Shown: positions 1 to 64,000 of the stretch, one piece after another
Position numbering within the stretch: position 1 is the first letter of the stretch
Layout: each line of letters begins with the position of its first letter
From: Bacteroidales bacterium
GTDB taxonomy: Bacteria; Bacteroidota; Bacteroidia; Bacteroidales; UBA3663
DNA: 64,000 nt
NCBI GenBank assembly: GCA_017618715.1
Contig: JAFZTS010000026.1
Location: forward strand, 1 to 64,000
Direction: 5' to 3'
Position numbers and translations under genes: made by a program
The notes under the pieces: model-generated
Databases searched by the model: none
Seen by the model: only the letters and a program-made list of their open reading frames with translations
Told to the model about the DNA's origin: nothing

Positions 1-426
1 CTCCGTCGTTCGCGTGCTGGTGCTCAGAACATCGTTCCTAACTCTACTGGCGCTGCCAAGGCTATCGGCCTCGTTATCCCAGAGCTCAACGGCAAGCTCA
101 TCGGCTCCGCTCAGCGCGTTCCAACTCCAACCGGCTCGACCACCATTCTCGTGGCTGTCGTTAAGGGTGACTACGTTTCTGTAGAGGGCATCAATGCTGC
201 CATGAAGGCTGCTGCCAACGAGAGCTTCGGCTACTGCGAGGATCAGATCGTTTCTTCCGACATCATCGGCATGAAGTTCGGTTCACTCTTCGACGCTACC
301 CAGACCATGGTTAGCAAGATTGACGACAACACCTTCCAGGTACAGGTTGTTTCTTGGTACGACAACGAGAACTCTTACACCTCTCAGATGGTTCGCACCA
401 TCAAGTACCTCGCTGAGCTTAAATAA
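1..426 (+). CDS. gapA: Glyceraldehyde-3-phosphate dehydrogenase, type I (C-terminal part)
   Basis: The reading frame is open from base 1, so the gene begins upstream of the window and only the last 141 residues are seen. The product is the glycolytic enzyme that oxidises glyceraldehyde-3-phosphate with NAD to 1,3-bisphosphoglycerate in the cytosol. The visible part carries family landmarks of the catalytic domain: a start like [20 protein letters not shown] (substrate-phosphate-binding loop), the [18 protein letters not shown] segment, and the near-terminal [13 protein letters not shown] motif that contacts NAD. The nucleophilic cysteine (SCTTN) lies before the window. A strong hairpin with a T-run follows the stop, so the transcript probably ends here. 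Identity is secure; the missing N-terminal half cannot be judged. Confidence 0.97.
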
Positions 427-459
427 TCTCGGCTTAGTCAACAACTAATCTATAAAAAA

Positions 460-494
460 GGCCGCCATTCCGTAAGGAGTGGCGGTCTTTTTTT
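460..494. terminator. Rho-independent terminator between gapA and the convergent agmatine deiminase gene
   Basis: GGCCGCCA pairs with TGGCGGTC around a 12-base loop and is followed by seven or more T on the plus strand. A-runs on the left side make it usable on the minus strand as well. The minus-strand gene stops inside its right edge, so it probably serves both convergent genes. Confidence 0.85.
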
Positions 495-1596
495 ACTTAG
501 GATACTGCATCGTCACGCAATGCAACGAGCCATGTTGGCGAATGAGTACGCGGCAATCGATGCCGACAATCTCGCGGTCGGGGAAGGCTTCGTGGAGCAC
601 CTCGGCGGCTCGTCGGTCGTTCTCGGGCTGGTTGTAGGTGGGATAGAGCACGGCACCATTGATGATGAGAAAGTTGGCATAGGTAGCAGGCAAACGTTGA
701 TCACCTTCTTCGACCACTGCATCGGGGAAATCCGATTCGAGAATAGGAGCGGGAAGGGGTAGTGCTAACAGACGGAATGGTTTGCCTTCGACTGTACAAA
801 ATTCCTTGAGCTGCTGCTCCATCTTATTGAGTGCCTCATAATGGATATCGTCGGGATTGTCGCATTTCACATAGACGATGGTGTCATTGGGACAGAAACG
901 GGCCAAGGTATCGATGTGGGAGTCGGTATCGTCGCCCAAGAGGAACCCGTAGTCGAGCCAAAGGACACGTTGAACACCGAAGTCGTCGTGGAACCAACGC
1001 TTGAACGATGACTTGCCCTCAAAGATGTTGCGGTTGACGGAGAGCAGGCACTCTGTCGTGGTGAGGATGGTGCCCTTGCCGTCGCTTTCAATCGAGCCGC
1101 CCTCCAGAATCTTGTCGCGGTTGTCCTGATAGGCTGCATCCCAGATGTCGAGGATGTCATTGTCGGCGAAGATGTCGTCATCGTAGATGGTTCGGTTGAT
1201 CTGGTTGTCAAGATTGGCGGCAAACTTCATGCCCCATCCGTTGAAGGTGAAGTCGTGCAGGATGATGTTGCCGCCACCTTCGATATATTGGTCGGTGGCG
1301 CCACCGATGCTGTCGGGTTCGCGTGTACAGATGAAACCATGGTCGCGAGCCCAGGTGTCGTTGGTCGGACAATCCTCAATCACCACCTGACTCATATCTA
1401 CACCACCCTTGCGGAGTTGCGCTTCGACTTCTTCCGGTTCGGGCGTAACCACGAGCAATGGCTCACGCTTGGCAATTTCGCGAGCGATATTCAGAAAGCA
1501 TTCTTCTGCAGCAGGCAGATATGGAGCCCAGTCGGTGTCGGCATGTGGCCATGTCAGTTGTATGAACCTTTGCGGTTCCCATTCAGCAGGAAGCAT
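493..1596 (-). CDS. Agmatine deiminase / peptidyl-arginine deiminase-like (PAD_porph) family
   Basis: 367 residues, the usual length for bacterial agmatine deiminase, which hydrolyses agmatine to N-carbamoylputrescine and ammonia on the way to putrescine. Seen in the sequence: MLPAEWEPQ near the start, TNDTWARDHGF about a quarter of the way in (substrate carboxylate/guanidinium site), DSHIDTLARFC in the second half, and GSLHCVTMQYP at the end, where the cysteine is the expected nucleophile. No signal peptide is visible, which favours a cytosolic agmatine deiminase over the secreted Porphyromonas PAD of the same family. The partner N-carbamoylputrescine amidase is not adjacent. The leader carries three copies of an 11-bp repeat (see 1615-1656). 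The ATG at 1596 is chosen because homologues begin with this proline-rich motif. Confidence 0.9.
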   Translation of the reverse strand: MLPAEWEPQRFIQLTWPHADTDWAPYLPAAEECFLNIAREIAKREPLLVVTPEPEEVEAQLRKGGVDMSQVVIEDCPTNDTWARDHGFICTREPDSIGGATDQYIEGGGNIILHDFTFNGWGMKFAANLDNQINRTIYDDDIFADNDILDIWDAAYQDNRDKILEGGSIESDGKGTILTTTECLLSVNRNIFEGKSSFKRWFHDDFGVQRVLWLDYGFLLGDDTDSHIDTLARFCPNDTIVYVKCDNPDDIHYEALNKMEQQLKEFCTVEGKPFRLLALPLPAPILESDFPDAVVEEGDQRLPATYANFLIINGAVLYPTYNQPENDRRAAEVLHEAFPDREIVGIDCRVLIRQHGSLHCVTMQYPK

Positions 1597-1614
1597 ATTT
1601 GACTATTTAAGGGG

Positions 1615-1656
1615 AGTAAAAGGGTAGTAAAAGGGCTTTTAAGGGTAGTAAAAGGG
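1615..1656. repeat. 11-bp-spaced direct repeats AGTAAAAGGG in the leader of the agmatine deiminase gene
   Basis: AGTAAAAGGG occurs exactly at 1615, 1626 and 1647, with a decayed unit (TTTTAAGGGT) filling 1637-1646. The spacing is one helical turn. The array lies 19-60 bases before the minus-strand start codon of the deiminase gene. Confidence 0.8.
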
Positions 1657-1706
1657 ACGTTACCTTCTCCAAATTAAAATGAAATGGTAGAAATACATCT
1701 CCTTTT

Positions 1707-2477
1707 TCATCCTTTAGATTCTCTTTTGAAAAAGTTGCGCAACTTGTCACGCAACGACTCACGTTGATGAACTAACTGCGGCAGTTCGGCGTTTTTAGGC
1801 AATTTCTTTCTCAGAGCCGAATAGACTTCACCATAATGTACGAGGGCATAATCGCCGAGCAATGTCTCCATCTTCTTCAGCGAGTCCTTGTCGCGTGTCT
1901 GCAGCATGATGAGCGTGCTGACGGGGCAGGGGCAGATGATGACCTCTTCGGCTTCGGCAGGCACGGATGGCGTATCTTCGTCGTCGGTAACTGTCACGAA
2001 GTAGGAGGTCTCGATATCTTGTGACACGACGAGCACATTACACTCGATGAACCAAGGTTCTTCGACTTTCTGGGACAGCAGTTCGCCATTCATCTTCCAG
2101 AATCGGACGTAGCAACCATGATTGGCAAGTTGTTCGACCTTCATCACATCAAAGTCTCCCCATGGTTGCATCTTGGCTATATCCAGCTCGAGGCTTTGCA
2201 TGTGCTCCTTGATGCCCTGCACAGAATGTGTCATGGCCTCCCAATGGTTGAGAACGCGAAGAAGGGCCTCTTCGGAAGGACTGTCCTCGATTTTTGGTTG
2301 GTCATCTTCGTTGAGCAGTGCTCCCATTTCGTTAAGCACGTGCAGCATACGCCGTGTTTCAGCTTCCTCTTCGCTATTGTCGGAAGAAGAAGGAACTTCG
2401 GCCGACGGCTTGGGCTGATCAGCTTGTCCGATGTTTTCGTTGTAGAGACGCTCGATGAGTTCGTTTAATGCTGTCAT
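1707..2477 (-). CDS. Hypothetical cytosolic protein, possibly related to the V-ATPase subunit I head
   Basis: 256 residues, acidic in the first third (SSSDNSEEEAETRR), with no signal peptide or membrane helix. No family was firmly recognised. The middle has a helical, coiled-coil-like run followed by KMQPWGDFDVMKVEQLA and a beta-rich stretch. That PWGDFD signature, and the later YALVHYGEVYSALRKKLP, are reminiscent of the cytosolic N-terminal region of V-type ATP synthase subunit I, but the membrane domain of that subunit is absent and no ATPase genes are nearby. The gene has its own promoter (TATCTTTG just upstream of the start) and is separated from agmatine deiminase by about 110 bases. It is divergent from the ftsB-like operon. 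Function is unknown; the relationship is an inference from motif resemblance only. Confidence 0.6.
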   Translation of the reverse strand: MTALNELIERLYNENIGQADQPKPSAEVPSSSDNSEEEAETRRMLHVLNEMGALLNEDDQPKIEDSPSEEALLRVLNHWEAMTHSVQGIKEHMQSLELDIAKMQPWGDFDVMKVEQLANHGCYVRFWKMNGELLSQKVEEPWFIECNVLVVSQDIETSYFVTVTDDEDTPSVPAEAEEVIICPCPVSTLIMLQTRDKDSLKKMETLLGDYALVHYGEVYSALRKKLPKNAELPQLVHQRESLRDKLRNFFKRESKG

Positions 2478-2496
2478 CTATGTATAATTATTGGTG

Positions 2497-2504
2497 CAAA
2501 GATA
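2497..2504 (-). promoter_or_regulatory. -7 box TATCTTTG for the 1707-2477 gene
   Basis: CAAAGATA on the plus strand reads TATCTTTG on the minus strand, matching the Bacteroidetes TAnnTTTG -7 box about 20 bases before the start codon. Confidence 0.65.
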
Positions 2505-2598
2505 ACAAAAACTTCGACAAAATAAGCAATTCGTGAGTTTTTTTTCAATAAAAAAGCAGTTTTTTTATTCAAAACTTTACATTCTCATCGAAAAAGCG

Positions 2599-2606
2599 TA
2601 AATTTG
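2599..2606 (+). promoter_or_regulatory. -7 box TAAATTTG for the ftsB-like operon
   Basis: TAAATTTG fits the TAnnTTTG consensus and ends 17 bases before the ATG at 2624. No clear TTTG -33 element is present, so the upstream half of the promoter is uncertain. Confidence 0.6.
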
Positions 2607-2623
2607 CAGCATAAAATGAAAGA

Positions 2624-2923
2624 ATGATGAAAAAAATAAAGGCTGCAGGTAGTTTTATTTTGCGTCATTGGTTTGGTATTCTTTGCCTGGCATTTATCCT
2701 CTTCATGTGTTTTGGAGGGGAGTACAGCGTGAAGAATATCATCTCGATGCGTTCGCAGGAGGCGGCTTTGCGCAAGGAGATTGAGGAGTATAAGGACTCG
2801 ATCAACAATTTTGAGCGTCGCATCGACGAAGTAAGTGTCGATAGCGAGCAACTCGAGCGCTATGCCCGTGAGCGATTGCACATGCATCGTGTGAATGAGG
2901 ACCTTTATATCATTGAAGAATGA
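2624..2923 (+). CDS. FtsB/DivIC-family septum formation initiator
   Basis: 99 residues with the classic bitopic FtsB/DivIC layout: a short cytosolic N-terminus, one membrane helix (about residues 17-32, FGILCLAFILFMCFGG), then a periplasmic coiled coil (RSQEAALRKEIEEYKDSINN) and a terminal region with ERYARERLHMHR, the conserved YARE-type motif of the family. Such proteins bridge FtsQ and FtsL in the divisome. The ATGA overlap with the next gene indicates translational coupling. The start at 2624 gives the expected short N-terminus; an alternative ATG is at 2627. Confidence 0.88.
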   Translation: MMKKIKAAGSFILRHWFGILCLAFILFMCFGGEYSVKNIISMRSQEAALRKEIEEYKDSINNFERRIDEVSVDSEQLERYARERLHMHRVNEDLYIIEE

Positions 2924-3240
2924 AAATACTCGAACGCATAGCATATCTCCTGATACTTGCAGCAGTTGTTGTCTGGATGTTTTCGCGTACCATAGCTCCG
3001 TGGCTGATGGGAGTGGGCGCGCTCGGCGTTTTGGCTACCCATTTGGCACAGCGTTATGATGGGAAAAACCTGCGTCGTCGTCGTATTATCCGATTGCGCT
3101 GGCTGCTCGGCCTGTTTTATTGCGTTTCCGCCTATTTCATGTTCAAGGGTGGAATGGATTGGCTGCCATTCCTTTGCATTGCCGTGGTGATTGAGCTTTA
3201 TACGCTTTTTGTCATTTCAAAGACCGAAACCGAAGATTGA
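2920..3240 (+). CDS. Small integral membrane protein of unknown function
   Basis: 106 residues with hydrophobic segments at about 5-22, 27-42, 62-78 and 82-99 separated by a basic loop (RYDGKNLRRRRIIRLR), so probably four membrane helices with the arginine-rich loop in the cytosol. The start codon overlaps the stop of the FtsB-like gene (ATGA), so the two are co-transcribed and coupled. No catalytic motif is visible. The role is unknown; the gene position suggests only an envelope connection. Confidence 0.75.
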   Translation: MKILERIAYLLILAAVVVWMFSRTIAPWLMGVGALGVLATHLAQRYDGKNLRRRRIIRLRWLLGLFYCVSAYFMFKGGMDWLPFLCIAVVIELYTLFVISKTETED

Positions 3241-3250
3241 ATTATCTCTC

Positions 3251-4768
3251 ATGCGAATTGCCGGTCTGTTCCTTATGTTGATTACTATGCCTGTGCTTTC
3301 CCAGACGCTCACCGAGGGTCTGGAACAGACGTATGAGTTGCAGATGTCGGCAAGTACGGACAAGACTCCTCTTTGGCTGAATGCCAATCGTTACGGACTA
3401 AGTTCTCTTAGTTCGACGAATGGTTATGTGCGAAGTCGGTTGGAGCGTCCCCTTGTTGTTGATACAGATAAGGAGTGGGGTATGGGTTATGGCATTGATC
3501 TGGCTATCCCGTTGCAATACACCAGCGATTTCGTCATTCAACAGTGTTATGCAGAAGTACGCTACAAACGCGGCATTCTTACGTTCGGACAGAAACAGCA
3601 GCCCATGCAACTGAAGGACATGGAACTCAGCAGCGGCTCTCAGACTTTTGGCATCAATGCCCGACCGATACCGGAAGTGCGTCTCTCGTTCCCCGCCTAC
3701 TGGAATATCCCTGGTCTTGGAGGTTGGCTGGCCATCAAAGGTCATTTCTCCTACGGCTGGATGACCGATAGTCGTTTTCAGGAAGATTGGACACAAGGGA
3801 AACCGCATTATTCCAAGGACGTACGTTATCATAGCAAGTCGGGCTATATGCGCATCGGTCCTGCCGACGAGGATCATCCGCTCAGTCTGGAACTTGGATT
3901 GGAGATGGCATGTGAATTCGGAGGTGAGCTCCATTTGTCATCATCGAAAACTTTGGAGGTGGGCAAGGGTTTCAAGGACTATGTAGATGCCTTCTTTGCT
4001 ACTGGTGACGATGAAGTAGATGAGATTTATACGAATGTGGGCGGTGACCACTTGGGCAGTTGGGTCGCTCGTCTCAACTATAGTGACGAAGACATGAGCT
4101 TTGCCGTTTATGCCGACCATTACTTTGAGGACCATTCGGCCATGTTCTTTCTCGATTACGATGGATATGGCTCAGGACAGGATTGGGACAACCGCAAGAA
4201 GAACCGTTACCTGCTCTATCCCCTCAAGGATATCATGCTGGGTGCTGAGTTGAAACTAAAGGATTCCCGTTGGATGGATGCCTTGGTTGTCGAATTCCTG
4301 AACACGCGTTATCAAAGTGGCCCTATCTATCACGACCACAATCCGGGCATGAACGACCATATCGGAGGCGGCGACAACTACTACAATCATCGCCTCTATC
4401 CAGGGTGGTCCCATTGGGGTCAGGTGATGGGAAATCCGCTCTATCGTTCGCCAATCTATAACGAGGATGAATCGCTTTCCATCAAGGACAATCGTTTTAC
4501 GGCTTGGCACGTCGGCCTTGCGGGCAGTCCGATGACCGGTTTGCGCTATCGTTTGTTGGCTTCGTGGCAGGAAGGATTGGGCACGTATGGCGCTCCCTTC
4601 CTTGAGCCTCAACGCAACCTCAGCCTGCTTGCCGAGGCCACCTATCGATTCCCGGGAGACGGTTTTTGGGGACATTTCTGCCTGCGTGCAGGCGTCGGCT
4701 ATGACCACGGCGAGCTTCTTGGTAACAATCTGGGCACGCAGTGGACTATTATATATAATATAAGGTAA
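3251..4768 (+). CDS. Capsule assembly Wzi-family outer-membrane protein
   Basis: About 505 residues from the ATG at 3251, which starts a signal peptide (MRIAGLFLMLITMPVLSQ). An in-frame ATG at 3191 would place 20 polar residues before it and lies inside the previous gene, so 3251 is preferred. The mature protein has the alternating pattern and aromatic girdle of an outer-membrane beta barrel, with family-like stretches TPLWLNANRYGLSS, FGQKQQPMQLKD and a C-terminal strand ending in YNIR. Wzi proteins anchor capsular or surface polysaccharide; in Bacteroidetes the family is found widely, often away from capsule loci. Here it follows the FtsB-like and membrane genes as the third cistron. A 9-bp tandem array follows the stop. 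Confidence 0.82.
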   Translation: MRIAGLFLMLITMPVLSQTLTEGLEQTYELQMSASTDKTPLWLNANRYGLSSLSSTNGYVRSRLERPLVVDTDKEWGMGYGIDLAIPLQYTSDFVIQQCYAEVRYKRGILTFGQKQQPMQLKDMELSSGSQTFGINARPIPEVRLSFPAYWNIPGLGGWLAIKGHFSYGWMTDSRFQEDWTQGKPHYSKDVRYHSKSGYMRIGPADEDHPLSLELGLEMACEFGGELHLSSSKTLEVGKGFKDYVDAFFATGDDEVDEIYTNVGGDHLGSWVARLNYSDEDMSFAVYADHYFEDHSAMFFLDYDGYGSGQDWDNRKKNRYLLYPLKDIMLGAELKLKDSRWMDALVVEFLNTRYQSGPIYHDHNPGMNDHIGGGDNYYNHRLYPGWSHWGQVMGNPLYRSPIYNEDESLSIKDNRFTAWHVGLAGSPMTGLRYRLLASWQEGLGTYGAPFLEPQRNLSLLAEATYRFPGDGFWGHFCLRAGVGYDHGELLGNNLGTQWTIIYNIR

Positions 4769-4775
4769 TAGAAAT

Positions 4776-4838
4776 TATAGTCACTATAGTATTTATAGTC
4801 ACTATAGTTACTATAGTAAATATAGTCACTATAGCGGC
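4776..4838. repeat. 9-bp tandem array, TATAG type (7 units)
   Basis: Units in order are TATAGTCAC, TATAGTATT, TATAGTCAC, TATAGTTAC, TATAGTAAA, TATAGTCAC and TATAGCGGC. The first five bases are invariant and the last four vary, with no loss of register. It starts 7 bases after the Wzi-like stop codon and ends 21 bases before the next start codon. Confidence 0.95.
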
Positions 4839-4859
4839 TAAATCGAATAAAAAACAAAA

Positions 4860-5294
4860 ATGAAACGCATACTACTGGCTTTCCCTTTGCTTTCGCTGTT
4901 GTCGTTCAATTCCTGCGACCTTGAGATGTCGGATAACGGCAAGCTTGACGGCTACTGGCAGTTGGCCCGCATCGATACGATTGGTGGGGGCGGCTGCGAC
5001 ATGGTGTCGTCCCGCATCTTCTGGTCGGTGCAGCTCCATCTGCTGCAATTGTCAGACCATAGCGGCAGGAACAGCACCTATCTGTTGCGATTCAATCAAA
5101 GCGATACACACTTACGGGTATATGACCCCTATCTCTCGGCCCGTAACGAAGGTGATAAGCCATTGGATGATGCAGCAGTCCTTTATCCATACGGCATACA
5201 AAGTCTCGATGAGGAATTTGAAATACTCAGACTTGACAACAAGTGTCTTTCTCTCAGATCCTCCTTGCTTGAGTTATCGTTCAATAGATATTGA
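4860..5294 (+). CDS. Small lipocalin-like lipoprotein
   Basis: 144 residues. The N-terminus is a lipoprotein signal (LLSFNSC, lipidated cysteine at about residue 19) followed by LDGYWQLARID, the opening of lipocalin-like domains common in Bacteroidales (DUF4847-type). The rest has short beta strands. It is the last gene of the FtsB-like to Wzi run, separated from Wzi by the 9-bp array, and is followed by a terminator. It is probably periplasmic or outer-membrane anchored. The molecular role is unknown. Confidence 0.78.
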   Translation: MKRILLAFPLLSLLSFNSCDLEMSDNGKLDGYWQLARIDTIGGGGCDMVSSRIFWSVQLHLLQLSDHSGRNSTYLLRFNQSDTHLRVYDPYLSARNEGDKPLDDAAVLYPYGIQSLDEEFEILRLDNKCLSLRSSLLELSFNRY

Positions 5295-5306
5295 AGTGAT
5301 GTAAAA

Positions 5307-5340
5307 AAGCCCCGAAGACGAATTCTTCGGGGCTTTTCTT
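5307..5340. terminator. Bidirectional terminator
   Basis: A near-perfect hairpin, AAGCCCCGAAGA / TCTTCGGGGCTT, with T-run on the right and A-run on the left. It lies between the convergent lipocalin-like gene and the SusC operon, so it ends both. Confidence 0.92.
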
Positions 5341-5363
5341 ATTAGAGATAATTATTTAGCGGA

Positions 5364-6089
5364 TCAATCGTCCTCGGTATATCCAGTCTTGCGATAACCG
5401 GAAACTTTGGTGTAAATATTCTCACCATAGTCATCGTCATACTTGATATAGAAGATGATGGAGTCGGTCTGCATGCCAGAACCAGGGGCATGAGCTGCAT
5501 CCTTCAAAATCTTACCACCAAGTATTACTACGCCGCAGCCATATACAACATCATTTTCAGTGTTGCTATGTGCTGCAAGTGTTGTGGTAACACCAGCTGC
5601 TGTCTCTACCTCGTTCGCACCTTGAACAATAGTTCCAGGAGCCTCGAAGGTCATATTGTTAAAATCAACGGCAACCTTGGTCTGAGTGGCCCAATAGCCA
5701 TCCTCCACCCACATGTCTGTAGTATTGTTGTTAGCGGTATTGAAGGTGCGGAATTCAAAGACACCAGAGGAGCGTTCTTCCCACCACTCAGCATATTCGT
5801 CACTCTCAAGGTCGGCCAAATCAACCACACCGTCGCCATTGGCATCAGGGTTGTAATATCCATATGGATCACCGAAATAAGAGTTCAGGAACTCTGCAGA
5901 ATAGTCAGATAAATAATATTGAGTGGTATAATAAGGATCATTAACCTCGACAGTGCAGCACCAAGTGCCAGCCATTTCCACCAGCTCGGTGTTGCCAACC
6001 TCGAAGTCACCTCCGAAGGCTCCCTCGCTGCACGAACTCATCGTAAGTGCTCCAGCGAGTACAAATGCAGAAAATATAATCTTTTTCAT
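5364..6089 (-). CDS. Lipid_bd-family (lipid-binding hydrolase-like) surface lipoprotein
   Basis: 241 residues, the last gene of the SusC operon. Lipoprotein signal ends LTMSSC. Family features visible: AGTWCCTVEV after the linker, TTDMWVEDGYWATQTKVAVD in the middle, GGKILKDAAHAPGSG, then TDSIIFYIKY and SGYRKTGY at the end. Such lipoproteins regularly follow SusC/SusD and an Ig-like protein, as here, and are thought to be exposed with the SusCD complex; the biochemical role is not established. Unusual: residues around 95-108 read DANGDGVVDLADLE, a typical dockerin/EF-hand calcium loop inside an otherwise standard fold (see findings). It starts 22 bases after the previous stop, consistent with one operon. 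Confidence 0.8.
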   Translation of the reverse strand: MKKIIFSAFVLAGALTMSSCSEGAFGGDFEVGNTELVEMAGTWCCTVEVNDPYYTTQYYLSDYSAEFLNSYFGDPYGYYNPDANGDGVVDLADLESDEYAEWWEERSSGVFEFRTFNTANNNTTDMWVEDGYWATQTKVAVDFNNMTFEAPGTIVQGANEVETAAGVTTTLAAHSNTENDVVYGCGVVILGGKILKDAAHAPGSGMQTDSIIFYIKYDDDYGENIYTKVSGYRKTGYTEDD

Positions 6090-6111
6090 AATTGCTTTGT
6101 GGAATTAAGTT

Positions 6112-6867
6112 TTACTGACGTACCAGAACAGGGTTGATAAAGATTTGACCTGCGTAGCTAGTCTCGTAAGAGAGGGTTCCAGTGGCTTCATCCCATCTGC
6201 CATTCTGCAAATAGTCAAGGCTATCGCCCCAGCCATTAACGTGACTATACATCTCAGAGATGGTGTTGTCAGGGTTCAGACAGAAGTAGCCATACATGGC
6301 ATAGCTGGCACCATATCCTCGAAGCTGTTCGTACCATCCTGCCAGAAAATCGGTGGTGTAGTAGATGCCAGGGCAGAGTTCGGTGATGGTCACAGAAGCT
6401 GATGTAGCATAGCCCTTTGCATTTGCCCATGTCATGAATGAGTAGCCATTGTAAATAGTTGCATCCATGTCAGTGTCGAAAGTGCCTGCACAGCTGCCAG
6501 TTACTTCTGGATTATAAACGAATACGGTACGAGTAGCTGAAGAAGAGAAGCCATCGACATTGTAAGCAAGGTATTCAATGTTGTAAAGCGTCACTTCATT
6601 GGTCGTGATTGAGTTGACCACTTGGCCACTGATGTCGTAGATGGTGGTGATGACCTTGTCGGAGATATCATCGCTGCCCTCCATGCAGATGACGCCAGGT
6701 TCTGCGTAGGAAGCACCCACTGGGACCGTATAGATTTCACCTCCGACCAAATCGAAAGTTGCATAGTGGGTGAGTCTCGTCAGGCCGGTTTCGGGATCTG
6801 TGGCGCAGGAGGCAAGCATAGCACCTGCGAAGATGCCTAATATGCTATATTTGAAATACTTTTTCAT
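6112..6867 (-). CDS. Surface lipoprotein with DUF5011/DUF5012-like Ig domain
   Basis: About 251 residues from the ATG at 6867 (MKKYFKYS), which gives a compact lipoprotein signal ending MLASC; an ATG at 6882 adds five residues. After the cysteine comes an Ig-like domain (about residues 35-120) with VPVGASYAEPGVICMEG, the recurrent opening of DUF5011-type domains, and a closing YLAYNVDGFSSSATRTV strand. The second half is a different beta-rich domain ending in FINPVLVRQ. It sits between SusD and the Lipid_bd protein, which is a standard order. It probably supports glycan capture at the cell surface; no enzyme motif is seen. Confidence 0.75.
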   Translation of the reverse strand: MKKYFKYSILGIFAGAMLASCATDPETGLTRLTHYATFDLVGGEIYTVPVGASYAEPGVICMEGSDDISDKVITTIYDISGQVVNSITTNEVTLYNIEYLAYNVDGFSSSATRTVFVYNPEVTGSCAGTFDTDMDATIYNGYSFMTWANAKGYATSASVTITELCPGIYYTTDFLAGWYEQLRGYGASYAMYGYFCLNPDNTISEMYSHVNGWGDSLDYLQNGRWDEATGTLSYETSYAGQIFINPVLVRQ

Positions 6868-6897
6868 ATCTTCAATGTTCAATTAGTTCTACATTGA

Positions 6898-8388
6898 TTA
6901 TTTAGCCCAGAAGACCTTGACAGTTGCACCCTTGGTAGCAGGAACATTGTTGTTGTAGCTGGTTGAGGTCGATGGATAAGGCAGACGCTGGCGGAGTGTC
7001 TTGTTTCCGACTTCGGCGTTAACGTTCTTGGGGGTGTAGAGTGTGCCGGCCTGATAGGTGGTAGGCATTGAGTTGAAGTTGGCCACATCATTGTTGATGA
7101 TATCGTCAGCTTTCACGTCCGAAAATTCAGGATACCCGATACGACGGAGCTCGCACCAAGCCTCGAAGCCTGAGAGAGCAGTGCCAAGAGCCACCCATTT
7201 CTGGATGCCGATATTCTTCATCGGGTTGGCTGAATCGTAAGGATAGGTGCCGATAACGGCAGCGGTAGCATCAGGCACACCACAACGAGCGCAAGAAGCT
7301 GCGATAGCGGCGCGATAGTATTCCTCGGCCTGTGCGTGATTGACGGAGACAGTGGCATAGTACTCAGCAAGGAAGAAATTCAACTCATAGATGGTGAGCA
7401 GATCAACTGGCATGTCAAAACGGTAATTGGGCTGTGAAAAATCACTTGTATTGGCACCGCCGATTTCAGCAGAAAGATTGGTGCCCGATACGACGCCGAT
7501 GAATCCGTTTGAGGTAGGAACAAAGCTGTAGGAAAGACGCTGGTCACCTGATGATGAAAGGGTAGTTCCTTGCAGAGCTACGTTGAGCGCCATATCATTG
7601 CTGATGGTCTTGCTTTCGGCAAAGAGTGGACTATAGGAACCGGCAGAGTTGCCCCAGCACTGATCGTAGGTAATATCCTCGGTGATGAAGTTGCCTTCGT
7701 TAACAAGTGCGGTCAGCTTGTCGTTGACGCTTACAGTGCCATGTTCGCGCATGTAGAGCTTAAGAAGCAGCGTATTGGCAAATTTGATCCAGTTGGCAGC
7801 TGTGCCAGGTTGGGCTGAGGTCTTGCCAAAAAGAAGATTTGCACAAACAGCATCGCTGGGTTGAGCAGCTGCCTTGGCGGCTTCGAGTTCAGAAATGATA
7901 CTTGCATAAATAGCTTGGCCATCATCATAGACAGGCTGTGTAATGCTTGTATTGAGAGCCTCGGTGAAGGGAGCTTCGCCCCAAGCATCAACAATGAGCT
8001 GGAAGGCATAAGTGCGAAGCACGGTAGCCGCCAGATAAGTGCCTGGATCATCAGCAGACTGTGAACGTACAACTTCAAGCTGCTGAAGAGCGCGAGAATA
8101 AAGCTGCGTCCAGGCTCCACCGCAGTTGCTGGCAGTTACGAGGAAACGAGAATAATCAAGGTAGTTGGAACAACCTGCGTTTTGGCCATAGACTTGTGCA
8201 TTATAACCACCCAACACGTTGAATTGAACACCAAGTGTGGCAGCTATGTTTACCTCAGGGGTAGGGAGAATATAGTCATTCTCGACGCTTGAAATGGCAT
8301 TGGGGCTGTTATTGATGTCAAGATAGTCATCGCAAGCCGTAAGGGTCATCAGACCCATGCATGCCAGGGAAAATATAATCTTTTTCAT
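6898..8388 (-). CDS. SusD/RagB-type nutrient-binding outer-membrane lipoprotein (SusD-like_2 type)
   Basis: 496 residues with a lipoprotein signal (LMTLTAC) followed by DDYLDINNSPNA, a strong signature of the SusD-like_2 branch. Helical repeat regions include TYLAATVLRTYAFQLIVDAWG and PVDLLTIYELNFFLAEYYA (TPR-like). The branch-typical KWVALG...FEAWCELRRIGYPE lies before the C-terminus. SusD proteins lie over the SusC barrel and bind the glycan or other nutrient. The start lies 21 bases downstream of the SusC stop. The ligand cannot be told from sequence, and no carbohydrate-active enzyme gene shares this operon. Confidence 0.93.
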   Translation of the reverse strand: MKKIIFSLACMGLMTLTACDDYLDINNSPNAISSVENDYILPTPEVNIAATLGVQFNVLGGYNAQVYGQNAGCSNYLDYSRFLVTASNCGGAWTQLYSRALQQLEVVRSQSADDPGTYLAATVLRTYAFQLIVDAWGEAPFTEALNTSITQPVYDDGQAIYASIISELEAAKAAAQPSDAVCANLLFGKTSAQPGTAANWIKFANTLLLKLYMREHGTVSVNDKLTALVNEGNFITEDITYDQCWGNSAGSYSPLFAESKTISNDMALNVALQGTTLSSSGDQRLSYSFVPTSNGFIGVVSGTNLSAEIGGANTSDFSQPNYRFDMPVDLLTIYELNFFLAEYYATVSVNHAQAEEYYRAAIAASCARCGVPDATAAVIGTYPYDSANPMKNIGIQKWVALGTALSGFEAWCELRRIGYPEFSDVKADDIINNDVANFNSMPTTYQAGTLYTPKNVNAEVGNKTLRQRLPYPSTSTSYNNNVPATKGATVKVFWAK

Positions 8389-8409
8389 ATTGAATGCACT
8401 TCGTTAGAA

Positions 8410-11400
8410 TTAGAACTTAACTGCGATGTTGAAACCATACTTGCGGCATGCTGGGTTGGAATAGAGTTCACCGAACGAGCCAGCGAGGTCGGTTCCGTAT
8501 GAAGATGCATCTGGATCGATGTAACAGTTGCTGGCAGGAGTCCAGGTAAAGAGGTTGTTAGCCACGAACGATACTCGTACGTCATCAAGGTAAACTTTCT
8601 TGGTCCATGATTTTGGCAACGAGTAGGAAACTGCCAAAGTGCGAAGCTTAAGGTAAGTGCGGTCGATGAGAAGTTCTTCACCGCCTGCAATACCGCCAAG
8701 GTCATAGAGCGACTGGATACCATCACCATAGGTGTCGATAGCGGTATAGTTCTCGCTGACGATATTCTTGCCATTCTCGTCAGTAGTAACGTTAACAGAA
8801 CCTGGGATGATATAGGCGCGACGCTGATTGTAGATGGTCTCAATGCCGTTACCGGTGAAGCGCATAAGGTTCTTGGTACGTGAGAACATGTAGCCGCCAT
8901 AACGTACATCAAAGTTGGCAGTAACTGCGATGCCCTTGTATCGGAGACTGGTGCCAAAACCTCCCGTCCATTTGTTCTGGGTGGATTTGCCGGAAGCTAC
9001 AACATCGCTGGTGAGTACTGGAAGACCATCGCTGGCATTGACAACTGGGCTGCCTTTGCCTGCGTATGAAGGATTAAGCTGAAGAGCGTCGTCAATAACG
9101 ATGTACTTAAGGTTGCCATTGGCATCCACAAACTGAGGCTCGTAAGTGTAGAACTGGCCGAGTTCTTTGCCTACAACAGCCTTCATGCGAACAGCATTCT
9201 TTGAAGTAGAGAAACTATTGATGACGTATTCGCCACCCAGTTCCTCAGGAAGTTCCTCAACGTTGTTGTAGTTCTTGTTCCAGTTGAAGTTAACATCCCA
9301 CTGCCAGTCCTTGGTGCGAACAGGTGTAAGGTTGACCATGAGTTCGACACCATGGTTGCGGATAGAACCAAAGTTGGTGACGATGAAGCTGTATCCCGAT
9401 GCGGGGTCGGCATTGAGGGTCATGATCATGTCATCGGTTGTACGATCGTAGTACGAGAAGTCAACGTGGACGCGATTCTTGAGGAAATAGAGGTCTGCAC
9501 CAAGTTCCCATTCTGTCGTCATCTCAGGCTTGAGGGTGTTGGAACCAAGAGTGGATGAGGTCTTGAATGCATTGGTGCCGTTTGTCATTGGGAAGTTGGT
9601 GGCTTCGGTATAAACGTTGTTAGCGAAGCCGCTTACGAAGGTGTTGCTGGTGTTGTATGGATCGGCATCGTTACCGGTTTTACCGTAAGCAGCACGAAGC
9701 TTGCCGTAAGAGATGTAATCCTTCATCTTGTCGGGAAGCAGTTCCGTGAAAATCCAGCTGGCAGTAATACCAGGATAGAAGAAGTGATTGCCGTCCATCG
9801 GGAGGGTAGATGACCAGTCGTTACGGCCGGTAACATCAAGGAAGAGCATATCCTTCCAACCCAGTGAGAAGTCACCAAGGACACCTACCAGACGGCGCTT
9901 GCTTTGAGCCTCGGAAGGAGTAAGTGAAGCTGCATTTGCAAGGTGCCACCAACCGCTTTCGATTGTGAGGTCTTTGGCAGAAGTGGACATCTGTGTGGCA
10001 AAGCGCTCGTTGATGTTCACACCAGCTGTAGCATTGAAATCGAAGTCTCCCCACTTGTGAGAATAATTGGCGAGGAAGTCGTGATTGATTTCATAACGAC
10101 GCTGATAGAGTGCATAAACAGTACCATCCTGCTTGTTGTCGCCAGATGTGGATGGGTTGTCGGCTGTAATCTTTGCCATGCCTTCCTTCAGGTCATAGTC
10201 AGAATAGTCGAAACCAAAGCGATAAGTAAGAGTGAGGTCCTTGATAGGATTGATATCTGCCTGTACCTTACCGTAGATCTTCTTCTGGCTGAGCTGGCTG
10301 TAGTTGTTCTCCAAAGCCCAATATGGGTTGGTGATACCGTACTCGGTGTAATATGCGAGTGGGGTATTGAATGGATTGCTGAGGTCGGCAAGGTCGGCCA
10401 CGCTGATGTTACGTGGCATCTCATACAGACCATCGATAACCGTGGTGCCCTGATCGGTCAAGACCGTCTTGGTAATGGAATTTGCAAAGTTGATGTTGCT
10501 CGAAACCTTCAACCAGTCAGTACAACGGTGGCTTCCGTTCATCGAAATGGTGTTTCTTGCGTATGAATCAGCATCGGTGGGCATGATGCCGTCATCGCCT
10601 ACACGTGAATAAGAAAGATAGTAATCAGTCTTTTCACTGTTGCCAGAAACGCTGATGGAGGTGTTGTAGGCTACGCCAGCATCAAAGAAGCCTTTGACGT
10701 TATCTTCTACAGCCTGGAACTTCTGCAAGAGCTGTGCGTTGTCGTAGATGGCGCCATATACACGTTCTTTGCCATCCATTTGTGGACCCCACGAGCCATT
10801 CTCGTCAAGTGTGCGTTTACCGTCCCAACCCTGTCCGAATACGTTTTGCAACTGAGGAAGAGTAGAAACGGTGGACCACTGCATGCCTGCATTGAGTTCT
10901 ACCTGATAGTTCTTTCCCTTAAGGCTGCTACCAGACTTGGTGGTTACGAGGATGACACCATTGGCGGCACGGCTACCGTAAAGTGCAGTAGCTGCTGCGC
11001 CCTTGAGGATGGTCATACTTTCAATGTCATCTTGGTTGAGGTTCGTGACACCGCCACCCATGGTGTTGTCACCTTGGTCTGAACTGATGTTGTTGTTTAC
11101 AATCGGCACACCATCGACAACCCAAAGAGGCTGGTTGCTTCCAGTCAACGAACTGAACGAACGGATGGTGATAGAGGAAGCGGCACCAGGAGAGGTTGAT
11201 GTTGTGGATACGCTCACACCTGCCACTTTACCTGCAATGGCATCTCCAACATTGTTAACTGGAACCACTGAAAGATCCTCTGCCTTGAGGTTGGTAGCTG
11301 CATAACCGATGGCCTTTTCAGATTTCTTAAGGCCCAAAGCCGTAACAACCACATCATCAAGAAGCTTGTCGTCAGCTTCAAGATAAACAGTGACTTTGTT

Positions 11401-11664
11401 GTTCCTGATATTGACAGTTTGTCTGGCCATTCCGACGTATGAGATGGTCAACTGCTTTGCATCATCAGGAACAATGAGAGAGAACTTGCCGTCGACGCCG
11501 GTAACAGTGCCGATGTTCGTTCCTGGCACAATTACAGATGCACCGATGACTGGCTCTCCATCCTCGGATGAGATGACGCTACCCGTAACAGTCCTTGTGG
11601 ACTGCGCCATCAACATTGTCAAGCTCAAAACGAGCATGGCAATGATAGATAAGAGTTTTCTCAT
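8410..11664 (-). CDS. SusC/RagA-family TonB-dependent outer-membrane transporter
   Basis: 1084 residues from the ATG at 11664, which starts a clear signal peptide (MRKLLSIIAMLVLSLTMLMA); the frame is open 11 codons further upstream but without a signal peptide. Order of domains: carboxypeptidase-regulatory-like domain (about 22-100, TGSVISSEDGEPVIGASVIV), TonB-dependent plug (about 105-220, AIAGKVAGVSVS and YGSRAANGVILVTTKSG), then a 22-strand barrel ending in YGFNIAVKF with the terminal aromatic. No N-terminal signalling domain (STN) is visible, so it is probably not wired to an anti-sigma. It is the first gene of the operon behind the promoter at 11801-11831. The imported substrate is unknown. 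Confidence 0.96.
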   Translation of the reverse strand: MRKLLSIIAMLVLSLTMLMAQSTRTVTGSVISSEDGEPVIGASVIVPGTNIGTVTGVDGKFSLIVPDDAKQLTISYVGMARQTVNIRNNKVTVYLEADDKLLDDVVVTALGLKKSEKAIGYAATNLKAEDLSVVPVNNVGDAIAGKVAGVSVSTTSTSPGAASSITIRSFSSLTGSNQPLWVVDGVPIVNNNISSDQGDNTMGGGVTNLNQDDIESMTILKGAAATALYGSRAANGVILVTTKSGSSLKGKNYQVELNAGMQWSTVSTLPQLQNVFGQGWDGKRTLDENGSWGPQMDGKERVYGAIYDNAQLLQKFQAVEDNVKGFFDAGVAYNTSISVSGNSEKTDYYLSYSRVGDDGIMPTDADSYARNTISMNGSHRCTDWLKVSSNINFANSITKTVLTDQGTTVIDGLYEMPRNISVADLADLSNPFNTPLAYYTEYGITNPYWALENNYSQLSQKKIYGKVQADINPIKDLTLTYRFGFDYSDYDLKEGMAKITADNPSTSGDNKQDGTVYALYQRRYEINHDFLANYSHKWGDFDFNATAGVNINERFATQMSTSAKDLTIESGWWHLANAASLTPSEAQSKRRLVGVLGDFSLGWKDMLFLDVTGRNDWSSTLPMDGNHFFYPGITASWIFTELLPDKMKDYISYGKLRAAYGKTGNDADPYNTSNTFVSGFANNVYTEATNFPMTNGTNAFKTSSTLGSNTLKPEMTTEWELGADLYFLKNRVHVDFSYYDRTTDDMIMTLNADPASGYSFIVTNFGSIRNHGVELMVNLTPVRTKDWQWDVNFNWNKNYNNVEELPEELGGEYVINSFSTSKNAVRMKAVVGKELGQFYTYEPQFVDANGNLKYIVIDDALQLNPSYAGKGSPVVNASDGLPVLTSDVVASGKSTQNKWTGGFGTSLRYKGIAVTANFDVRYGGYMFSRTKNLMRFTGNGIETIYNQRRAYIIPGSVNVTTDENGKNIVSENYTAIDTYGDGIQSLYDLGGIAGGEELLIDRTYLKLRTLAVSYSLPKSWTKKVYLDDVRVSFVANNLFTWTPASNCYIDPDASSYGTDLAGSFGELYSNPACRKYGFNIAVKF

Positions 11665-12112
11665 AATTGATACATTAATAATATTTATTGAACACATTGT
11701 ATATTAATTTCGATAAGAAATCACTTATTGTAGCGTAGTGTTGCAAGCAGAAAAGGGACCAGAACAGATGTTTGGTGCCTTTTTATGCGAAATTTGGCTG
11801 CAAAGATATGTAGAAAAATAATAACTACAAAAAAAAAGATGAAAAAAATGATGTTTTTTGTCAAAATATGCAAAAAATAGTGCTTTTGTGTCCGTTTTGC
11901 TGTCTTTTTTGATTATTATGGATTAAATTTCTTGATAAAATCCCTTTCTTTGTGAGTTATTGTATTGTATATGTTAAGTAAAATGTGATATTTTGCCCAA
12001 ATATCATTGTCTTTTATGTCATATTCGCCTTTCGATGACAAATAGTAAGGGTCCTATGAGAAACATAGAACCCTTTTGCGATAGAAAACAAACGGATGCG
12101 GATAGACCGCTG
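11665..12112. other. Non-coding AT-rich region upstream of the SusC operon
   Basis: 448 bases between the SusC start and the end of the esterase gene. It holds the SusC promoter at 11801-11831, giving a leader of roughly 130 bases, and very AT-rich upstream DNA (11810-12010). A weak hairpin near 12047-12076 (AGGGTCCTATG / CATAGAACCCT) could end the esterase transcript but has no good T-run on the minus strand. No ORF or RNA gene was recognised. Confidence 0.7.
11801..11831 (-). promoter_or_regulatory. Bacteroidetes-type promoter of the SusC operon
   Basis: On the minus strand: TTTG at 11831-11828, 19 bases, then TATCTTTG at 11808-11801. This is a full match to TTTG-N19-TAnnTTTG. Transcription would begin near 11795, leaving a leader of about 130 bases before SusC. 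Confidence 0.85.
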
Positions 12113-14089
12113 TTATTTTGTTGAGAACGATGGAGCAGGAAGACCTGCGCCATTGTAGAGTGTGACGATGGGGTCGTCGTCCCATGCGTAACGCACGGCC
12201 TTTGGATCCTTCACGTCGTCGCTCCATACTATGAGTTCATTACCTTCGACTTTGACCTCGGCCCAATGGAAGATGCCGTCAGCACCAGCGATGCTGAATC
12301 CTTTCGAAACGATGCAAGGATTCTCTATACTGTGGGGTTTGGCGGCGCGAAGTTCAAGACCTTCAGCTGTGCCTGGCTTGAACGAGATGCGTGCTTTGCC
12401 TTCGCTGAATGTCACGCTCTGATACGACGGACCTTCGCTGACTTCCTGCGTTTTGCCCAGATAGAGGCGCTGCATCTGTAGGGCTGCACGTCGGGCAGAT
12501 TCCTTCTTGTTGAGAGGGTGGATATCGTTCCATTCGCCCAGGTCGATAACTGTCACGAAACCTGCTTTGTCAAGGGCTTGGGTGCCCAGTCGTTGAGATT
12601 CGCGGATTTTGGCCCAACCTCCGTTATAGTTGGCATCGGCATGACGCTCCATATAATTGGCCAGACCGAAGACGACGGCAGGAACATTGCCAAAGTCACG
12701 ACGCCAGTCATTAATCAGGACGGGAAGAAGTTTGCGATATTCATCGGGACGGCCCGCATTCGTCTCGCCCTGGTTCCAGAGGATGCCTGCGATGCGATAG
12801 TTTCGGAGCGGATAGATGGTGTTGTCATAAAGCGCTGAGGCATTTCCATTATTGACACCTTCGACACCTGGCTGACGCGGCATCAGAATGCCTCGCTTCA
12901 TGCGCCAGTCACCTTCGAGGTCAATCGTCTGACCACCGTGGAAGAATAACTTGTAAGGTTTCTCCTTGACAAACTTCTCTGGGCTTCCATTTGTGCTCAA
13001 CTTGATGACCAAGACGTTTCGTCCCGCTTTGAGCAAACCTTCGGGCAAAGTGTATTTACGTGGAGGATACTGATAGGTGACTTCGCCAACCTTGACGCCA
13101 TTCAGATAGGCTATGTCCGCATCGACGAGGCATCCAAGACGCAGGAGCGAATCCTTGCCGACAAGATTCTGGGGTACATTGAACTCTTTGCGGAACCAGA
13201 GTGTGCCAACCCAAGTGCGTCCATCAGCATCACCAAGATGAGGATCATATTGGTTGACCACTTCCCAATCAGAGTCGTCAAGGTTCTCTTTCATCCATTG
13301 CTCCTTCAGGCCGGGGTCTTCTTCAAGCAGTTTGTAATAGGCTTGACCGATAGTTCGACTGAGCTGGGCACAACGCTCCAAATATCCGGGTTGTTTTAGG
13401 TGTTCAACCGTTTGGACATGACGGGGCGCATTCTCGCGAAGGGAATCTGTCGATATCCAGGCCACGATGTCAGAGCCGCCCATGCTGCTGTTGATGATGC
13501 CTTGGGGCACACCTCCTGTGCGCTGATACATCTCTTTGGCAAAGAAATATCCAATGCCGGACCAATGTCCTACCTTGTCGGGGCTCAACGATTCCCAGGG
13601 ATAGCTCCCTTGCTCATCGATGTCCTGCTGGGGCCCTTTGATTGAAGGATTGCGTCCTGTCTGCATGAGATGGATGGCAGGATTCGTGTAGGTGTCGAAT
13701 TCTTCCTTGTAAAGGTCAACGAGTCGCGCAGTATGCAGGTCCATATTCGACTGACCCGAACAGAGCCACACGTCGCCGACATAGATGTCTGACAGTTTCC
13801 GTTCATTGATGGTCATCGTATAGGGTCCGCCGACCATGCTCTTCTTTGTTGTTGGAATATATACCATCCAATTGCCCTGTGCATCGGCAGTGCCTACATA
13901 TTTCTTTTTTAAAAAGGTGACGGTGACTTTCTCGCCGGGGTCAGCTGTTCCCCAGATGCGAACATTATCGTTACGCTGCAGTACCATGCCATCCGAGATG
14001 AAGCGTGGTGTCTTGACTTCGGCTTGCAGACATAGTAACGGAAGACCTGCAAGCAGGGTAGAAAGGGTGAGGAGATGATTGATTTTCAT
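12113..14089 (-). CDS. Sialate O-acetylesterase-family (SASA) carbohydrate esterase, probable acetyl-xylan esterase
   Basis: 658 residues from the ATG at 14089 (MKINHLL, signal peptide to LQA); upstream ATGs would bury the signal. Visible: an N-terminal beta domain, then the SGNH-type block VWLCSGQSNMDLH with the nucleophilic serine, an inserted jelly-roll domain (about 260-400, WFRKEFNVPQNL), WNQGETNAGRP, and near the end DLGEWNDIHPLNKKESARR with the Asp/His of the triad. The family removes acetyl groups from sialic acids or xylan. Its divergent neighbours are a GH43 enzyme, a pentoside symporter and GH10 xylanase, so xylan deacetylation is the better guess; P. bryantii has an esterase beside its xyn genes. 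A -7 box TATATTTG lies just upstream. Confidence 0.88.
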   Translation of the reverse strand: MKINHLLTLSTLLAGLPLLCLQAEVKTPRFISDGMVLQRNDNVRIWGTADPGEKVTVTFLKKKYVGTADAQGNWMVYIPTTKKSMVGGPYTMTINERKLSDIYVGDVWLCSGQSNMDLHTARLVDLYKEEFDTYTNPAIHLMQTGRNPSIKGPQQDIDEQGSYPWESLSPDKVGHWSGIGYFFAKEMYQRTGGVPQGIINSSMGGSDIVAWISTDSLRENAPRHVQTVEHLKQPGYLERCAQLSRTIGQAYYKLLEEDPGLKEQWMKENLDDSDWEVVNQYDPHLGDADGRTWVGTLWFRKEFNVPQNLVGKDSLLRLGCLVDADIAYLNGVKVGEVTYQYPPRKYTLPEGLLKAGRNVLVIKLSTNGSPEKFVKEKPYKLFFHGGQTIDLEGDWRMKRGILMPRQPGVEGVNNGNASALYDNTIYPLRNYRIAGILWNQGETNAGRPDEYRKLLPVLINDWRRDFGNVPAVVFGLANYMERHADANYNGGWAKIRESQRLGTQALDKAGFVTVIDLGEWNDIHPLNKKESARRAALQMQRLYLGKTQEVSEGPSYQSVTFSEGKARISFKPGTAEGLELRAAKPHSIENPCIVSKGFSIAGADGIFHWAEVKVEGNELIVWSDDVKDPKAVRYAWDDDPIVTLYNGAGLPAPSFSTK

Positions 14090-14114
14090 ACGTGCTGAGA
14101 TTGGTTTTAGGTTG

Positions 14115-14122
14115 CAAATATA
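14115..14122 (-). promoter_or_regulatory. -7 box TATATTTG for the esterase gene
   Basis: CAAATATA on the plus strand is TATATTTG on the minus strand, 25 bases before the start codon. No clear -33 TTTG was found. Confidence 0.55.
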
Positions 14123-14227
14123 ATGAATTCTGTTGTATATCATCCTAAAAAAGGGAGATTTTTATCAAATGTAACGTTTTTTATGGATAATGTAACAAAA
14201 ATTGTTCGGATTTTACCAAATAATCGT

Positions 14228-14235
14228 TATCTTTG
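14228..14235 (+). promoter_or_regulatory. -7 box TATCTTTG for the GH43-symporter-GH10 operon
   Basis: TATCTTTG followed by CACC, 56 bases before the GH43 start codon. With the box at 14115-14122 it forms a divergent promoter region about 110 bp wide, so esterase and xylanase genes can respond together. Confidence 0.7.
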
Positions 14236-14291
14236 CACCGATATTTCTTTGTGATACCAATTACAGTACAACAAATAACACATTACCCAAC

Positions 14292-15263
14292 ATGAAAAGG
14301 TATCTTTTCCCACATGACTACATGGCCGATCCATCGGTGCATGTTTTTAATGGTAAGATTTTCATCTACCCTTCGCATGACTACTACTCGGGCATCCCGG
14401 AGGATGACTGGGGCATCCATTTCGACATGAAGGATTACCATGTGCTTTCGATCACAGGCGACCCGATGACGGGCGTAGTGAAGGATGAAGGCCTTGCCCT
14501 GACACGCGAGCAGATTCCTTGGGCTTCGAAGCAGCTTTGGGACTGCGACGTGCAGGAGAAGGATGGCAAGTATTACATGTACTTCCCTGCCAAGGACAAG
14601 ACGGGCATCTTCCGCTGCGGTGTAGCTATCAGCGACAAGCCCGAAGGCCCATTCATCCCCGAGCCACATCCTATCGAGGGCAGCTATTCTATCGACTATG
14701 CCATCTTCAAGGATGATGACGGCACCTACTACATGTATTTCGGCGGCATCTGGGGCGGCCAGCTCCAGCGCTACAACGAGGAGAATGAGGCTGTCAACTT
14801 CCCACGTTTCCCCGAGGGCGACGAGCCATGTATTTCGCCTCGCATCGTGAAGTTAAGTGACGACATGCTCAGCTTTGCCAATGAGCCGAAACCCATCCGC
14901 ATTGTTTATGAGGACGGCACCCCGATGAAAGCAGGCGATCCGCATCACTTCTTCGAGGCATCGTGGATGCACAAATACAACGGAAAGTATTACTATAGCT
15001 ACTCAACAGGCGACACCCACTTCCTCTGTTACGCTGTCAGCGACAAGCCCGATGGACCATTCGTTTATCAGGGCGTCATCCTGACTCCAGTGGAGGGTTG
15101 GACTACCCATCACTCCATCATCGAGTATGAGGGCAAGTGGTACCTCTTCCATCATGACTGCAAGCCCTCGAAGGGCTACACCCCACTGCGCTCGCTCAAG
15201 GTTTGCGAGCTGAAGTATGACGAGAACGGCAAGATCATTACGATCGACGGAATGGCTGAATAA
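14292..15263 (+). CDS. GH43 beta-xylosidase / alpha-L-arabinofuranosidase
   Basis: 323 residues from the ATG at 14292; the frame is open 30 codons upstream, but that part overlaps the promoter. This size is typical of single-domain GH43 enzymes such as Bacteroides ovatus Xsa and Prevotella XynB. Catalytic landmarks: YMADPSVHVFNGKIFIY near residue 10 (Asp base), SIDYAIFKDDDGTYYMYFGG in the middle (pKa-modulating Asp), and HHFFEASWMHKYNGKYYYSY (Glu acid). No signal peptide is seen, so it should act in the cytosol on short xylo-oligosaccharides brought in by the next gene's symporter, 14 bases downstream. The order GH43, symporter, GH10 is that of the xyn genes of P. bryantii. Confidence 0.93.
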   Translation: MKRYLFPHDYMADPSVHVFNGKIFIYPSHDYYSGIPEDDWGIHFDMKDYHVLSITGDPMTGVVKDEGLALTREQIPWASKQLWDCDVQEKDGKYYMYFPAKDKTGIFRCGVAISDKPEGPFIPEPHPIEGSYSIDYAIFKDDDGTYYMYFGGIWGGQLQRYNEENEAVNFPRFPEGDEPCISPRIVKLSDDMLSFANEPKPIRIVYEDGTPMKAGDPHHFFEASWMHKYNGKYYYSYSTGDTHFLCYAVSDKPDGPFVYQGVILTPVEGWTTHHSIIEYEGKWYLFHHDCKPSKGYTPLRSLKVCELKYDENGKIITIDGMAE

Positions 15264-15277
15264 TTCTCTCTTTGACT

Positions 15278-16675
15278 ATGGCAAACGAACAAGAAGCAAA
15301 AGGCTTTTACAAACTCAGTTGGTTGCAGCGCATCGGCTTCGGCTCGGGTGACCTTGCACAGAACTTGATTTTCCAGGTAATTTGCACTTATCTGCTGTTT
15401 TTCTACACCGACGTATATGGACTTACTCCTTCGGCGGTGGCTGTGATGTTTACGGTAGGTAACGTGGCAAATGTCATCTGGGATCCCATTGTGGGCACGT
15501 TGATTGACAAGAGTAATCCCCGTTACGGCAAATATCGCTCCTACCTGCTTTATGTAGGTATTCCGCTTTCCGGATTCGCGATTCTTTGTTTCTACAACGG
15601 ATTCGCTCCATCGCTGCTCTATGCTTACGTTACTTATGTAGGCATGCAGTTGCTCTATACCTTCATCAATGTACCCTATGGCGCACTGAACTCCTCGTTG
15701 ACCCGTGACACCGATGAGATTACCATTCTCACCTCCGTGCGTATGTTCATGGCAAATGTCGGTGGTCTTGCCGTCAATTCCGGTCTTCCGTTGATTATCG
15801 CATTTATCGCTGGTTCGGCTGCCGACAGCCTGCCCAAGGAGCCATCGGCATGGTTCACGGCGATGTCAATCTATGCGCTCGTAGGTTTGTGCTTGCTGGT
15901 ATTCTGCTTCACGCAATGTAAAGAGCGTGTCGTGATGGATGCCAAGGACACCGAAGACGTGAAGGTGAGTGACCTTTGGATGGAGTTTGTACGTAACCGT
16001 CCATTGCGCATCATCGCTTTCTTCTTCATCACGGCTTTCGCCATGATGTCAGTAGGCAATGCCGCCGGCGCTTACTTCATCAACAGCAACCTCGGTGGTA
16101 CGGCTCAGCAGTTGTCCATCTTCATGGCTCTCGGCTCCATCCCTGCATTCATCTTCATGCCACTCGTGCCCGCCATCAAGAAGGCGGTAGGTAAGAAGAA
16201 CATGTTCTACCTCTTCCTCGGTGCTGCCATCGTAGGTATGGCAATGCTCTATTTCATTGCCAAGATGGAGAATCCGAGCATGATGTTGGTATATATTGCC
16301 CAGTTCATTAAGAGTACGGGCGTGATTGTGGCAACAGGTTACATGTGGGCATTGGTTCCTGAGGTGATCTCCTACGGTGAATACACTACTGGACGTCGTA
16401 TTTCTGGTATTGTCAACGCTCTCACCGGTCTGTTCTTTAAGGCTGGTATGACCTTTGGTAGCATCGTAGGTCCTGCCATTCTCGGTTTCGTAGGTTATAA
16501 TAGCGAGACTATAGAGCAGACACCATTCGCACAGGAAGGTATCCTTTGGCTGGTGTGCGTCATCCCGGCAGCCCTGCTTTGCCTGGCCTTGTTCATCATC
16601 TCCAATTATGAACTGACCGACGAGAAGATCGACCAGATCAACCGCGAGATCGAAGCACGTCATAAGAGCGAATAA
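15278..16675 (+). CDS. GPH-family (MFS) pentoside/oligosaccharide:cation symporter
   Basis: 465 residues from the ATG at 15278 (MANEQEAKG); a TTG six bases earlier is possible but unlikely. Twelve hydrophobic helices can be drawn. Family features include GFGSGDLAQNLIFQ in helix 1, WDPIVGTLIDKSNPRYGKYRSYLL between helices 2 and 3 (shown in part), and a second-half loop with YTTGRRISGIVNAL. GPH carriers (XynP, MelB, XylP-like) move pentosides, hexuronides and xylo-oligosaccharides across the inner membrane with Na or H. Its place between GH43 and GH10 supports xylobiose or xylotriose as cargo, as proposed for xynD of P. bryantii. Confidence 0.9.
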   Translation: MANEQEAKGFYKLSWLQRIGFGSGDLAQNLIFQVICTYLLFFYTDVYGLTPSAVAVMFTVGNVANVIWDPIVGTLIDKSNPRYGKYRSYLLYVGIPLSGFAILCFYNGFAPSLLYAYVTYVGMQLLYTFINVPYGALNSSLTRDTDEITILTSVRMFMANVGGLAVNSGLPLIIAFIAGSAADSLPKEPSAWFTAMSIYALVGLCLLVFCFTQCKERVVMDAKDTEDVKVSDLWMEFVRNRPLRIIAFFFITAFAMMSVGNAAGAYFINSNLGGTAQQLSIFMALGSIPAFIFMPLVPAIKKAVGKKNMFYLFLGAAIVGMAMLYFIAKMENPSMMLVYIAQFIKSTGVIVATGYMWALVPEVISYGEYTTGRRISGIVNALTGLFFKAGMTFGSIVGPAILGFVGYNSETIEQTPFAQEGILWLVCVIPAALLCLALFIISNYELTDEKIDQINREIEARHKSE

Positions 16676-16692
16676 TCTCTATGTGATTACAG

Positions 16693-16720
16693 ATAAGCGG
16701 GAATGTCTGTTCCCGCTTAT
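16693..16720 (+). terminator. Hairpin after the symporter gene
   Basis: ATAAGCGGGAA pairs with TTCCCGCTTAT around six bases, but only a short T stretch follows. It lies between symporter and GH10, so it may act as a partial terminator or RNA stabiliser that sets relative expression. Confidence 0.65.
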
Positions 16721-16780
16721 TTGCATCTTTATTAAGTCGTACATATTTTTATAATGTTCTAAATAAAACCATTTCTATCA

Positions 16781-17905
16781 ATGAGAAATTATCTTATCGT
16801 AGCTTTTAGCGCCATGCTTTTTGTAGCCTGCAGCGGTTCAAAGCCCAAGACGGCTGAGGTCGTTAACCCCAAACTTTGTGATGCATTCCCGGATTATACG
16901 ATTGGTGTTGCTCTCAATGTCAACCAGAGCAGCGAAAAGGATGCGTCGGGTGTGGCCATCGTCAAGCAGCATTTCAACAGTATCGTCCCCGAGAATTGCA
17001 TGAAGTGTGAAGAGATCCATCCCGAAGAGAATACCTATTTCTGGGATGATGCCGACCGCTTTGTGAAGTTCGGAGAGGACAATAACATGCAGATCATCGG
17101 TCATTGCCTTATCTGGCACAGCCAGTGTGCTCCTTGGTTTTTTGTAGATGCGAAGGGCAAGCTTGTGAAGCCCGAAGTGCTGAAGCAGCGCATGAAGGAC
17201 CGTATCACAACCATCATGACACGTTACAAGGGCCGTATCACAGGCTATGATGTCGTTAACGAGGCAATTCTCGATGATGGCAGCTATCGTCCCTCGTTGT
17301 TCTACAAGATACTGGGCGAGGAGTTCATCCCTTGGGCATTCCAGTGTGCCATGGAGGCCGATCCCGATGCTGAACTCTATTACAACGACTATTCGATGGC
17401 TGAGCCCGGTAAACGTGCTGGGGTTGTCGGAGTTATCAAGAAGCTGAAAGAGCGTGGCATTCGCATTGATGCCGTGGGCATGCAGAGCCACATGGGTATG
17501 GACCATCCTTCGTGGGAAGAGTTCGAAGCCAGTATCAAGGCATTTATCGGTGCAGGTGTGGATGTACAATTCACCGAGGTTGATATGAGCGCATTGCCAT
17601 CAGTGAACTTTGGCGCCAACGTGAGCGACACCGAGGAGTATCGTGCAGAGCTTAATCCTTACGCCAACGGTCTGCCCGACGACGTATCGGCCAAATGGAA
17701 CGAGCGTATGTCCACCTTCCTCAGCATTGTCGATAAGTATGCCAAGAACGTACGTCGCGTCACCGCTTGGGGTGTTACGGATGCCGATTCATGGAAGAAC
17801 GATTGGCCCATCGAGGGTCGCACGGATTATACGCTCTGGTTCGACCGTCAGGGTCAGATGAAGCCCTTCCTCGTAGATCGAATGAAGAAGAAGGGACTGA
17901 TGTAA
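16781..17905 (+). CDS. GH10 endo-1,4-beta-xylanase lipoprotein
   Basis: 374 residues, single catalytic domain. The N-terminus is a lipoprotein signal ([10 protein letters not shown]), so the enzyme is membrane-anchored in the periplasm or at the surface. GH10 landmarks: [17 protein letters not shown] (substrate cleft), HCLIWHSQ (WHSQ motif), [10 protein letters not shown] with acid/base Glu at about residue 161, and [11 protein letters not shown] with nucleophile Glu at about residue 266. It cuts xylan backbone internally to feed the symporter and GH43 enzyme. It lies 105 bases after the symporter, third gene in the cluster. No carbohydrate-binding module is present. A 9-bp array and a strong terminator follow. 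Confidence 0.96.
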
Positions 17906-17919
17906 GGTTTCTGGAGATA

Positions 17920-17991
17920 TCTAGACTGTCTAGGCTCTCTAGTTCTTCTAGATTTTCTAGTCTTTCTAGATTATCTAGATCTTCTATAAAA
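17920..17991. repeat. 9-bp tandem array, TCTAG type (8 units)
   Basis: Units: TCTAGACTG, TCTAGGCTC, TCTAGTTCT, TCTAGATTT, TCTAGTCTT, TCTAGATTA, TCTAGATCT and a decayed TCTATAAAA. The core is fixed and the tail variable. It begins 14 bases after the GH10 stop and ends just before the terminator hairpin. Confidence 0.95.
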
Positions 17992-17994
17992 TAC

Positions 17995-18034
17995 CAGCGC
18001 GGCATGAGCATCATCTCATGCCGCGCTGCTTTTT
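17995..18034. terminator. Strong terminator after the GH10 gene
   Basis: CAGCGCGGCATGAG pairs perfectly with CTCATGCCGCGCTG around CATCAT, followed by CTTTTT. It separates the convergent xylanase and P-type ATPase genes. Confidence 0.92.
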
Positions 18035-20096
18035 ATCCTTTCACTTTTAGTGCCCTCATCGCATTGAGTACAGCGAGGACTGTGACACCGACATCTGCAA
18101 AGACGGCCATCCACATCGTGGCCATGCCAAAGGCTGCAAGAAGGAGCACGAGAATCTTGACCCCAATAGCAAAGACCACATTTTGATGAGCAATGCCGAG
18201 GGTGCGACGTGCAATATCAATGGCCAAAGCGACCTTTGAAGGTTTGTCGTCCATCAGAACAACATCGGCAGCCTCGATAGCAGCATCACTGCCTAGTCCA
18301 CCCATGGCGATTCCCACGTCAGCACGAGCCAGGACAGGGGCATCGTTGATGCCGTCGCCCACGAAAGCCAAGCCATTTGCACGGTTTGCGTCTTCATTCG
18401 TTTTTTTCGCTTCTTGTACGAGTTTGTCAAACATCGATACCTTGTCAGTCGGCAGCAGTTCGGCATGGAATTCGTCAAGCCCTAGTTCCTTCGCCACGTC
18501 TTCAGCCACTTCTTGACGGTCACCGGTGAGCATTACTGTCTTTGTGACTCCCAAATTGTGCAGTTTTTCGATAGCTTTCTTCGCATCAGCCTTCACACGG
18601 TCGTTGATCACGATGTGACCTGCATAGATCCTGTCGATAGCGATGTGGATGATGGTGCCCACCAGTTCGCATGTATGTTCTTCTATCCCGAGGGACTGCA
18701 TCATCTTGTTGTTGCCCACATAGACTTCGTGGTTGTTGACCTTGGCTCTGATGCCATGACCTGCTATCTCCTCGACATCCAATAGACTGCATCCGTCGTG
18801 GTCGGCTTCTGGATAAGCATCGCGCAAAGCCTGTGCTATGGGGTGAGTGGAGTAATGTTCAACATGTGCCGCAAGGTGCAGTAGGTGCTTCTCGTCGTAT
18901 TTGTCGGGATGAACGGCCGTGACGGCAAACACACCTTCGGTGAGTGTGCCCGTCTTGTCGAAGACGATGGTCTTGATTCCTGCCAGCTGGTCGATATAGT
19001 TGGCGCCCTTTACAAGGATGCCTTGACGCGAAGCGCCTCCTATGCCGCCGAAGAAAGTGAGCGGGACGCTGATGACTAAGGCGCAGGGACAACTGACGAC
19101 GAGGAACATCAGTCCGCGATAAAGCCAGGTGGGGAAGTTGGCCATAAATCCTCCTGCGCAGAACATGGGAGGAAGGATGGCCAAGGCCAAAGCTGCATAG
19201 ACAACGATCGGTGTGTAGATACGTGCAAAGCGTGTGATGAAGGCTTCGCTTTTCGACTTATGGTCCGACGCACTTTCGACGAGTTGGATGATCTTTGATA
19301 CCGTCGATTCGCCGAACGATTTGCTTGTCCTCACCTTGATGAGGCCCGAAATGTTGATGCAACCTGAGATGACCTCGTCGCCCTCGACCACGTCGCGCGG
19401 TGCGCTCTCGCCTGTCAAAGCTACGGTATTGAGGCTTGTCTGCCCTTCGATGATTTCTCCGTCGAGGGGCACTTTTTCACCCGGACGGATGACGATGGTT
19501 TCACCGACGGCCACCTTTTCGGGAGCAACGGCGATTATCTCTCCGTCACGTTCTACATTGGCTGTATCGGGACGGATATCCATCAGGTGTGCGATGGAAT
19601 CGCGGCTCTTCCCCTCGGCATATCCTTCGAAGAGTTCGCCGATTTGGAAAAAGAGCATCACAAATACAGCTTCGGGGAATTGAGTTTCCGCACCTGGGAG
19701 GAATCCGATGCAAAGGGCTCCAAGGGTGGCGATGGTCATGAGGAAGTTCTCGTCGAACGGCTCACCCTCCTTCACGCCTTCGGCAGCTTCCTTGATTGTC
19801 CCGAAACCTACGACAAGGTAGGGAATCAGATAGACAAGCAATAGTTGCCACGTAGGCAAGGAATAGTGATGTTCGATATATACTGCAACGAGGAGCAGGA
19901 TGACTGCAACGGCGATCTTGATGATGGAGTTTCTGAGTCCTCCTTCGTGGTGATGATGGTGGTGACTCTCCTCGTCATGGTGATGTTCGTGATGATGATG
20001 CTCATGTTCATCATGCTCGTGCGAGTGAGCGCAGCTCTTGCAAGTTTCTTCGTCTTCATCATGATGATGGTGATGGTGATGATGTTCGTGTGCCAT
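18033..20096 (-). CDS. Heavy-metal P-type ATPase (ZntA/CadA-like) with His-rich N-terminus
   Basis: 687 residues. P1B-ATPase landmarks: SCPCALVISVP (metal-binding CPC in helix 6), VFDKTGTLTEG (phosphorylated Asp), STHPIAQAL (HP motif), TGDRQEVAEDVA and VGDGINDAPVLARADVG. The CPC motif and overall similarity suggest export of Zn, Cd or Pb across the inner membrane. Instead of a folded HMA domain, the first 53 residues hold 26 histidines plus a CKSC pair, a likely zinc-binding tail. Helices before the actuator domain are normal in number. It has its own -7 box (TACCTTTG at 20142-20135) and no visible metal regulator beside it. The start is fixed by the His tail and the end of the upstream AT-rich region. 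Confidence 0.93.
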   Translation of the reverse strand: MAHEHHHHHHHHDEDEETCKSCAHSHEHDEHEHHHHEHHHDEESHHHHHHEGGLRNSIIKIAVAVILLLVAVYIEHHYSLPTWQLLLVYLIPYLVVGFGTIKEAAEGVKEGEPFDENFLMTIATLGALCIGFLPGAETQFPEAVFVMLFFQIGELFEGYAEGKSRDSIAHLMDIRPDTANVERDGEIIAVAPEKVAVGETIVIRPGEKVPLDGEIIEGQTSLNTVALTGESAPRDVVEGDEVISGCINISGLIKVRTSKSFGESTVSKIIQLVESASDHKSKSEAFITRFARIYTPIVVYAALALAILPPMFCAGGFMANFPTWLYRGLMFLVVSCPCALVISVPLTFFGGIGGASRQGILVKGANYIDQLAGIKTIVFDKTGTLTEGVFAVTAVHPDKYDEKHLLHLAAHVEHYSTHPIAQALRDAYPEADHDGCSLLDVEEIAGHGIRAKVNNHEVYVGNNKMMQSLGIEEHTCELVGTIIHIAIDRIYAGHIVINDRVKADAKKAIEKLHNLGVTKTVMLTGDRQEVAEDVAKELGLDEFHAELLPTDKVSMFDKLVQEAKKTNEDANRANGLAFVGDGINDAPVLARADVGIAMGGLGSDAAIEAADVVLMDDKPSKVALAIDIARRTLGIAHQNVVFAIGVKILVLLLAAFGMATMWMAVFADVGVTVLAVLNAMRALKVKG

Positions 20097-20268
20097 ATTC
20101 TTTTTGTTTATTGTTTTTTATCCTTTTGACGCTGCAAAGGTAAGCCGTTCTGTTTGCAAATGGATTGCAAGTTTGTCGAAATTCGCATATTTTCTATATT
20201 ATATTATTTAAAATGTATAAAAAGAGAAAAAAAGTAATTCTCTATAGCGATTATTCCAAAGAATTTGT

Positions 20269-20276
20269 TATCTTTG
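20269..20276 (+). promoter_or_regulatory. -7 box TATCTTTG for the mannitol-dehydrogenase-family gene
   Basis: TATCTTTG followed by CACCG, with a predicted leader of about 125 bases that includes the 9-bp array. No clear -33 element. Confidence 0.65.
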
Positions 20277-20349
20277 CACCGTATTTATCAATCATTCTCA
20301 GTCAACCCGCTATATGCTCCAGCTCCATATTGGCGAGGCTGTTCCCGAC

Positions 20350-20385
20350 TACTCTGAATACTCTGAATACTCCGAATATTCCGAT
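20350..20385. repeat. 9-bp tandem array, TACTC(T/C)GAA type (4 units)
   Basis: Units are TACTCTGAA, TACTCTGAA, TACTCCGAA and TATTCCGAT, in the 5' leader 26 bases before the start codon. The same motif type forms the array at 53718-53798. Confidence 0.92.
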
Positions 20386-20410
20386 AATTTAACTGATAAT
20401 CAGAAAAGAC

Positions 20411-22000
20411 ATGAAACTTAAAGAAATCTCTTCAGGTAGTTTTAATGCTGCCGAGTGGGAAGCCAAGGGTTATGAGCTTCCAAAGTTTGACATTGCTGCT
20501 GTGGCAAAGAAGACACATGATGAGCCTACTTGGGTTCACTTCGGCGCCGGCAATATCTTCCGTGCCTTCCCTGCTGCCATCCTCAATGATGCGCTCAACA
20601 GCGGCAAGTATGATCGTGGTGTGATTGTGGCCGAGAGTTTCGACTATGAGATCATCGACAAGGCTTATCGTCCTTACGACAATCTGTCGCTTCTTGTCAG
20701 CCTGCAGTCCACCGGCACTATCGAAAAGAAAGTCATCGCTTCGGTTACCGAAAGTCTCAAGGCCGATTTCCAATTTGCTGACGATTGGGCTCGTCTTACC
20801 GAGATCTTCCAACAGCCCAGCCTCCAGATGGTAACCTTTACCATCACCGAGAAGGGCTACAGTGTGGCTCCCGCTGATTTGGAGCGTGGTCTCAAGCCCG
20901 TCTTTGCCATGGGCAAGCTGGCTGTGCTGATGTTGGCTCGTTACAATGCCGGCAAACTTCCTGTCACTTTGCAAAGTACTGACAACTGCTCGCACAACGG
21001 CGACAAGGTGAAAGTTGGTGTACAGGCATACGCCAAGAAATGGGTCGAGGAGGGACTCGTTCCCGCCGACTTCCTCGCTTATCTGCAGGATGAAAAGAAA
21101 GTGACCTATCCTTGGTCGATGATTGACAAGATTACTCCACGTCCACACGAGAAGGTACAGGCTATGTTGGCTGCCGATGGTTTCGAGGACAACCAGACCA
21201 TTATTACTGAGCGTCATACCTACACTGCTCCCTTCGTCAATGCCGAGGAGGTGCAATACCTCGTTGTGGAGGATAACTACACCAACGGTCGTCCACCACT
21301 TGAACTTGGCGGTGCTCTCTACACTACTCGCGAAACCGTCGATAAGGTTGAGACGATGAAGGTGACCACCTGCCTCAATCCGCTTCATACCGCCATGTCA
21401 ATCTATGGCTGCATGCTCGGCTATAACCTTATCTCGGCAGAGATGGCCGATCCTGACCTGCGTGCCTTCATTCAGAAGATCGGATACATCGAGGCCATGC
21501 CTGTTGTCACCGATCCTGGTGTGTTGAATCCTTACGAGTTCATTGGCACCGTCATCAACCGTCGCCTGCCTAATCCATTCATGCCCGATGCTCCACAGCG
21601 TATCGCAACCGATACGTCACAGAAACTGCCTATTCGCTTTGGTGAGACCATCAAGAAGTACGTGGCTCGTGGGCTCGACATGGACAATCTCGTCCTTATA
21701 CCGCTCACGTTGGCTGGCTATGCTCGTTACCTCAAGGGACTCGACGATATGGGCGAACCATTCACACCTTCGACCGACCCGTTGCTCACCGAGCTGCAGG
21801 CTATCGTCGCTCCTCTCGAATTGGGTAAGCCGGAACAGGATTACAGTTGTCTGCGCAAGCTATTCAGCCGCAAGGATGTCTTTGCCGTCGATCTCTACGA
21901 GGTCGGCCTTGGCGAGAAGATTGAAGGCATGGTCAAGGAACTCTATGCCGGTCCAGGAGCCGTACGTGCTACACTCCACAAGTATGTGGCTGCGCGTTGA
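20411..22000 (+). CDS. Mannitol dehydrogenase family oxidoreductase, probable fructuronate reductase (UxuB-like)
   Basis: 529 residues. The N-terminal Rossmann domain opens with TWVHFGAGNIFRAF, a typical NAD-binding start of the polyol-specific long-chain dehydrogenases; the second domain has KVTTCLNPLHTAMSIYGC, matching the catalytic K...N..H pattern. The family includes mannitol, arabinitol, altronate (UxaB) and fructuronate (UxuB) dehydrogenases. In Bacteroidales such proteins usually serve hexuronate catabolism, reducing fructuronate to mannonate with NADH. The xylan cluster 3 kb upstream would release glucuronate from glucuronoxylan, which fits, but no uxuA or uxaC is adjacent. Substrate assignment is therefore an inference. 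The transcript probably ends by run-off toward the hairpin at 22028. Confidence 0.82.
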   Translation: MKLKEISSGSFNAAEWEAKGYELPKFDIAAVAKKTHDEPTWVHFGAGNIFRAFPAAILNDALNSGKYDRGVIVAESFDYEIIDKAYRPYDNLSLLVSLQSTGTIEKKVIASVTESLKADFQFADDWARLTEIFQQPSLQMVTFTITEKGYSVAPADLERGLKPVFAMGKLAVLMLARYNAGKLPVTLQSTDNCSHNGDKVKVGVQAYAKKWVEEGLVPADFLAYLQDEKKVTYPWSMIDKITPRPHEKVQAMLAADGFEDNQTIITERHTYTAPFVNAEEVQYLVVEDNYTNGRPPLELGGALYTTRETVDKVETMKVTTCLNPLHTAMSIYGCMLGYNLISAEMADPDLRAFIQKIGYIEAMPVVTDPGVLNPYEFIGTVINRRLPNPFMPDAPQRIATDTSQKLPIRFGETIKKYVARGLDMDNLVLIPLTLAGYARYLKGLDDMGEPFTPSTDPLLTELQAIVAPLELGKPEQDYSCLRKLFSRKDVFAVDLYEVGLGEKIEGMVKELYAGPGAVRATLHKYVAAR

Positions 22001-22027
22001 TTCATCAAATTATTCGCATCTTAAAAA

Positions 22028-22063
22028 TTTGGAGCCCGTTCCCTTTGGGGGATGGGCTCCAAA
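22028..22063 (-). terminator. Terminator between the convergent oxidoreductase and GH20 genes
   Basis: TTTGGAGCCC pairs with GGGCTCCAAA. The T-run (TTTTT) follows on the minus strand, so it mainly ends the MscS-GH20 transcript. Confidence 0.82.
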
Positions 22064-22102
22064 TGCAAGATGTGAGAAAGTATATATGCTTTTAAAGAAG
22101 CA

Positions 22103-23809
22103 TCATTGAGCTTGTTCTTCGATTACCATCGGTTCCTCATAAGCTTGGCGGCACCAGCGCCAACCATAAAGGTCATATAGGTCGGTCATATGGCCGAGGT
22201 CTCCGAAGAAACGGGAATATTCTTTGCGTTCAGGTTGGCACCATTGCACTTCGCAGAGTGCGGCCATGCGAGGCAGGGCCATGTACTGTACGTGGTTGAA
22301 CGTATGGATATACTCGGTCCAGATATTGGCTTGCACGCCCATGATGTATTGTCGCTCCTCTTCTGTGAGCACTTCGGGAAGAGGATTGAAACCATAGACC
22401 TTCTCGATGGGCACATAACCGCCGATGGCGAGGGGTTCGGCAGAGCGGTCGCGTCGTTGGTAGTAGTCGAAATAGCAATAGCTGGTGGGAACCATAATGA
22501 AGTGGTGGTGTTGACGGGCTGCTTCGATGCCTCCCTCGATGCCTCGCCACGACATGACGATGGCATTGTCGGAGATGCCACCTTCTAGAATCTCGTCCCA
22601 GCCGATAGCCAAATGTCCGTGTGCTGTGAGATAGTCGTCAATCTGACGGGTGAACCAGCTCTGTAGCTTCTGTTCTGCGGTGAACTGCTTATCCTTTTTC
22701 AGACCCAGTTCGCGAACTTTAGCCTGGCATTTCGGACATTTTTCCCAACGCACTTTCGGACACTCGTCGCCTCCGATGTGGATATATTTCGACGGGAAGA
22801 TTTCCATGATCTCGTCGAGGATATTTGTGCAGAACTTCACTACTTCAGGATTGCCCATGCAGAGCACATCATCGCTGATGCCCCACCAGCCAATCACATC
22901 GTATGGGCCGCCCGTGCATCCCAACTGCGGATAGGCAGCGAGTGCGCCTTGCATGTGACCAGGCATCTCGATCTCGGGAATCACCTCAATGTGGCGTTCG
23001 GCAGCATAGCGCACGATTTCGCGAGCCTCGTCCTGAGTGTAATAACCGGAGTAGGGGATGGAGTCGTTTGAACTGAAGTCACGAGCTATCATTGTGCCCT
23101 TGCGCACGGAGCCGATGGTGGTGAGTTCGGGATACTGCTTGATCTCGATGCGCCAGCCCTGATCGTCGGTGAGATGCCAGTGGAAAGTATTCATGTCGTG
23201 GAGTGCGAGCATGTCGATGTATGCCTTGACGCTGTCGAGTGGGAAGAAGTGACGGCAAACGTCGAGGTGCATGCCACGATAGGCGAAACGCGGAGCATCG
23301 GTGATGTGGACGGCAGGTAAGCTCACGCGGAACCCTCCGTTATTTGTAAACTGTTCATTGTTCAATGTCGTAGCCAAAGCTTTGCGAAGTGTCTGGATAC
23401 CGTAGAAGATACCGGCGGTGCTGTTGGCGGTAATCCATATTTGGTCGCTTGATACCAGCATATCGTAGGCTTCGGACTCTGCGTCTCCCTTTTCAAGTTT
23501 GAGCAGGATGCCATTGTTTGCCGAATTGGGTTTGATGGCGATGCCAGCCTTGATGGGAATCTGGTAGCCAAGGATGTCGGCTGCATATTGCTGGAGGAAA
23601 CGTGCGTGACGCTCCATCTCGGAGGTCTCGGGAGTGTAGTGAATGACGGTGTTGCGATCGATGACATAGTTGGCACGGTCAGCGATCGGTTCGATGGACT
23701 GTGGGCAGGGAATGATGTCGAATGAAGCTTCGACAATGGGGCGGTTGTCGCTGCATGACGACAATAGTAAGGCTGCTGTGGCGGCAAAAATAGATAGGGT
23801 GGTTTTCAT
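22103..23809 (-). CDS. GH20 beta-N-acetylhexosaminidase lipoprotein
   Basis: 568 residues. Lipoprotein signal ends LLLSSC. An N-terminal GH20b domain (about 30-165) precedes the TIM barrel with FAYRGMHLDVCRHFF, HWHLTDDQGWRIEIKQYPEL, and KYIHIGGDECPKVRWEKC, where Asp-Glu is the catalytic pair of substrate-assisted hydrolysis. A short cysteine pair (CPKCQAKV) just after is common in the Bacteroidetes branch. It releases terminal GlcNAc or GalNAc from host glycans or chitin-like chains. The start codon lies 1 base after the stop of the MscS-type gene, so the two are one transcript, an unusual pairing. No signs of truncation. Confidence 0.95.
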   Translation of the reverse strand: MKTTLSIFAATAALLLSSCSDNRPIVEASFDIIPCPQSIEPIADRANYVIDRNTVIHYTPETSEMERHARFLQQYAADILGYQIPIKAGIAIKPNSANNGILLKLEKGDAESEAYDMLVSSDQIWITANSTAGIFYGIQTLRKALATTLNNEQFTNNGGFRVSLPAVHITDAPRFAYRGMHLDVCRHFFPLDSVKAYIDMLALHDMNTFHWHLTDDQGWRIEIKQYPELTTIGSVRKGTMIARDFSSNDSIPYSGYYTQDEAREIVRYAAERHIEVIPEIEMPGHMQGALAAYPQLGCTGGPYDVIGWWGISDDVLCMGNPEVVKFCTNILDEIMEIFPSKYIHIGGDECPKVRWEKCPKCQAKVRELGLKKDKQFTAEQKLQSWFTRQIDDYLTAHGHLAIGWDEILEGGISDNAIVMSWRGIEGGIEAARQHHHFIMVPTSYCYFDYYQRRDRSAEPLAIGGYVPIEKVYGFNPLPEVLTEEERQYIMGVQANIWTEYIHTFNHVQYMALPRMAALCEVQWCQPERKEYSRFFGDLGHMTDLYDLYGWRWCRQAYEEPMVIEEQAQ

Positions 23810-23810
23810 T

Positions 23811-26507
23811 TTATTTTGAGCTTATAGGGTTATTGGAAGCATTGAAATTGAGTTCGCTTGGATTGGAAGGGGCGGGTGGTGGGGCGGGGACGCTGCGGAT
23901 GTAGATATCCTGCTGTGGGAAGGGTATCTCGATGCCATTCTCGTTGAGAACTTGGTAGATTTTCTCTTTGACCTTGGCGGAGAAGGCGTTTCGCTGATCG
24001 ACGAGGACCCAGGCGATGAGGAAGAGATCGACGCTGCTGGCCCCGAAGTCGGAGAATGCTACCGAGATTGGGTTCTCGGGATTGACAATGCTGCGTCCGT
24101 CGGGTGTTTTAGTCTCGAGATCCTTCATGGCATCGAGGATCATTTTGCGTACTTCATCGACCTTGGTGCCATAGGCAACACCGAATGGGATCTTGATGAG
24201 CTCATACTGGTGGTTGCGTGTCAGGTTCTTGAAGTTCTTGCTGAAGAGGTCGGAGTTGAGAATGGCCACGACGCTGCCGTCGAGGGTGGTGATCTGAGTG
24301 CTTTGGTACGAAATGTTTTCGACCTTGCCCGTTATACCATCACATTCGATGAAATCGCCCACGCGTACACGTCCGCTCATCAGTGAGATGCCGTAGAAGA
24401 AGTTTTCGAGCAAACTCTTCGAGGCGAAGCCCATACCTGTCGATAGACCGGCAGCGACCACTGAGATACCTGCACTGGGCACGCGAAGCATGATGAACAC
24501 GGTGATGATGTAGATGCCCCAGATGAGCAGTCCGATGATGTTGCGTGCGAGGGTGGCGTTGTAGTCGCGATTCTCATCGGAGTCCTTCGAACTGCGGAAT
24601 CTGAACCAAGCAGAACGAATGATGTAACCTACGTAGCGGAATACGAACCACAGGGCCACAATTAGACAGATGTGATAGACCGAGAAGGTGGCGATGCCGG
24701 GGATGGTGATCTCCATGCGGAAATAGTGGAGTATCAGGTCGCGCAGATCGAATATTTCCGCAGCGAAATAAAGGCTGAAGACTATTGAGAAGACAGCACA
24801 AACGGGCACCAGCACGCGGTTGATGAAGTCGTAGAGCCAAGTCATGTTAATGAACTCGCCCTGACGGATGCGATGGACGAGAACCTCATTGGAGGGTTCT
24901 TCGCGCAGAGTGCGAAGAATACGCGGTTCGAGTTTGCGCTGCTCGTATATCTCCATCAGATCGTAGCAACAGGTGATGGTGGCGATGGCGGCAAGCTGGA
25001 ACATCCACCATACGAGAAGCTGAACGGCCATCAGCGTAAAGCCTACCCATGCCATGATGGTCGAAATGAGCATCATGGCAAGCGAGATGCCGCAGTAGAT
25101 CTTGTCGCTCAACGGCACGTTACGACGGCAGTTCTTTAGCGTAAAGATCTGCCAGATGGTGAAGAGCAACAGCAGGGGAGGGAAGATGATGTTGACCAGC
25201 GAATTAGGAATCAGGATGATGCGGAACCATATCACGATGAGTGACATGAGGATGAAAGGCAGGTAGATCTTACTGCCCTCGCGACATTGGCTCCCGTTAA
25301 GTCGCACGGCCATCGAGAAGTAGATGGCGGCGATGAGCCATGCCATCTCGACCATCAGACCCGTAGCCATGATCATGAGGTTGGAACGCATGAAGGTGCG
25401 CACCACCATGATAGCGACGGCAAAGATGAGCGTGGCAAGCAGGATGATATAAATGCCACGCTTGTTGCGATATACCTCGCTTCGATACTTCTTGGGAACG
25501 AGGAAGCGCAGGATGACGTTGCTGATGATGGCAGCAACTAACATATACACGAGCATGAAGATGCTGGCAGCCATCACGATGGGTCCACGCCAGTCGGATT
25601 TGTAGGGACGGCCTTCATTCTCGTTGCTTCCTTCGTCACGCAATGGTTGGTACTTGGTCCTGAAGTCCATCTTCATGCGCCTCCAGTAACGAGGGAAGCG
25701 CTGAAGGATAGTGAAATAGCTGGTGCCTGCATCGAGGAAGATGTTCTTCTTGAGCTCGGCATATTTCTCCTGTGCGTAGTTGTAGAGCTTCTCGACCTGG
25801 CTTGTCACCTCGGTGTAGTGTTCGTTGTCCAATTCGAGTTGTTCGAGCAAGTCTGTGACGATGTCACGTATTCCCTCGGCATAGACGATGCACGAGTCGC
25901 GGTCGATGATGCCGAGCGAATCGAGCATGAATGGGCGTTGTCCTTGCTCGGCCTCTTCACCATCGACGGCCTCCAAAGGCACGGCATCGGCCGGCATAGC
26001 GTCAATACCGGGCATCTGGTTGTTGCTTACAGTACCACTTCGTACGTGACGAATGGCCTGTTCGAGCGAATGAAGTTCATTTGTACGTGCCGTGTCGATG
26101 GCCGGCGGTAGGCGTTGGAGCGAGACCACGAGGCTGTCGTAGCGGCTGATTTCGCTGACCAAGTTGGCCTTGATCTCATCGAAAGGCATGGTCTTTGATT
26201 TCAGTTCATTGTAGAGTGTAGTGGCTTGCTGGCATGCGTAGGCGACATCGAACGTGAACTCTCGGCCTTGGGAATAGAGAATAAGGCTCGTGGATTGGCA
26301 TCGCTTCATGATATTCACCAGGTTGGTGTGTTGAGCCTGATTGCGCTCGCGGATGCGTTTGCGACTCTCTTCCTGTTTCACCCATTTATCGTGCAGTTCG
26401 AGACGCAGCACATGGAGCGTGCGGTTGAGGTCACGTTCCTTCAGTACCGCCTGGCTCTGGAATGCTACGGTCATGAGCAGAACCAGCGTGATAATAAACT
26501 TCTTCAT
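23811..26507 (-). CDS. Large MscS-family mechanosensitive channel
   Basis: 898 residues. Signal peptide (LVLLMTVAFQSQA), then a periplasmic helical/coiled-coil domain to about residue 310, then many membrane helices, ending with the MscS core: pore helix ISVVAAGLSTGMGFASKSLLENFFYG (glycine/alanine-rich TM3, shown in part), the beta domain GRVRVGDFIECDGITGKVEN, and a cytosolic alpha/beta domain ending near FPQQDIYIRS. Such large MscK/MscM-like proteins release solutes on hypo-osmotic shock. The gene has its own promoter (TTG-N20-TATCTTTG) and is followed by GH20 with a 1-base gap. Length and all core parts are intact. Confidence 0.93.
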   Translation of the reverse strand: MKKFIITLVLLMTVAFQSQAVLKERDLNRTLHVLRLELHDKWVKQEESRKRIRERNQAQHTNLVNIMKRCQSTSLILYSQGREFTFDVAYACQQATTLYNELKSKTMPFDEIKANLVSEISRYDSLVVSLQRLPPAIDTARTNELHSLEQAIRHVRSGTVSNNQMPGIDAMPADAVPLEAVDGEEAEQGQRPFMLDSLGIIDRDSCIVYAEGIRDIVTDLLEQLELDNEHYTEVTSQVEKLYNYAQEKYAELKKNIFLDAGTSYFTILQRFPRYWRRMKMDFRTKYQPLRDEGSNENEGRPYKSDWRGPIVMAASIFMLVYMLVAAIISNVILRFLVPKKYRSEVYRNKRGIYIILLATLIFAVAIMVVRTFMRSNLMIMATGLMVEMAWLIAAIYFSMAVRLNGSQCREGSKIYLPFILMSLIVIWFRIILIPNSLVNIIFPPLLLLFTIWQIFTLKNCRRNVPLSDKIYCGISLAMMLISTIMAWVGFTLMAVQLLVWWMFQLAAIATITCCYDLMEIYEQRKLEPRILRTLREEPSNEVLVHRIRQGEFINMTWLYDFINRVLVPVCAVFSIVFSLYFAAEIFDLRDLILHYFRMEITIPGIATFSVYHICLIVALWFVFRYVGYIIRSAWFRFRSSKDSDENRDYNATLARNIIGLLIWGIYIITVFIMLRVPSAGISVVAAGLSTGMGFASKSLLENFFYGISLMSGRVRVGDFIECDGITGKVENISYQSTQITTLDGSVVAILNSDLFSKNFKNLTRNHQYELIKIPFGVAYGTKVDEVRKMILDAMKDLETKTPDGRSIVNPENPISVAFSDFGASSVDLFLIAWVLVDQRNAFSAKVKEKIYQVLNENGIEIPFPQQDIYIRSVPAPPPAPSNPSELNFNASNNPISSK

Positions 26508-26539
26508 TTTTGGGGGCTTGAATCCTTATTATTTCGCGG

Positions 26540-26570
26540 CAAAGATACTTATTCCGTTTGTGAAAAGCAA
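26540..26570 (-). promoter_or_regulatory. Promoter of the MscS-GH20 transcript
   Basis: On the minus strand: TTG at 26570-26568, 20 bases, TATCTTTG at 26547-26540, ending 32 bases before the MscS start codon. Confidence 0.75.
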
Positions 26571-26619
26571 GAAAAAGAAGGAAAAAATGATGGCTTGCTT
26601 GTTTTTTCGTTCGATTCTC

Positions 26620-26650
26620 TTGGTAGATTAATGATAATTGCATATCTTTG
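26620..26650 (+). promoter_or_regulatory. Promoter of the Fib-succ-type gene
   Basis: TTG at 26620, 20 bases, TATCTTTG at 26643-26650, then 50 bases to the ATG. A good match to the Bacteroidetes consensus. Confidence 0.78.
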
Positions 26651-26700
26651 TCACCGTATAAAAAGAATCTTAGAAACAGAATGCATTAAATCTGTATCAA

Positions 26701-27450
26701 ATGGAAAAGAAAACAATACCGAACAGATGGACCGGTATCATCCTCATATGGACCGGTATCATCCTCATAGCATTAGGATTGCTGGGAATCTGGTTGATTT
26801 ATCAGGAAAATTGGCATCAAAAAGACCTGGAATCTGATTCGCAGACGGAGAAACAAATCATCGACGCTGAATCATCATCGGATCCTTTATGTCCCGATGA
26901 GCATCACCCGCATTTTATTGACTTGGGACTGCCCAGCGGGACCAGATGGGCATGCTGCAATATCGGTGCAACGAAACCTGAGGAATCCGGCAGTCATTTC
27001 GCATGGGGAGAGACAGAAGAAAAACGCTCGTTTGACATGGATAACTACGCCTACTACAGTGAGAATAGACGTACAATTGATTCTGAAATCGCAGGCACGC
27101 AGTATGACGTGGCATTCGTGCAGTGGGGCGGGCAATGGCGGATGCCTACTCTCGATCAAATCAAGGAATTGGTCGAGGAATGTAAGTGGACGTGGACTAA
27201 CCGGAATGGCAAGAATGGCATCTTGCTGACGGGACCGAATGAGGAATGTCTTTTCCTGCCTGCTGCGGGTTATTGTTGGGGAGAAAAAAAAGGCAATGAA
27301 GTAGAGGGTTCGGGTGGCTACTATTGGTCATCGACAATGGTTTTGGATGAAGATCTCAACTCATTCTATATCTTCTTCAGCGCTGATGATTTGGATTGGA
27401 ATTATTTCGATCGTTTCCTGGGTCTTTCGGTGCGTCCAGTCTGTCCGTAG
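26701..27450 (+). CDS. Membrane-anchored protein with Fib_succ_major (FISUMP-like) domain
   Basis: 249 residues. An N-terminal anchor (about residues 10-36) is followed by a polar linker and one C-terminal domain that opens with FIDLGLPSGTRWACCNIGA and ends GLSVRPVCP, both characteristic of the Fibrobacter succinogenes major paralogous domain common in Prevotella. WGGQWRMPTLDQIKELVEEC and GGYYWSSTM are also family-like. The fold relates to DUF1566/C-type-lectin-like modules of surface proteins; no function is established. The DNA for the anchor contains a perfect 21-bp tandem duplication (26727-26768), encoding WTGIILI twice. It is monocistronic, with its own promoter. Confidence 0.82.
   Translation: MEKKTIPNRWTGIILIWTGIILIALGLLGIWLIYQENWHQKDLESDSQTEKQIIDAESSSDPLCPDEHHPHFIDLGLPSGTRWACCNIGATKPEESGSHFAWGETEEKRSFDMDNYAYYSENRRTIDSEIAGTQYDVAFVQWGGQWRMPTLDQIKELVEECKWTWTNRNGKNGILLTGPNEECLFLPAAGYCWGEKKGNEVEGSGGYYWSSTMVLDEDLNSFYIFFSADDLDWNYFDRFLGLSVRPVCP
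26727..26768 (+). repeat. Perfect 21-bp tandem duplication inside a membrane-segment coding region
   Basis: Two identical 21-base copies (26727-26747 and 26748-26768), each encoding WTGIILI, lie in the predicted transmembrane helix of the Fib_succ-type protein. The duplication keeps the frame and lengthens the hydrophobic stretch. Confidence 0.95.
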
Positions 27451-27525
27451 AACCGTTGAAACAGTAGTAAATTTCCTCATAATTTGAGGTTTATTGGGCG
27501 CTTTTGCCATTTTTCTCGCTGATTT

Positions 27526-27557
27526 TTTGGAGGTTTGCATTATTTTTCATATCTTTG
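27526..27557 (+). promoter_or_regulatory. Promoter of the DUF4011 helicase gene
   Basis: TTTG at 27526-27529, 20 bases, TATCTTTG at 27550-27557, then a leader of about 20 bases to the ATG. Strong consensus match, so the gene has its own transcript. Confidence 0.82.
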
Positions 27558-27581
27558 TCCCCTAAAACACATATTCTTTGA

Positions 27582-30500
27582 ATGATGGCAGATAATCTTG
27601 ATAAGGAAAAATCAGCGACAACTACTGAGAAGCAGTTGACCAAAATAGATATCTGGGAACGCAAGTTGCTGGACTTTTCGCTTCGTAATTCGTTGCTCAA
27701 TATTGGGCAGCGACGACGTGCTGTGCGATTCATTGACATCAAGGCAAATCGTGTAGAGGACTTTCTGCATGATGGAGTGGAGTTCGGTATTTGGCATGAC
27801 CCTGCTAAAGACCGCACCCCCAATGATGCCAGTCGGGAAGACAAGGATAAGGAGGAAGGGGAGGCTGATGGCCAGGAATTTGTTTCGGATGGCCCATCAT
27901 TTGACCTTTCGACCATCATTCCCGATGGGAAGCATTATAACAGCCCCGTGGAGGCAATCGATGCCGATAAGGAGGGTTTGCCAAAGCAGATCGCCGAAGG
28001 GGCACCACTCCCCGCAGTCATCGAAGACACTGTTGTCCTGAATCTTGATGAAGATCAGGAGCAACACATGAACGAGGATGAAAAGGCGCAGAACGAGGAT
28101 GACGAGGAGGCACAAAAACGAGCTGAGGAAGCTCTGGCCAAGCACAGGCTGCATACATCTCTCGGAGAAGCGGAGACGAAGATGGTGCTCAAGGGACTTT
28201 ATCGCTCGGCAAGAACAACCATCGAAGAGACGGGTGCCAATTCGCTGTATCTGGCCATCGGCACCATGCGCTGGTACGAGCAGGAAAAGCCCGAGATAGC
28301 TCGTTATGCACCGATACTTCTGATGCCTCTCGAGATGGTCTATAAGCGTGGCCGCTACTTTATCCGCAAGCGTGATGAGGAAACCGTGCTCAATATTACG
28401 CTGATGGAGTTCCTGCGCCAGAATCATGGCATCGAGGTGAAAGGTCTTGAGACGTTGCCACCCGATGAGCATGGTGTGGATGTTGTGAAGGTCTTTGACA
28501 TACTGCGTGAAGCCATCGAGGAGCAGCCGCGCTGGGGCATCGAGGAACATTGCATCCTCGGACTCTTCTCGTTCAGCAAGTTCTTGATGTGGAACGACAT
28601 CCATCGGAACCACGAGAAGATGCAGCAGAACCCCATTGTCGATAGCCTCGTGAAGGGCGGCTTGACATGGAAACCTGCTGAACTGCAGACCGACTTAAAG
28701 GCATTCGATGGTAGTTATCGCCCTCAGGATATGGCACTGCCTGTGGCTGTCGATTCGTCGCAGATGACAGCTGTCTATGAGGGTGGTCGTGGTAATAGCT
28801 TCATCCTCTATGGTCCTCCAGGCACCGGCAAGTCGCAAACCATCACCAACCTCATTGCCAATGCCCTTTTCCAGGGTAAACGTGTGCTCTTCGTGGCTGA
28901 GAAGATGGCGGCCCTCGAAGTGGTGGAGCGACGTCTCAAGAAGGTCGGTCTTGGTCCTTTCTGCTTGGAACTGCACAGCAACAAGGTAGCCAAACGACAC
29001 GTCCTGGCCCAGCTCAATGAGGCACTCAACGAGGTGAAGCATATTCAGAAGCCCGCCGATTACCTCAAGACAGCTGACCAGTTGTATGAGCAGCGCCAGG
29101 AACTGCTGAAATACATGGACGCTTTGCATAGGATAGGAGACGATGACCTGTCGCTCTATGACTGCATCTCGCATTACTCTGCCATCGAGGGAGAGGCGAT
29201 GAAGATTTCGTCGCTCAAGCCATTGTCGAAAGTGAAGCGTGGCATGCTGGTGGACTACGAATACAAGCTGACGAGTCCGTTACAGACCATTATTGAATTG
29301 GTGGGTCAGCCGTCACAGCATTCGCTGCATGACCTGCTGGTGGGTAAAGTCACTTTGACCAAACAGGTCGATTTCGAGTTCTCGTTGAAAAAGGCCTTGA
29401 AGTATCTGGACGTTTTCGAACAGAAACAGACCATCGACAACGCCATTCCTTTGCTCGAGACGCTGCAGGCTGCTACAATTTTGACAAGCGGTGGTATCGA
29501 TACCCTTTGGGATTCATCTGTGTCAGAAGGTATCGATCGATTCTCGAGCATCAGGAGTCGTCGTGATGCGTTGAAGAAGAAGATTCTAGGTCATTGCCGC
29601 GAGGAAATCCTTTCACAGGATGCCCTTGCTCTATCAATGGAATGGCACGACATTTTGGGCAAGTGGTTCCTTCCCAAATGGTTCGCCAAACGCAGTTTCG
29701 TCAAGAAGATGAAGTTCTTCGATCCCAATGCCGACGAGAATAACATGGCGCCCATGCTTGAGGAACTGCTCGAATGCAGCAAGAAGACCAGCGACCTGGC
29801 AGACCTTGAACCCAAGGTAGAGAAGAGCCTTCCTGACCTGATAGACATCGATGCAGCACGTGAGAAACTGAACCGCTGGTACGACAATACATCAGATTTG
29901 CGCGATTGGTTCCAGTGGTGTGAGTTCCGTAACGAACTGAAGAAGATGGGTCTCGATGTGGTTGTCGAACACATTGAGACGAGGTATTGCGACGTGGAAA
30001 CGCTCAGCAAGAGCTTCATGAAGGGATTCTTCGCCGCCAAGTGTGAGGAGAAGATGCAGGATGCCGAGTTGCTGGGCACGTTCGAGGGTATGCTCTTCGA
30101 CGAGAAGATACGCCTTTATAAGGAACTGACCAGCCGCTTTGAGACCCTTTGCCAGAAGGAGCTCTATGCACGATTGGCCGCCAACGTGCCGCGTGTGACC
30201 GACAGCATCGACAACAGCAGTGAGATAGGCCTTCTGAATCGCAACATCTCGAACGGTGGCCGTGGCATCTCGATACGTGACTTGCTTTCACAAATCCCCA
30301 ATCTGCTGCCACGCCTCTGTCCGTGCATGCTGATGAGCCCGATGTCGGTGGCACAGTATATCACGCTCGATCAGGAACCGTTTGACTTGGTAATATTCGA
30401 TGAGGCGAGCCAGATGCCGACGAGTGAGGCGGTTGGCGCCATTGCCCGCTGCAAGTCGCTCATTGTGGTGGGCGATCCGAAACAGATGCCTCCCACCAAC

Positions 30501-31901
30501 TTCTTCAACGCAATGAATGTCGATGAAGAAGAGGCGTATATCGACGATTTGGAGAGCATTTTGGAGGATTGCCGTACGCTCGGTATTCCGTCGCTGCAGC
30601 TCCAATGGCATTATCGCAGCCGTCACGAGAGTCTGATTGCCTTCAGCAACAACGAATATTATGATGGCCGACTGATTACCTTCCCATCGGCCGATGACCG
30701 TCAGACCAAGGTGGGCTTCGTCTTTGTGGAAGGAACATATGACAAGGGCGGAAAGCGCAGCAACCGTGCCGAGGCCGAAGCTATCGTCGGTGAGATTGTG
30801 CGTCGTCTGCGTGATGAGAAGCTGCGTCAGCAGAGCATTGGTGTGGTGGCCTTCAGCGTGGCGCAGCAGAACCTTGTCGAAGACGTGCTCAACGACACCC
30901 TCGATGCCGACCGCCAGCTGACAGACTTGGCCGAAGGCATGTATGAGCCCATCTTTGTGAAGAACCTTGAGAACGTACAGGGTGACGAACGTGATGTGAT
31001 CCTCTTCTCGGTAGGTTATGGCCCAGATAAGGAGGGACATGTAAGCATGAACTTTGGTCCGCTGAACAATGCGGGCGGTGAACGAAGGCTGAATGTCGCC
31101 GTGAGCCGTGCACGCTGCGAGATGATGGTCTTTTCGACTATGCATGCTTCACAAATCGACCTGCGCCGTTCGAAGGCGAAAGGAGTGGAGGGACTGAAGC
31201 ATTTCCTCGAGTACGCCGAGTTCCATACCCTGGAAACTGTCGAACAACGTCAGGACGAAGAAAAACCTGTCAACGGTGTAGCCGAAGAGATAGCGAAGGC
31301 CTTGCGCGAACGAGGCTACGATGTCGAACTCGGTGTGGGCAGAAGCCGATTCAAGGTGGATCTGGCTGTTGCCAGCCGCAACAACGACAGCAAGTATTGC
31401 CTCGGCATTCTTCTCGATGGCGAAACCTATCGAGATACGCAGACTACACGCGACCGAGAGATTGTGCAGCCGGGCGTTCTTCAGGGATTGGCTTGGCATG
31501 TGATGCGTGTGTGGTCGGTCGATTGGCACAACAATCCCGAGCGATTGTTGGAGCGTATCGAAAAGGCCATCGTCGAGCCTGATCCTGAACCTGAACCGGA
31601 AGTGAAGCAGACCTTCGATATCTCCAACGAGAAGTTGGTGGCTGCTCCCGAAAAGAAAAAGATCATGCGATATGATCGCAGCATCGACGAAATTTCACCC
31701 GAAGAGGTGCGCCAGACATTGCTCGATGTGGTCAGCGAACAACTCTCCTTGCCCGAAGACAATGCCACACTCTTAGCGGCAAAGCGTTTGGGATTCGCAC
31801 GTCGTGGACAAAAGGTAGAAGCCGCCCTTCAGCGAGCCATGCGCTACCTGATTGCCAACGACATGATCATCAGCAAGGATGGGAAACTGACAAAGAAATG
31901 A
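27582..31901 (+). CDS. DUF4011 - SF1 (Upf1-like) helicase - Vsr/MTES_1575-type nuclease fusion; candidate anti-phage protein
   Basis: 1439 residues. The N-terminus opens with KIDIWERKLLDFSLRNSLLNI, the DUF4011 start, followed by an acidic low-complexity insert (about 75-180). The helicase part has Walker A GPPGTGKSQT at about 411, Walker B FDEASQMPTSEA near 939, VVGDPKQMPP, WHYRSRHESL, ENVQGDERDVI and RLNVAVSRAR near 1170, all as in superfamily 1B enzymes. The C-terminal region has FKVDLAVASRN and GILLDGETYRDTQTTRDRE (about 1257-1295), which is the endonuclease-like fold of the Vsr/DUF559/MTES_1575 group. The ending is a small domain like DUF3320. This DUF4011-helicase-Vsr architecture is the one described for the Hhe defence protein. 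An ATG three bases downstream is an alternative start. The neighbours are not defence genes, so function is inferred from domains alone. Confidence 0.88.
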   Translation: MMADNLDKEKSATTTEKQLTKIDIWERKLLDFSLRNSLLNIGQRRRAVRFIDIKANRVEDFLHDGVEFGIWHDPAKDRTPNDASREDKDKEEGEADGQEFVSDGPSFDLSTIIPDGKHYNSPVEAIDADKEGLPKQIAEGAPLPAVIEDTVVLNLDEDQEQHMNEDEKAQNEDDEEAQKRAEEALAKHRLHTSLGEAETKMVLKGLYRSARTTIEETGANSLYLAIGTMRWYEQEKPEIARYAPILLMPLEMVYKRGRYFIRKRDEETVLNITLMEFLRQNHGIEVKGLETLPPDEHGVDVVKVFDILREAIEEQPRWGIEEHCILGLFSFSKFLMWNDIHRNHEKMQQNPIVDSLVKGGLTWKPAELQTDLKAFDGSYRPQDMALPVAVDSSQMTAVYEGGRGNSFILYGPPGTGKSQTITNLIANALFQGKRVLFVAEKMAALEVVERRLKKVGLGPFCLELHSNKVAKRHVLAQLNEALNEVKHIQKPADYLKTADQLYEQRQELLKYMDALHRIGDDDLSLYDCISHYSAIEGEAMKISSLKPLSKVKRGMLVDYEYKLTSPLQTIIELVGQPSQHSLHDLLVGKVTLTKQVDFEFSLKKALKYLDVFEQKQTIDNAIPLLETLQAATILTSGGIDTLWDSSVSEGIDRFSSIRSRRDALKKKILGHCREEILSQDALALSMEWHDILGKWFLPKWFAKRSFVKKMKFFDPNADENNMAPMLEELLECSKKTSDLADLEPKVEKSLPDLIDIDAAREKLNRWYDNTSDLRDWFQWCEFRNELKKMGLDVVVEHIETRYCDVETLSKSFMKGFFAAKCEEKMQDAELLGTFEGMLFDEKIRLYKELTSRFETLCQKELYARLAANVPRVTDSIDNSSEIGLLNRNISNGGRGISIRDLLSQIPNLLPRLCPCMLMSPMSVAQYITLDQEPFDLVIFDEASQMPTSEAVGAIARCKSLIVVGDPKQMPPTNFFNAMNVDEEEAYIDDLESILEDCRTLGIPSLQLQWHYRSRHESLIAFSNNEYYDGRLITFPSADDRQTKVGFVFVEGTYDKGGKRSNRAEAEAIVGEIVRRLRDEKLRQQSIGVVAFSVAQQNLVEDVLNDTLDADRQLTDLAEGMYEPIFVKNLENVQGDERDVILFSVGYGPDKEGHVSMNFGPLNNAGGERRLNVAVSRARCEMMVFSTMHASQIDLRRSKAKGVEGLKHFLEYAEFHTLETVEQRQDEEKPVNGVAEEIAKALRERGYDVELGVGRSRFKVDLAVASRNNDSKYCLGILLDGETYRDTQTTRDREIVQPGVLQGLAWHVMRVWSVDWHNNPERLLERIEKAIVEPDPEPEPEVKQTFDISNEKLVAAPEKKKIMRYDRSIDEISPEEVRQTLLDVVSEQLSLPEDNATLLAAKRLGFARRGQKVEAALQRAMRYLIANDMIISKDGKLTKK

Positions 31902-31930
31902 GCTGACGAAGCAGTTAGCATAAACGCAAA

Positions 31931-31973
31931 CAAAAAAGAAGGCGTGCCAAGATCGTTTAGAACTTGACACGCC
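31931..31973 (-). terminator. Terminator of the groES-groEL operon
   Basis: On the minus strand GGCGTG.CAAG pairs with CTTG.CACGCC, then TTCTTTTTTG. It also lies after the convergent helicase gene. Confidence 0.82.
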
Positions 31974-32056
31974 CGTGCGTTTATTATTTCACTCCCTATT
32001 GGGGAGTATGTGGGAAAGTTTCGGATTACATCATGCCACTTATAGGGATTGGCAGA

Positions 32057-33978
<1,922 letters not shown>

Positions 33979-34100
33979 AATGATTTTGATGTTTTATATT
34001 AGTTTTGTTATTGAAAGATTTCTTGTTGCGGTCGATACGGAAACACATCGACACTCCCATAAATGCAAACTTCGTGCCAAAAGCCGAAAGTGGGACAATA

Positions 34101-34113
34101 TGACAAAATGTCA
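34101..34113. promoter_or_regulatory. Palindrome TGACAAAATGTCA upstream of groES
   Basis: A perfect 5+3+5 inverted repeat 123 bases before the groES start, between the GT90 terminator and the chaperonin gene. It could be an operator; it is not the CIRCE sequence. No regulator is known for it. Confidence 0.45.
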
Positions 34114-34122
34114 AAAACAAAT

Positions 34123-34148
34123 AGCCGAGGGTAAATATTCCCTCGGCT
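34123..34148 (-). terminator. Terminator of the GT90 gene
   Basis: AGCCGAGGG pairs with CCCTCGGCT around eight bases; on the minus strand it is followed by ATTTGTTTTT. It isolates groES-groEL from the upstream GT90 transcript. Confidence 0.85.
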
Positions 34149-34217
34149 TTGCTTGAATTTGTCCGAAATGAAGGTTTGCTTGTATGGATCGATTGTGAAT
34201 ATTCCTTATATAAATAA

Positions 34218-35207
34218 TTAATGCAACCGATTGAAATACTCCTTTGCGACGGCGTAGATCAAAGCCTTCTCAAGATGTCCGTTTTGGAATTGCTTGACGT
34301 ACTCGTGTGCATGACGGATGATTTCCTCGGCCTCGTCGGGATGTTCGATGTAATACTGCATACGTTCAATCAAATCGCTGTAATCGTCTTTGATCAGGAC
34401 ATAGTGATAATTTGGAATGAGCGTGCCTTCCATATACCAGGTTTCGTATTTGGGACGAGGCATCACGGCCAGCGAATTGGAAGACATGACCCACTTGAGG
34501 TTTGTAGCCACGTCATTACCCTCGATGCAAAGGATGAACTTGTAGGTCAGTTGTTCGGCCTGCGACATGAATTCCCTCTTCCATTCCGGATGGTCAAGAT
34601 AAGCGTCTTGGTTGGTCATGCCAAAGTTGCACATCGGATGGTGGAAATACTTCTCCAGGAGCAGGGCGCGATGTGGCTGGTTACGGACGCAATTGCGACT
34701 TACGGCAAGGTTTTTCTTCTGCACAAAGGACAGTTTGTCATTCACCCACTGAAAATGGCGGAATTTGTTCAGTTTGAGCAGGACCGAGTTCGTCACCTCC
34801 TTGATGGGACGCGATTTCACGAAGAAAGGATAGTCGTACTCGCTGGTGATGTCACCATAGAGATAGAACATGCGATAATCGTCGGGGAAACTGTTGATGG
34901 CTTCATAGAGATCGATGAAGTAGCGACTGTGGCGATCTTTCTTGAACCACGGGAACTTGTAGTCCTTCAAAATTACCATTCGAGGCCCCTTGCCCTTAGG
35001 GTAAGGGTTCACAGCAGGAAGCTTGGGATTGCCCTCAAAGCAACAATAATAGTTGACCCTTTTTTTCAGCTGCTCCGATTCGGCAGGCGAGAGCGTCTCA
35101 AGCAGGCGCTCCATCCTATAGCGATGAATACATTTGGGCGTAAAATAGCTTATAAAACCATTGGCATAATAAGAGACTCTTTTCCAAGTCTTTTTTCCTT
35201 TTCCCAT
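34218..35207 (-). CDS. GT90-family glycosyltransferase (LPS/CAP10-like)
   Basis: 329 residues from the ATG at 35207 (MGKGKKTWKR); an ATG three codons upstream is possible. Family motifs: PFFVKSRPIKE, FHHPMCNFGMTNQDAYLDHP, YKFILCIEGNDVATNLKWVM and ETWYMEGTLIPNYHYVLIKDDYSDL (shown in part), matching the C-terminal half of GT90 transferases that attach xylose, glucose or related sugars in LPS or capsule. No signal peptide or membrane helix; it probably works at the cytosolic face of the inner membrane. It stands alone, with a terminator downstream and GH53 41 bases upstream on the same strand, so it may be read through from GH53. Confidence 0.87.
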   Translation of the reverse strand: MGKGKKTWKRVSYYANGFISYFTPKCIHRYRMERLLETLSPAESEQLKKRVNYYCCFEGNPKLPAVNPYPKGKGPRMVILKDYKFPWFKKDRHSRYFIDLYEAINSFPDDYRMFYLYGDITSEYDYPFFVKSRPIKEVTNSVLLKLNKFRHFQWVNDKLSFVQKKNLAVSRNCVRNQPHRALLLEKYFHHPMCNFGMTNQDAYLDHPEWKREFMSQAEQLTYKFILCIEGNDVATNLKWVMSSNSLAVMPRPKYETWYMEGTLIPNYHYVLIKDDYSDLIERMQYYIEHPDEAEEIIRHAHEYVKQFQNGHLEKALIYAVAKEYFNRLH

Positions 35208-35248
35208 GATATGCAAATTGTATGTAAATAATTATTTAGGCCAAAGAG

Positions 35249-36535
35249 TTATTGTTTCAGCAAGACCTTTCGGCCATTGATGATATAGATTCCTGGGGGC
35301 AGGGCTTTGATGTCCTTGTTCATTGGTTTGCCCAGGAGATTGTAAATGGTTGGTTCTTCATCTGCATCAGTGGAAATGGCGTGGATGGCGGCATCGCCGC
35401 TGCGCAGTTTCTGCAGTTCGTAGAGGGCGCTGAGCGCCTTGTGGTTATTGTCGTTCCAAAGGCCGCGATTGAGCCAACTGTCGATGACGATGGTGCTGGC
35501 GTTCCATGTCGGTCCGCCATTGCCGTTCTCCTCGGGGAACCACCAGAACAGGCCGTTCACGTTGTCGTGCTTGAGGAGTTCGGCTACAAGGTCCTGGGTG
35601 AATGCGCATTGTCCGGCTTCGGTGGCAGGCCAGGTGGATTGGAAATTGTATTTCGCATCGTTGGGATAATGCTGGTAGTTATATGCGGTCTCGACGATTT
35701 GCACGGGCTTGTCGGGCAGTTGGGTTTGGAGAGTGGTGAGTGTTGCGCCGAGCTTGGCAAGGCTATTGTGCCAGAAGGGATAGTAGCTGAGGCCGATGAT
35801 GTCGTAGTCAACGTCACTGATATAGTTGTAGTAATTGGCTGTCTGTGAGTTGAACTCGGTGCGTTCGGTATGGATGATGATCTTGCAATCGGGACACACT
35901 TCACGCACAGCTTTCGACCCGCTGTTCAGCAGTTGGCTGAGGCGTGCCCAACCTGCGCTGTTGCTGCTCTTGCCTTGCGAGGGATAAACCTTGTCGCTGT
36001 TGTTACGCCACAACATTCCATAGCTTATCTCGTTGCCCACCTGCACGAAATCGGGCTCGGCACCGTAAGCCTTGAGTTCGGTGAGACAGTTTTTAGTAAA
36101 GGTATAGACCGAATCGGCCAGCACGTCGTTGCTGGTATTCCCCTTCCAGCGTGCGGGAATATCCTGATAGGAGGGGTCGGCCCAGCAGTCGGAGTAATGG
36201 AAATCGACCATGAGTTTCATGCCGGCATCTTTCACGCGCTTGCCCAATTTCTTTACGTAGGCAATATCCTGCACGACACCCGATTTGGAGTTGCCGCGCT
36301 CCGTGGGATTGACAAAAAGACGCACGCGGATGGCATTCCAGCCGCAAGACTCATGGACGTAGGTGATGACATCGCTGATTGTCTTGCCGTCCTGGTCGTA
36401 ATAGGGTGTATTGTATTCTTCGTAGCTTGGAAGCAGGGAGATGTCGCCACCCACAAAGTGCTCGGTGGTTTCTGCCCTGGCGATGGTGAGTGACATCGCG
36501 CAGAAGGCTAATGCAAGTAATGAGGCCGTCTTCAT
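35249..36535 (-). CDS. GH53 endo-beta-1,4-galactanase
   Basis: 428 residues. A signal peptide (MKTASLLALAFCAMSLTIARA) precedes the TIM barrel, with FVGGDISLLPSYEE at the start, WNAIRVRLFVNPTE, KLMVDFHYSDCWADP, FVQVGNEISYGMLW (acid/base Glu near residue 168) and VQIVETAYNYQHYP (nucleophile Glu). It cuts the beta-1,4-galactan side chains of rhamnogalacturonan I. The last 40 residues, ending GIYIINGRKVLLKQ, resemble C-terminal sorting tails of secreted Bacteroidetes proteins, so secretion beyond the outer membrane is possible but unproven. It is divergent from a pectate lyase gene with overlapping promoters, a sensible pectin pair. There is no SusC/SusD beside it. Confidence 0.94.
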   Translation of the reverse strand: MKTASLLALAFCAMSLTIARAETTEHFVGGDISLLPSYEEYNTPYYDQDGKTISDVITYVHESCGWNAIRVRLFVNPTERGNSKSGVVQDIAYVKKLGKRVKDAGMKLMVDFHYSDCWADPSYQDIPARWKGNTSNDVLADSVYTFTKNCLTELKAYGAEPDFVQVGNEISYGMLWRNNSDKVYPSQGKSSNSAGWARLSQLLNSGSKAVREVCPDCKIIIHTERTEFNSQTANYYNYISDVDYDIIGLSYYPFWHNSLAKLGATLTTLQTQLPDKPVQIVETAYNYQHYPNDAKYNFQSTWPATEAGQCAFTQDLVAELLKHDNVNGLFWWFPEENGNGGPTWNASTIVIDSWLNRGLWNDNNHKALSALYELQKLRSGDAAIHAISTDADEEPTIYNLLGKPMNKDIKALPPGIYIINGRKVLLKQ

Positions 36536-36559
36536 AGATTATTTAATGTTTTACGGTGG

Positions 36560-36567
36560 CAAATATA
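36560..36567 (-). promoter_or_regulatory. -7 box TATATTTG for the GH53 gene
   Basis: CAAATATA on the plus strand is TATATTTG on the minus strand, 25 bases before the GH53 start codon; a CAAA 22 bases away could be the -33 element. Confidence 0.62.
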
Positions 36568-36626
36568 ATGATTTTCACGATTGGATGAACAAAAATCACT
36601 TGATTTTGAGAATTATCGCCTCAAAA

Positions 36627-36658
36627 TTTGGACAAATCATCGGGAATTGCTATATTTG
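36627..36658 (+). promoter_or_regulatory. Promoter of the pectate lyase gene
   Basis: TTTG at 36627-36630, 20 bases, TATATTTG at 36651-36658, 33 bases before the ATG. It is back-to-back with the GH53 promoter. Confidence 0.8.
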
Positions 36659-36691
36659 CAGCAAGTTTAACACACATAACATCATAGATTT

Positions 36692-38404
36692 ATGAATAAG
36701 CGGATTGTAACATTAACCTTAGGTCTGGCACTCGTTGCCACCTCGCTTTTTGCACAATATCCGACCATTCCCGACAGCGTCAAGGCACGCGGAATGGCCG
36801 AAGAGATCATGTGGGCCAAGATGGATCACGACACTTGGCAGAAGGCCGTTCCCATCGTGATGGCGCAGATGCTCGATGGTAAGCCATTCGTGCCATGGGC
36901 CAATCAACCGTCGGACCTGCGACAAGCCACGATACCGGCGTTCCCCGGCGCTGAGGGCGGCGGCATGTATAGTTTCGGAGGACGCGGCGGCAGGATTCTT
37001 GTGGTTACAAGCCTTGCCGATGAGGGACCCGGCACTTTGCGCGAAGCGTGTGAGACGGGAGGCGCCCGCATCATCGTGTTCAATGTGGCAGGAGAGATTC
37101 ATTTGAAGCGTCCGATTCATCTCCGTGCTCCCTACGTCACCATCGCAGGGCAAACGGCTCCCGGACAGGGAATTGTCGTGACGGGTGAGACGCTCGAAAT
37201 CGATACGCACGATGTCATCATCCGCTATATGCGTTTCCGTCGTGGTGCATTGGATGTGGCTCATCGCAATGATGCGTGCGGTGGCAATGGCATCGGCAAC
37301 ATCATCTACGATCATTGCTCGGCTTCGTGGGGATTGGATGAGGTGATGTCGATGTATCGTCATGTCTATGCGCGCAAGGCCAATGGCTATGGCGAGAAAC
37401 TGGCTTGTTGCAATATCACCATTCAGGACTGCATTTTCGGTGAGGGCCTGGACCTCTACAATCACGGTTTCGGAGCATCGATAGGAGGTTATAACAATCT
37501 CTTCACACGCAACCTGTTTGCCAACAATATCTCGCGCAACCCGTCGATAGCGATGGATGGCGACTTCAACTTTGTCAACAACGTCCTTTACAATTGGTGG
37601 AATCGTTCGATTGATGGTGGCGACCACAATTCGCTCATCAATATCATCAACAATTACTTCAAGCCGGGTCTGATCACGGGTTTCGATGCTAATCAGTTGG
37701 TAGATAACTATCTGCGGAACTACAAGAAGAATGTCAAGAAATTCGGATTCGGCAATTCGGAGCGTGCGGCCGCCAATAAGGGAGAAACGAAGGCGCCAGA
37801 GATTTGCTATCGTATCCTGAAGCCCGAGCATGGTCGTGGCGAGGCCCATGCCAATGATTGGGGCAAAGCTTACGTGGATGGAAATATTGTGGAAGGTTTC
37901 CCGACCATTACGGCCGACAACTGGGCAGGAGGCGTACAGCCTTCCGGCCTTGGCGACGCACAGAAGATTCGCGAGGCTTTGAAGGTGGATACTCCCTTCA
38001 AGTACAATGCACCACAGCGTATCATGAGTGCGGAAGAGAGCTACGAATATGTATTGAATAATGTGGGAGCCACCAAGCCTTGCCGTGATGCCGTCGATGA
38101 ACGTATCGTTCAAAGTGTGCGCACAGGTTCGGCGACATTTGTTCCCGAAGCCGAGGAGTACAGCTCGCCCTACAGCCGCCGCCGACTTCCTGCCGACAGT
38201 TATAAGCTGGGCATCATCACCAACCCGCAACAGGTGGGCGGTCTTCCAACCTATTCGGGCGAACCCCGTTTGGACACCGATGGCGACGGCATCCCCGATG
38301 AATGGGAAAAAGCAAATGGACTTGATCCGAACGATGCCAACGATGCACTTCAGATCCGGGAGGATGGATATATGGTGATTGAATGGTATATCAATTCCTT
38401 ATAA
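36692..38404 (+). CDS. Pectate lyase (PL1-like), secreted
   Basis: 570 residues. A signal peptide ends LFAQ. After a helical lead (about 25-75), the right-handed beta-helix begins at FPGAEGGGMYSFGGRGGR, followed by GPGTLREAC, IIVFNVAGEIHLKRPI, TIAGQTAPGQGI, IRYMRFRRG and DHCSASWGLDE, a typical PL1-type series with a DHCS catalytic-side motif. It cleaves polygalacturonan by beta-elimination. The C-terminus carries DTDGDGIPDEWEKANGLDP, a thrombospondin-3-type calcium loop, then a short tail (VIEWYINSL) as in many Prevotella pectinases. The stop lies 4 bases from the convergent tatC stop with no terminator between. Confidence 0.9.
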   Translation: MNKRIVTLTLGLALVATSLFAQYPTIPDSVKARGMAEEIMWAKMDHDTWQKAVPIVMAQMLDGKPFVPWANQPSDLRQATIPAFPGAEGGGMYSFGGRGGRILVVTSLADEGPGTLREACETGGARIIVFNVAGEIHLKRPIHLRAPYVTIAGQTAPGQGIVVTGETLEIDTHDVIIRYMRFRRGALDVAHRNDACGGNGIGNIIYDHCSASWGLDEVMSMYRHVYARKANGYGEKLACCNITIQDCIFGEGLDLYNHGFGASIGGYNNLFTRNLFANNISRNPSIAMDGDFNFVNNVLYNWWNRSIDGGDHNSLINIINNYFKPGLITGFDANQLVDNYLRNYKKNVKKFGFGNSERAAANKGETKAPEICYRILKPEHGRGEAHANDWGKAYVDGNIVEGFPTITADNWAGGVQPSGLGDAQKIREALKVDTPFKYNAPQRIMSAEESYEYVLNNVGATKPCRDAVDERIVQSVRTGSATFVPEAEEYSSPYSRRRLPADSYKLGIITNPQQVGGLPTYSGEPRLDTDGDGIPDEWEKANGLDPNDANDALQIREDGYMVIEWYINSL

Positions 38405-38408
38405 AGGG

Positions 38409-39221
38409 CTAATTATTTTTTTCCTGCCCCTTCACCAATAAGATACACAGCTCATAGAGCAAATACAGCGGCAACGTCACAAGCAAGAGTGTGAAAACAT
38501 CGGGCGGCGTGATGATTGCCGCTGCTATCATGATGAGCACCAAGGCATGACGACGGTATTTCCGCATGAAGTCGGCTTTCAGCAATCCCATCTTCGCCAA
38601 GAGCCAGCAGACGACGGGCAGCTGGCACACAAGACCCATGGTGAACGTCAGGCTCGTGAAGGTGGAAATGTAACTATCGAGAGAAATAAAGTTGCGAACG
38701 GTTTCATCCACTTGATAAGTGCCTAAGAAGCGGAAGGAGATAGGGGCGAGGATGAAGTAGGTCATCAAGACACCAATGACAAACTGCACATAGCAGCAAA
38801 CTCCGACGGTGAGAGAATACTTGCGCTCGTTGGAATAGAGGGCAGGTGTGATGAATCGGAAAATCTCGAAGAGAATATATGGCGACGCCAACAAGGCGCC
38901 GATGCTCACCGATGCGGTGAGATGCATCATGAACTGTGCCGACAGTTGGGTGCTGATGAGTTCGATGGAATAGGGGGCAAAACTGAAACCCTCGCCTGAG
39001 CCGAAGAGGGACGCAAACCAGTCGCTGATCCTTTCGATGGCACGGAAGGTGATGAAATCGCTCTCCTTGGGCGCCAGCAGCAGACGGAAGGTCTCTTCCT
39101 TGAAACAGAACACGATGACAGAAAGCACCGCGACAACCAATGCTATACGTATCAGCATCTGGCGCAGTACCTCCAAGTGGCTGCCGAAGCTCATTGTCTC
39201 AAGTTGTTCCTTCTGTGCCAA
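38409..39221 (-). CDS. tatC: Sec-independent protein translocase TatC
   Basis: 270 residues, slightly long for TatC. Six hydrophobic helices are visible with the family's MSFGSHLEVLRQMLIRIALV at the start (HLEELR-type motif), FRFITPALYSNERKY in the first periplasmic/cytosolic region, and GLVCQLPVVCWLLAKMGL. TatC recognises twin-arginine signals and, with TatA, exports folded proteins. No tatA gene is next to it. It follows the YraN gene by 28 bases on the same strand, so both may share one transcript. The convergent pectate lyase stop lies 4 bases away. Confidence 0.94.
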   Translation of the reverse strand: MAQKEQLETMSFGSHLEVLRQMLIRIALVVAVLSVIVFCFKEETFRLLLAPKESDFITFRAIERISDWFASLFGSGEGFSFAPYSIELISTQLSAQFMMHLTASVSIGALLASPYILFEIFRFITPALYSNERKYSLTVGVCCYVQFVIGVLMTYFILAPISFRFLGTYQVDETVRNFISLDSYISTFTSLTFTMGLVCQLPVVCWLLAKMGLLKADFMRKYRRHALVLIMIAAAIITPPDVFTLLLVTLPLYLLYELCILLVKGQEKNN

Positions 39222-39249
39222 TTGTTATTTGTTAATTGTTAATTGAAAA

Positions 39250-39621
39250 CTATCCCAACGGGGCATAAAACGCATCCTTGTAATATTCCACCTTCGCTTT
39301 GCCGGAACTGGGGATGACGATGGCAAATATATCGAATCGAACGGGATAGTCGATGTTGCGCGAACGCATGTAATAATCAGCAGCACGCACACATCGCATA
39401 ATCTTTCGTCGGTCTATCGCATCCTCCGGTCTTCCCCAAGTGCCTGACGATCGTGTCTTGACCTCCACGAAGACCATCTCATCGCTTGCGGGATCGTAGG
39501 CGATGATGTCCATTTCATAGGCATGATCCTTCCATCTCGTCTCGAGTATCTGCATGCCTTCTTGACACAGTCGTTCGGAGGCAAGTTCTTCGCCTGCTTG
39601 CCCGAGTTGGTATGATGTCAT
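39250..39621 (-). CDS. YraN/UPF0102-family protein (nuclease-like fold)
   Basis: 123 residues, normal size. Motifs: QLGQAGEELASERLCQEGM, YEMDIIAYDP (acidic residue of the nuclease-like core), VFVEVKTRSSG (E-x-K) and DRRKIMRCVRAADYYM. This PD-(D/E)XK-like arrangement is seen across YraN proteins, whose role in DNA processing is unproven. The start lies about 20 bases after the terminator T-run of the small RNA at 39640-39843, so yraN could also be reached by read-through from that RNA. Confidence 0.9.
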   Translation of the reverse strand: MTSYQLGQAGEELASERLCQEGMQILETRWKDHAYEMDIIAYDPASDEMVFVEVKTRSSGTWGRPEDAIDRRKIMRCVRAADYYMRSRNIDYPVRFDIFAIVIPSSGKAKVEYYKDAFYAPLG

Positions 39622-39638
39622 GATGATGGGGAATATAT

Positions 39639-39843
39639 AAAAAAAGGAAACCGGCTCTCTGGACGTGATGAAACTCCAGTATATAGGTTTTGGGCTGCGG
39701 TCCGCCTCCGTAATCTTTCGAATTCCCGCCGGTGGTACCAGTGTTCGTGGCGTCGTCAGGGTCGATAGCGCGCCTTCAGCATACGCTTCACCCGGTTCTT
39801 GTAATTAATCGATGAGTTTCCCGCTCTACATATCCGGTTTCCC
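39639..39843 (-). ncRNA. Probable structured small RNA with own promoter and terminator
   Basis: A 200-base transcript unit is inferred. The ends pair: GGAAACCGG at the 5' side (39842-39834) matches CCGGTTTCC at the 3' side (39654-39646), followed at once by seven T. Inside, GAAACTC (39820-39814) pairs with GAGTTTC (39676-39670). Further hairpins are possible (GGGT..AGCG / CGCT..ACCC; CGCC / GGCG), so the RNA is a closed, multi-branched structure. A consensus promoter (TTTG-N20-TATCTTTG) lies directly upstream. No ORF is supported. It does not look like tmRNA, RNase P RNA, SRP RNA or a riboswitch that I know. A 6S-like RNA is possible because of the long closing helix, but the branched middle does not clearly fit. 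Confidence 0.65.
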
Positions 39844-39848
39844 TGCTG

Positions 39849-39880
39849 CAAAGATAACAAGTTTTTTCTATTTTTCCAAA
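39849..39880 (-). promoter_or_regulatory. Promoter of the structured small RNA
   Basis: On the minus strand: TTTG at 39880-39877, 20 bases, TATCTTTG at 39856-39849. The predicted start is 5-8 bases downstream, right at the GGGAAACCGG strand of the RNA's closing stem. Confidence 0.82.
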
Positions 39881-40267
39881 TTTTTTGGGAACTTTTTTTG
39901 GTAAATGGGTAAATAACCCCATTTTTCAGCGAAGAAATGCTATCTCAAACCGAAATGGAACGTCCGCTGACGTTGATGCTCTATCTCGTTCGTAGATGGA
40001 ACATCTACGGACGTTTTTGCTCTACTTTATTCGTAGATGGAGCATTTACGGACGTTTTTGCTCTATTTTGTTCGTAGATGGAGCATCTACGGACGTTTTT
40101 GCTCTATTTCGTTCGTAGATGGAGCATTTACGGACGTTTTTGCTCTATTTTGTTCGTAGATGGAGCATCTACGGACGTTTTTGCTCCATTTTGTTCGTAG
40201 ATGGAGCATTTACGGACGTTTTTGCTCCATTTTGTTCGTAGATGGAGCATTTACGGACGTTTTTGCT
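39881..40267. other. Non-coding interval between the small RNA promoter and the AraC-like gene
   Basis: Holds a small hairpin with T-run near 39905-39927 (ATGGG / CCCAT) and the 41-bp repeat array. An ORF on the plus strand (40160-40462) covers the array, but it is repeat-derived and not supported. Confidence 0.75.
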
Positions 40268-40277
40268 CTATTTCCTA
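39951..40277. repeat. Tandem array of 41-bp units (7 clean + 1 decayed), each with two overlapping inverted repeats
   Basis: Units begin with CGTAGATGGA at 39991, 40032, 40073, 40114, 40155, 40196 and 40237, exactly 41 bases apart; a decayed unit covers 39951-39990. Within each, CGTAGATG pairs with CATCTACG or CATTTACG, and ATGGAGCA pairs with TGCTCCAT or TGCTCTAT, and the two stems share bases so only one can form. CATCT and CATTT alternate in units 1-6, which suggests amplification in 82-bp pairs. The array ends at the stop codon of the AraC-like gene. Confidence 0.95.
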
Positions 40278-40762
40278 TTTTTGGTGACGAAACGCAAGGG
40301 TTTGAAGGTAATGCCGTATTTTCTTGCGGTTCTTTGCAGACTTTTGTAGGAATCCCAACCGTAACGGATGGCAATTTCTTCAAGGCTTTTGATGCTGATT
40401 TCCCTTTGGTATGCTTTCTTGCTGTCTTTTGTGAGTTCATAGCCTTCAGGCGCATCTTTTGACTTGCTTTTGACGAAATCCTTGTAGCCTTTGTAGCCTG
40501 CGTATTTGCCATCCCACATTTCCTTGGCTTGCAAGACACGCCAATGGAGGATGAATTCCTTCAGCCTTACTCCTGTCAGCATTTGCACGGCAAAAGTCAG
40601 CGCACGTGGCTCCACGTTGAGCAGCAAGGCGATATCCTCCGATCGGTGCGTCTTGGAGTTGCGTATAGCGTCAATGACGGCATCAATGATAAGTTCTCCG
40701 GTAGGTTCCCCCTTTCTGTTGTAGAGTTCCTCAAGATTCGTGAATTGTTGGATGTTTGTCAT
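40268..40762 (-). CDS. AraC-like helix-turn-helix regulator with a split DNA-binding domain
   Basis: 164 residues, no signal peptide. The first AraC-type helix-turn-helix (EDIALLLNVEPRALTFAVQM) and the second (SLEEIAIRYGWDSYKSLQRT) are both recognisable, but about 45 residues rich in Lys and Tyr separate them, more than the usual single linker helix. There is no ligand-binding domain. It is the last gene of the long minus-strand run and starts 31 bases after the DUF5703 stop, so it may be co-transcribed and act as an autoregulator of that cluster. The stop codon lies in the final 41-bp repeat unit. Assignment to AraC rests on motif resemblance. Confidence 0.65.
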   Translation of the reverse strand: MTNIQQFTNLEELYNRKGEPTGELIIDAVIDAIRNSKTHRSEDIALLLNVEPRALTFAVQMLTGVRLKEFILHWRVLQAKEMWDGKYAGYKGYKDFVKSKSKDAPEGYELTKDSKKAYQREISIKSLEEIAIRYGWDSYKSLQRTARKYGITFKPLRFVTKNRK

Positions 40763-40792
40763 AATTTTTATTATAAAATATTGATTAATATA

Positions 40793-43144
40793 TTAATTAT
40801 CACTCAATCTACTTGAATCACATTCGACGATTCGACCGTCTGTGGCGTATAGTTTGAAGCGGATATATTTGTCCTTGGGCCAGGCGGGGAAAAGGATGGG
40901 TTCGCCTGTCTCCGGGTCTTCCTGCAAGAGCATCTCTTCGAGGCCGATAAGTGCTGAGCCGCCCCAGTTGTGGTCGGGACTCCAATCGAAGCCAGGTCCC
41001 CAGAATGCGGGGAACCGGTAGGGACCATCCTTGAGTTTCTCCATGGTGAGCTGATATGCCTCGTCAGCAAGGCCGAGACATGCTGCCCAGATGTTGTCCT
41101 GCTTCCAGCCTTTCGACGAACGATGGGCGAGGGCCACCGAGTCGCATTGGTAGGTGTTCAAGGCAAGTTCGTTGGCCGTGTATTCGCCGCGCTCGTCTTT
41201 CTCAAGCCCGTAGATACGCCAAGGCCAAACGGGATAGAGCTGCGGCGTTTCGACGTTGTTGATACGCTCGTAAGCGATGGCGGGGGCGATGCATGGCTTT
41301 CCCTGCTGCAATCTTGTGGGGATAGGCGGGATGCGCTTGGCCAGCGTCTTGAGATAGTTGAGATGTGTCGTGTCGTTTGATTCCTCCATGTAGCGGATGC
41401 AATCGTGCGTGACGCGTTGCAAGGCTGCGATGGTGCTCGATGAGTTGTAGGTCATCTTATAGGTCTCGCAACCTGAGCCAGGATAGAGAATGAGGTGACC
41501 GTTCGCATCCAGCCCCCCGTTCCTATGGCCGCGCTGACGTGCCAGGTAACGATAGTGCTCGTCGAAGAATCGGAGACAGGAGACAATCAAAGGGGAGTAT
41601 TTCTCTAGTGGGAAATTTCTTGAAAATCTGGAATCTCTAGATGATTTAGAATCGAATGACATATCATATCGCCAGGCTTCCAGGGCCATTTGACAGAATT
41701 CGAGGACGGTGTCCCATTCGTATTCGAGCCAAGCATTGTATTCGAGTCCAGGATCAAAACCTGCGGGGCGTTTCTGCCCGTATTCGGCGGTATTGGGCAG
41801 GCCGAAGTTCTCTATCTGTTCGGTGAAGCATGCTCCTTTGTGGTTCCAATAGGCACGACTGCGGATTTCTGCGTTGTGCAGTAGTGTTGTGTAGAAGTCG
41901 AGTTGTGTTTGTAGCAGGTCGTAGTCGCCGCTCTTCAGCATGCCCCAATAGACGAGGCGCTGGTTTTGGGCGGTGAAGGTGCCACCGCCCCATTTGCGGA
42001 AATCGGGCGTGGGGTGGAACTTTCCAGCTACGAAGTTGGCCCAATTGGTGCTATCGACTTCGAGGGGATCGAAGGCGAAGAGTCCTCCGTTGAATTTGGT
42101 GGGGTATTCGCCTCCGTAATTGCAGCCGAGCATATAGCGGAACAGCGTCACGTTGCGAAGGGCATCAGTGAGCTGAGCATCGCTGCCGTCGGTCTCGAAG
42201 AGGCAGCGGTTCATGTACTGCTTCCACCAGGCCTGGCTGGCCTCCTTGTCGTTCTTCAGCTGGACGGATTTTTGCGTCGCTGCTATGGTTTGCCTCCATT
42301 CGTCGAGCGATGACTGCTGGGTACAGAGGGTTATCTGGAAATGATGGTGTCGGGCCATGCCCTTGGCCGAACGGTAATCCCACTGGTGGTAGGCTCTGCC
42401 GTATGCGTCGTGAAGAGTTGATGAGTTCGTGTGTTGGTGAGCTGGTGTGTTTATGGTGCCGCCTGTCAATATTCCTCCGAAGATGCGGTCGCGAAGGGGG
42501 TTGTAGAGGCTGTCGTACCATGCACCAAGCTGTTGGTCGTGCACAGTATATTCGAACACGGTCGTGCTGCGATTCTGGTGGAAGAAGGTGAGTTGCGAGG
42601 GTGCGGCTTCGATGCTGTCGCGGCGCGTGACGATGCGTTTGGGGTCGGCTTGCTTGGGGACGAGCCATTTCCAGCTCGACTGCTGTCCTTCGGCCTGCGA
42701 GAACGCTTCATCGTGGGTGCGCCAGCTCTGATAGCTCAGGACGGGGAGCATCTTTTGCTTCGCATCCACTTCGACATGCACGACGGGTTTGAAGACATCG
42801 CACCAAAGGGTGACCGTCACATCACCTTGCGAGAGTGTCATGGCTCCGGTCTCGAGATGTAGCGTTTGCGCGAAATCGTCGGCTTTCCACTCAGGGAAGG
42901 CATTCAACGCAAAGCGTCCCAGCTTCAGCATCGAGTTGTTCTCGTCGAACGTGCCGGATTGGGAAAGGTAGAAACGGATGGTTCCCTCGGCATCGCACCA
43001 CACATTGAGCCCCACACCGCCACCGCCTACGGGCATCGACCCGGCCGAGTTGGTCGAAGGCGTTGTCCATGAATATGTCGTTGTCCTACCTGTCGCTGTT
43101 GTGGCAAGCAGGAACAAACAGAGAAATAGAGTTCTTTTTAACAT
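40793..43144 (-). CDS. DUF5703-domain secreted glycoside-hydrolase-like protein
   Basis: 783 residues. Signal peptide MLKRTLFLCLFLLATTATG. The N-terminal domain begins YSWTTPSTNSAGSMPVGGGGVGLNVW and IRFYLSQSGTFDENNSMLKL (shown in part), close to the DUF5703 signature; the rest forms an (alpha/alpha)6-type toroid with FNGGLFAFD, PDHNWGGSALIGLEEML and related helices. Members sit in glycan loci and are presumed glycosidases; substrate and catalytic residues are not known. Unusual: codons at about 41611-41646 form a 9-bp-periodic stretch giving SRD, SRF, SRN triplets. It lies between GH2 and the AraC-like gene. Confidence 0.8.
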   Translation of the reverse strand: MLKRTLFLCLFLLATTATGRTTTYSWTTPSTNSAGSMPVGGGGVGLNVWCDAEGTIRFYLSQSGTFDENNSMLKLGRFALNAFPEWKADDFAQTLHLETGAMTLSQGDVTVTLWCDVFKPVVHVEVDAKQKMLPVLSYQSWRTHDEAFSQAEGQQSSWKWLVPKQADPKRIVTRRDSIEAAPSQLTFFHQNRSTTVFEYTVHDQQLGAWYDSLYNPLRDRIFGGILTGGTINTPAHQHTNSSTLHDAYGRAYHQWDYRSAKGMARHHHFQITLCTQQSSLDEWRQTIAATQKSVQLKNDKEASQAWWKQYMNRCLFETDGSDAQLTDALRNVTLFRYMLGCNYGGEYPTKFNGGLFAFDPLEVDSTNWANFVAGKFHPTPDFRKWGGGTFTAQNQRLVYWGMLKSGDYDLLQTQLDFYTTLLHNAEIRSRAYWNHKGACFTEQIENFGLPNTAEYGQKRPAGFDPGLEYNAWLEYEWDTVLEFCQMALEAWRYDMSFDSKSSRDSRFSRNFPLEKYSPLIVSCLRFFDEHYRYLARQRGHRNGGLDANGHLILYPGSGCETYKMTYNSSSTIAALQRVTHDCIRYMEESNDTTHLNYLKTLAKRIPPIPTRLQQGKPCIAPAIAYERINNVETPQLYPVWPWRIYGLEKDERGEYTANELALNTYQCDSVALAHRSSKGWKQDNIWAACLGLADEAYQLTMEKLKDGPYRFPAFWGPGFDWSPDHNWGGSALIGLEEMLLQEDPETGEPILFPAWPKDKYIRFKLYATDGRIVECDSSRLSDN
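41611..41646. repeat. Degenerate in-frame 9-bp array in the DUF5703 gene
   Basis: On the minus strand, TCTAGAGAT, TCCAGATTT and TCAAGAAAT follow each other in register, coding for SRD, SRF and SRN. Flanking units are decayed. The core TCTAGA is that of the TCTAG-type arrays. Confidence 0.6.
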
Positions 43145-43212
43145 GAATTATCGTTAATCGCCATTAATTTTATTGTCACGAAAGATGTTGCGGAATGATA
43201 ATTAATGGTTAT

Positions 43213-46637
<3,425 letters not shown>

Positions 46638-46653
46638 CTAAAAAGAAATATTT

Positions 46654-47871
46654 TTAGGCGAACAGATCCTTCCATTCGTAGCTGCCCGGCTTGATGGTCA
46701 GATGCGTGGATGTGGCATCGAGGCACTGCATCCTGACGATGCCCGGGCCGATGACATTGGTGATGTGGAATCGTGACCACGCGAGGGCCTTGATGGCAGA
46801 ATGGGCGGTAGCTCCGCCTTCGATGATAAGCTCGGACAGATTGGTGGATTTGGCGATGCGCTGAGTCATGTCGCCGGTTACCTGGCGCAGGGCCAAGGCT
46901 CCTTCGCGCGTGCCTGAACTTGGATAAGGAAGAGTCAGGATGAATGAGGCGGTCTTGCCTGCCACGACCTGTGTCTGTTTGAGACGTCCCGTCCATTTGT
47001 CGGCTGCATCCTTCGGGGTGATCTTGAGTTTTGTCACATTGTCGAAGACATCACGCGGCATGGGGATGCTGGCCATGTTGTGGCGGCGTACGTAGGGTTG
47101 TGTACTGAGGTCGATGCTCTGTGTGCTGCCGCAAACGATAAGGGCTGTGCCTTTCTCGCTGAGACCATGGAAAGACTTGGCACGCGAAGGTTTGCGGCCC
47201 AGTTCCTCAAGGAATGCGCAGAAAAGGTCGGCAGCTCCCGCAAGAAGGGTGGGGATGCGATTGTTGAGCGCCATCTTCACCGTGCGGTGTACATCCTGTA
47301 TGTCTTCGGCATCGCAGATGCGGAGGCGGCTACCGGGCATAACATCGATGGCGGCAGCCACATTGGCAGTCGTGGCCGGGAATTCGGGATCACGGCTGAA
47401 GTCGGTCTGGTCAATCGGCAAACCATTGACGAAATACCGTCCGCCACGGATGGTTCGACCCATGCTTGGGTTGGCTGGCATGTACATCACCTGCTCATAG
47501 CGAGACTCCTCGATGAGAGCCCGCAACTCGAGGTGAACATGTCCGCGAAGAGCAGAATCGGTCTTCTTGAAAAGGTGAAGCACATCGTCCTGTTTGGCCA
47601 TAGACTGGGCACGCTTCAGGGGTGTCATGGCAGCATAGCGAGCCTCGGTCAATTTGGGCAATCCCACTTTGATGGCTTGGCAGATGCGATGGGTTTCACT
47701 CACAGCTTCCTGCTCGGTCATGGATCGGGTGTCGGTAGCTATAACAATCAAGTCGCTGACAGGCAGGTCGTCAGCAACGTCGATAAGTAATGAGGTAGAT
47801 AAACCGTAGGAGTGACCAATGCCAGCAATCTCAGCAGCACCTGTCAGGTCATCAGCAATTACAATTATCAT
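46654..47871 (-). CDS. Four-carbon acid sugar kinase family protein (OtnK/DtnK-like)
   Basis: 405 residues. The N-terminal domain begins IVIADDLTGAAEIAGIGHSYG, a strong family signature (binding of the acid sugar), followed by TDTRSM and KKTDSALRGHVHLEL; the C-terminal nucleotide-binding domain has LIVCGSTQS and IEGGATAHSAIKALAW. The family phosphorylates four-carbon acid sugars such as D-threonate, L-threonate or D-erythronate. The PdxA-like gene immediately upstream (37 bases) is the usual next step. No aldolase OtnC or isomerase OtnI is present here, which fits the short D-threonate-type route rather than the longer one. Confidence 0.9.
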   Translation of the reverse strand: MIIVIADDLTGAAEIAGIGHSYGLSTSLLIDVADDLPVSDLIVIATDTRSMTEQEAVSETHRICQAIKVGLPKLTEARYAAMTPLKRAQSMAKQDDVLHLFKKTDSALRGHVHLELRALIEESRYEQVMYMPANPSMGRTIRGGRYFVNGLPIDQTDFSRDPEFPATTANVAAAIDVMPGSRLRICDAEDIQDVHRTVKMALNNRIPTLLAGAADLFCAFLEELGRKPSRAKSFHGLSEKGTALIVCGSTQSIDLSTQPYVRRHNMASIPMPRDVFDNVTKLKITPKDAADKWTGRLKQTQVVAGKTASFILTLPYPSSGTREGALALRQVTGDMTQRIAKSTNLSELIIEGGATAHSAIKALAWSRFHITNVIGPGIVRMQCLDATSTHLTIKPGSYEWKDLFA

Positions 47872-47908
47872 AATATTGGATATTTTGTTTCAGTCGAACT
47901 ATTCTTAA

Positions 47909-48946
47909 TTAGTTATTGTGTTCCAAGCGATAGATGGCCATGCGGGTAGCATAATCGATGCTGCTCAGCAGGGCTTCTTCGGCAGCGATTCCCTTGCCAG
48001 CCACGTCGAAGGCTGTACCATGATCGACGGAAACGCGGATGATAGGGAGTCCCAATGTGATGTTAACGCCCTTTTGCGGCAGCATCTTGCCCGTCACGGG
48101 GTCCCAATTGAAGCCCAAGACCTTGAGCGGGATGTGCCCTTGGTCGTGATATTGTGCCACAACGCCATCGTATTTGCCGGATTTGGCTTTGGCGAAGATG
48201 GAGTCGGGAGGGATAGGTCCTTCGACGTTGAAGCCGCGCTGTTGCAATTCCTCGACGGCCGGGATAATCTCCTGGGCTTCTTCCCAACCGAAGAGCCCGT
48301 TCTCGGAGCAATGAGGGTTGAGACCGGCGATGCCGATGCGGGGATTGGCGATGCCGAACTGCCGACAGGCGTCGTAGATGAGTTCGGTGACTTCGATGAT
48401 ACGTGCTTTTTTGCAGAGGTCGCAAGCCTTGCGGAGGGAGACGTGGGTGGAGACATGGATGACGCGCAAAGGACCATCGGCAAGGAGCATGGCATATTTC
48501 TTGGTGCCGGTGAAGGTGGCGTAGATTTCGGTGTGTCCGTCGTAATTGTGACCAGCCTTGTGAAGGGCTTCCTTGTTGAGGGGCGCGGTGCAGGTTCCAT
48601 CCACTTCGTTCGCCATCGCCAGATCGATGGCTTTCTTGACATATTGGAAGGCCGCATTGCCACATTGCACTTGCACTTTGCCCCATTCGAAGGTGTCGAG
48701 GTCGATGAGGGCGAGATCATAGACATCGGCAACGCCTGGAGTGAACCTTGCTTCGTTCACGTCGTGGATGGCGTTGATCTTCATGTCGAGGCCCAGCAGG
48801 TCGATGGCCTTCTGCATGATGCCCGCATCGCCCACGATGAGGGGGCGACAGGTCTGGTAGATGTCGTGGTGTGACAAGGATCGTGCGCAGATTTCGGGCC
48901 CGATGCCTGCGGGGTCACCCATGGTGATGGCTAATATCGGTTTCAT
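47909..48946 (-). CDS. PdxA2-like 4-phospho-threonate/erythronate dehydrogenase
   Basis: 345 residues from the ATG at 48946 (MKPILAITMGDPAGIGPEI), the conserved start of the PdxA family. A TTG start at 49024 would add 26 residues made of repeated NLE triplets encoded by the 9-bp array, which is unlikely to be native. Metal/substrate motifs seen: GHTEIYATF, HVSTHVSLRKAC, GLNPHCSENGLFG and VAQYHDQGHIPLK. PdxA proper makes pyridoxal precursor; the neighbouring acid sugar kinase makes PdxA2 (phospho-threonate oxidised and decarboxylated to dihydroxyacetone phosphate) more likely. It follows the Fe-dehydrogenase gene with 74 bases between, nearly all repeat. Confidence 0.88.
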   Translation of the reverse strand: MKPILAITMGDPAGIGPEICARSLSHHDIYQTCRPLIVGDAGIMQKAIDLLGLDMKINAIHDVNEARFTPGVADVYDLALIDLDTFEWGKVQVQCGNAAFQYVKKAIDLAMANEVDGTCTAPLNKEALHKAGHNYDGHTEIYATFTGTKKYAMLLADGPLRVIHVSTHVSLRKACDLCKKARIIEVTELIYDACRQFGIANPRIGIAGLNPHCSENGLFGWEEAQEIIPAVEELQQRGFNVEGPIPPDSIFAKAKSGKYDGVVAQYHDQGHIPLKVLGFNWDPVTGKMLPQKGVNITLGLPIIRVSVDHGTAFDVAGKGIAAEEALLSSIDYATRMAIYRLEHNN

Positions 48947-48959
48947 ATTGGGGGGGCTC

Positions 48960-49022
48960 TCTAGATTCTCTAGGTTTTCTAGATTTTCTAGATATTCTAG
49001 GTTTTCTAGGTTCTCTAGATTC
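48960..49022. repeat. 9-bp tandem array, TCTAG type (7 units)
   Basis: Units TCTAGATTC, TCTAGGTTT, TCTAGATTT, TCTAGATAT, TCTAGGTTT, TCTAGGTTC, TCTAGATTC. It fills nearly all of the gap between the Fe-dehydrogenase stop (49021-49023) and the PdxA-like ATG (48946). Read on the minus strand from a TTG it gives NLE repeats. Confidence 0.95.
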
Positions 49023-50166
49023 AATAAAGCGAGTTATAGATGTCGGCAGCATCCTGGAGGGACACTGGACGCGGATTGTTGCGGAGCAGGCGTTGCTGCT
49101 TCATGGCAGCTTCGGCCATCTCGGGTACGGCGCTCTGAGGGATGCCAATCTCAGCGAGGGTCTGCGGGATGCCGCAGTCTCGCGAGAGCTGTTCGACGAA
49201 CTCCACGCCACGCATCGCCGTTTCTTCGTCGGAGGCTCCAGGTTCGCAACCCAAGGCAAGAGCCACCTCGGCATATTTCTGGAGGTTGGCTTGCATGTTG
49301 AACTTCATCACCGTGGGAAGGAGCACGGCATTGGAGAGGCCGTGACTCTTGTGGAACATTCCTCCCACTGGATAGGCGAGGGCATGCACGGCTGCAGTGT
49401 TGACGGGACCCAATCCGAGGCCTCCGTACATCGAACCCAAGAGCATGGCTTCGCGTGCTTCGATGTCGTTCCCATCGGTGACGGCACGCTTCAGGTGACG
49501 CGAGATGAGTTGTATGCCGTAGCGTGCATACATATCGACGGCAGGATGTGCAAACTTGTTTGTATAAACCTCGATGCAATGTGTCAAGGCATCCATGCCC
49601 GTGGCGGCAGTGACACGTGACGGCAAGCTGATGGTCAGGGCAGGGTCGAGGTACGCAACGTCGGCCAGCAGGTGGTCGGAGATGATGCCCTTCTTGCCGT
49701 TGTCGCTCTCGTCAAGCAGGATGGCATTGGGCGATACCTCGCTGCCAGTGCCGGCTGTGGTGGGCGCGCAGGCATACCATACGCCACGACGCTTCACAAA
49801 ACCTATGCCGAAACACTCTTCGATGGTCTGTTCGGAGTGAAGGAAGGTCGCTACAAGTTTGGCGACATCCATCACCGAACCGCCACCGACACCAAATACG
49901 GAGTCAGCTTCGAAATCCTGCGCTTCGGCGAAGATACGCTTGAAGTCGGCAACTGTTGGTTCGCGCAGGATCTGGGTTTCAACGAGCACCTTGACACCAT
50001 TGGCGTTAAGCCGTTCGATGATGGGTTGCAGCATGGGCACGATGGGGTCGGCGGTAAGGAGCAAGAGATGGTTGAGCCCCATCTTGATATAGTCGTCGCA
50101 GAAGTGGTCCATGCAGCCTGTGCCGAACTCGATTCGCTTGGGTTGTTTCAGGATTATGGGTTCCAT
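49021..50166 (-). CDS. Iron-containing alcohol dehydrogenase family protein
   Basis: 381 residues. Rossmann-like N-domain with VFGVGGGSVMDVAKLVA (nucleotide binding) and TTAGTGSEVSPNAI; the metal site in the helical C-domain shows the family's Asp/His ligands (YLDPALTIS, GMDALTHCIEVYTNK, AAVHALAYPVGG, FHKSHGLSNAVLLP). Such enzymes reduce aldehydes or oxidise primary alcohols and diols (lactaldehyde, glycolaldehyde, 1,3-propanediol). The start codon is 2 bases after the symporter stop, so translation is tightly linked. In this operon it may reduce or oxidise the aldehyde from the DHDPS/NAL-family lyase. Confidence 0.93.
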   Translation of the reverse strand: MEPIILKQPKRIEFGTGCMDHFCDDYIKMGLNHLLLLTADPIVPMLQPIIERLNANGVKVLVETQILREPTVADFKRIFAEAQDFEADSVFGVGGGSVMDVAKLVATFLHSEQTIEECFGIGFVKRRGVWYACAPTTAGTGSEVSPNAILLDESDNGKKGIISDHLLADVAYLDPALTISLPSRVTAATGMDALTHCIEVYTNKFAHPAVDMYARYGIQLISRHLKRAVTDGNDIEAREAMLLGSMYGGLGLGPVNTAAVHALAYPVGGMFHKSHGLSNAVLLPTVMKFNMQANLQKYAEVALALGCEPGASDEETAMRGVEFVEQLSRDCGIPQTLAEIGIPQSAVPEMAEAAMKQQRLLRNNPRPVSLQDAADIYNSLY

Positions 50167-50168
50167 AT

Positions 50169-51746
50169 TTAATTAGCTTTTCGATTCTTGAGGAAGCCGT
50201 AGATGGTGAGGCTGTCGTTGGCCTTGTCGCTCGGGAAGAGGAACGAAGCCAGATAGCCCACCACAAGGACGATGAGGTGGCTATAGACACCCAGCATGTA
50301 CTTCGAGTGGGTGAAGTTCCAAGCGCCCAAGTCTATCAAAGCAGACTTGGAACCATCGGGCATCTTCATGGGCGAAGTCAGGGTAGCGTAGGCCGTGAAG
50401 AGGATGCAGGCGATGAGACCGACATAGAGACCTTTCTTGTTCGCACGTCTGCTGAACAGACCCAGAAGGAAAATGCCCACAATGCCCGCCGAGAAGATGG
50501 CGTAGAACGCGAAGATCGTTTCAAGTACCGAACCACCGTTGGTCTGTATGTAAGCGATGGCGATGGCGATTACTCCAAGACTGGCGATGACCACAGCCCA
50601 GCGTCCTGCGTTGAGTTTCTGTCGGTCGCTCATGTTGGGGCGCAGTTTCACAAGGTAGTCCTGTACAGCGATGGCAGAGATGCAGTTGAGGTCGGAGTCA
50701 AGCGACGAAATGGCGGCTGCTGCAATGGCTGCAATAATGAGACCGCGTATGCCGAGGGGCAATTGCGTCGAGATGAAATGGGGGAAAACAGCATCTGCCT
50801 TCAACAATTGGGAACCTGTCTCAGGGTCAATGACAGCGGGATCGGGCGACAATTGGTAATATGCCCAGAGCAAAGAACCTACAAGCATGAACATGGTCCA
50901 GACGGGCACGGAGAGAGACACGCCAATGAATGCTGCCTTCTTGGCCTCGTGGTCGTTCTTGGCGGTCAGGTAACGTTGAACGATGGTTTGGTCGGTACCG
51001 TACTTCTGGAGGGCATAGAAGATGCCATTGAATACCATCACCCAGAATGTTGTTTCGACAAAATTCCATTCGTAGGGACCCACATCTATCTTGCCGGCAT
51101 TCCACGCTGTGTCAACAATCTCACTCGGGCCATAGGGCGTCCCCACACCGAAAAGGAGGAAGGTGATGCAAAGAAGACCACCGCCGATAAGCAGGAACCC
51201 CTGTACAACGTCCATCCAGATGATGGCCTCCATGCCTCCCAGGAGGGTGAGTATGATGATGGCCAAAGCCAGAACAGCCACGACAAGGTAAATGTTGACG
51301 TTCATGAAGGCAGCCAAAGCCATCGATACCAAATAGAATACCGACCCCATCTTTGTGAAGTGGGTCAGCACAAAAGCGATGGAACTGTAGTAACGAGCCC
51401 CTGCACCGAAACGTCGCTCGAAGTATTCGTAGGTCGATAGTTTGATGATAGAGCGGTAGAGCGGTACGATGATGCCGATGAGCGCAAGGAGGACGATGGG
51501 AACCATGAGACCCTGTACCAGCAGTACCCAGTTGCTGCTATAGGCTGCACCCGGATAAGCCAGAAAGGTGACACTTGAAATCAGTGTGGCAAAGATCGAA
51601 ATGCCTACCGCCCATGCAGGAACGCGTCCGCTACCCTTGAAGTAGGTCGAACTATCCTTCTGCCTATGGGCAAAGTAGAAACCCATGACAATGGCAAGCA
51701 GGATACTTGCAATGACGATAAAGTAATCAAACCAGTGGAGTCCCAT
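50169..51746 (-). CDS. Sodium:solute symporter (SSS family)
   Basis: 525 residues from the ATG at 51746 (MGLHWFDYFIVIASILLAIV); a TTG three bases upstream is unlikely. About 13-14 membrane helices. Family signature: VGISIFATLISSVTFLAYPG in helix 2 (Na site) and a long helical C-half with AGIVGIFLLGLFSRRANKKG. SSS carriers import sugars, acid sugars, sialic acid or amino acids with sodium. The neighbours (lyase, dehydrogenases, acid sugar kinase) suggest an acid sugar or its precursor. Second gene of the operon, 12 bases after the lyase. Confidence 0.92.
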   Translation of the reverse strand: MGLHWFDYFIVIASILLAIVMGFYFAHRQKDSSTYFKGSGRVPAWAVGISIFATLISSVTFLAYPGAAYSSNWVLLVQGLMVPIVLLALIGIIVPLYRSIIKLSTYEYFERRFGAGARYYSSIAFVLTHFTKMGSVFYLVSMALAAFMNVNIYLVVAVLALAIIILTLLGGMEAIIWMDVVQGFLLIGGGLLCITFLLFGVGTPYGPSEIVDTAWNAGKIDVGPYEWNFVETTFWVMVFNGIFYALQKYGTDQTIVQRYLTAKNDHEAKKAAFIGVSLSVPVWTMFMLVGSLLWAYYQLSPDPAVIDPETGSQLLKADAVFPHFISTQLPLGIRGLIIAAIAAAAISSLDSDLNCISAIAVQDYLVKLRPNMSDRQKLNAGRWAVVIASLGVIAIAIAYIQTNGGSVLETIFAFYAIFSAGIVGIFLLGLFSRRANKKGLYVGLIACILFTAYATLTSPMKMPDGSKSALIDLGAWNFTHSKYMLGVYSHLIVLVVGYLASFLFPSDKANDSLTIYGFLKNRKAN

Positions 51747-51758
51747 CAATATCCCATT

Positions 51759-52661
51759 TTAATAATGCACTACAACGCGTGCTTTCATGGCTATTTCCTT
51801 TTCCTCGTCTTCACTCAGTCGGGTGAGTGGCGGGAACACATCGGGAGTGCAAAGGCCATCGGTTTGCATCATCACCTTGAGGGCGGTGAGCGACTGGCCC
51901 AAAGTACGTCCGGCCTGATAGATTTTCGCAATATCGTTGGTGTTCACTTGCAACTGCTGTGCTGTAGCGAGATCTCCTGAGATTGCCGACTCATAGAGCT
52001 TTCGGAACATGCCAGGAGTGAAATTGCCTGTGGAAGGTACGATGCCATCTCCACCCAACGAGAGAGAATAGAATGATTGTGCGGCCCAACCGCAGAAATA
52101 ACTGAAATCCTCGCGATGCTGGGCAAATTCGATACAAAGCTGCATGCGTTCAAGGTCACGCTCCGAGTCTTTGAGTCCCACGATGTTGGGATGGTCTGCC
52201 AGCCGTTTGATGACATCTATGGGGATGCTCATGTGGGTGGTGGCGTAGATGTTGTAGAGCATCACGGGCACCTTCGAATAGTCGGCCAACTGGCGATAAT
52301 AGTTTTCCATCTGATCGGGAGTCAAAGCATAATAGCAGGGAAGCGTCGCCACAATGACATCTGCACCGAGAGCCGTAAATGCATCCACCTGTGCACGCTG
52401 TTCGGCGATGCAGTTGCCTGTTAGACCTGCATAGACCGTTATCTGTCCGCCAGCCGCCTTGACCGCTGTTTCGACCAGCAGTCGTGCGTCAGCCTGGCTC
52501 ACCGAATTGCCTTCACCGGTGGTGCCCATCAGCAATGGGCTGACATTGTTTTTGACGAAGCTGTCGATGATTCGTTTGACAGCAGCAGTGTCAAGTTTGC
52601 CATCGGAGGTTACGGGTGTGACCATAGGGACAACCACGCCACAGTATTTCTTTGTACTCAT
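51759..52661 (-). CDS. DHDPS/NAL-family (class I) lyase or aldolase
   Basis: 300 residues, a single TIM barrel. Motifs: GTTGEGNSVSQADARLL (alpha-keto-acid binding G-T-T-G-E), VMLYNIYATTHM (Tyr as proton shuttle, YN-type motif) and NIVGLKDSERDLERMQ (Schiff-base Lys). The family includes dihydrodipicolinate synthase, N-acetylneuraminate lyase, and 2-keto-3-deoxy sugar acid aldolases or dehydratases. There is no lysine-biosynthesis neighbour, and the operon holds transporter, dehydrogenases and acid-sugar kinase, so a catabolic keto-acid aldolase or dehydratase is more likely than DapA. It is the first gene of the run, behind a consensus promoter. Confidence 0.9.
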   Translation of the reverse strand: MSTKKYCGVVVPMVTPVTSDGKLDTAAVKRIIDSFVKNNVSPLLMGTTGEGNSVSQADARLLVETAVKAAGGQITVYAGLTGNCIAEQRAQVDAFTALGADVIVATLPCYYALTPDQMENYYRQLADYSKVPVMLYNIYATTHMSIPIDVIKRLADHPNIVGLKDSERDLERMQLCIEFAQHREDFSYFCGWAAQSFYSLSLGGDGIVPSTGNFTPGMFRKLYESAISGDLATAQQLQVNTNDIAKIYQAGRTLGQSLTALKVMMQTDGLCTPDVFPPLTRLSEDEEKEIAMKARVVVHY

Positions 52662-52782
52662 TCTTGGATTTTTTTATAATAATTGTCAATGATGAATTGA
52701 GAATTCTGAATTTGCAATATCTAAAACCTTGATTCAACAATTTTTGTCAACTTGAGTCAACAAAAAAGGCACTTTTGCGGGG

Positions 52783-52814
52783 CAAAGATAGAGTTTTTAT
52801 CTGATAATACCAAA
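52783..52814 (-). promoter_or_regulatory. Promoter of the lyase - symporter - dehydrogenase operon
   Basis: On the minus strand: TTTG at 52814-52811, 20 bases, TATCTTTG at 52790-52783. The leader to the lyase ATG at 52661 is about 115 bases. Confidence 0.83.
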
Positions 52815-52851
52815 TTTTTAAGCATTTTTTTTAAAAAAAATATTTCGTCGC

Positions 52852-52859
52852 TATCTTTG
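52852..52859 (+). promoter_or_regulatory. -7 box TATCTTTG directly before the patatin start codon
   Basis: TATCTTTG ends 4 bases before the ATG at 52864. With the usual 5-8 base distance to the start site, the transcript would be leaderless or start inside the first codon. No TTTG -33 is visible. Confidence 0.6.
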
Positions 52860-52863
52860 TGTC

Positions 52864-53748
52864 ATGAAAGGAACAAGAAATAACGGTATTGTGCTCGAAG
52901 GAGGAGGCTTGCGAGGCATGTTCACCTGCGGTGTGCTTGATGTCATGATGGACAATGGCATCACTTTTGATGGCGCTATCGGGGTGTCTGCAGGTGCTGC
53001 TTTCGGCGTCAATATCAAGTCGGGTCAGCGTGGACGTGCACTTCGCTACAATCTTCAGATGGCGGGCGACAAGCGCTATATGAGCCTACGCTCGCTAATA
53101 TTCACAGGCAATTTGTTCAATGCGGAGTTTTGTTATCACACCGTGCCTTGTGAGATAGACATTTTCGACAAGGAGGCCTTCGCCCGCAACCCGATGGAAT
53201 TCATTGCAGTTTGCACCGACGTGCAGACCGGAGAGCCTGTCTATCACGTCATGGATCATATCGACTACGATGAATTGGAATGGATACGCGCCTCAGCTTC
53301 CCTTCCCCTTGTGGCACAACCGGTGCATGTGGGCGGGTATGTGCTGCTTGACGGAGGGCTGACCGATTCCATCCCGCTTAAGTTCATGCAGGAACATGGT
53401 TATGTGCGAAATATTACGGTGCTGACGCAACCTTTGGGCTATCGAAAGACATTATCGAAGCACATGGGCCTGATAAAGTTCGTAACTCGGAAGTATCCCA
53501 AGGTGTATGAATGCCTTCTCCGTCGTCCCGATATGTACAACAGCCAGCTCGACTATGTGTTGAATGAAGCAGCACAGGGCAGGACGTTAATCATCGCTCC
53601 ACCCGAAAGACTCGATGTGGGGCGCGTGGAGATGAAACGGGAAAAATTGCAGAAAGTTTATGATGAAGGACGTAGGGTTTGTGAGACGATGTTGCCGGAG
53701 ATCAGGGAGTATTTGGGACAATCGGAGTACTCGGAGTACTCGGAATGA
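52864..53748 (+). CDS. Patatin-like phospholipase family protein
   Basis: 294 residues, cytosolic (no signal). Motifs: GIVLEGGGLRGMFTCGVLD (oxyanion-hole glycines near residue 13), IGVSAGAAFG (GxSxG nucleophile Ser) and VLLDGGLTDSIPLK (Asp of the Ser-Asp dyad). Such proteins hydrolyse phospholipids or lysolipids. The start at 52864 is the only one that keeps the GGGLRG loop. Last residues EYSEYSE are encoded by the 9-bp array that begins before the stop. The gene appears to have its own, possibly leaderless, promoter. Divergent from the lyase operon. Confidence 0.93.
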   Translation: MKGTRNNGIVLEGGGLRGMFTCGVLDVMMDNGITFDGAIGVSAGAAFGVNIKSGQRGRALRYNLQMAGDKRYMSLRSLIFTGNLFNAEFCYHTVPCEIDIFDKEAFARNPMEFIAVCTDVQTGEPVYHVMDHIDYDELEWIRASASLPLVAQPVHVGGYVLLDGGLTDSIPLKFMQEHGYVRNITVLTQPLGYRKTLSKHMGLIKFVTRKYPKVYECLLRRPDMYNSQLDYVLNEAAQGRTLIIAPPERLDVGRVEMKREKLQKVYDEGRRVCETMLPEIREYLGQSEYSEYSE

Positions 53749-53798
53749 TCGGAGTCCTCGGAGTGCTCTGAATACTCTGAGTACTCTGATTACTCAGA
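53718..53798. repeat. 9-bp tandem array, TACTC(G/T)GAG type (9 units), spanning two convergent stop codons
   Basis: Consecutive units ACAATCGGA, GTACTCGGA, GTACTCGGA, ATGATCGGA, GTCCTCGGA, GTGCTCTGA, ATACTCTGA, GTACTCTGA, TTACTCAGA. The patatin stop lies at 53746-53748 and the DUF4421 stop at 53794-53796, both within the array. Confidence 0.95.
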
Positions 53799-54807
53799 AT
53801 CTTATTCCGTAGTAGATGCGTCCTTTCCAGTAGGTGTTTTGAATGGAGAATTCGTCGCTGTTTCCGACACGGTATGTTTGCAGGACTCCCATGAGTCCGA
53901 TGTAATAGTGTCCGCGTGAGTAGATGGCACCTACGCGGCTCAGGAAATAGAGCTGCGCGTTCTGGATGGGCAGACGGTTGCTGATGGTTTCTCCCGTGGT
54001 GGGATCTTTTTCGACTCGCAGGGTGTAGTTTTTCCAAATCATGAATGTGGGCTGCGCTGAGAAGTGCAGGAGCCAATGGTATTGGGTCACGTAATTGTAG
54101 GCATAACCTCCTCCTATTGCTGCGTGCCTCATGGTGATGCTCGGGTCGTTGGGCATGTTGTATTTCGTTTCACTGATTTTGCCCGAGAGCGAACCATTGT
54201 AGAGTGTGGCGGCAGCTATCACGCTGCCTGCCGAACGCTTTTGGATCATTGTGTTGTTGAAGGCTGCGGGATAGGAAAACTTGCGTCCATTGAAGACAAA
54301 ATAGGCGTTGACCGACATGCCGTAGAGACGTGTGCTTTCGATTTTTGCCCTTGAAGGCACCCGTCCAATCTTGATTTCGGTGTCGAAGTCGCTGATGTTG
54401 GTGAAGGTCACGTCGGCGCCCCACCAGTTGTTGTAGAAGTTGATGTTGTATTCCTGATCCGAGGTCTTGTGAAACAGGCGACGTGGGGCAAACGAGATAG
54501 TTAGACCGATACCTTTGTAAGAAGCCGAGATGCCGATTGTAGAACGCAAGGCGGAGCTCATCCTGATCGTCATCATCTCATTGTCCTCCATCATGTTGTG
54601 AATGTTCAGGTTGCTTCCGAAACCATCGTAACGTACCTTTGCAATCCAGTTCTGGCGGGGAAGTCTTACGAAGGCGGTGTCGGTATTTATCTTTTTTTGG
54701 CGTACGGTGAGCAGGCTATCCAGACGATGCCAGAACTGCGCCTCGGCGGGAACTGGGGCGCAGCAGATCGTAATGAGAATGATGAGAATTTTTCCTAATC
54801 CTTTCAT
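53794..54807 (-). CDS. DUF4421-family outer-membrane protein
   Basis: 337 residues. A signal peptide ends PAEAQ. The mature part alternates short hydrophobic and polar strands with many aromatics, consistent with a small outer-membrane barrel ending in the aromatic GRIYYGIRF. The overall pattern (FVRLPRQNWIAKVRYDGFGS, GLTISFAPRRLF, NFYNNWWGADVTF) matches DUF4421 proteins of Bacteroidales. Function is unknown. The gene is convergent with patatin, and its stop is in the repeat array. It is followed upstream by the HAD gene on the same strand, 42 bases apart. Confidence 0.78.
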   Translation of the reverse strand: MKGLGKILIILITICCAPVPAEAQFWHRLDSLLTVRQKKINTDTAFVRLPRQNWIAKVRYDGFGSNLNIHNMMEDNEMMTIRMSSALRSTIGISASYKGIGLTISFAPRRLFHKTSDQEYNINFYNNWWGADVTFTNISDFDTEIKIGRVPSRAKIESTRLYGMSVNAYFVFNGRKFSYPAAFNNTMIQKRSAGSVIAAATLYNGSLSGKISETKYNMPNDPSITMRHAAIGGGYAYNYVTQYHWLLHFSAQPTFMIWKNYTLRVEKDPTTGETISNRLPIQNAQLYFLSRVGAIYSRGHYYIGLMGVLQTYRVGNSDEFSIQNTYWKGRIYYGIRF

Positions 54808-54849
54808 CGTTGTCCTTGTTCAGTCGTAACTTCGGCCTATGTGCCTAGA

Positions 54850-55491
54850 TCAGTTCAGCAGTTCACAAACCTTTTCGTAATCGAGCTTGGTGAAGTCATT
54901 GATGACGTGGTGACTCAGTTGAGCTACCACAGCTGGGTCATTCGTGGTGGTAAGGCCGATGGTGAAGATGCCCGAAGCCATACCGGCCTGCAGACCGTTG
55001 ATGGCATCCTCGAAGACCACGCACTCGCTGATGTCTAGGCCGAAAACCTTGGCACCCAGCAGGTAGCAGTCGGGGGCAGGCTTGGAGGCCGAAAAATCTT
55101 CGCTGGTCAAGATGCGCTCGAAGAGGTCGTTGAAGTGAGGCCTCTGTGCAGCCACGGCCTTCATCTTCATCTGGTTCGAACTGGTGATGACGGCACACTT
55201 CACACCATGCCGACGGCAGTCCATGATGAATTCTTCGGCACCGGGCACCCAATCGTAGTGCATCTGCATTTCCCATTGGTTCAATCCTTCGGTGATGATG
55301 GCTTGCACTTCAGGGTCGGGGAAGTATGTGTCGAAAATCTGCACCAAGGTCATCCCTTTGATCTTGTACTCCAGTCGGTCGATGTCGGGACGGAACCTGC
55401 GGCATGTTTTGCCCCAGAATACGGAGTATTGCCCTTCGGTGTCGAAGAGAGTGCCATCGAGGTCGAAAAGTGCTGCCTTGAATGTTTTCAT
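54850..55491 (-). CDS. HAD-superfamily phosphatase/phosphomutase-like protein
   Basis: 213 residues from the ATG at 55491 (MKTFKAALFDLDGTLFDTEG); the frame is open 40 codons upstream but that part includes the promoter. Motif I DLDGTLFDT (nucleophile Asp), motif II VITSSNQMK, motif III with Lys and motif IV VVFEDAINGLQAG are all present, with a helical cap between I and II (subfamily IA, beta-phosphoglucomutase/phosphoglycolate phosphatase type). The substrate is a small sugar phosphate in all likelihood. The same strand as DUF4421. Confidence 0.9.
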   Translation of the reverse strand: MKTFKAALFDLDGTLFDTEGQYSVFWGKTCRRFRPDIDRLEYKIKGMTLVQIFDTYFPDPEVQAIITEGLNQWEMQMHYDWVPGAEEFIMDCRRHGVKCAVITSSNQMKMKAVAAQRPHFNDLFERILTSEDFSASKPAPDCYLLGAKVFGLDISECVVFEDAINGLQAGMASGIFTIGLTTTNDPAVVAQLSHHVINDFTKLDYEKVCELLN

Positions 55492-55517
55492 CAGAAAAAT
55501 AGTTTGTTTAGAGGGTG

Positions 55518-55525
55518 CAAAGTTA
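55518..55525 (-). promoter_or_regulatory. -7 box TAACTTTG for the HAD gene
   Basis: CAAAGTTA on the plus strand is TAACTTTG on the minus strand, 27 bases before the start codon. No clear -33 element. Confidence 0.55.
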
Positions 55526-55567
55526 CGAAATAAAATGGCAAAATGGTTGGATATAGCGCGATTATTG

Positions 55568-55602
55568 AAAAAAAACGTGCCAATCTGAAACGATTTGGCA
55601 CG
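55568..55602 (-). terminator. Terminator after the sigma-factor/membrane-protein pair
   Basis: On the minus strand CGTGCCAA pairs with TTGGCACG, followed by eight T. It separates the sigma operon from the HAD gene. Confidence 0.85.
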
Positions 55603-55625
55603 CTTTATCAACTCGGGGAGTCAGT

Positions 55626-56210
55626 TCACTCCGTTTTCATCACATCCTCAATCTGGTCGATGATCTCCTGGTATTGGCGCTGCGTCTTGAAGTAGATTGT
55701 CATGCCGCATACGAAGCCGATGGCACCACCGAAGCCACCTCCTAGCAACAACGGCATCATGTCGTCGGGACCGTTGACACGATATACCTCATAGACGAAC
55801 CAGGCAAGCCAGAGCATCACAGCGGGGATGCCGAAGAGGAGCCATTGTGTGTCGAATTTCTTGGCACGAGCCACATTCTTTCGGGCTTCGAGCAGGTCAT
55901 TGCCCATCAGGCTGGCGCTGTTCAGATTCCGGTTGTTCCAGATTTGAGCTCCCGCACAAATTAACATAAAGATGCTGGTGCCGATCCAGAATGCCATCGA
56001 GAATCCCACCAGCTTGTAGAATACCCAATAGCTGTAGGGAACCATAAGAATGGCAATCGTAGTAAGGATATAGTTGCGGCGATTAAGACTCCTCATGTTC
56101 TTGCGCATTGACTGGCGGATGAGCTTGTCGTTCACTATCTCCTGTTTTTCCAGCTTCTTCTTCAAAATGTTCATCTGCTGACGCATTTCGTTCAATTCAA
56201 ATTCGCTCAT
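55626..56210 (-). CDS. Membrane protein co-transcribed with an ECF sigma factor
   Basis: 194 residues from the ATG at 56210 (MSEFELNEMRQQM), 14 bases after the sigma gene stop. An N-terminal coiled coil (about 8-45) is followed by membrane helices at about 48-66, 72-90, 120-140 and 148-168. It could be a membrane anchor or regulator for the sigma factor, but no zinc-binding anti-sigma or FecR domain is seen. Upstream in-frame codons overlap the sigma gene and are rejected. The downstream terminator closes the operon. Function unknown. Confidence 0.7.
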   Translation of the reverse strand: MSEFELNEMRQQMNILKKKLEKQEIVNDKLIRQSMRKNMRSLNRRNYILTTIAILMVPYSYWVFYKLVGFSMAFWIGTSIFMLICAGAQIWNNRNLNSASLMGNDLLEARKNVARAKKFDTQWLLFGIPAVMLWLAWFVYEVYRVNGPDDMMPLLLGGGFGGAIGFVCGMTIYFKTQRQYQEIIDQIEDVMKTE

Positions 56211-56223
56211 AATGGGTGTAGTT

Positions 56224-56703
56224 TTAATTGTTTGACATTTGCTTAAGTTGCTCTTTGATTCTGTACAGTCGGACGCTGACATTCTTGGCCGAGATGCCGA
56301 CGATTTGCGCAATCTCCTCGTAACTGAGGTCTTCGAGCCAGAGCAGGACGATGGCGCGGTCGAATGGTTTGAGCAGGGAGATGCGCTTGTGGAGCATATC
56401 CACTTGCTGGGTGTCTTCGTCCCTGTCCTCAAACAGGTCGATGTCCATGGTCAGGCGGACAGTCTCGTTGCGACGCTTTTTCCTGTCGATCGAGATGCAG
56501 GTGTTGAGGGCGACGCGATAGATCCATGTCTTGATGTCGCTGCGATGCTCGAAGCCCTCGAATCCGTTCCAAAGGTTCACGAGCACCTCCTGGAACAGGT
56601 CGTCAACTTCGTCGGCATCCTGTGAGAACATGTAGCACACAGTGTAGATCGTACTCTTGTGCTTGGCTACGGCTTGCGTAAATGCGGTTTCTAATGCTGT
56701 CAT
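56224..56703 (-). CDS. ECF-type RNA polymerase sigma factor (sigma-70 family)
   Basis: 159 residues from the ATG at 56703; an ATG ten codons upstream (56733) is possible. Region 2 shows QDADEVDDLFQEVLVNLWNG and RSDIKTWIYRVALNTCI; region 4 has FDRAIVLLWLEDLSYEEIAQIVGISAKNVSVRLYRIKEQL (shown in part), a typical helix-turn-helix for -35 recognition. ECF factors turn on small envelope or stress regulons. The next gene is a membrane protein rather than a FecR-type anti-sigma, so the control mechanism differs from the SusC-linked FecIR pairs. Its targets cannot be read from this window. Confidence 0.93.
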   Translation of the reverse strand: MTALETAFTQAVAKHKSTIYTVCYMFSQDADEVDDLFQEVLVNLWNGFEGFEHRSDIKTWIYRVALNTCISIDRKKRRNETVRLTMDIDLFEDRDEDTQQVDMLHKRISLLKPFDRAIVLLWLEDLSYEEIAQIVGISAKNVSVRLYRIKEQLKQMSNN

Positions 56704-56810
56704 TGTCGTTCTGTAGAATAAATTTTCACCCATTAGACGTAATGTTTGTCAAATAACTACACGAAAAACCATATTTTTTTTCAAAGAAGAGGATTTTTTT
56801 TCGAAAATAC

Positions 56811-57803
56811 TCATTTCAACAAGTGTTTTTCCCTCCACGCACGTGTACGCACAGTGAAATTCTGCTCAAGGCAATCTTTGTAGAGCCAGGGTTCGCAGCT
56901 GTGTATGTCGCCCACGTTGATAAAGTCCTTGTAAGGGCGGTATTCCGTACCCGGATATCCTTCGACAACGAGGACGTGGTATTGTGGCGATAGAGTCACT
57001 GTGATGGAATCGTGGAGTAGGGCCGGAGTGTCGTCGGTGGTCCAGTTGACGGGATTGATGCCGATACAGGTGGCTGCAATGACAGATTTCACATACTTCA
57101 CGTCTTTCACCGTGTTGTAACAGATGGTCACACCCGTGTCAGCCTCTCCTTGTGCGGGACGGATGTGGTGGCACGTTAAGGTGTCATCGGGTGTCACCTT
57201 GTATCCAAGTACATAGGCCGCAGCCAGTTGCGCATAGGTCTCGTCGTCGATGTGTTTCAGCAGTTCCACAACGGCCATGCCTCCCTGGCTGAATCCAACC
57301 AGAATGAGCGGACGCTTCTTGTCCCTATGCTGCTCGAAGTGGTCGAAGGCCTCACAAACGTCGCGCATTGCCAAACGAGTGCGTCGGCTGATGGTGTCCT
57401 CATTCAGTGTCACGAACCCGTCGATGGTCGAATGTCGGTAGAAGGGCGCATAGAAACGGTTCCCGCGCGACATGTAGTCAGCCACGCCATTGATTTCGAT
57501 GCCCATGTGTCGGCGATGTTCAGGGTTCCACACGTCGGCGTAGTGACTGACTTGCCCGTCACCGGTTTGCCAGTCTTTTTCCCAGGTCGAAACGATGTAG
57601 AACACGTCGGCTCCCGTCCCGTCGCGGTCACCATCAACCTTTACCCACATTGTCGTATCGGAATAATCGGGGGCTTGGGGTACATGCTCCGACTCGGTAT
57701 GGGTGATGACAATCGGATGCCGATGTGACTTGCACGAGACAATAGAGAGTGCGCTGCAGTAGAAGAGGATTACAGCGATGATCCATAACTTTGTTTGCTT
57801 CAT
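56811..57803 (-). CDS. DUF3089-family alpha/beta-hydrolase lipoprotein
   Basis: 330 residues from the ATG at 57803 (MKQTKLWIIAV), with lipoprotein signal ending SIVSC. The hydrolase core shows PLILVGFSQGGMAVVELL (GxSxG nucleophile) and a late HVLVVEGYPGTEY. DUF3089 proteins are secreted lipase/esterase-like hydrolases of unknown substrate. It lies alone, between the sigma factor and the GH2 of the next locus, with a terminator-separated upstream neighbour. A possible promoter (TACTTTG) lies close upstream but is not a full consensus. Confidence 0.83.
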   Translation of the reverse strand: MKQTKLWIIAVILFYCSALSIVSCKSHRHPIVITHTESEHVPQAPDYSDTTMWVKVDGDRDGTGADVFYIVSTWEKDWQTGDGQVSHYADVWNPEHRRHMGIEINGVADYMSRGNRFYAPFYRHSTIDGFVTLNEDTISRRTRLAMRDVCEAFDHFEQHRDKKRPLILVGFSQGGMAVVELLKHIDDETYAQLAAAYVLGYKVTPDDTLTCHHIRPAQGEADTGVTICYNTVKDVKYVKSVIAATCIGINPVNWTTDDTPALLHDSITVTLSPQYHVLVVEGYPGTEYRPYKDFINVGDIHSCEPWLYKDCLEQNFTVRTRAWREKHLLK

Positions 57804-57886
57804 GATGAATTGCAATAGGTTTCGAGTCTGTTCGGAATAACGCTGCAAAGTACGGGAAAAAACTTGAGATATGCAAGTTTTTTGCG

Positions 57887-57926
57887 AAAAAATGTCCTAT
57901 CGAACCATTCGCAGGTTCAATAGGAC
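57887..57926 (-). terminator. Terminator of the polysaccharide-locus operon (after GH2)
   Basis: GTCCTAT.GAACC pairs with GGTTC.ATAGGAC, and ATTTTTTC follows on the minus strand. Confidence 0.87.
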
Positions 57927-57936
57927 TTGTAAACCT

Positions 57937-60648
57937 TTATTGGCTTATACTGTCGAAGTGCATCAGGTAGGTATCGTATTGGGTCAGGAAGGGTTGGAAT
58001 GGCAGCGGAACATCTGCCGGGTTGATAAACAACGTATAGGGTTCCTGTGAGAATTGTTCCTTGCTGATCCGATATAAGAAGAATGAGCCACTGATGCTTC
58101 CAACCGTCTTGGCAATCACCGGGTAATCGGTGACCGATGACTTTGGTCCCTGTCCCGATACAGCAGCATTGACCGAAAGGACGATGCCGCGGTCGGTCTG
58201 TTCGAAGTTCAGGTTCATGCTGTCGGCAGCAATCAGCAGACCATTGCCTTCGGCATCGCTGATAAGAGCGGCTTCCACTCCCAAGCGGTTGCCTTCGAAG
58301 TAGAGGTCGTCCATGTGCTTTGCCCAGAAGCCATAACGGTTGGCCTTGTCACGTCCAGGATAGGAAGGAAGCGGTCCCTGTCCGATCCACTGCACACGGT
58401 CTAACCTTTCGTCGAGCAGGAAAGCGATACCCAGCTCGGAGAGGAACGTGTCGGACGTGTCGGGGGTGAACGTGTATTCAACCTTCAGTCCATTGTCCTC
58501 GTCGATGGTGTTGAGCACAGTCTTCACATAGGGATTGTCTAAAGGTTGCAGATACTTCTCGATGCGGCGATCTTTCAGTTTCAGCATTTCGCACATCGTC
58601 GGTTTGCGTCCCACTCGAACCATAGGCTCCTTTTGCACCAGTGACATCGGGTCCCCGCTTCCCTGCCAATTCCAGTTGGGCTTGTTCAGCACAAAACTCT
58701 GATGCAGGAAGACGTGGCCTTGTGCGTCCTCTATGTCGAACTGTAGCAGCGACAGTCCGTTCTGCTGGGGAAGGGTGAGCCGATAACGGGTAGAAGAGCG
58801 GGCTTTGCAATCGGGGGAGAAAGCTCCACGCATCACCGTGTCGCGGTCATTGGTCAGCGTCCAGTGGAGAGTGACATTGTCCTTCAGGTTGATGAAGTCG
58901 TAGCGATTTACGATGCCAAGTTCATCGCCTTTGACTTCCGACACGAAAGCGCGGGCATAGTTGTGCTGCAGTTCGTAGTAGTTAGGCAGAGGCGTGCGGT
59001 CGGCATAGAGCAGACCATCGGTGCCCTGGTTGCCGCACATCTCGAAGCCTCCTTCGGGCGAAGTGAAGACGCGTTCCTCATAGCCGTATCGATCCTTCAA
59101 AGCATCCTTGAAGGGCATGCCCTGATCGACCCATTCCCAAACGCTGCCTCCTGCGATGCAGGGTGTGCGCTCGATGATCTCCCAACGCTTGTCGTGGTCT
59201 TCGAACGAAATGCCCAGGGTGTGAGTGTACTCGGTGAAGATGACTGGGCGGTCGCTTCGCTGGAAGAAGTCAGCCACGTGCGACACCGACGGATAGTGGG
59301 GCGCATAGATGTCGGCCACTTTGGGGAAGTCGTAGTTGAAGCGGCGGAAATAACTGCCCACTTGCGGATAGCAGATAGGGCGGACGGGGTCGAGTTCACG
59401 TTTCACGTAATCTCCGAGTTGAACGCAGATGTCGGTCAGGGGGTTCTCGTTGCCCAGACTCCAGATGAGCACTGAGGCATGGTTCTTGTCGCGTCGGATG
59501 GTGGCTTGGGCACGTTGCTGGATGACGGGGTAGAAGGTGGGATTTGACAGGTTCTTGTCGCCATAGCCGAAGGGCACCTCGTCGATGACGTAGAAGCCCA
59601 GCGAGTCTGCGAGTTCGTAGAAACGCGGTTCGCGGGGATAGTGCGAGGTGCGGATGTAGTTGATCGAAGCCTCTTTCATGAGCCGCATGTCACGCAGGAT
59701 GCTGGCTTCGTCGATCACCTTCACGGTCTTTGGGTCAGTGCTGTGACTGGTGACGCCGCGTAGCTTGATGGGGCGTCCGTTCAACTTCAGCATATTTCCG
59801 TCGATTGTGAGTTCGCGGAACCCGAATTTGTGTTCGAACATCTGCAGCAATATCCCTTTATCGTAAACCTTTGTGCGTAATATATATAAATAAGGTGTCT
59901 CGGCTGTCCATGGTTTGGGATTCTCCACTTTTGTGGTCCCCACTGCTTGGCCATTCGTATCCAATATCTCGTGTTCGACCACAGTACTCTTCCTTGCGTT
60001 GGCCACTTCGGTCTTCACTTCGACTTCACCATTGAGACGGGCATGGATGGTGAGGTCGCTAAGGTGAATCTGCGGGACGGCCATCAGGGTCACATCGCGG
60101 AAGATGCCACTGGGCGCCCAGTCGTCGTTGTAGTCGAAGTCGCTGCCAGGGAAAACCGTGATGACACGCATTGCAAGATGTTGCTCGGGGACCTTCTTGT
60201 TCAGATAGGGGGTGATGTCGAAAAGTGCCGTGTTGTAACCCGATCGCCAGGAACCTGCTCGTTGTCCATTGATCCAAAGGTCGTATCCATAGAGTACGCC
60301 GTCGAGGCGAAGCACAATGCGCAGGCCTCTCCAGGCTTCGGGAATACTGAAGGTAGTTCGGTAGTAGCCTGTCAGCGAATCGGCGTGATGATAGGTGGGG
60401 GTGCAAAGACCATACGCTTCCCAGCATCCCGGTACGTCAATCTTGCTCCACGTCTCATCCGGTATCGGTACGGAAAGATCATCCGTGATGCCTTCGACCA
60501 CCTTGATGTCCCAAACGCCATTCAGGCTTCGTTTCATCTGAGGATCTGTCACTGGTAGAATGCCTTGAAAGGCATCCATCACTTGGGCAGTAGTGGAGGA
60601 AAGGAGGAGGGCAAAGAGGATGAAGAGAGAGAAGAGGAACTTTCTCAT
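57937..60648 (-). CDS. GH2 beta-galactosidase/beta-glucuronidase-like enzyme
   Basis: 903 residues from the ATG at 60648 (MRKFLFSLFILFALLLSS signal). The start overlaps the stop of the propeller-DUF362 gene (ATGA), so the two are coupled. Domains: jelly-roll (DVPGCWEAYGLCTPTYHH, DGVLYGYDLWINGQRAGS), Ig-like, barrel with RGVTSHSTDPK, LIWSLGNENPLTD (acid/base Glu about 401) and VIFTEYTHTLGISF (nucleophile Glu about 473). LacZ-type C-terminal domain is present but shorter. GH2 specificity (galactoside, mannoside, glucuronide) cannot be set from motifs. It is the last gene of the locus that runs in from beyond 64 kb. Confidence 0.93.
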   Translation of the reverse strand: MRKFLFSLFILFALLLSSTTAQVMDAFQGILPVTDPQMKRSLNGVWDIKVVEGITDDLSVPIPDETWSKIDVPGCWEAYGLCTPTYHHADSLTGYYRTTFSIPEAWRGLRIVLRLDGVLYGYDLWINGQRAGSWRSGYNTALFDITPYLNKKVPEQHLAMRVITVFPGSDFDYNDDWAPSGIFRDVTLMAVPQIHLSDLTIHARLNGEVEVKTEVANARKSTVVEHEILDTNGQAVGTTKVENPKPWTAETPYLYILRTKVYDKGILLQMFEHKFGFRELTIDGNMLKLNGRPIKLRGVTSHSTDPKTVKVIDEASILRDMRLMKEASINYIRTSHYPREPRFYELADSLGFYVIDEVPFGYGDKNLSNPTFYPVIQQRAQATIRRDKNHASVLIWSLGNENPLTDICVQLGDYVKRELDPVRPICYPQVGSYFRRFNYDFPKVADIYAPHYPSVSHVADFFQRSDRPVIFTEYTHTLGISFEDHDKRWEIIERTPCIAGGSVWEWVDQGMPFKDALKDRYGYEERVFTSPEGGFEMCGNQGTDGLLYADRTPLPNYYELQHNYARAFVSEVKGDELGIVNRYDFINLKDNVTLHWTLTNDRDTVMRGAFSPDCKARSSTRYRLTLPQQNGLSLLQFDIEDAQGHVFLHQSFVLNKPNWNWQGSGDPMSLVQKEPMVRVGRKPTMCEMLKLKDRRIEKYLQPLDNPYVKTVLNTIDEDNGLKVEYTFTPDTSDTFLSELGIAFLLDERLDRVQWIGQGPLPSYPGRDKANRYGFWAKHMDDLYFEGNRLGVEAALISDAEGNGLLIAADSMNLNFEQTDRGIVLSVNAAVSGQGPKSSVTDYPVIAKTVGSISGSFFLYRISKEQFSQEPYTLFINPADVPLPFQPFLTQYDTYLMHFDSISQ

Positions 60649-62771
60649 AGTTTCAGGTATCTTAGATCGAGTTTGATATACTGATGGTTCTTGTTCCAAT
60701 GCTCGAAGAGGCCAAGAGGCTTTTGTAAAGCCTTGCCGTTCTGCTTATAGACTGTGCCGCTGGGAGCGTCGGGTATCGAAGCAGCCTCGCGCAGATATTC
60801 GTCACAATAGTTGAGGCTGCCGAATTCGGGCCATTCGTTGATGATGATGTCCATGCCCACGGCATCGCAGGCCACTTCGTCCTGCGACACGATGATAGAG
60901 CAAGCCCAGTCGCCTCCGAAGGGCTCCTTCATCCACTTGGGATTGGGAGCACCATTCACGTCGCGCGACCCGTAAGTGCCGTCGATGAGGAAGAGCAGGG
61001 CTTTCTGCCCCATATCCTTATGCGCCATCCAGTCGACAAAGGTCTTGTAGCCAGGCTTGCCGTTACGCTTGTCCTGACTCACGTTGTTGTGGGCATTCTG
61101 TCGCCAAAGCAGGTTGATGTCGGTGGCTCCATACCAGTTCTTGCTAGTCAGTGTCACACCTGGCCCCGAATGGGTCTTGAGCAATGCCGAGTTGATGAGG
61201 TAGTCGGCATCGACGATGCACTTCGCAAGGCCACGTGCCATCTTGCCATTGTCGGTCGAGTAGGTGATCTGTTCGGGATAGTATTCGCACTTCTCGCGAC
61301 CATCTCCTCCGATGTTGTCGATCATCCGAACGTCGGGGAAGGCACGATGCACCTTGTTGTAGATACTGTCGGTAATGGCACGACTGGGTTCACAGAGAAT
61401 GATGTCCTGTGGACGCACACCTCCCTCGTTTACCAGCGAACGCACCAAAGCAAGGGTGATGAAAGGCGACGAGTTGAGTTCGATGGTGTCATGATGGGTG
61501 ATGGCGTTGTTCATATTGAGTTTGATGGCGATGGTCTCGCCCCGCTTGTAGCCCCGTTTGCCGCGTCCATGCTCCTTGTTGAAGTGAGTGAATAGGGCTT
61601 TCCATGCCTTCTGCGGCGTAGATTCGCCTGTCAGTTGCATCACGGCTTCGGGAATCATGGCATTGGCCTTGGCCTGGTCGTTCCAGCGATCCTCTACCCA
61701 AAGTCCCGTCTTGCCATCCCATTGGGCAACGCCGGGGTTGTGGATCCAAGCCACACGACCGGGATGGATGCCACGTCCCATACCGATCGGTTCATTGGGT
61801 GCGACGAAGAGTTTGGGTGCTTGTGGATTGAAGTCTCCGAAGAACATGCGGTCGCGGTTGACGGGTTCGCTGAGCAGCTGGATGGTGGTCGAAGGGCCCA
61901 GGTCGGGGTCCTTCCATGCTTTCAGTTCCCAAACCTTGCGGCCATCCTTGTCAATCTCGATGGCCTGCACGGGGGCATTGAGGGTATCCATGGGCTCCTT
62001 GTTCCATTCGTTGTACCAGTTGTTGACGATGTGCCCTCCATCCTTCAGGCGAATAGCCTTTTGTGGTTGTGTTACACCATAGTCGGTCGTGTTCATCTCC
62101 CACACGGTCTGTCCCTGGCGATTGATTTCCTGGATATGTCCTTTTCGTCCGGTGATGAGGATGTTACCCTTGGGCAGTTCCTGTACAGACCATGGCAGGA
62201 AGCCGTCCCAATGATCGACTTCTTGTCCCGCACTGTTGAATTCGTGAATGCAGCCCAATGACATGTTGGCTATAAGTAAGGTGCCGCGCGATGTGAGGCG
62301 TGCATTGCGAAACTGTCCGTGTACCGAACTCTTTTCGTTGACGGGAAGTTCGAACTCACTGACGATGCGGCAGGTTGGCACTTCCATCACCACAACCTTG
62401 GCTGGCCGACCGTTTTGTACAAAGACGACGTGTGTCTGTCCGATGGGTTGCAGGGTATGTATCTCTGTCCCTTCGGGGGATGCGTAACTCCACAGGGTCT
62501 TTCCTTCCATGTCCATCTCTGCCACACCATACTGGTGAGCCACCATGATGTGGCCATCATTGAGCAGGATGGCATCGCTGATTTCGCCACACTTCAGTTG
62601 GTCGTCATAGCTCCAGGCAATCTGTCCATCTTTTACAATGAATATTCGGCGCAGTTTGCTTTGTCCGGCATAGAAGAAGTCATGCCGAGCGAGGTTCGTA
62701 TCGATTGCTTCTTGTGCAAAAGTACTGAAGAACAGTCCTGCAAGTGTGAATAGTGTAATTATATGTTTCAT
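60645..62771 (-). CDS. Secreted fusion of a PQQ/ASST-like beta-propeller with a DUF362 domain
   Basis: 708 residues. A signal peptide (LAGLFFSTFAQ) precedes a beta-propeller (about 25-310) with repeated DGxxxW/G-type blades such as DGQIAWSYDDQLKCGEISDA, GKTLWSYASPEG and GQTVWEMNTTDYG, as in PQQ-like and arylsulfotransferase propellers. The C-terminal half (about 360-690) is a DUF362-type domain with IAIKLNMNN, VDADYLINSALLKTHSGPGV and DEVACDAVGMDII. No Fe-S cysteine cluster is seen. Neither half has a known role; the fusion is between SusD and GH2 in a glycan locus. The gene is separated from SusD by a hairpin, and its stop overlaps the GH2 start. Confidence 0.82.
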   Translation of the reverse strand: MKHIITLFTLAGLFFSTFAQEAIDTNLARHDFFYAGQSKLRRIFIVKDGQIAWSYDDQLKCGEISDAILLNDGHIMVAHQYGVAEMDMEGKTLWSYASPEGTEIHTLQPIGQTHVVFVQNGRPAKVVVMEVPTCRIVSEFELPVNEKSSVHGQFRNARLTSRGTLLIANMSLGCIHEFNSAGQEVDHWDGFLPWSVQELPKGNILITGRKGHIQEINRQGQTVWEMNTTDYGVTQPQKAIRLKDGGHIVNNWYNEWNKEPMDTLNAPVQAIEIDKDGRKVWELKAWKDPDLGPSTTIQLLSEPVNRDRMFFGDFNPQAPKLFVAPNEPIGMGRGIHPGRVAWIHNPGVAQWDGKTGLWVEDRWNDQAKANAMIPEAVMQLTGESTPQKAWKALFTHFNKEHGRGKRGYKRGETIAIKLNMNNAITHHDTIELNSSPFITLALVRSLVNEGGVRPQDIILCEPSRAITDSIYNKVHRAFPDVRMIDNIGGDGREKCEYYPEQITYSTDNGKMARGLAKCIVDADYLINSALLKTHSGPGVTLTSKNWYGATDINLLWRQNAHNNVSQDKRNGKPGYKTFVDWMAHKDMGQKALLFLIDGTYGSRDVNGAPNPKWMKEPFGGDWACSIIVSQDEVACDAVGMDIIINEWPEFGSLNYCDEYLREAASIPDAPSGTVYKQNGKALQKPLGLFEHWNKNHQYIKLDLRYLKL

Positions 62772-62800
62772 GTTTTAAGATTAAGATGCAGTTTTAGTGA

Positions 62801-62830
62801 TAAAGGCCACATCTCCCGATGTAGCCTTTA
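62801..62830 (-). other. Intercistronic hairpin between SusD and the propeller-DUF362 gene
   Basis: TAAAGGC.ACAT pairs with ATGT.GCCTTTA. No T-run follows on the minus strand, so transcription probably continues into the next gene; it may stabilise the SusD message. Confidence 0.6.
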
Positions 62831-62881
62831 TTGTGTAAGGAATAATAACTACTAATATATCAATTTACATGAGAAACGATT

Positions 62882-64000
62882 TTAGTAACCGGGGTTCTGC
62901 CATGCCTTCTTCTCGGCATCGGAGAGGTTCGAGCCATCTTCGTTCTGGAGGGCGTCGATGAACTTCTGCGGGATAGGACGATACATGTGGCGATCCTGCA
63001 CGTTGGGAGCCGCCTCGGGGTTGAAAGCTTTGGCGCGCTTTACGAGCAGGCATGTGCGGGCCAGTTCATCCCAACGGTTCCATTCGCCCAGCAACTCACG
63101 TGTGCGCTCGTTCATGATGAAGTTCAGCATGCGGTCGTAGTCGCCGCTTGCACCGATGGCAGCCAGCACCGCCTCATCTTCGGCGGGGAGTTGTGTGTAA
63201 CTCTTGATCTGGAGATCCGAAGCCTCGGTGGTCTCCTCGATACCTGTAGAGAGATAATAGGTATTGGTGTGGGTCATCGAAGCATAGTAGGCCTCGGTGT
63301 TCGAGAGCACCTTGCCCGACTTGTCCTTGTTCTTCTTAACCGAAGTGGCAGAAGCGGTCGAGTTGTCCTCGATACCGCCATCGGCCTTCAGGAATGCCAT
63401 CGAACCGTCGGTGTAGTAGCCACGGTCCTCATCCTTCTTCCATTGGCCACGGGCACGGATCACGTTGATGGTATTGATGGCCTCCTGGTACTGGCCCAGT
63501 CGAACCTGAGCCTCGGCCTTAACGAGGTAGGTCTCGCCGGTGCGGGCCATGATGACGTCACGATGTGCATCACCCTTCTCACCCGTGCGGGTGCCGTCGG
63601 CAGTCTTGTTGATGCCGCAGAAGACGTTCGAAGTGGCGGTGTTGCCGCTCACACCGTAGTTGAAGAGCACATACTGGCCGTTCATGAAGGTCGGGAAGGC
63701 ATTGGGCACCCATTTGCCGGTGCGGGGATTGACGAAGCTGTGGGCCACGCCGCCACGTCCGAATGTGCCATAAGGCTCACCGTCGAAACGATGGTCATCC
63801 TTCTTGTTGAGGATGAAGATGATACCCTCATCACCCAGGTCGGGCACCTGTTCGGCGGTGATCCCGTTTTCGGCAATCACGTCGTCGTCCTTCTTTTGGG
63901 CATGATTCAGGCCATAGACGGTCTTGAAGGTTTTCCACATGCGGGCATCGTTCACGTTGTCAAAGATTGAATAGGTATATTCCGTGGGACGGCAACGCTG
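62882..64000 (-). CDS. SusD/RagB-family nutrient-binding lipoprotein (C-terminal part, runs off the window)
   Basis: About 372 residues are visible; the frame is open to base 64000, so the N-terminus with the lipoprotein signal is outside. Family features: EAQVRLGQYQEAINTINVIRARG (TPR-like helix pair of SusD) and LNFIMNERTRELLGEWNRWDELARTCLLV (helical C-domain, shown in part), then YRPIPQKFIDALQ and a closing WQNPGY typical of RagB/SusD proteins. It belongs to the classic SusD family, not the SusD-like_2 branch of the 6898-8388 gene. Its SusC partner should be beyond 64 kb. The glycan is unknown, but the operon's GH2 suggests a beta-galactoside or similar. Confidence 0.95.
   Translation of the reverse strand, partial: QRCRPTEYTYSIFDNVNDARMWKTFKTVYGLNHAQKKDDDVIAENGITAEQVPDLGDEGIIFILNKKDDHRFDGEPYGTFGRGGVAHSFVNPRTGKWVPNAFPTFMNGQYVLFNYGVSGNTATSNVFCGINKTADGTRTGEKGDAHRDVIMARTGETYLVKAEAQVRLGQYQEAINTINVIRARGQWKKDEDRGYYTDGSMAFLKADGGIEDNSTASATSVKKNKDKSGKVLSNTEAYYASMTHTNTYYLSTGIEETTEASDLQIKSYTQLPAEDEAVLAAIGASGDYDRMLNFIMNERTRELLGEWNRWDELARTCLLVKRAKAFNPEAAPNVQDRHMYRPIPQKFIDALQNEDGSNLSDAEKKAWQNPGY

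Follow-up and report, generated by a model that had tools for sequence, protein, structure and literature searches.

Within the window analysed here, a 64,000-nucleotide stretch of a contig from a Bacteroidales bacterium, a tandem array of 41-bp units lies between the gene for a small AraC-type DNA-binding protein and a 6S-like RNA. The neighbourhood of the array, and the other repeats of the window, are as follows:

39250-39621, minus strand: 123-aa open reading frame within the conserved neighbourhood, which by eye we take to be UPF0102/YraN-like
39644-39839, minus strand: 6S-like RNA (a match to Rfam Bacteroidales-1 that does not reach the curated cut-off); its transcription runs away from the array
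39941-40273, minus strand: S1-class tandem array with a 41-bp period, comprising seven good units (39982-40268) and a degenerate end unit
39990-40011, no strand assigned: the two dyad axes of one unit, as an example (39990.0 and 40010.5)
40268-40762, minus strand: small AraC-type DNA-binding protein, 164 aa, whose stop codon abuts the first unit; the proposed partner of the array
40793-43144, minus strand: 783-aa open reading frame upstream of the AraC-like gene, kept there in all five S1 orthologs
4768-4849, 17918-17986, 20345-20384, 48958-49022 and 53706-53800: repeats with a 9-bp period

An initial annotation of this DNA had described eight units placed exactly 41 bases apart and without spacers, which is a fair account of the array. 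TRF calls it at 39969-40273 (period 41, 7.4 copies, 93% matches, 0% indels, score 512), and finds no other array with a period of 36-46 bp within the 64-kb window; the eighth unit is the degenerate one at 39941-39981 (61%). The units are contiguous, with 0% indels and no spacers, and so do not have the layout of a CRISPR. Read in gene orientation, the S1 unit of the window array is GAGCAAAAACGTCCGTRAATGCTCCATCTACGAACAAAATR, and the stop codon of the AraC-like gene touches the first unit, as had been noted. The pairings that had been quoted are present, in the form of dyads at 40010.5 and 39990.0, which pair ATGGAGCA/TGCTCYAT, and a dyad at 40000.0, which pairs CGTAGATG/CATYTACG and is not among the main dyads of the S1 consensus. 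The two outer dyads are 20.5 bp apart, which is half the period, and hence yield alternating inverted sites every 20.5 bp. The strongest dyad of the window array was reached by 21 of 2000 column shuffles, and the folding z of the array is -9.2 and -12.4 for the two strands. Most sequence changes had been said to keep the pairing through G-U: this is correct for the plus strand, where the G-U pairs sit, but the gene-sense strand has A-C mismatches at those places, and the variable columns are all transitions (7/7). Alternating variants do occur (C/T alternation is present in six of the seven units), but the growth in 82-bp pairs that had been read from them is only weakly supported. The small-RNA promoter reported beside the array belongs to the 6S-like RNA, which matches Bacteroidales-1 with E=1e-6 and 49.3 bits, short of the cut-off of 60, and is likely a divergent member of that family; in two other genomes of the genus (G007 and G003), the orthologous loci likewise have a 6S-like RNA downstream of the array.

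A separate repeat family has a base period of 9 bp (9/18/27; for example, TCTAGATTC and TCGGAGTAC) and is mostly intergenic or found at gene ends. Repeats similar to this family were seen at L015 (4843-4901) and L220 (about 690-770), and an 18-bp period repeat at 45978-46025 of the window lies within a 1123-aa open reading frame, where a repeat may have inserted into a coding gene.

The protein encoded next to the array has two HTH motifs and lacks a sensor domain. In its family, Pfam HTH_18 is found in 16 of 17 aligned members (best 5.7e-18) and HTH_AraC in seven, and the window protein tested alone for these domains scores 21.9 bits, under the cut-off of 33.6. Its relatives in the PDB, found by profile search, include the MarA-DNA (1bl0) and AdpA-DNA (3w6v) structures, and the top Foldseek matches of an AF2 model built from two sequences (modest confidence, pLDDT 74.5) are AraC-type domains, at weak E-values. 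The protein belongs with the AraC/XylS proteins as a DNA-binding domain only, with two HTH motifs, the best PDB matches being AraC-type by both profile and fold. A search of known families returned no specific NCBIfam match for the protein; PADLOC gave a single weak match, in one family member. Members of the family were found in none of 295 genomes of the order outside the genus (E<=1e-12) and none of 395 genomes of the phylum (E<=1e-10), a total sample of about 690 Bacteroidota genomes, and they were not found in viral contigs, plasmids or phages.

The array is a regular companion of this gene family. We counted as family members those scoring over 120 bits, and of the 34 complete members, two that reach a contig end at the stop codon were left out, leaving 32 assessable in six genomes of the genus. 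A 41/42-bp array lies downstream of 31 of these 32, starting at most 186 nt from the stop codon in 30 members and at +837 in one, and only L090 is without a proper array. In the five orthologs of the AraC-like gene, without exception, an array sits at or just past the stop codon, and its paralogs also carry arrays, of different sequence; gene-linked arrays usually contain 7-10 copies of the 41-42-bp unit. By comparison, 0 of 19 lower-scoring AraC homologs (two with under 500 nt of downstream sequence) has an array at its 3' end, and among 44 open reading frames of the window only the AraC-like gene itself has one. The initial annotation had located the array correctly beside an AraC-like gene, but had missed both the link to a gene family and the genome-wide scatter of such arrays.

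At least six array classes can be distinguished (S1-S6, named by array sequence), and array class follows protein subfamily: the distances among proteins and among arrays are correlated (Mantel r=0.81), with 0 of 2000 permutations as high. Gene and array are neighbours with a shared history, so this co-divergence indicates long association and is not proof of contact. Among the 15 genomes of the genus that were searched, those with an S1 gene are the ones with S1 arrays. S1 arrays were detected in the window's genome (G000) and in G003, G004, G007 and G011, each of which has the S1 gene and at least one dispersed copy of the array, and were not found in the other ten genus genomes or in the sampled genomes of the order. 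A search for the 41-bp unit elsewhere in the same genome, as had been proposed, recovered further S1 arrays, related to that of the window, on contigs C45 and C10. Arrays of class S2 are found in G000, G003, G004, G005 and G007, with the S2 gene detected only in G003, G004 and G007, and G005 retains S4 arrays while its S4 gene appears to have been deleted. Incomplete metagenome-assembled genomes (MAGs) may explain some of these mismatches between genes and arrays; the S4 loss at L173 reads, on comparison of the sequences, as natural gene loss. There, compared with G000:C12 (L155), the G005:C12 sequence has lost the bulk of the S4 protein gene together with the region upstream (L155 744-1498) but has kept the array.

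Arrays of classes S6 and S4 are present in many copies per genome, dispersed between genes. The counts per genome are lower bounds, because the genus genomes are incomplete MAGs with many arrays at contig ends, and contigs often break in or beside arrays (G000:C10, G004:C70, G004:C45, G003:C46 and G003:C38, for example). In S1, S4 and S6, arrays are more similar inside one genome than between genomes (p=0.0002), but in S5 they are not (p=0.75). Arrays appear, expand, shrink and get replaced, yet some positions keep one. At the serpin locus, full S1-type arrays are found in G000, G007 and G003, an S2 array in G004, and a single fused unit in G005, a genome without the S1 gene. L176 carries a whole S4 array, about 464 bp long, where the corresponding site of L144 has none, and this junction, the one read closely, shows no clear target-site duplication. 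Likewise, an S6 array of G004 has no counterpart at the orthologous position of G000, G005 or G007, and in L176 an S6 array has collapsed. Arrays are kept at orthologous positions at the DHFR and serpin loci and at L132/L133/L136. We claim no preference for convergent gene pairs, given 24 codirectional, 15 convergent, 8 divergent and 15 undecided pairs under crude calling of open reading frames.

Several further observations concern other arrays. The serpin locus of G011 (L214) holds a different 41-bp array with AGCACAAAAAGTTGAGAAATTGTGCT. Arrays of S4 and S6 are often no more than a few hundred bp apart (G003:C42, C45, C22 and C39; G007:C29; G005:C156). A further array class, marked by TAGTACCATCTCACCGCAATATTGC, is probable at L142 (1930-2143), L149 (1946-2220) and L171 (1996-2268), with no protein gene linked to it here.

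The spacing of the units is almost fixed. Of 655 unit intervals in 102 arrays of the six classes, 182 are 41 bp, 472 are 42 bp and one is 43 bp, which places 654 of 655 (non-independent inside one array, since units copy each other) at 41 or 42 bp, or about four helical turns; some arrays mix the two spacings, and their consensus is rough. Most S1 arrays have a 42-bp period. The dyad of unit A spans 24 bp in this class, and that of unit B encloses a loop of 5 or 6 nt; the length of this loop makes the difference between 41 and 42 bp in most S1 arrays. The best two dyads are exactly 21.0 bp apart in S1, S3, S4 and S6 (example sites of S6 are CCGACAGAGTGCTTGCTCCGA and, inverted, CCGTCAGAGTGCTATTTCCAA), the half-period dyad ranks third in S5, and S2 is without two clean half-period dyads. 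As the dyads are half a period apart, the array in most classes is a run of inverted, alternating sites of about 21 bp. When the strands of 31 gene-linked arrays were folded, the gene-sense strand was better in 13 and the antisense strand in 18 (Wilcoxon p=0.12), and for the window array the better-folding strand is the antisense one. The one-strand selection expected of intrinsic terminators is thus not seen, as there is no strand bias in these 31 arrays. A fixed spacing of 41-42 bp suits the helical phase of DNA better than it suits RNA hairpins and, combined with the lack of strand preference, favours action as DNA. Three options had been offered for the array, of which a binding array for a regulator is the best fit, and the RNA options lack support. 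The AraC-like protein encoded beside the array, to which the annotation had not linked it, is the probable regulator.

We think it rather probable that array and gene form a two-part system specific to this lineage, the array being its DNA component and the AraC-type protein encoded just before it the other component. Within a single group of uncultured Bacteroidales, the linkage of the two and the scatter of related arrays between other genes suggest a protein-plus-DNA-array system not described before; no matching array system was reported in the open-access papers searched. MarA is a monomer when bound to its asymmetric marbox (PMC6900184). By analogy, one molecule of the present protein, with two HTH motifs like MarA, would occupy one asymmetric site of about 20 bp, and each protein would bind its own array class, which is our principal claim. 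Up to about 15-20 molecules could then be arranged along one face of the helix, forming a phased nucleoprotein block. At its own locus, such a block might limit the amount of free protein, and might separate the gene from the promoter of the downstream 6S-like RNA; at dispersed sites between genes, it might be a boundary, a roadblock or an anchor. The purpose that such a complex would serve, whether block, boundary or anchor, we rate as far more doubtful than the binding itself. The fuller proposal is that of a new chromosome system, consisting of a small AraC-type multigene family and own-class, helically phased palindromic arrays, located at the stop codon and scattered elsewhere, whose interchangeable classes serve as boundary or anchor sites; we advance it tentatively, at slightly under an even chance.

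A different reading is that the arrays are selfish or semi-domesticated repeats comparable to REPINs, non-autonomous and spreading, and that the AraC-type protein aids their expansion or movement (for example, by stalling replication forks) and not the cell. The many dispersed copies of S6 and S4, the presence or absence of arrays at matching sites (S4 in L176 versus L144; S6 in G004 versus G000, G005 and G007) and the collapsed arrays (the serpin locus in G005; S6 in L176) would all be expected of such elements, and the S1 gene is syntenic in five genomes, much as RAYT genes are vertically inherited. However, the protein is a DNA-binding domain without a nuclease or recombinase fold, the junction read closely shows no clear target-site duplication, and the persistence of arrays at the orthologous positions named above speaks against mere spread, as does the serpin position, which changed class yet kept an array and so hints at use. 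We regard the selfish reading as unlikely, though worth keeping in view. The arrays could instead act as RNA, transcribed as a 3' UTR or as a separate RNA whose alternative hairpins form a terminator, stabiliser or riboregulator; the terminator/processing element and the repeat-derived RNA that had been offered as options belong here. The site directly past the stop codon would suit a 3' UTR, both strands fold strongly, and in dyad A of S1 the gene-sense strand has G-T pairs over A-C mismatches by 193 to 55. This is nevertheless improbable, since the sense strand is the more stable in only 13 of the 31 linked arrays and the window array shows the reverse, the 41-42-bp spacing is constant over six largely different sequence classes, and no Rfam family scores above its cut-off on the array.

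Tandem arrays can expand and homogenise unaided, and several of the 42-bp arrays (42 bp being 14 codons) are open in some frames, such that a functionless minisatellite or a remnant of coding repeats might be considered. Linkage of 31 of 32 members of one protein family to an array, with co-divergence, is unexpected of a neutral repeat, the 41-bp arrays (the window's included) break frame, and the arrays sit past stop codons; a neutral origin is accordingly very improbable. ToxIN has tandem repeats of about 40 nt beside a small gene, and this resemblance in outline is what counts for a locus of the type III toxin-antitoxin kind, in which the repeats would be antitoxin RNAs and the gene a toxin. 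But the protein here is an AraC-type HTH protein and not an endoribonuclease, and the array is downstream of the gene, is dispersed without it and has no consistent RNA strand bias, which leaves this reading a negligible probability.

Should the proteins bind the arrays, as the two-part system supposes, the two would form a collection of protein-address pairs, several per genome, that had evolved inside a single bacterial group. Genomes would keep, lose or swap such pairs, thereby providing a natural test of co-evolution between DNA-binding proteins and their sites. The system would also bear on the persistence of repeat arrays in compact genomes without a transposase, and on the bacterial use of phased arrays as gene boundaries. 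The case also calls for caution before palindromic repeats are read as RNA structure.

The nearest known kind of system is REPIN-RAYT, in which a vertically inherited gene is accompanied by dispersed palindromic repeats (PMC8049555). The arrays share with REPIN-RAYT and REP/BIME elements (PMC3116915, PMC3733652, PMC8049555) short palindromic intergenic units in many copies and opposite orientations, and a vertically inherited gene that has its own repeats alongside. Unlike in those elements, the gene here encodes an AraC-type DNA-binding domain and not a tyrosine transposase, the arrays consist of about ten phased units of 41-42 bp, and there are several gene/array classes per genome. The RAYT domain (Y1 tyrosine transposase, PF01797) had no match in the window's genome (G000), G003, G004 or G005, and one match of 152-153 aa in each of G007 and G011; RAYT-driven REPs were rejected because four of these six genomes gave no match. 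A REPIN has a palindrome of 20-40 bp that bears an unpaired GTAG or CGTC tag at one end; GTAG and CGTC are present inside S1 units, and the classes showed no shared arrangement of tag plus hairpin. BrickBuilt repeats of Porphyromonas gingivalis, a MITE/minisatellite (PMC4596501), are similar in being spacerless tandem repeats that are intergenic and present in many copies in a member of the Bacteroidales, but have a 23-nt unit and leader and tail segments with inverted-repeat ends; the BrickBuilt abstract names no partner protein gene, whereas the 41-42-bp arrays have a linked gene family. No leader or tail of the BrickBuilt type was found at the S1 array edges examined, and the unit there is 41-42 bp.

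In iteron-Rep and parS-ParB systems, the gene for a DNA-binding protein lies beside phased arrays of its own sites, and the nucleoprotein complex is the working form. Here too a DNA-binding protein gene adjoins phased arrays (of proposed sites), but the fold is AraC-type, the arrays are downstream and dispersed over the chromosome, their sites are inverted and alternating, and no replication or partition genes were noticed nearby. Having two HTH motifs and no sensor domain, the protein resembles AraC proteins of the MarA/SoxS/Rob type; MarA sites are single promoter boxes, whereas each array here has about 15-20 putative sites, at the 3' ends of genes.
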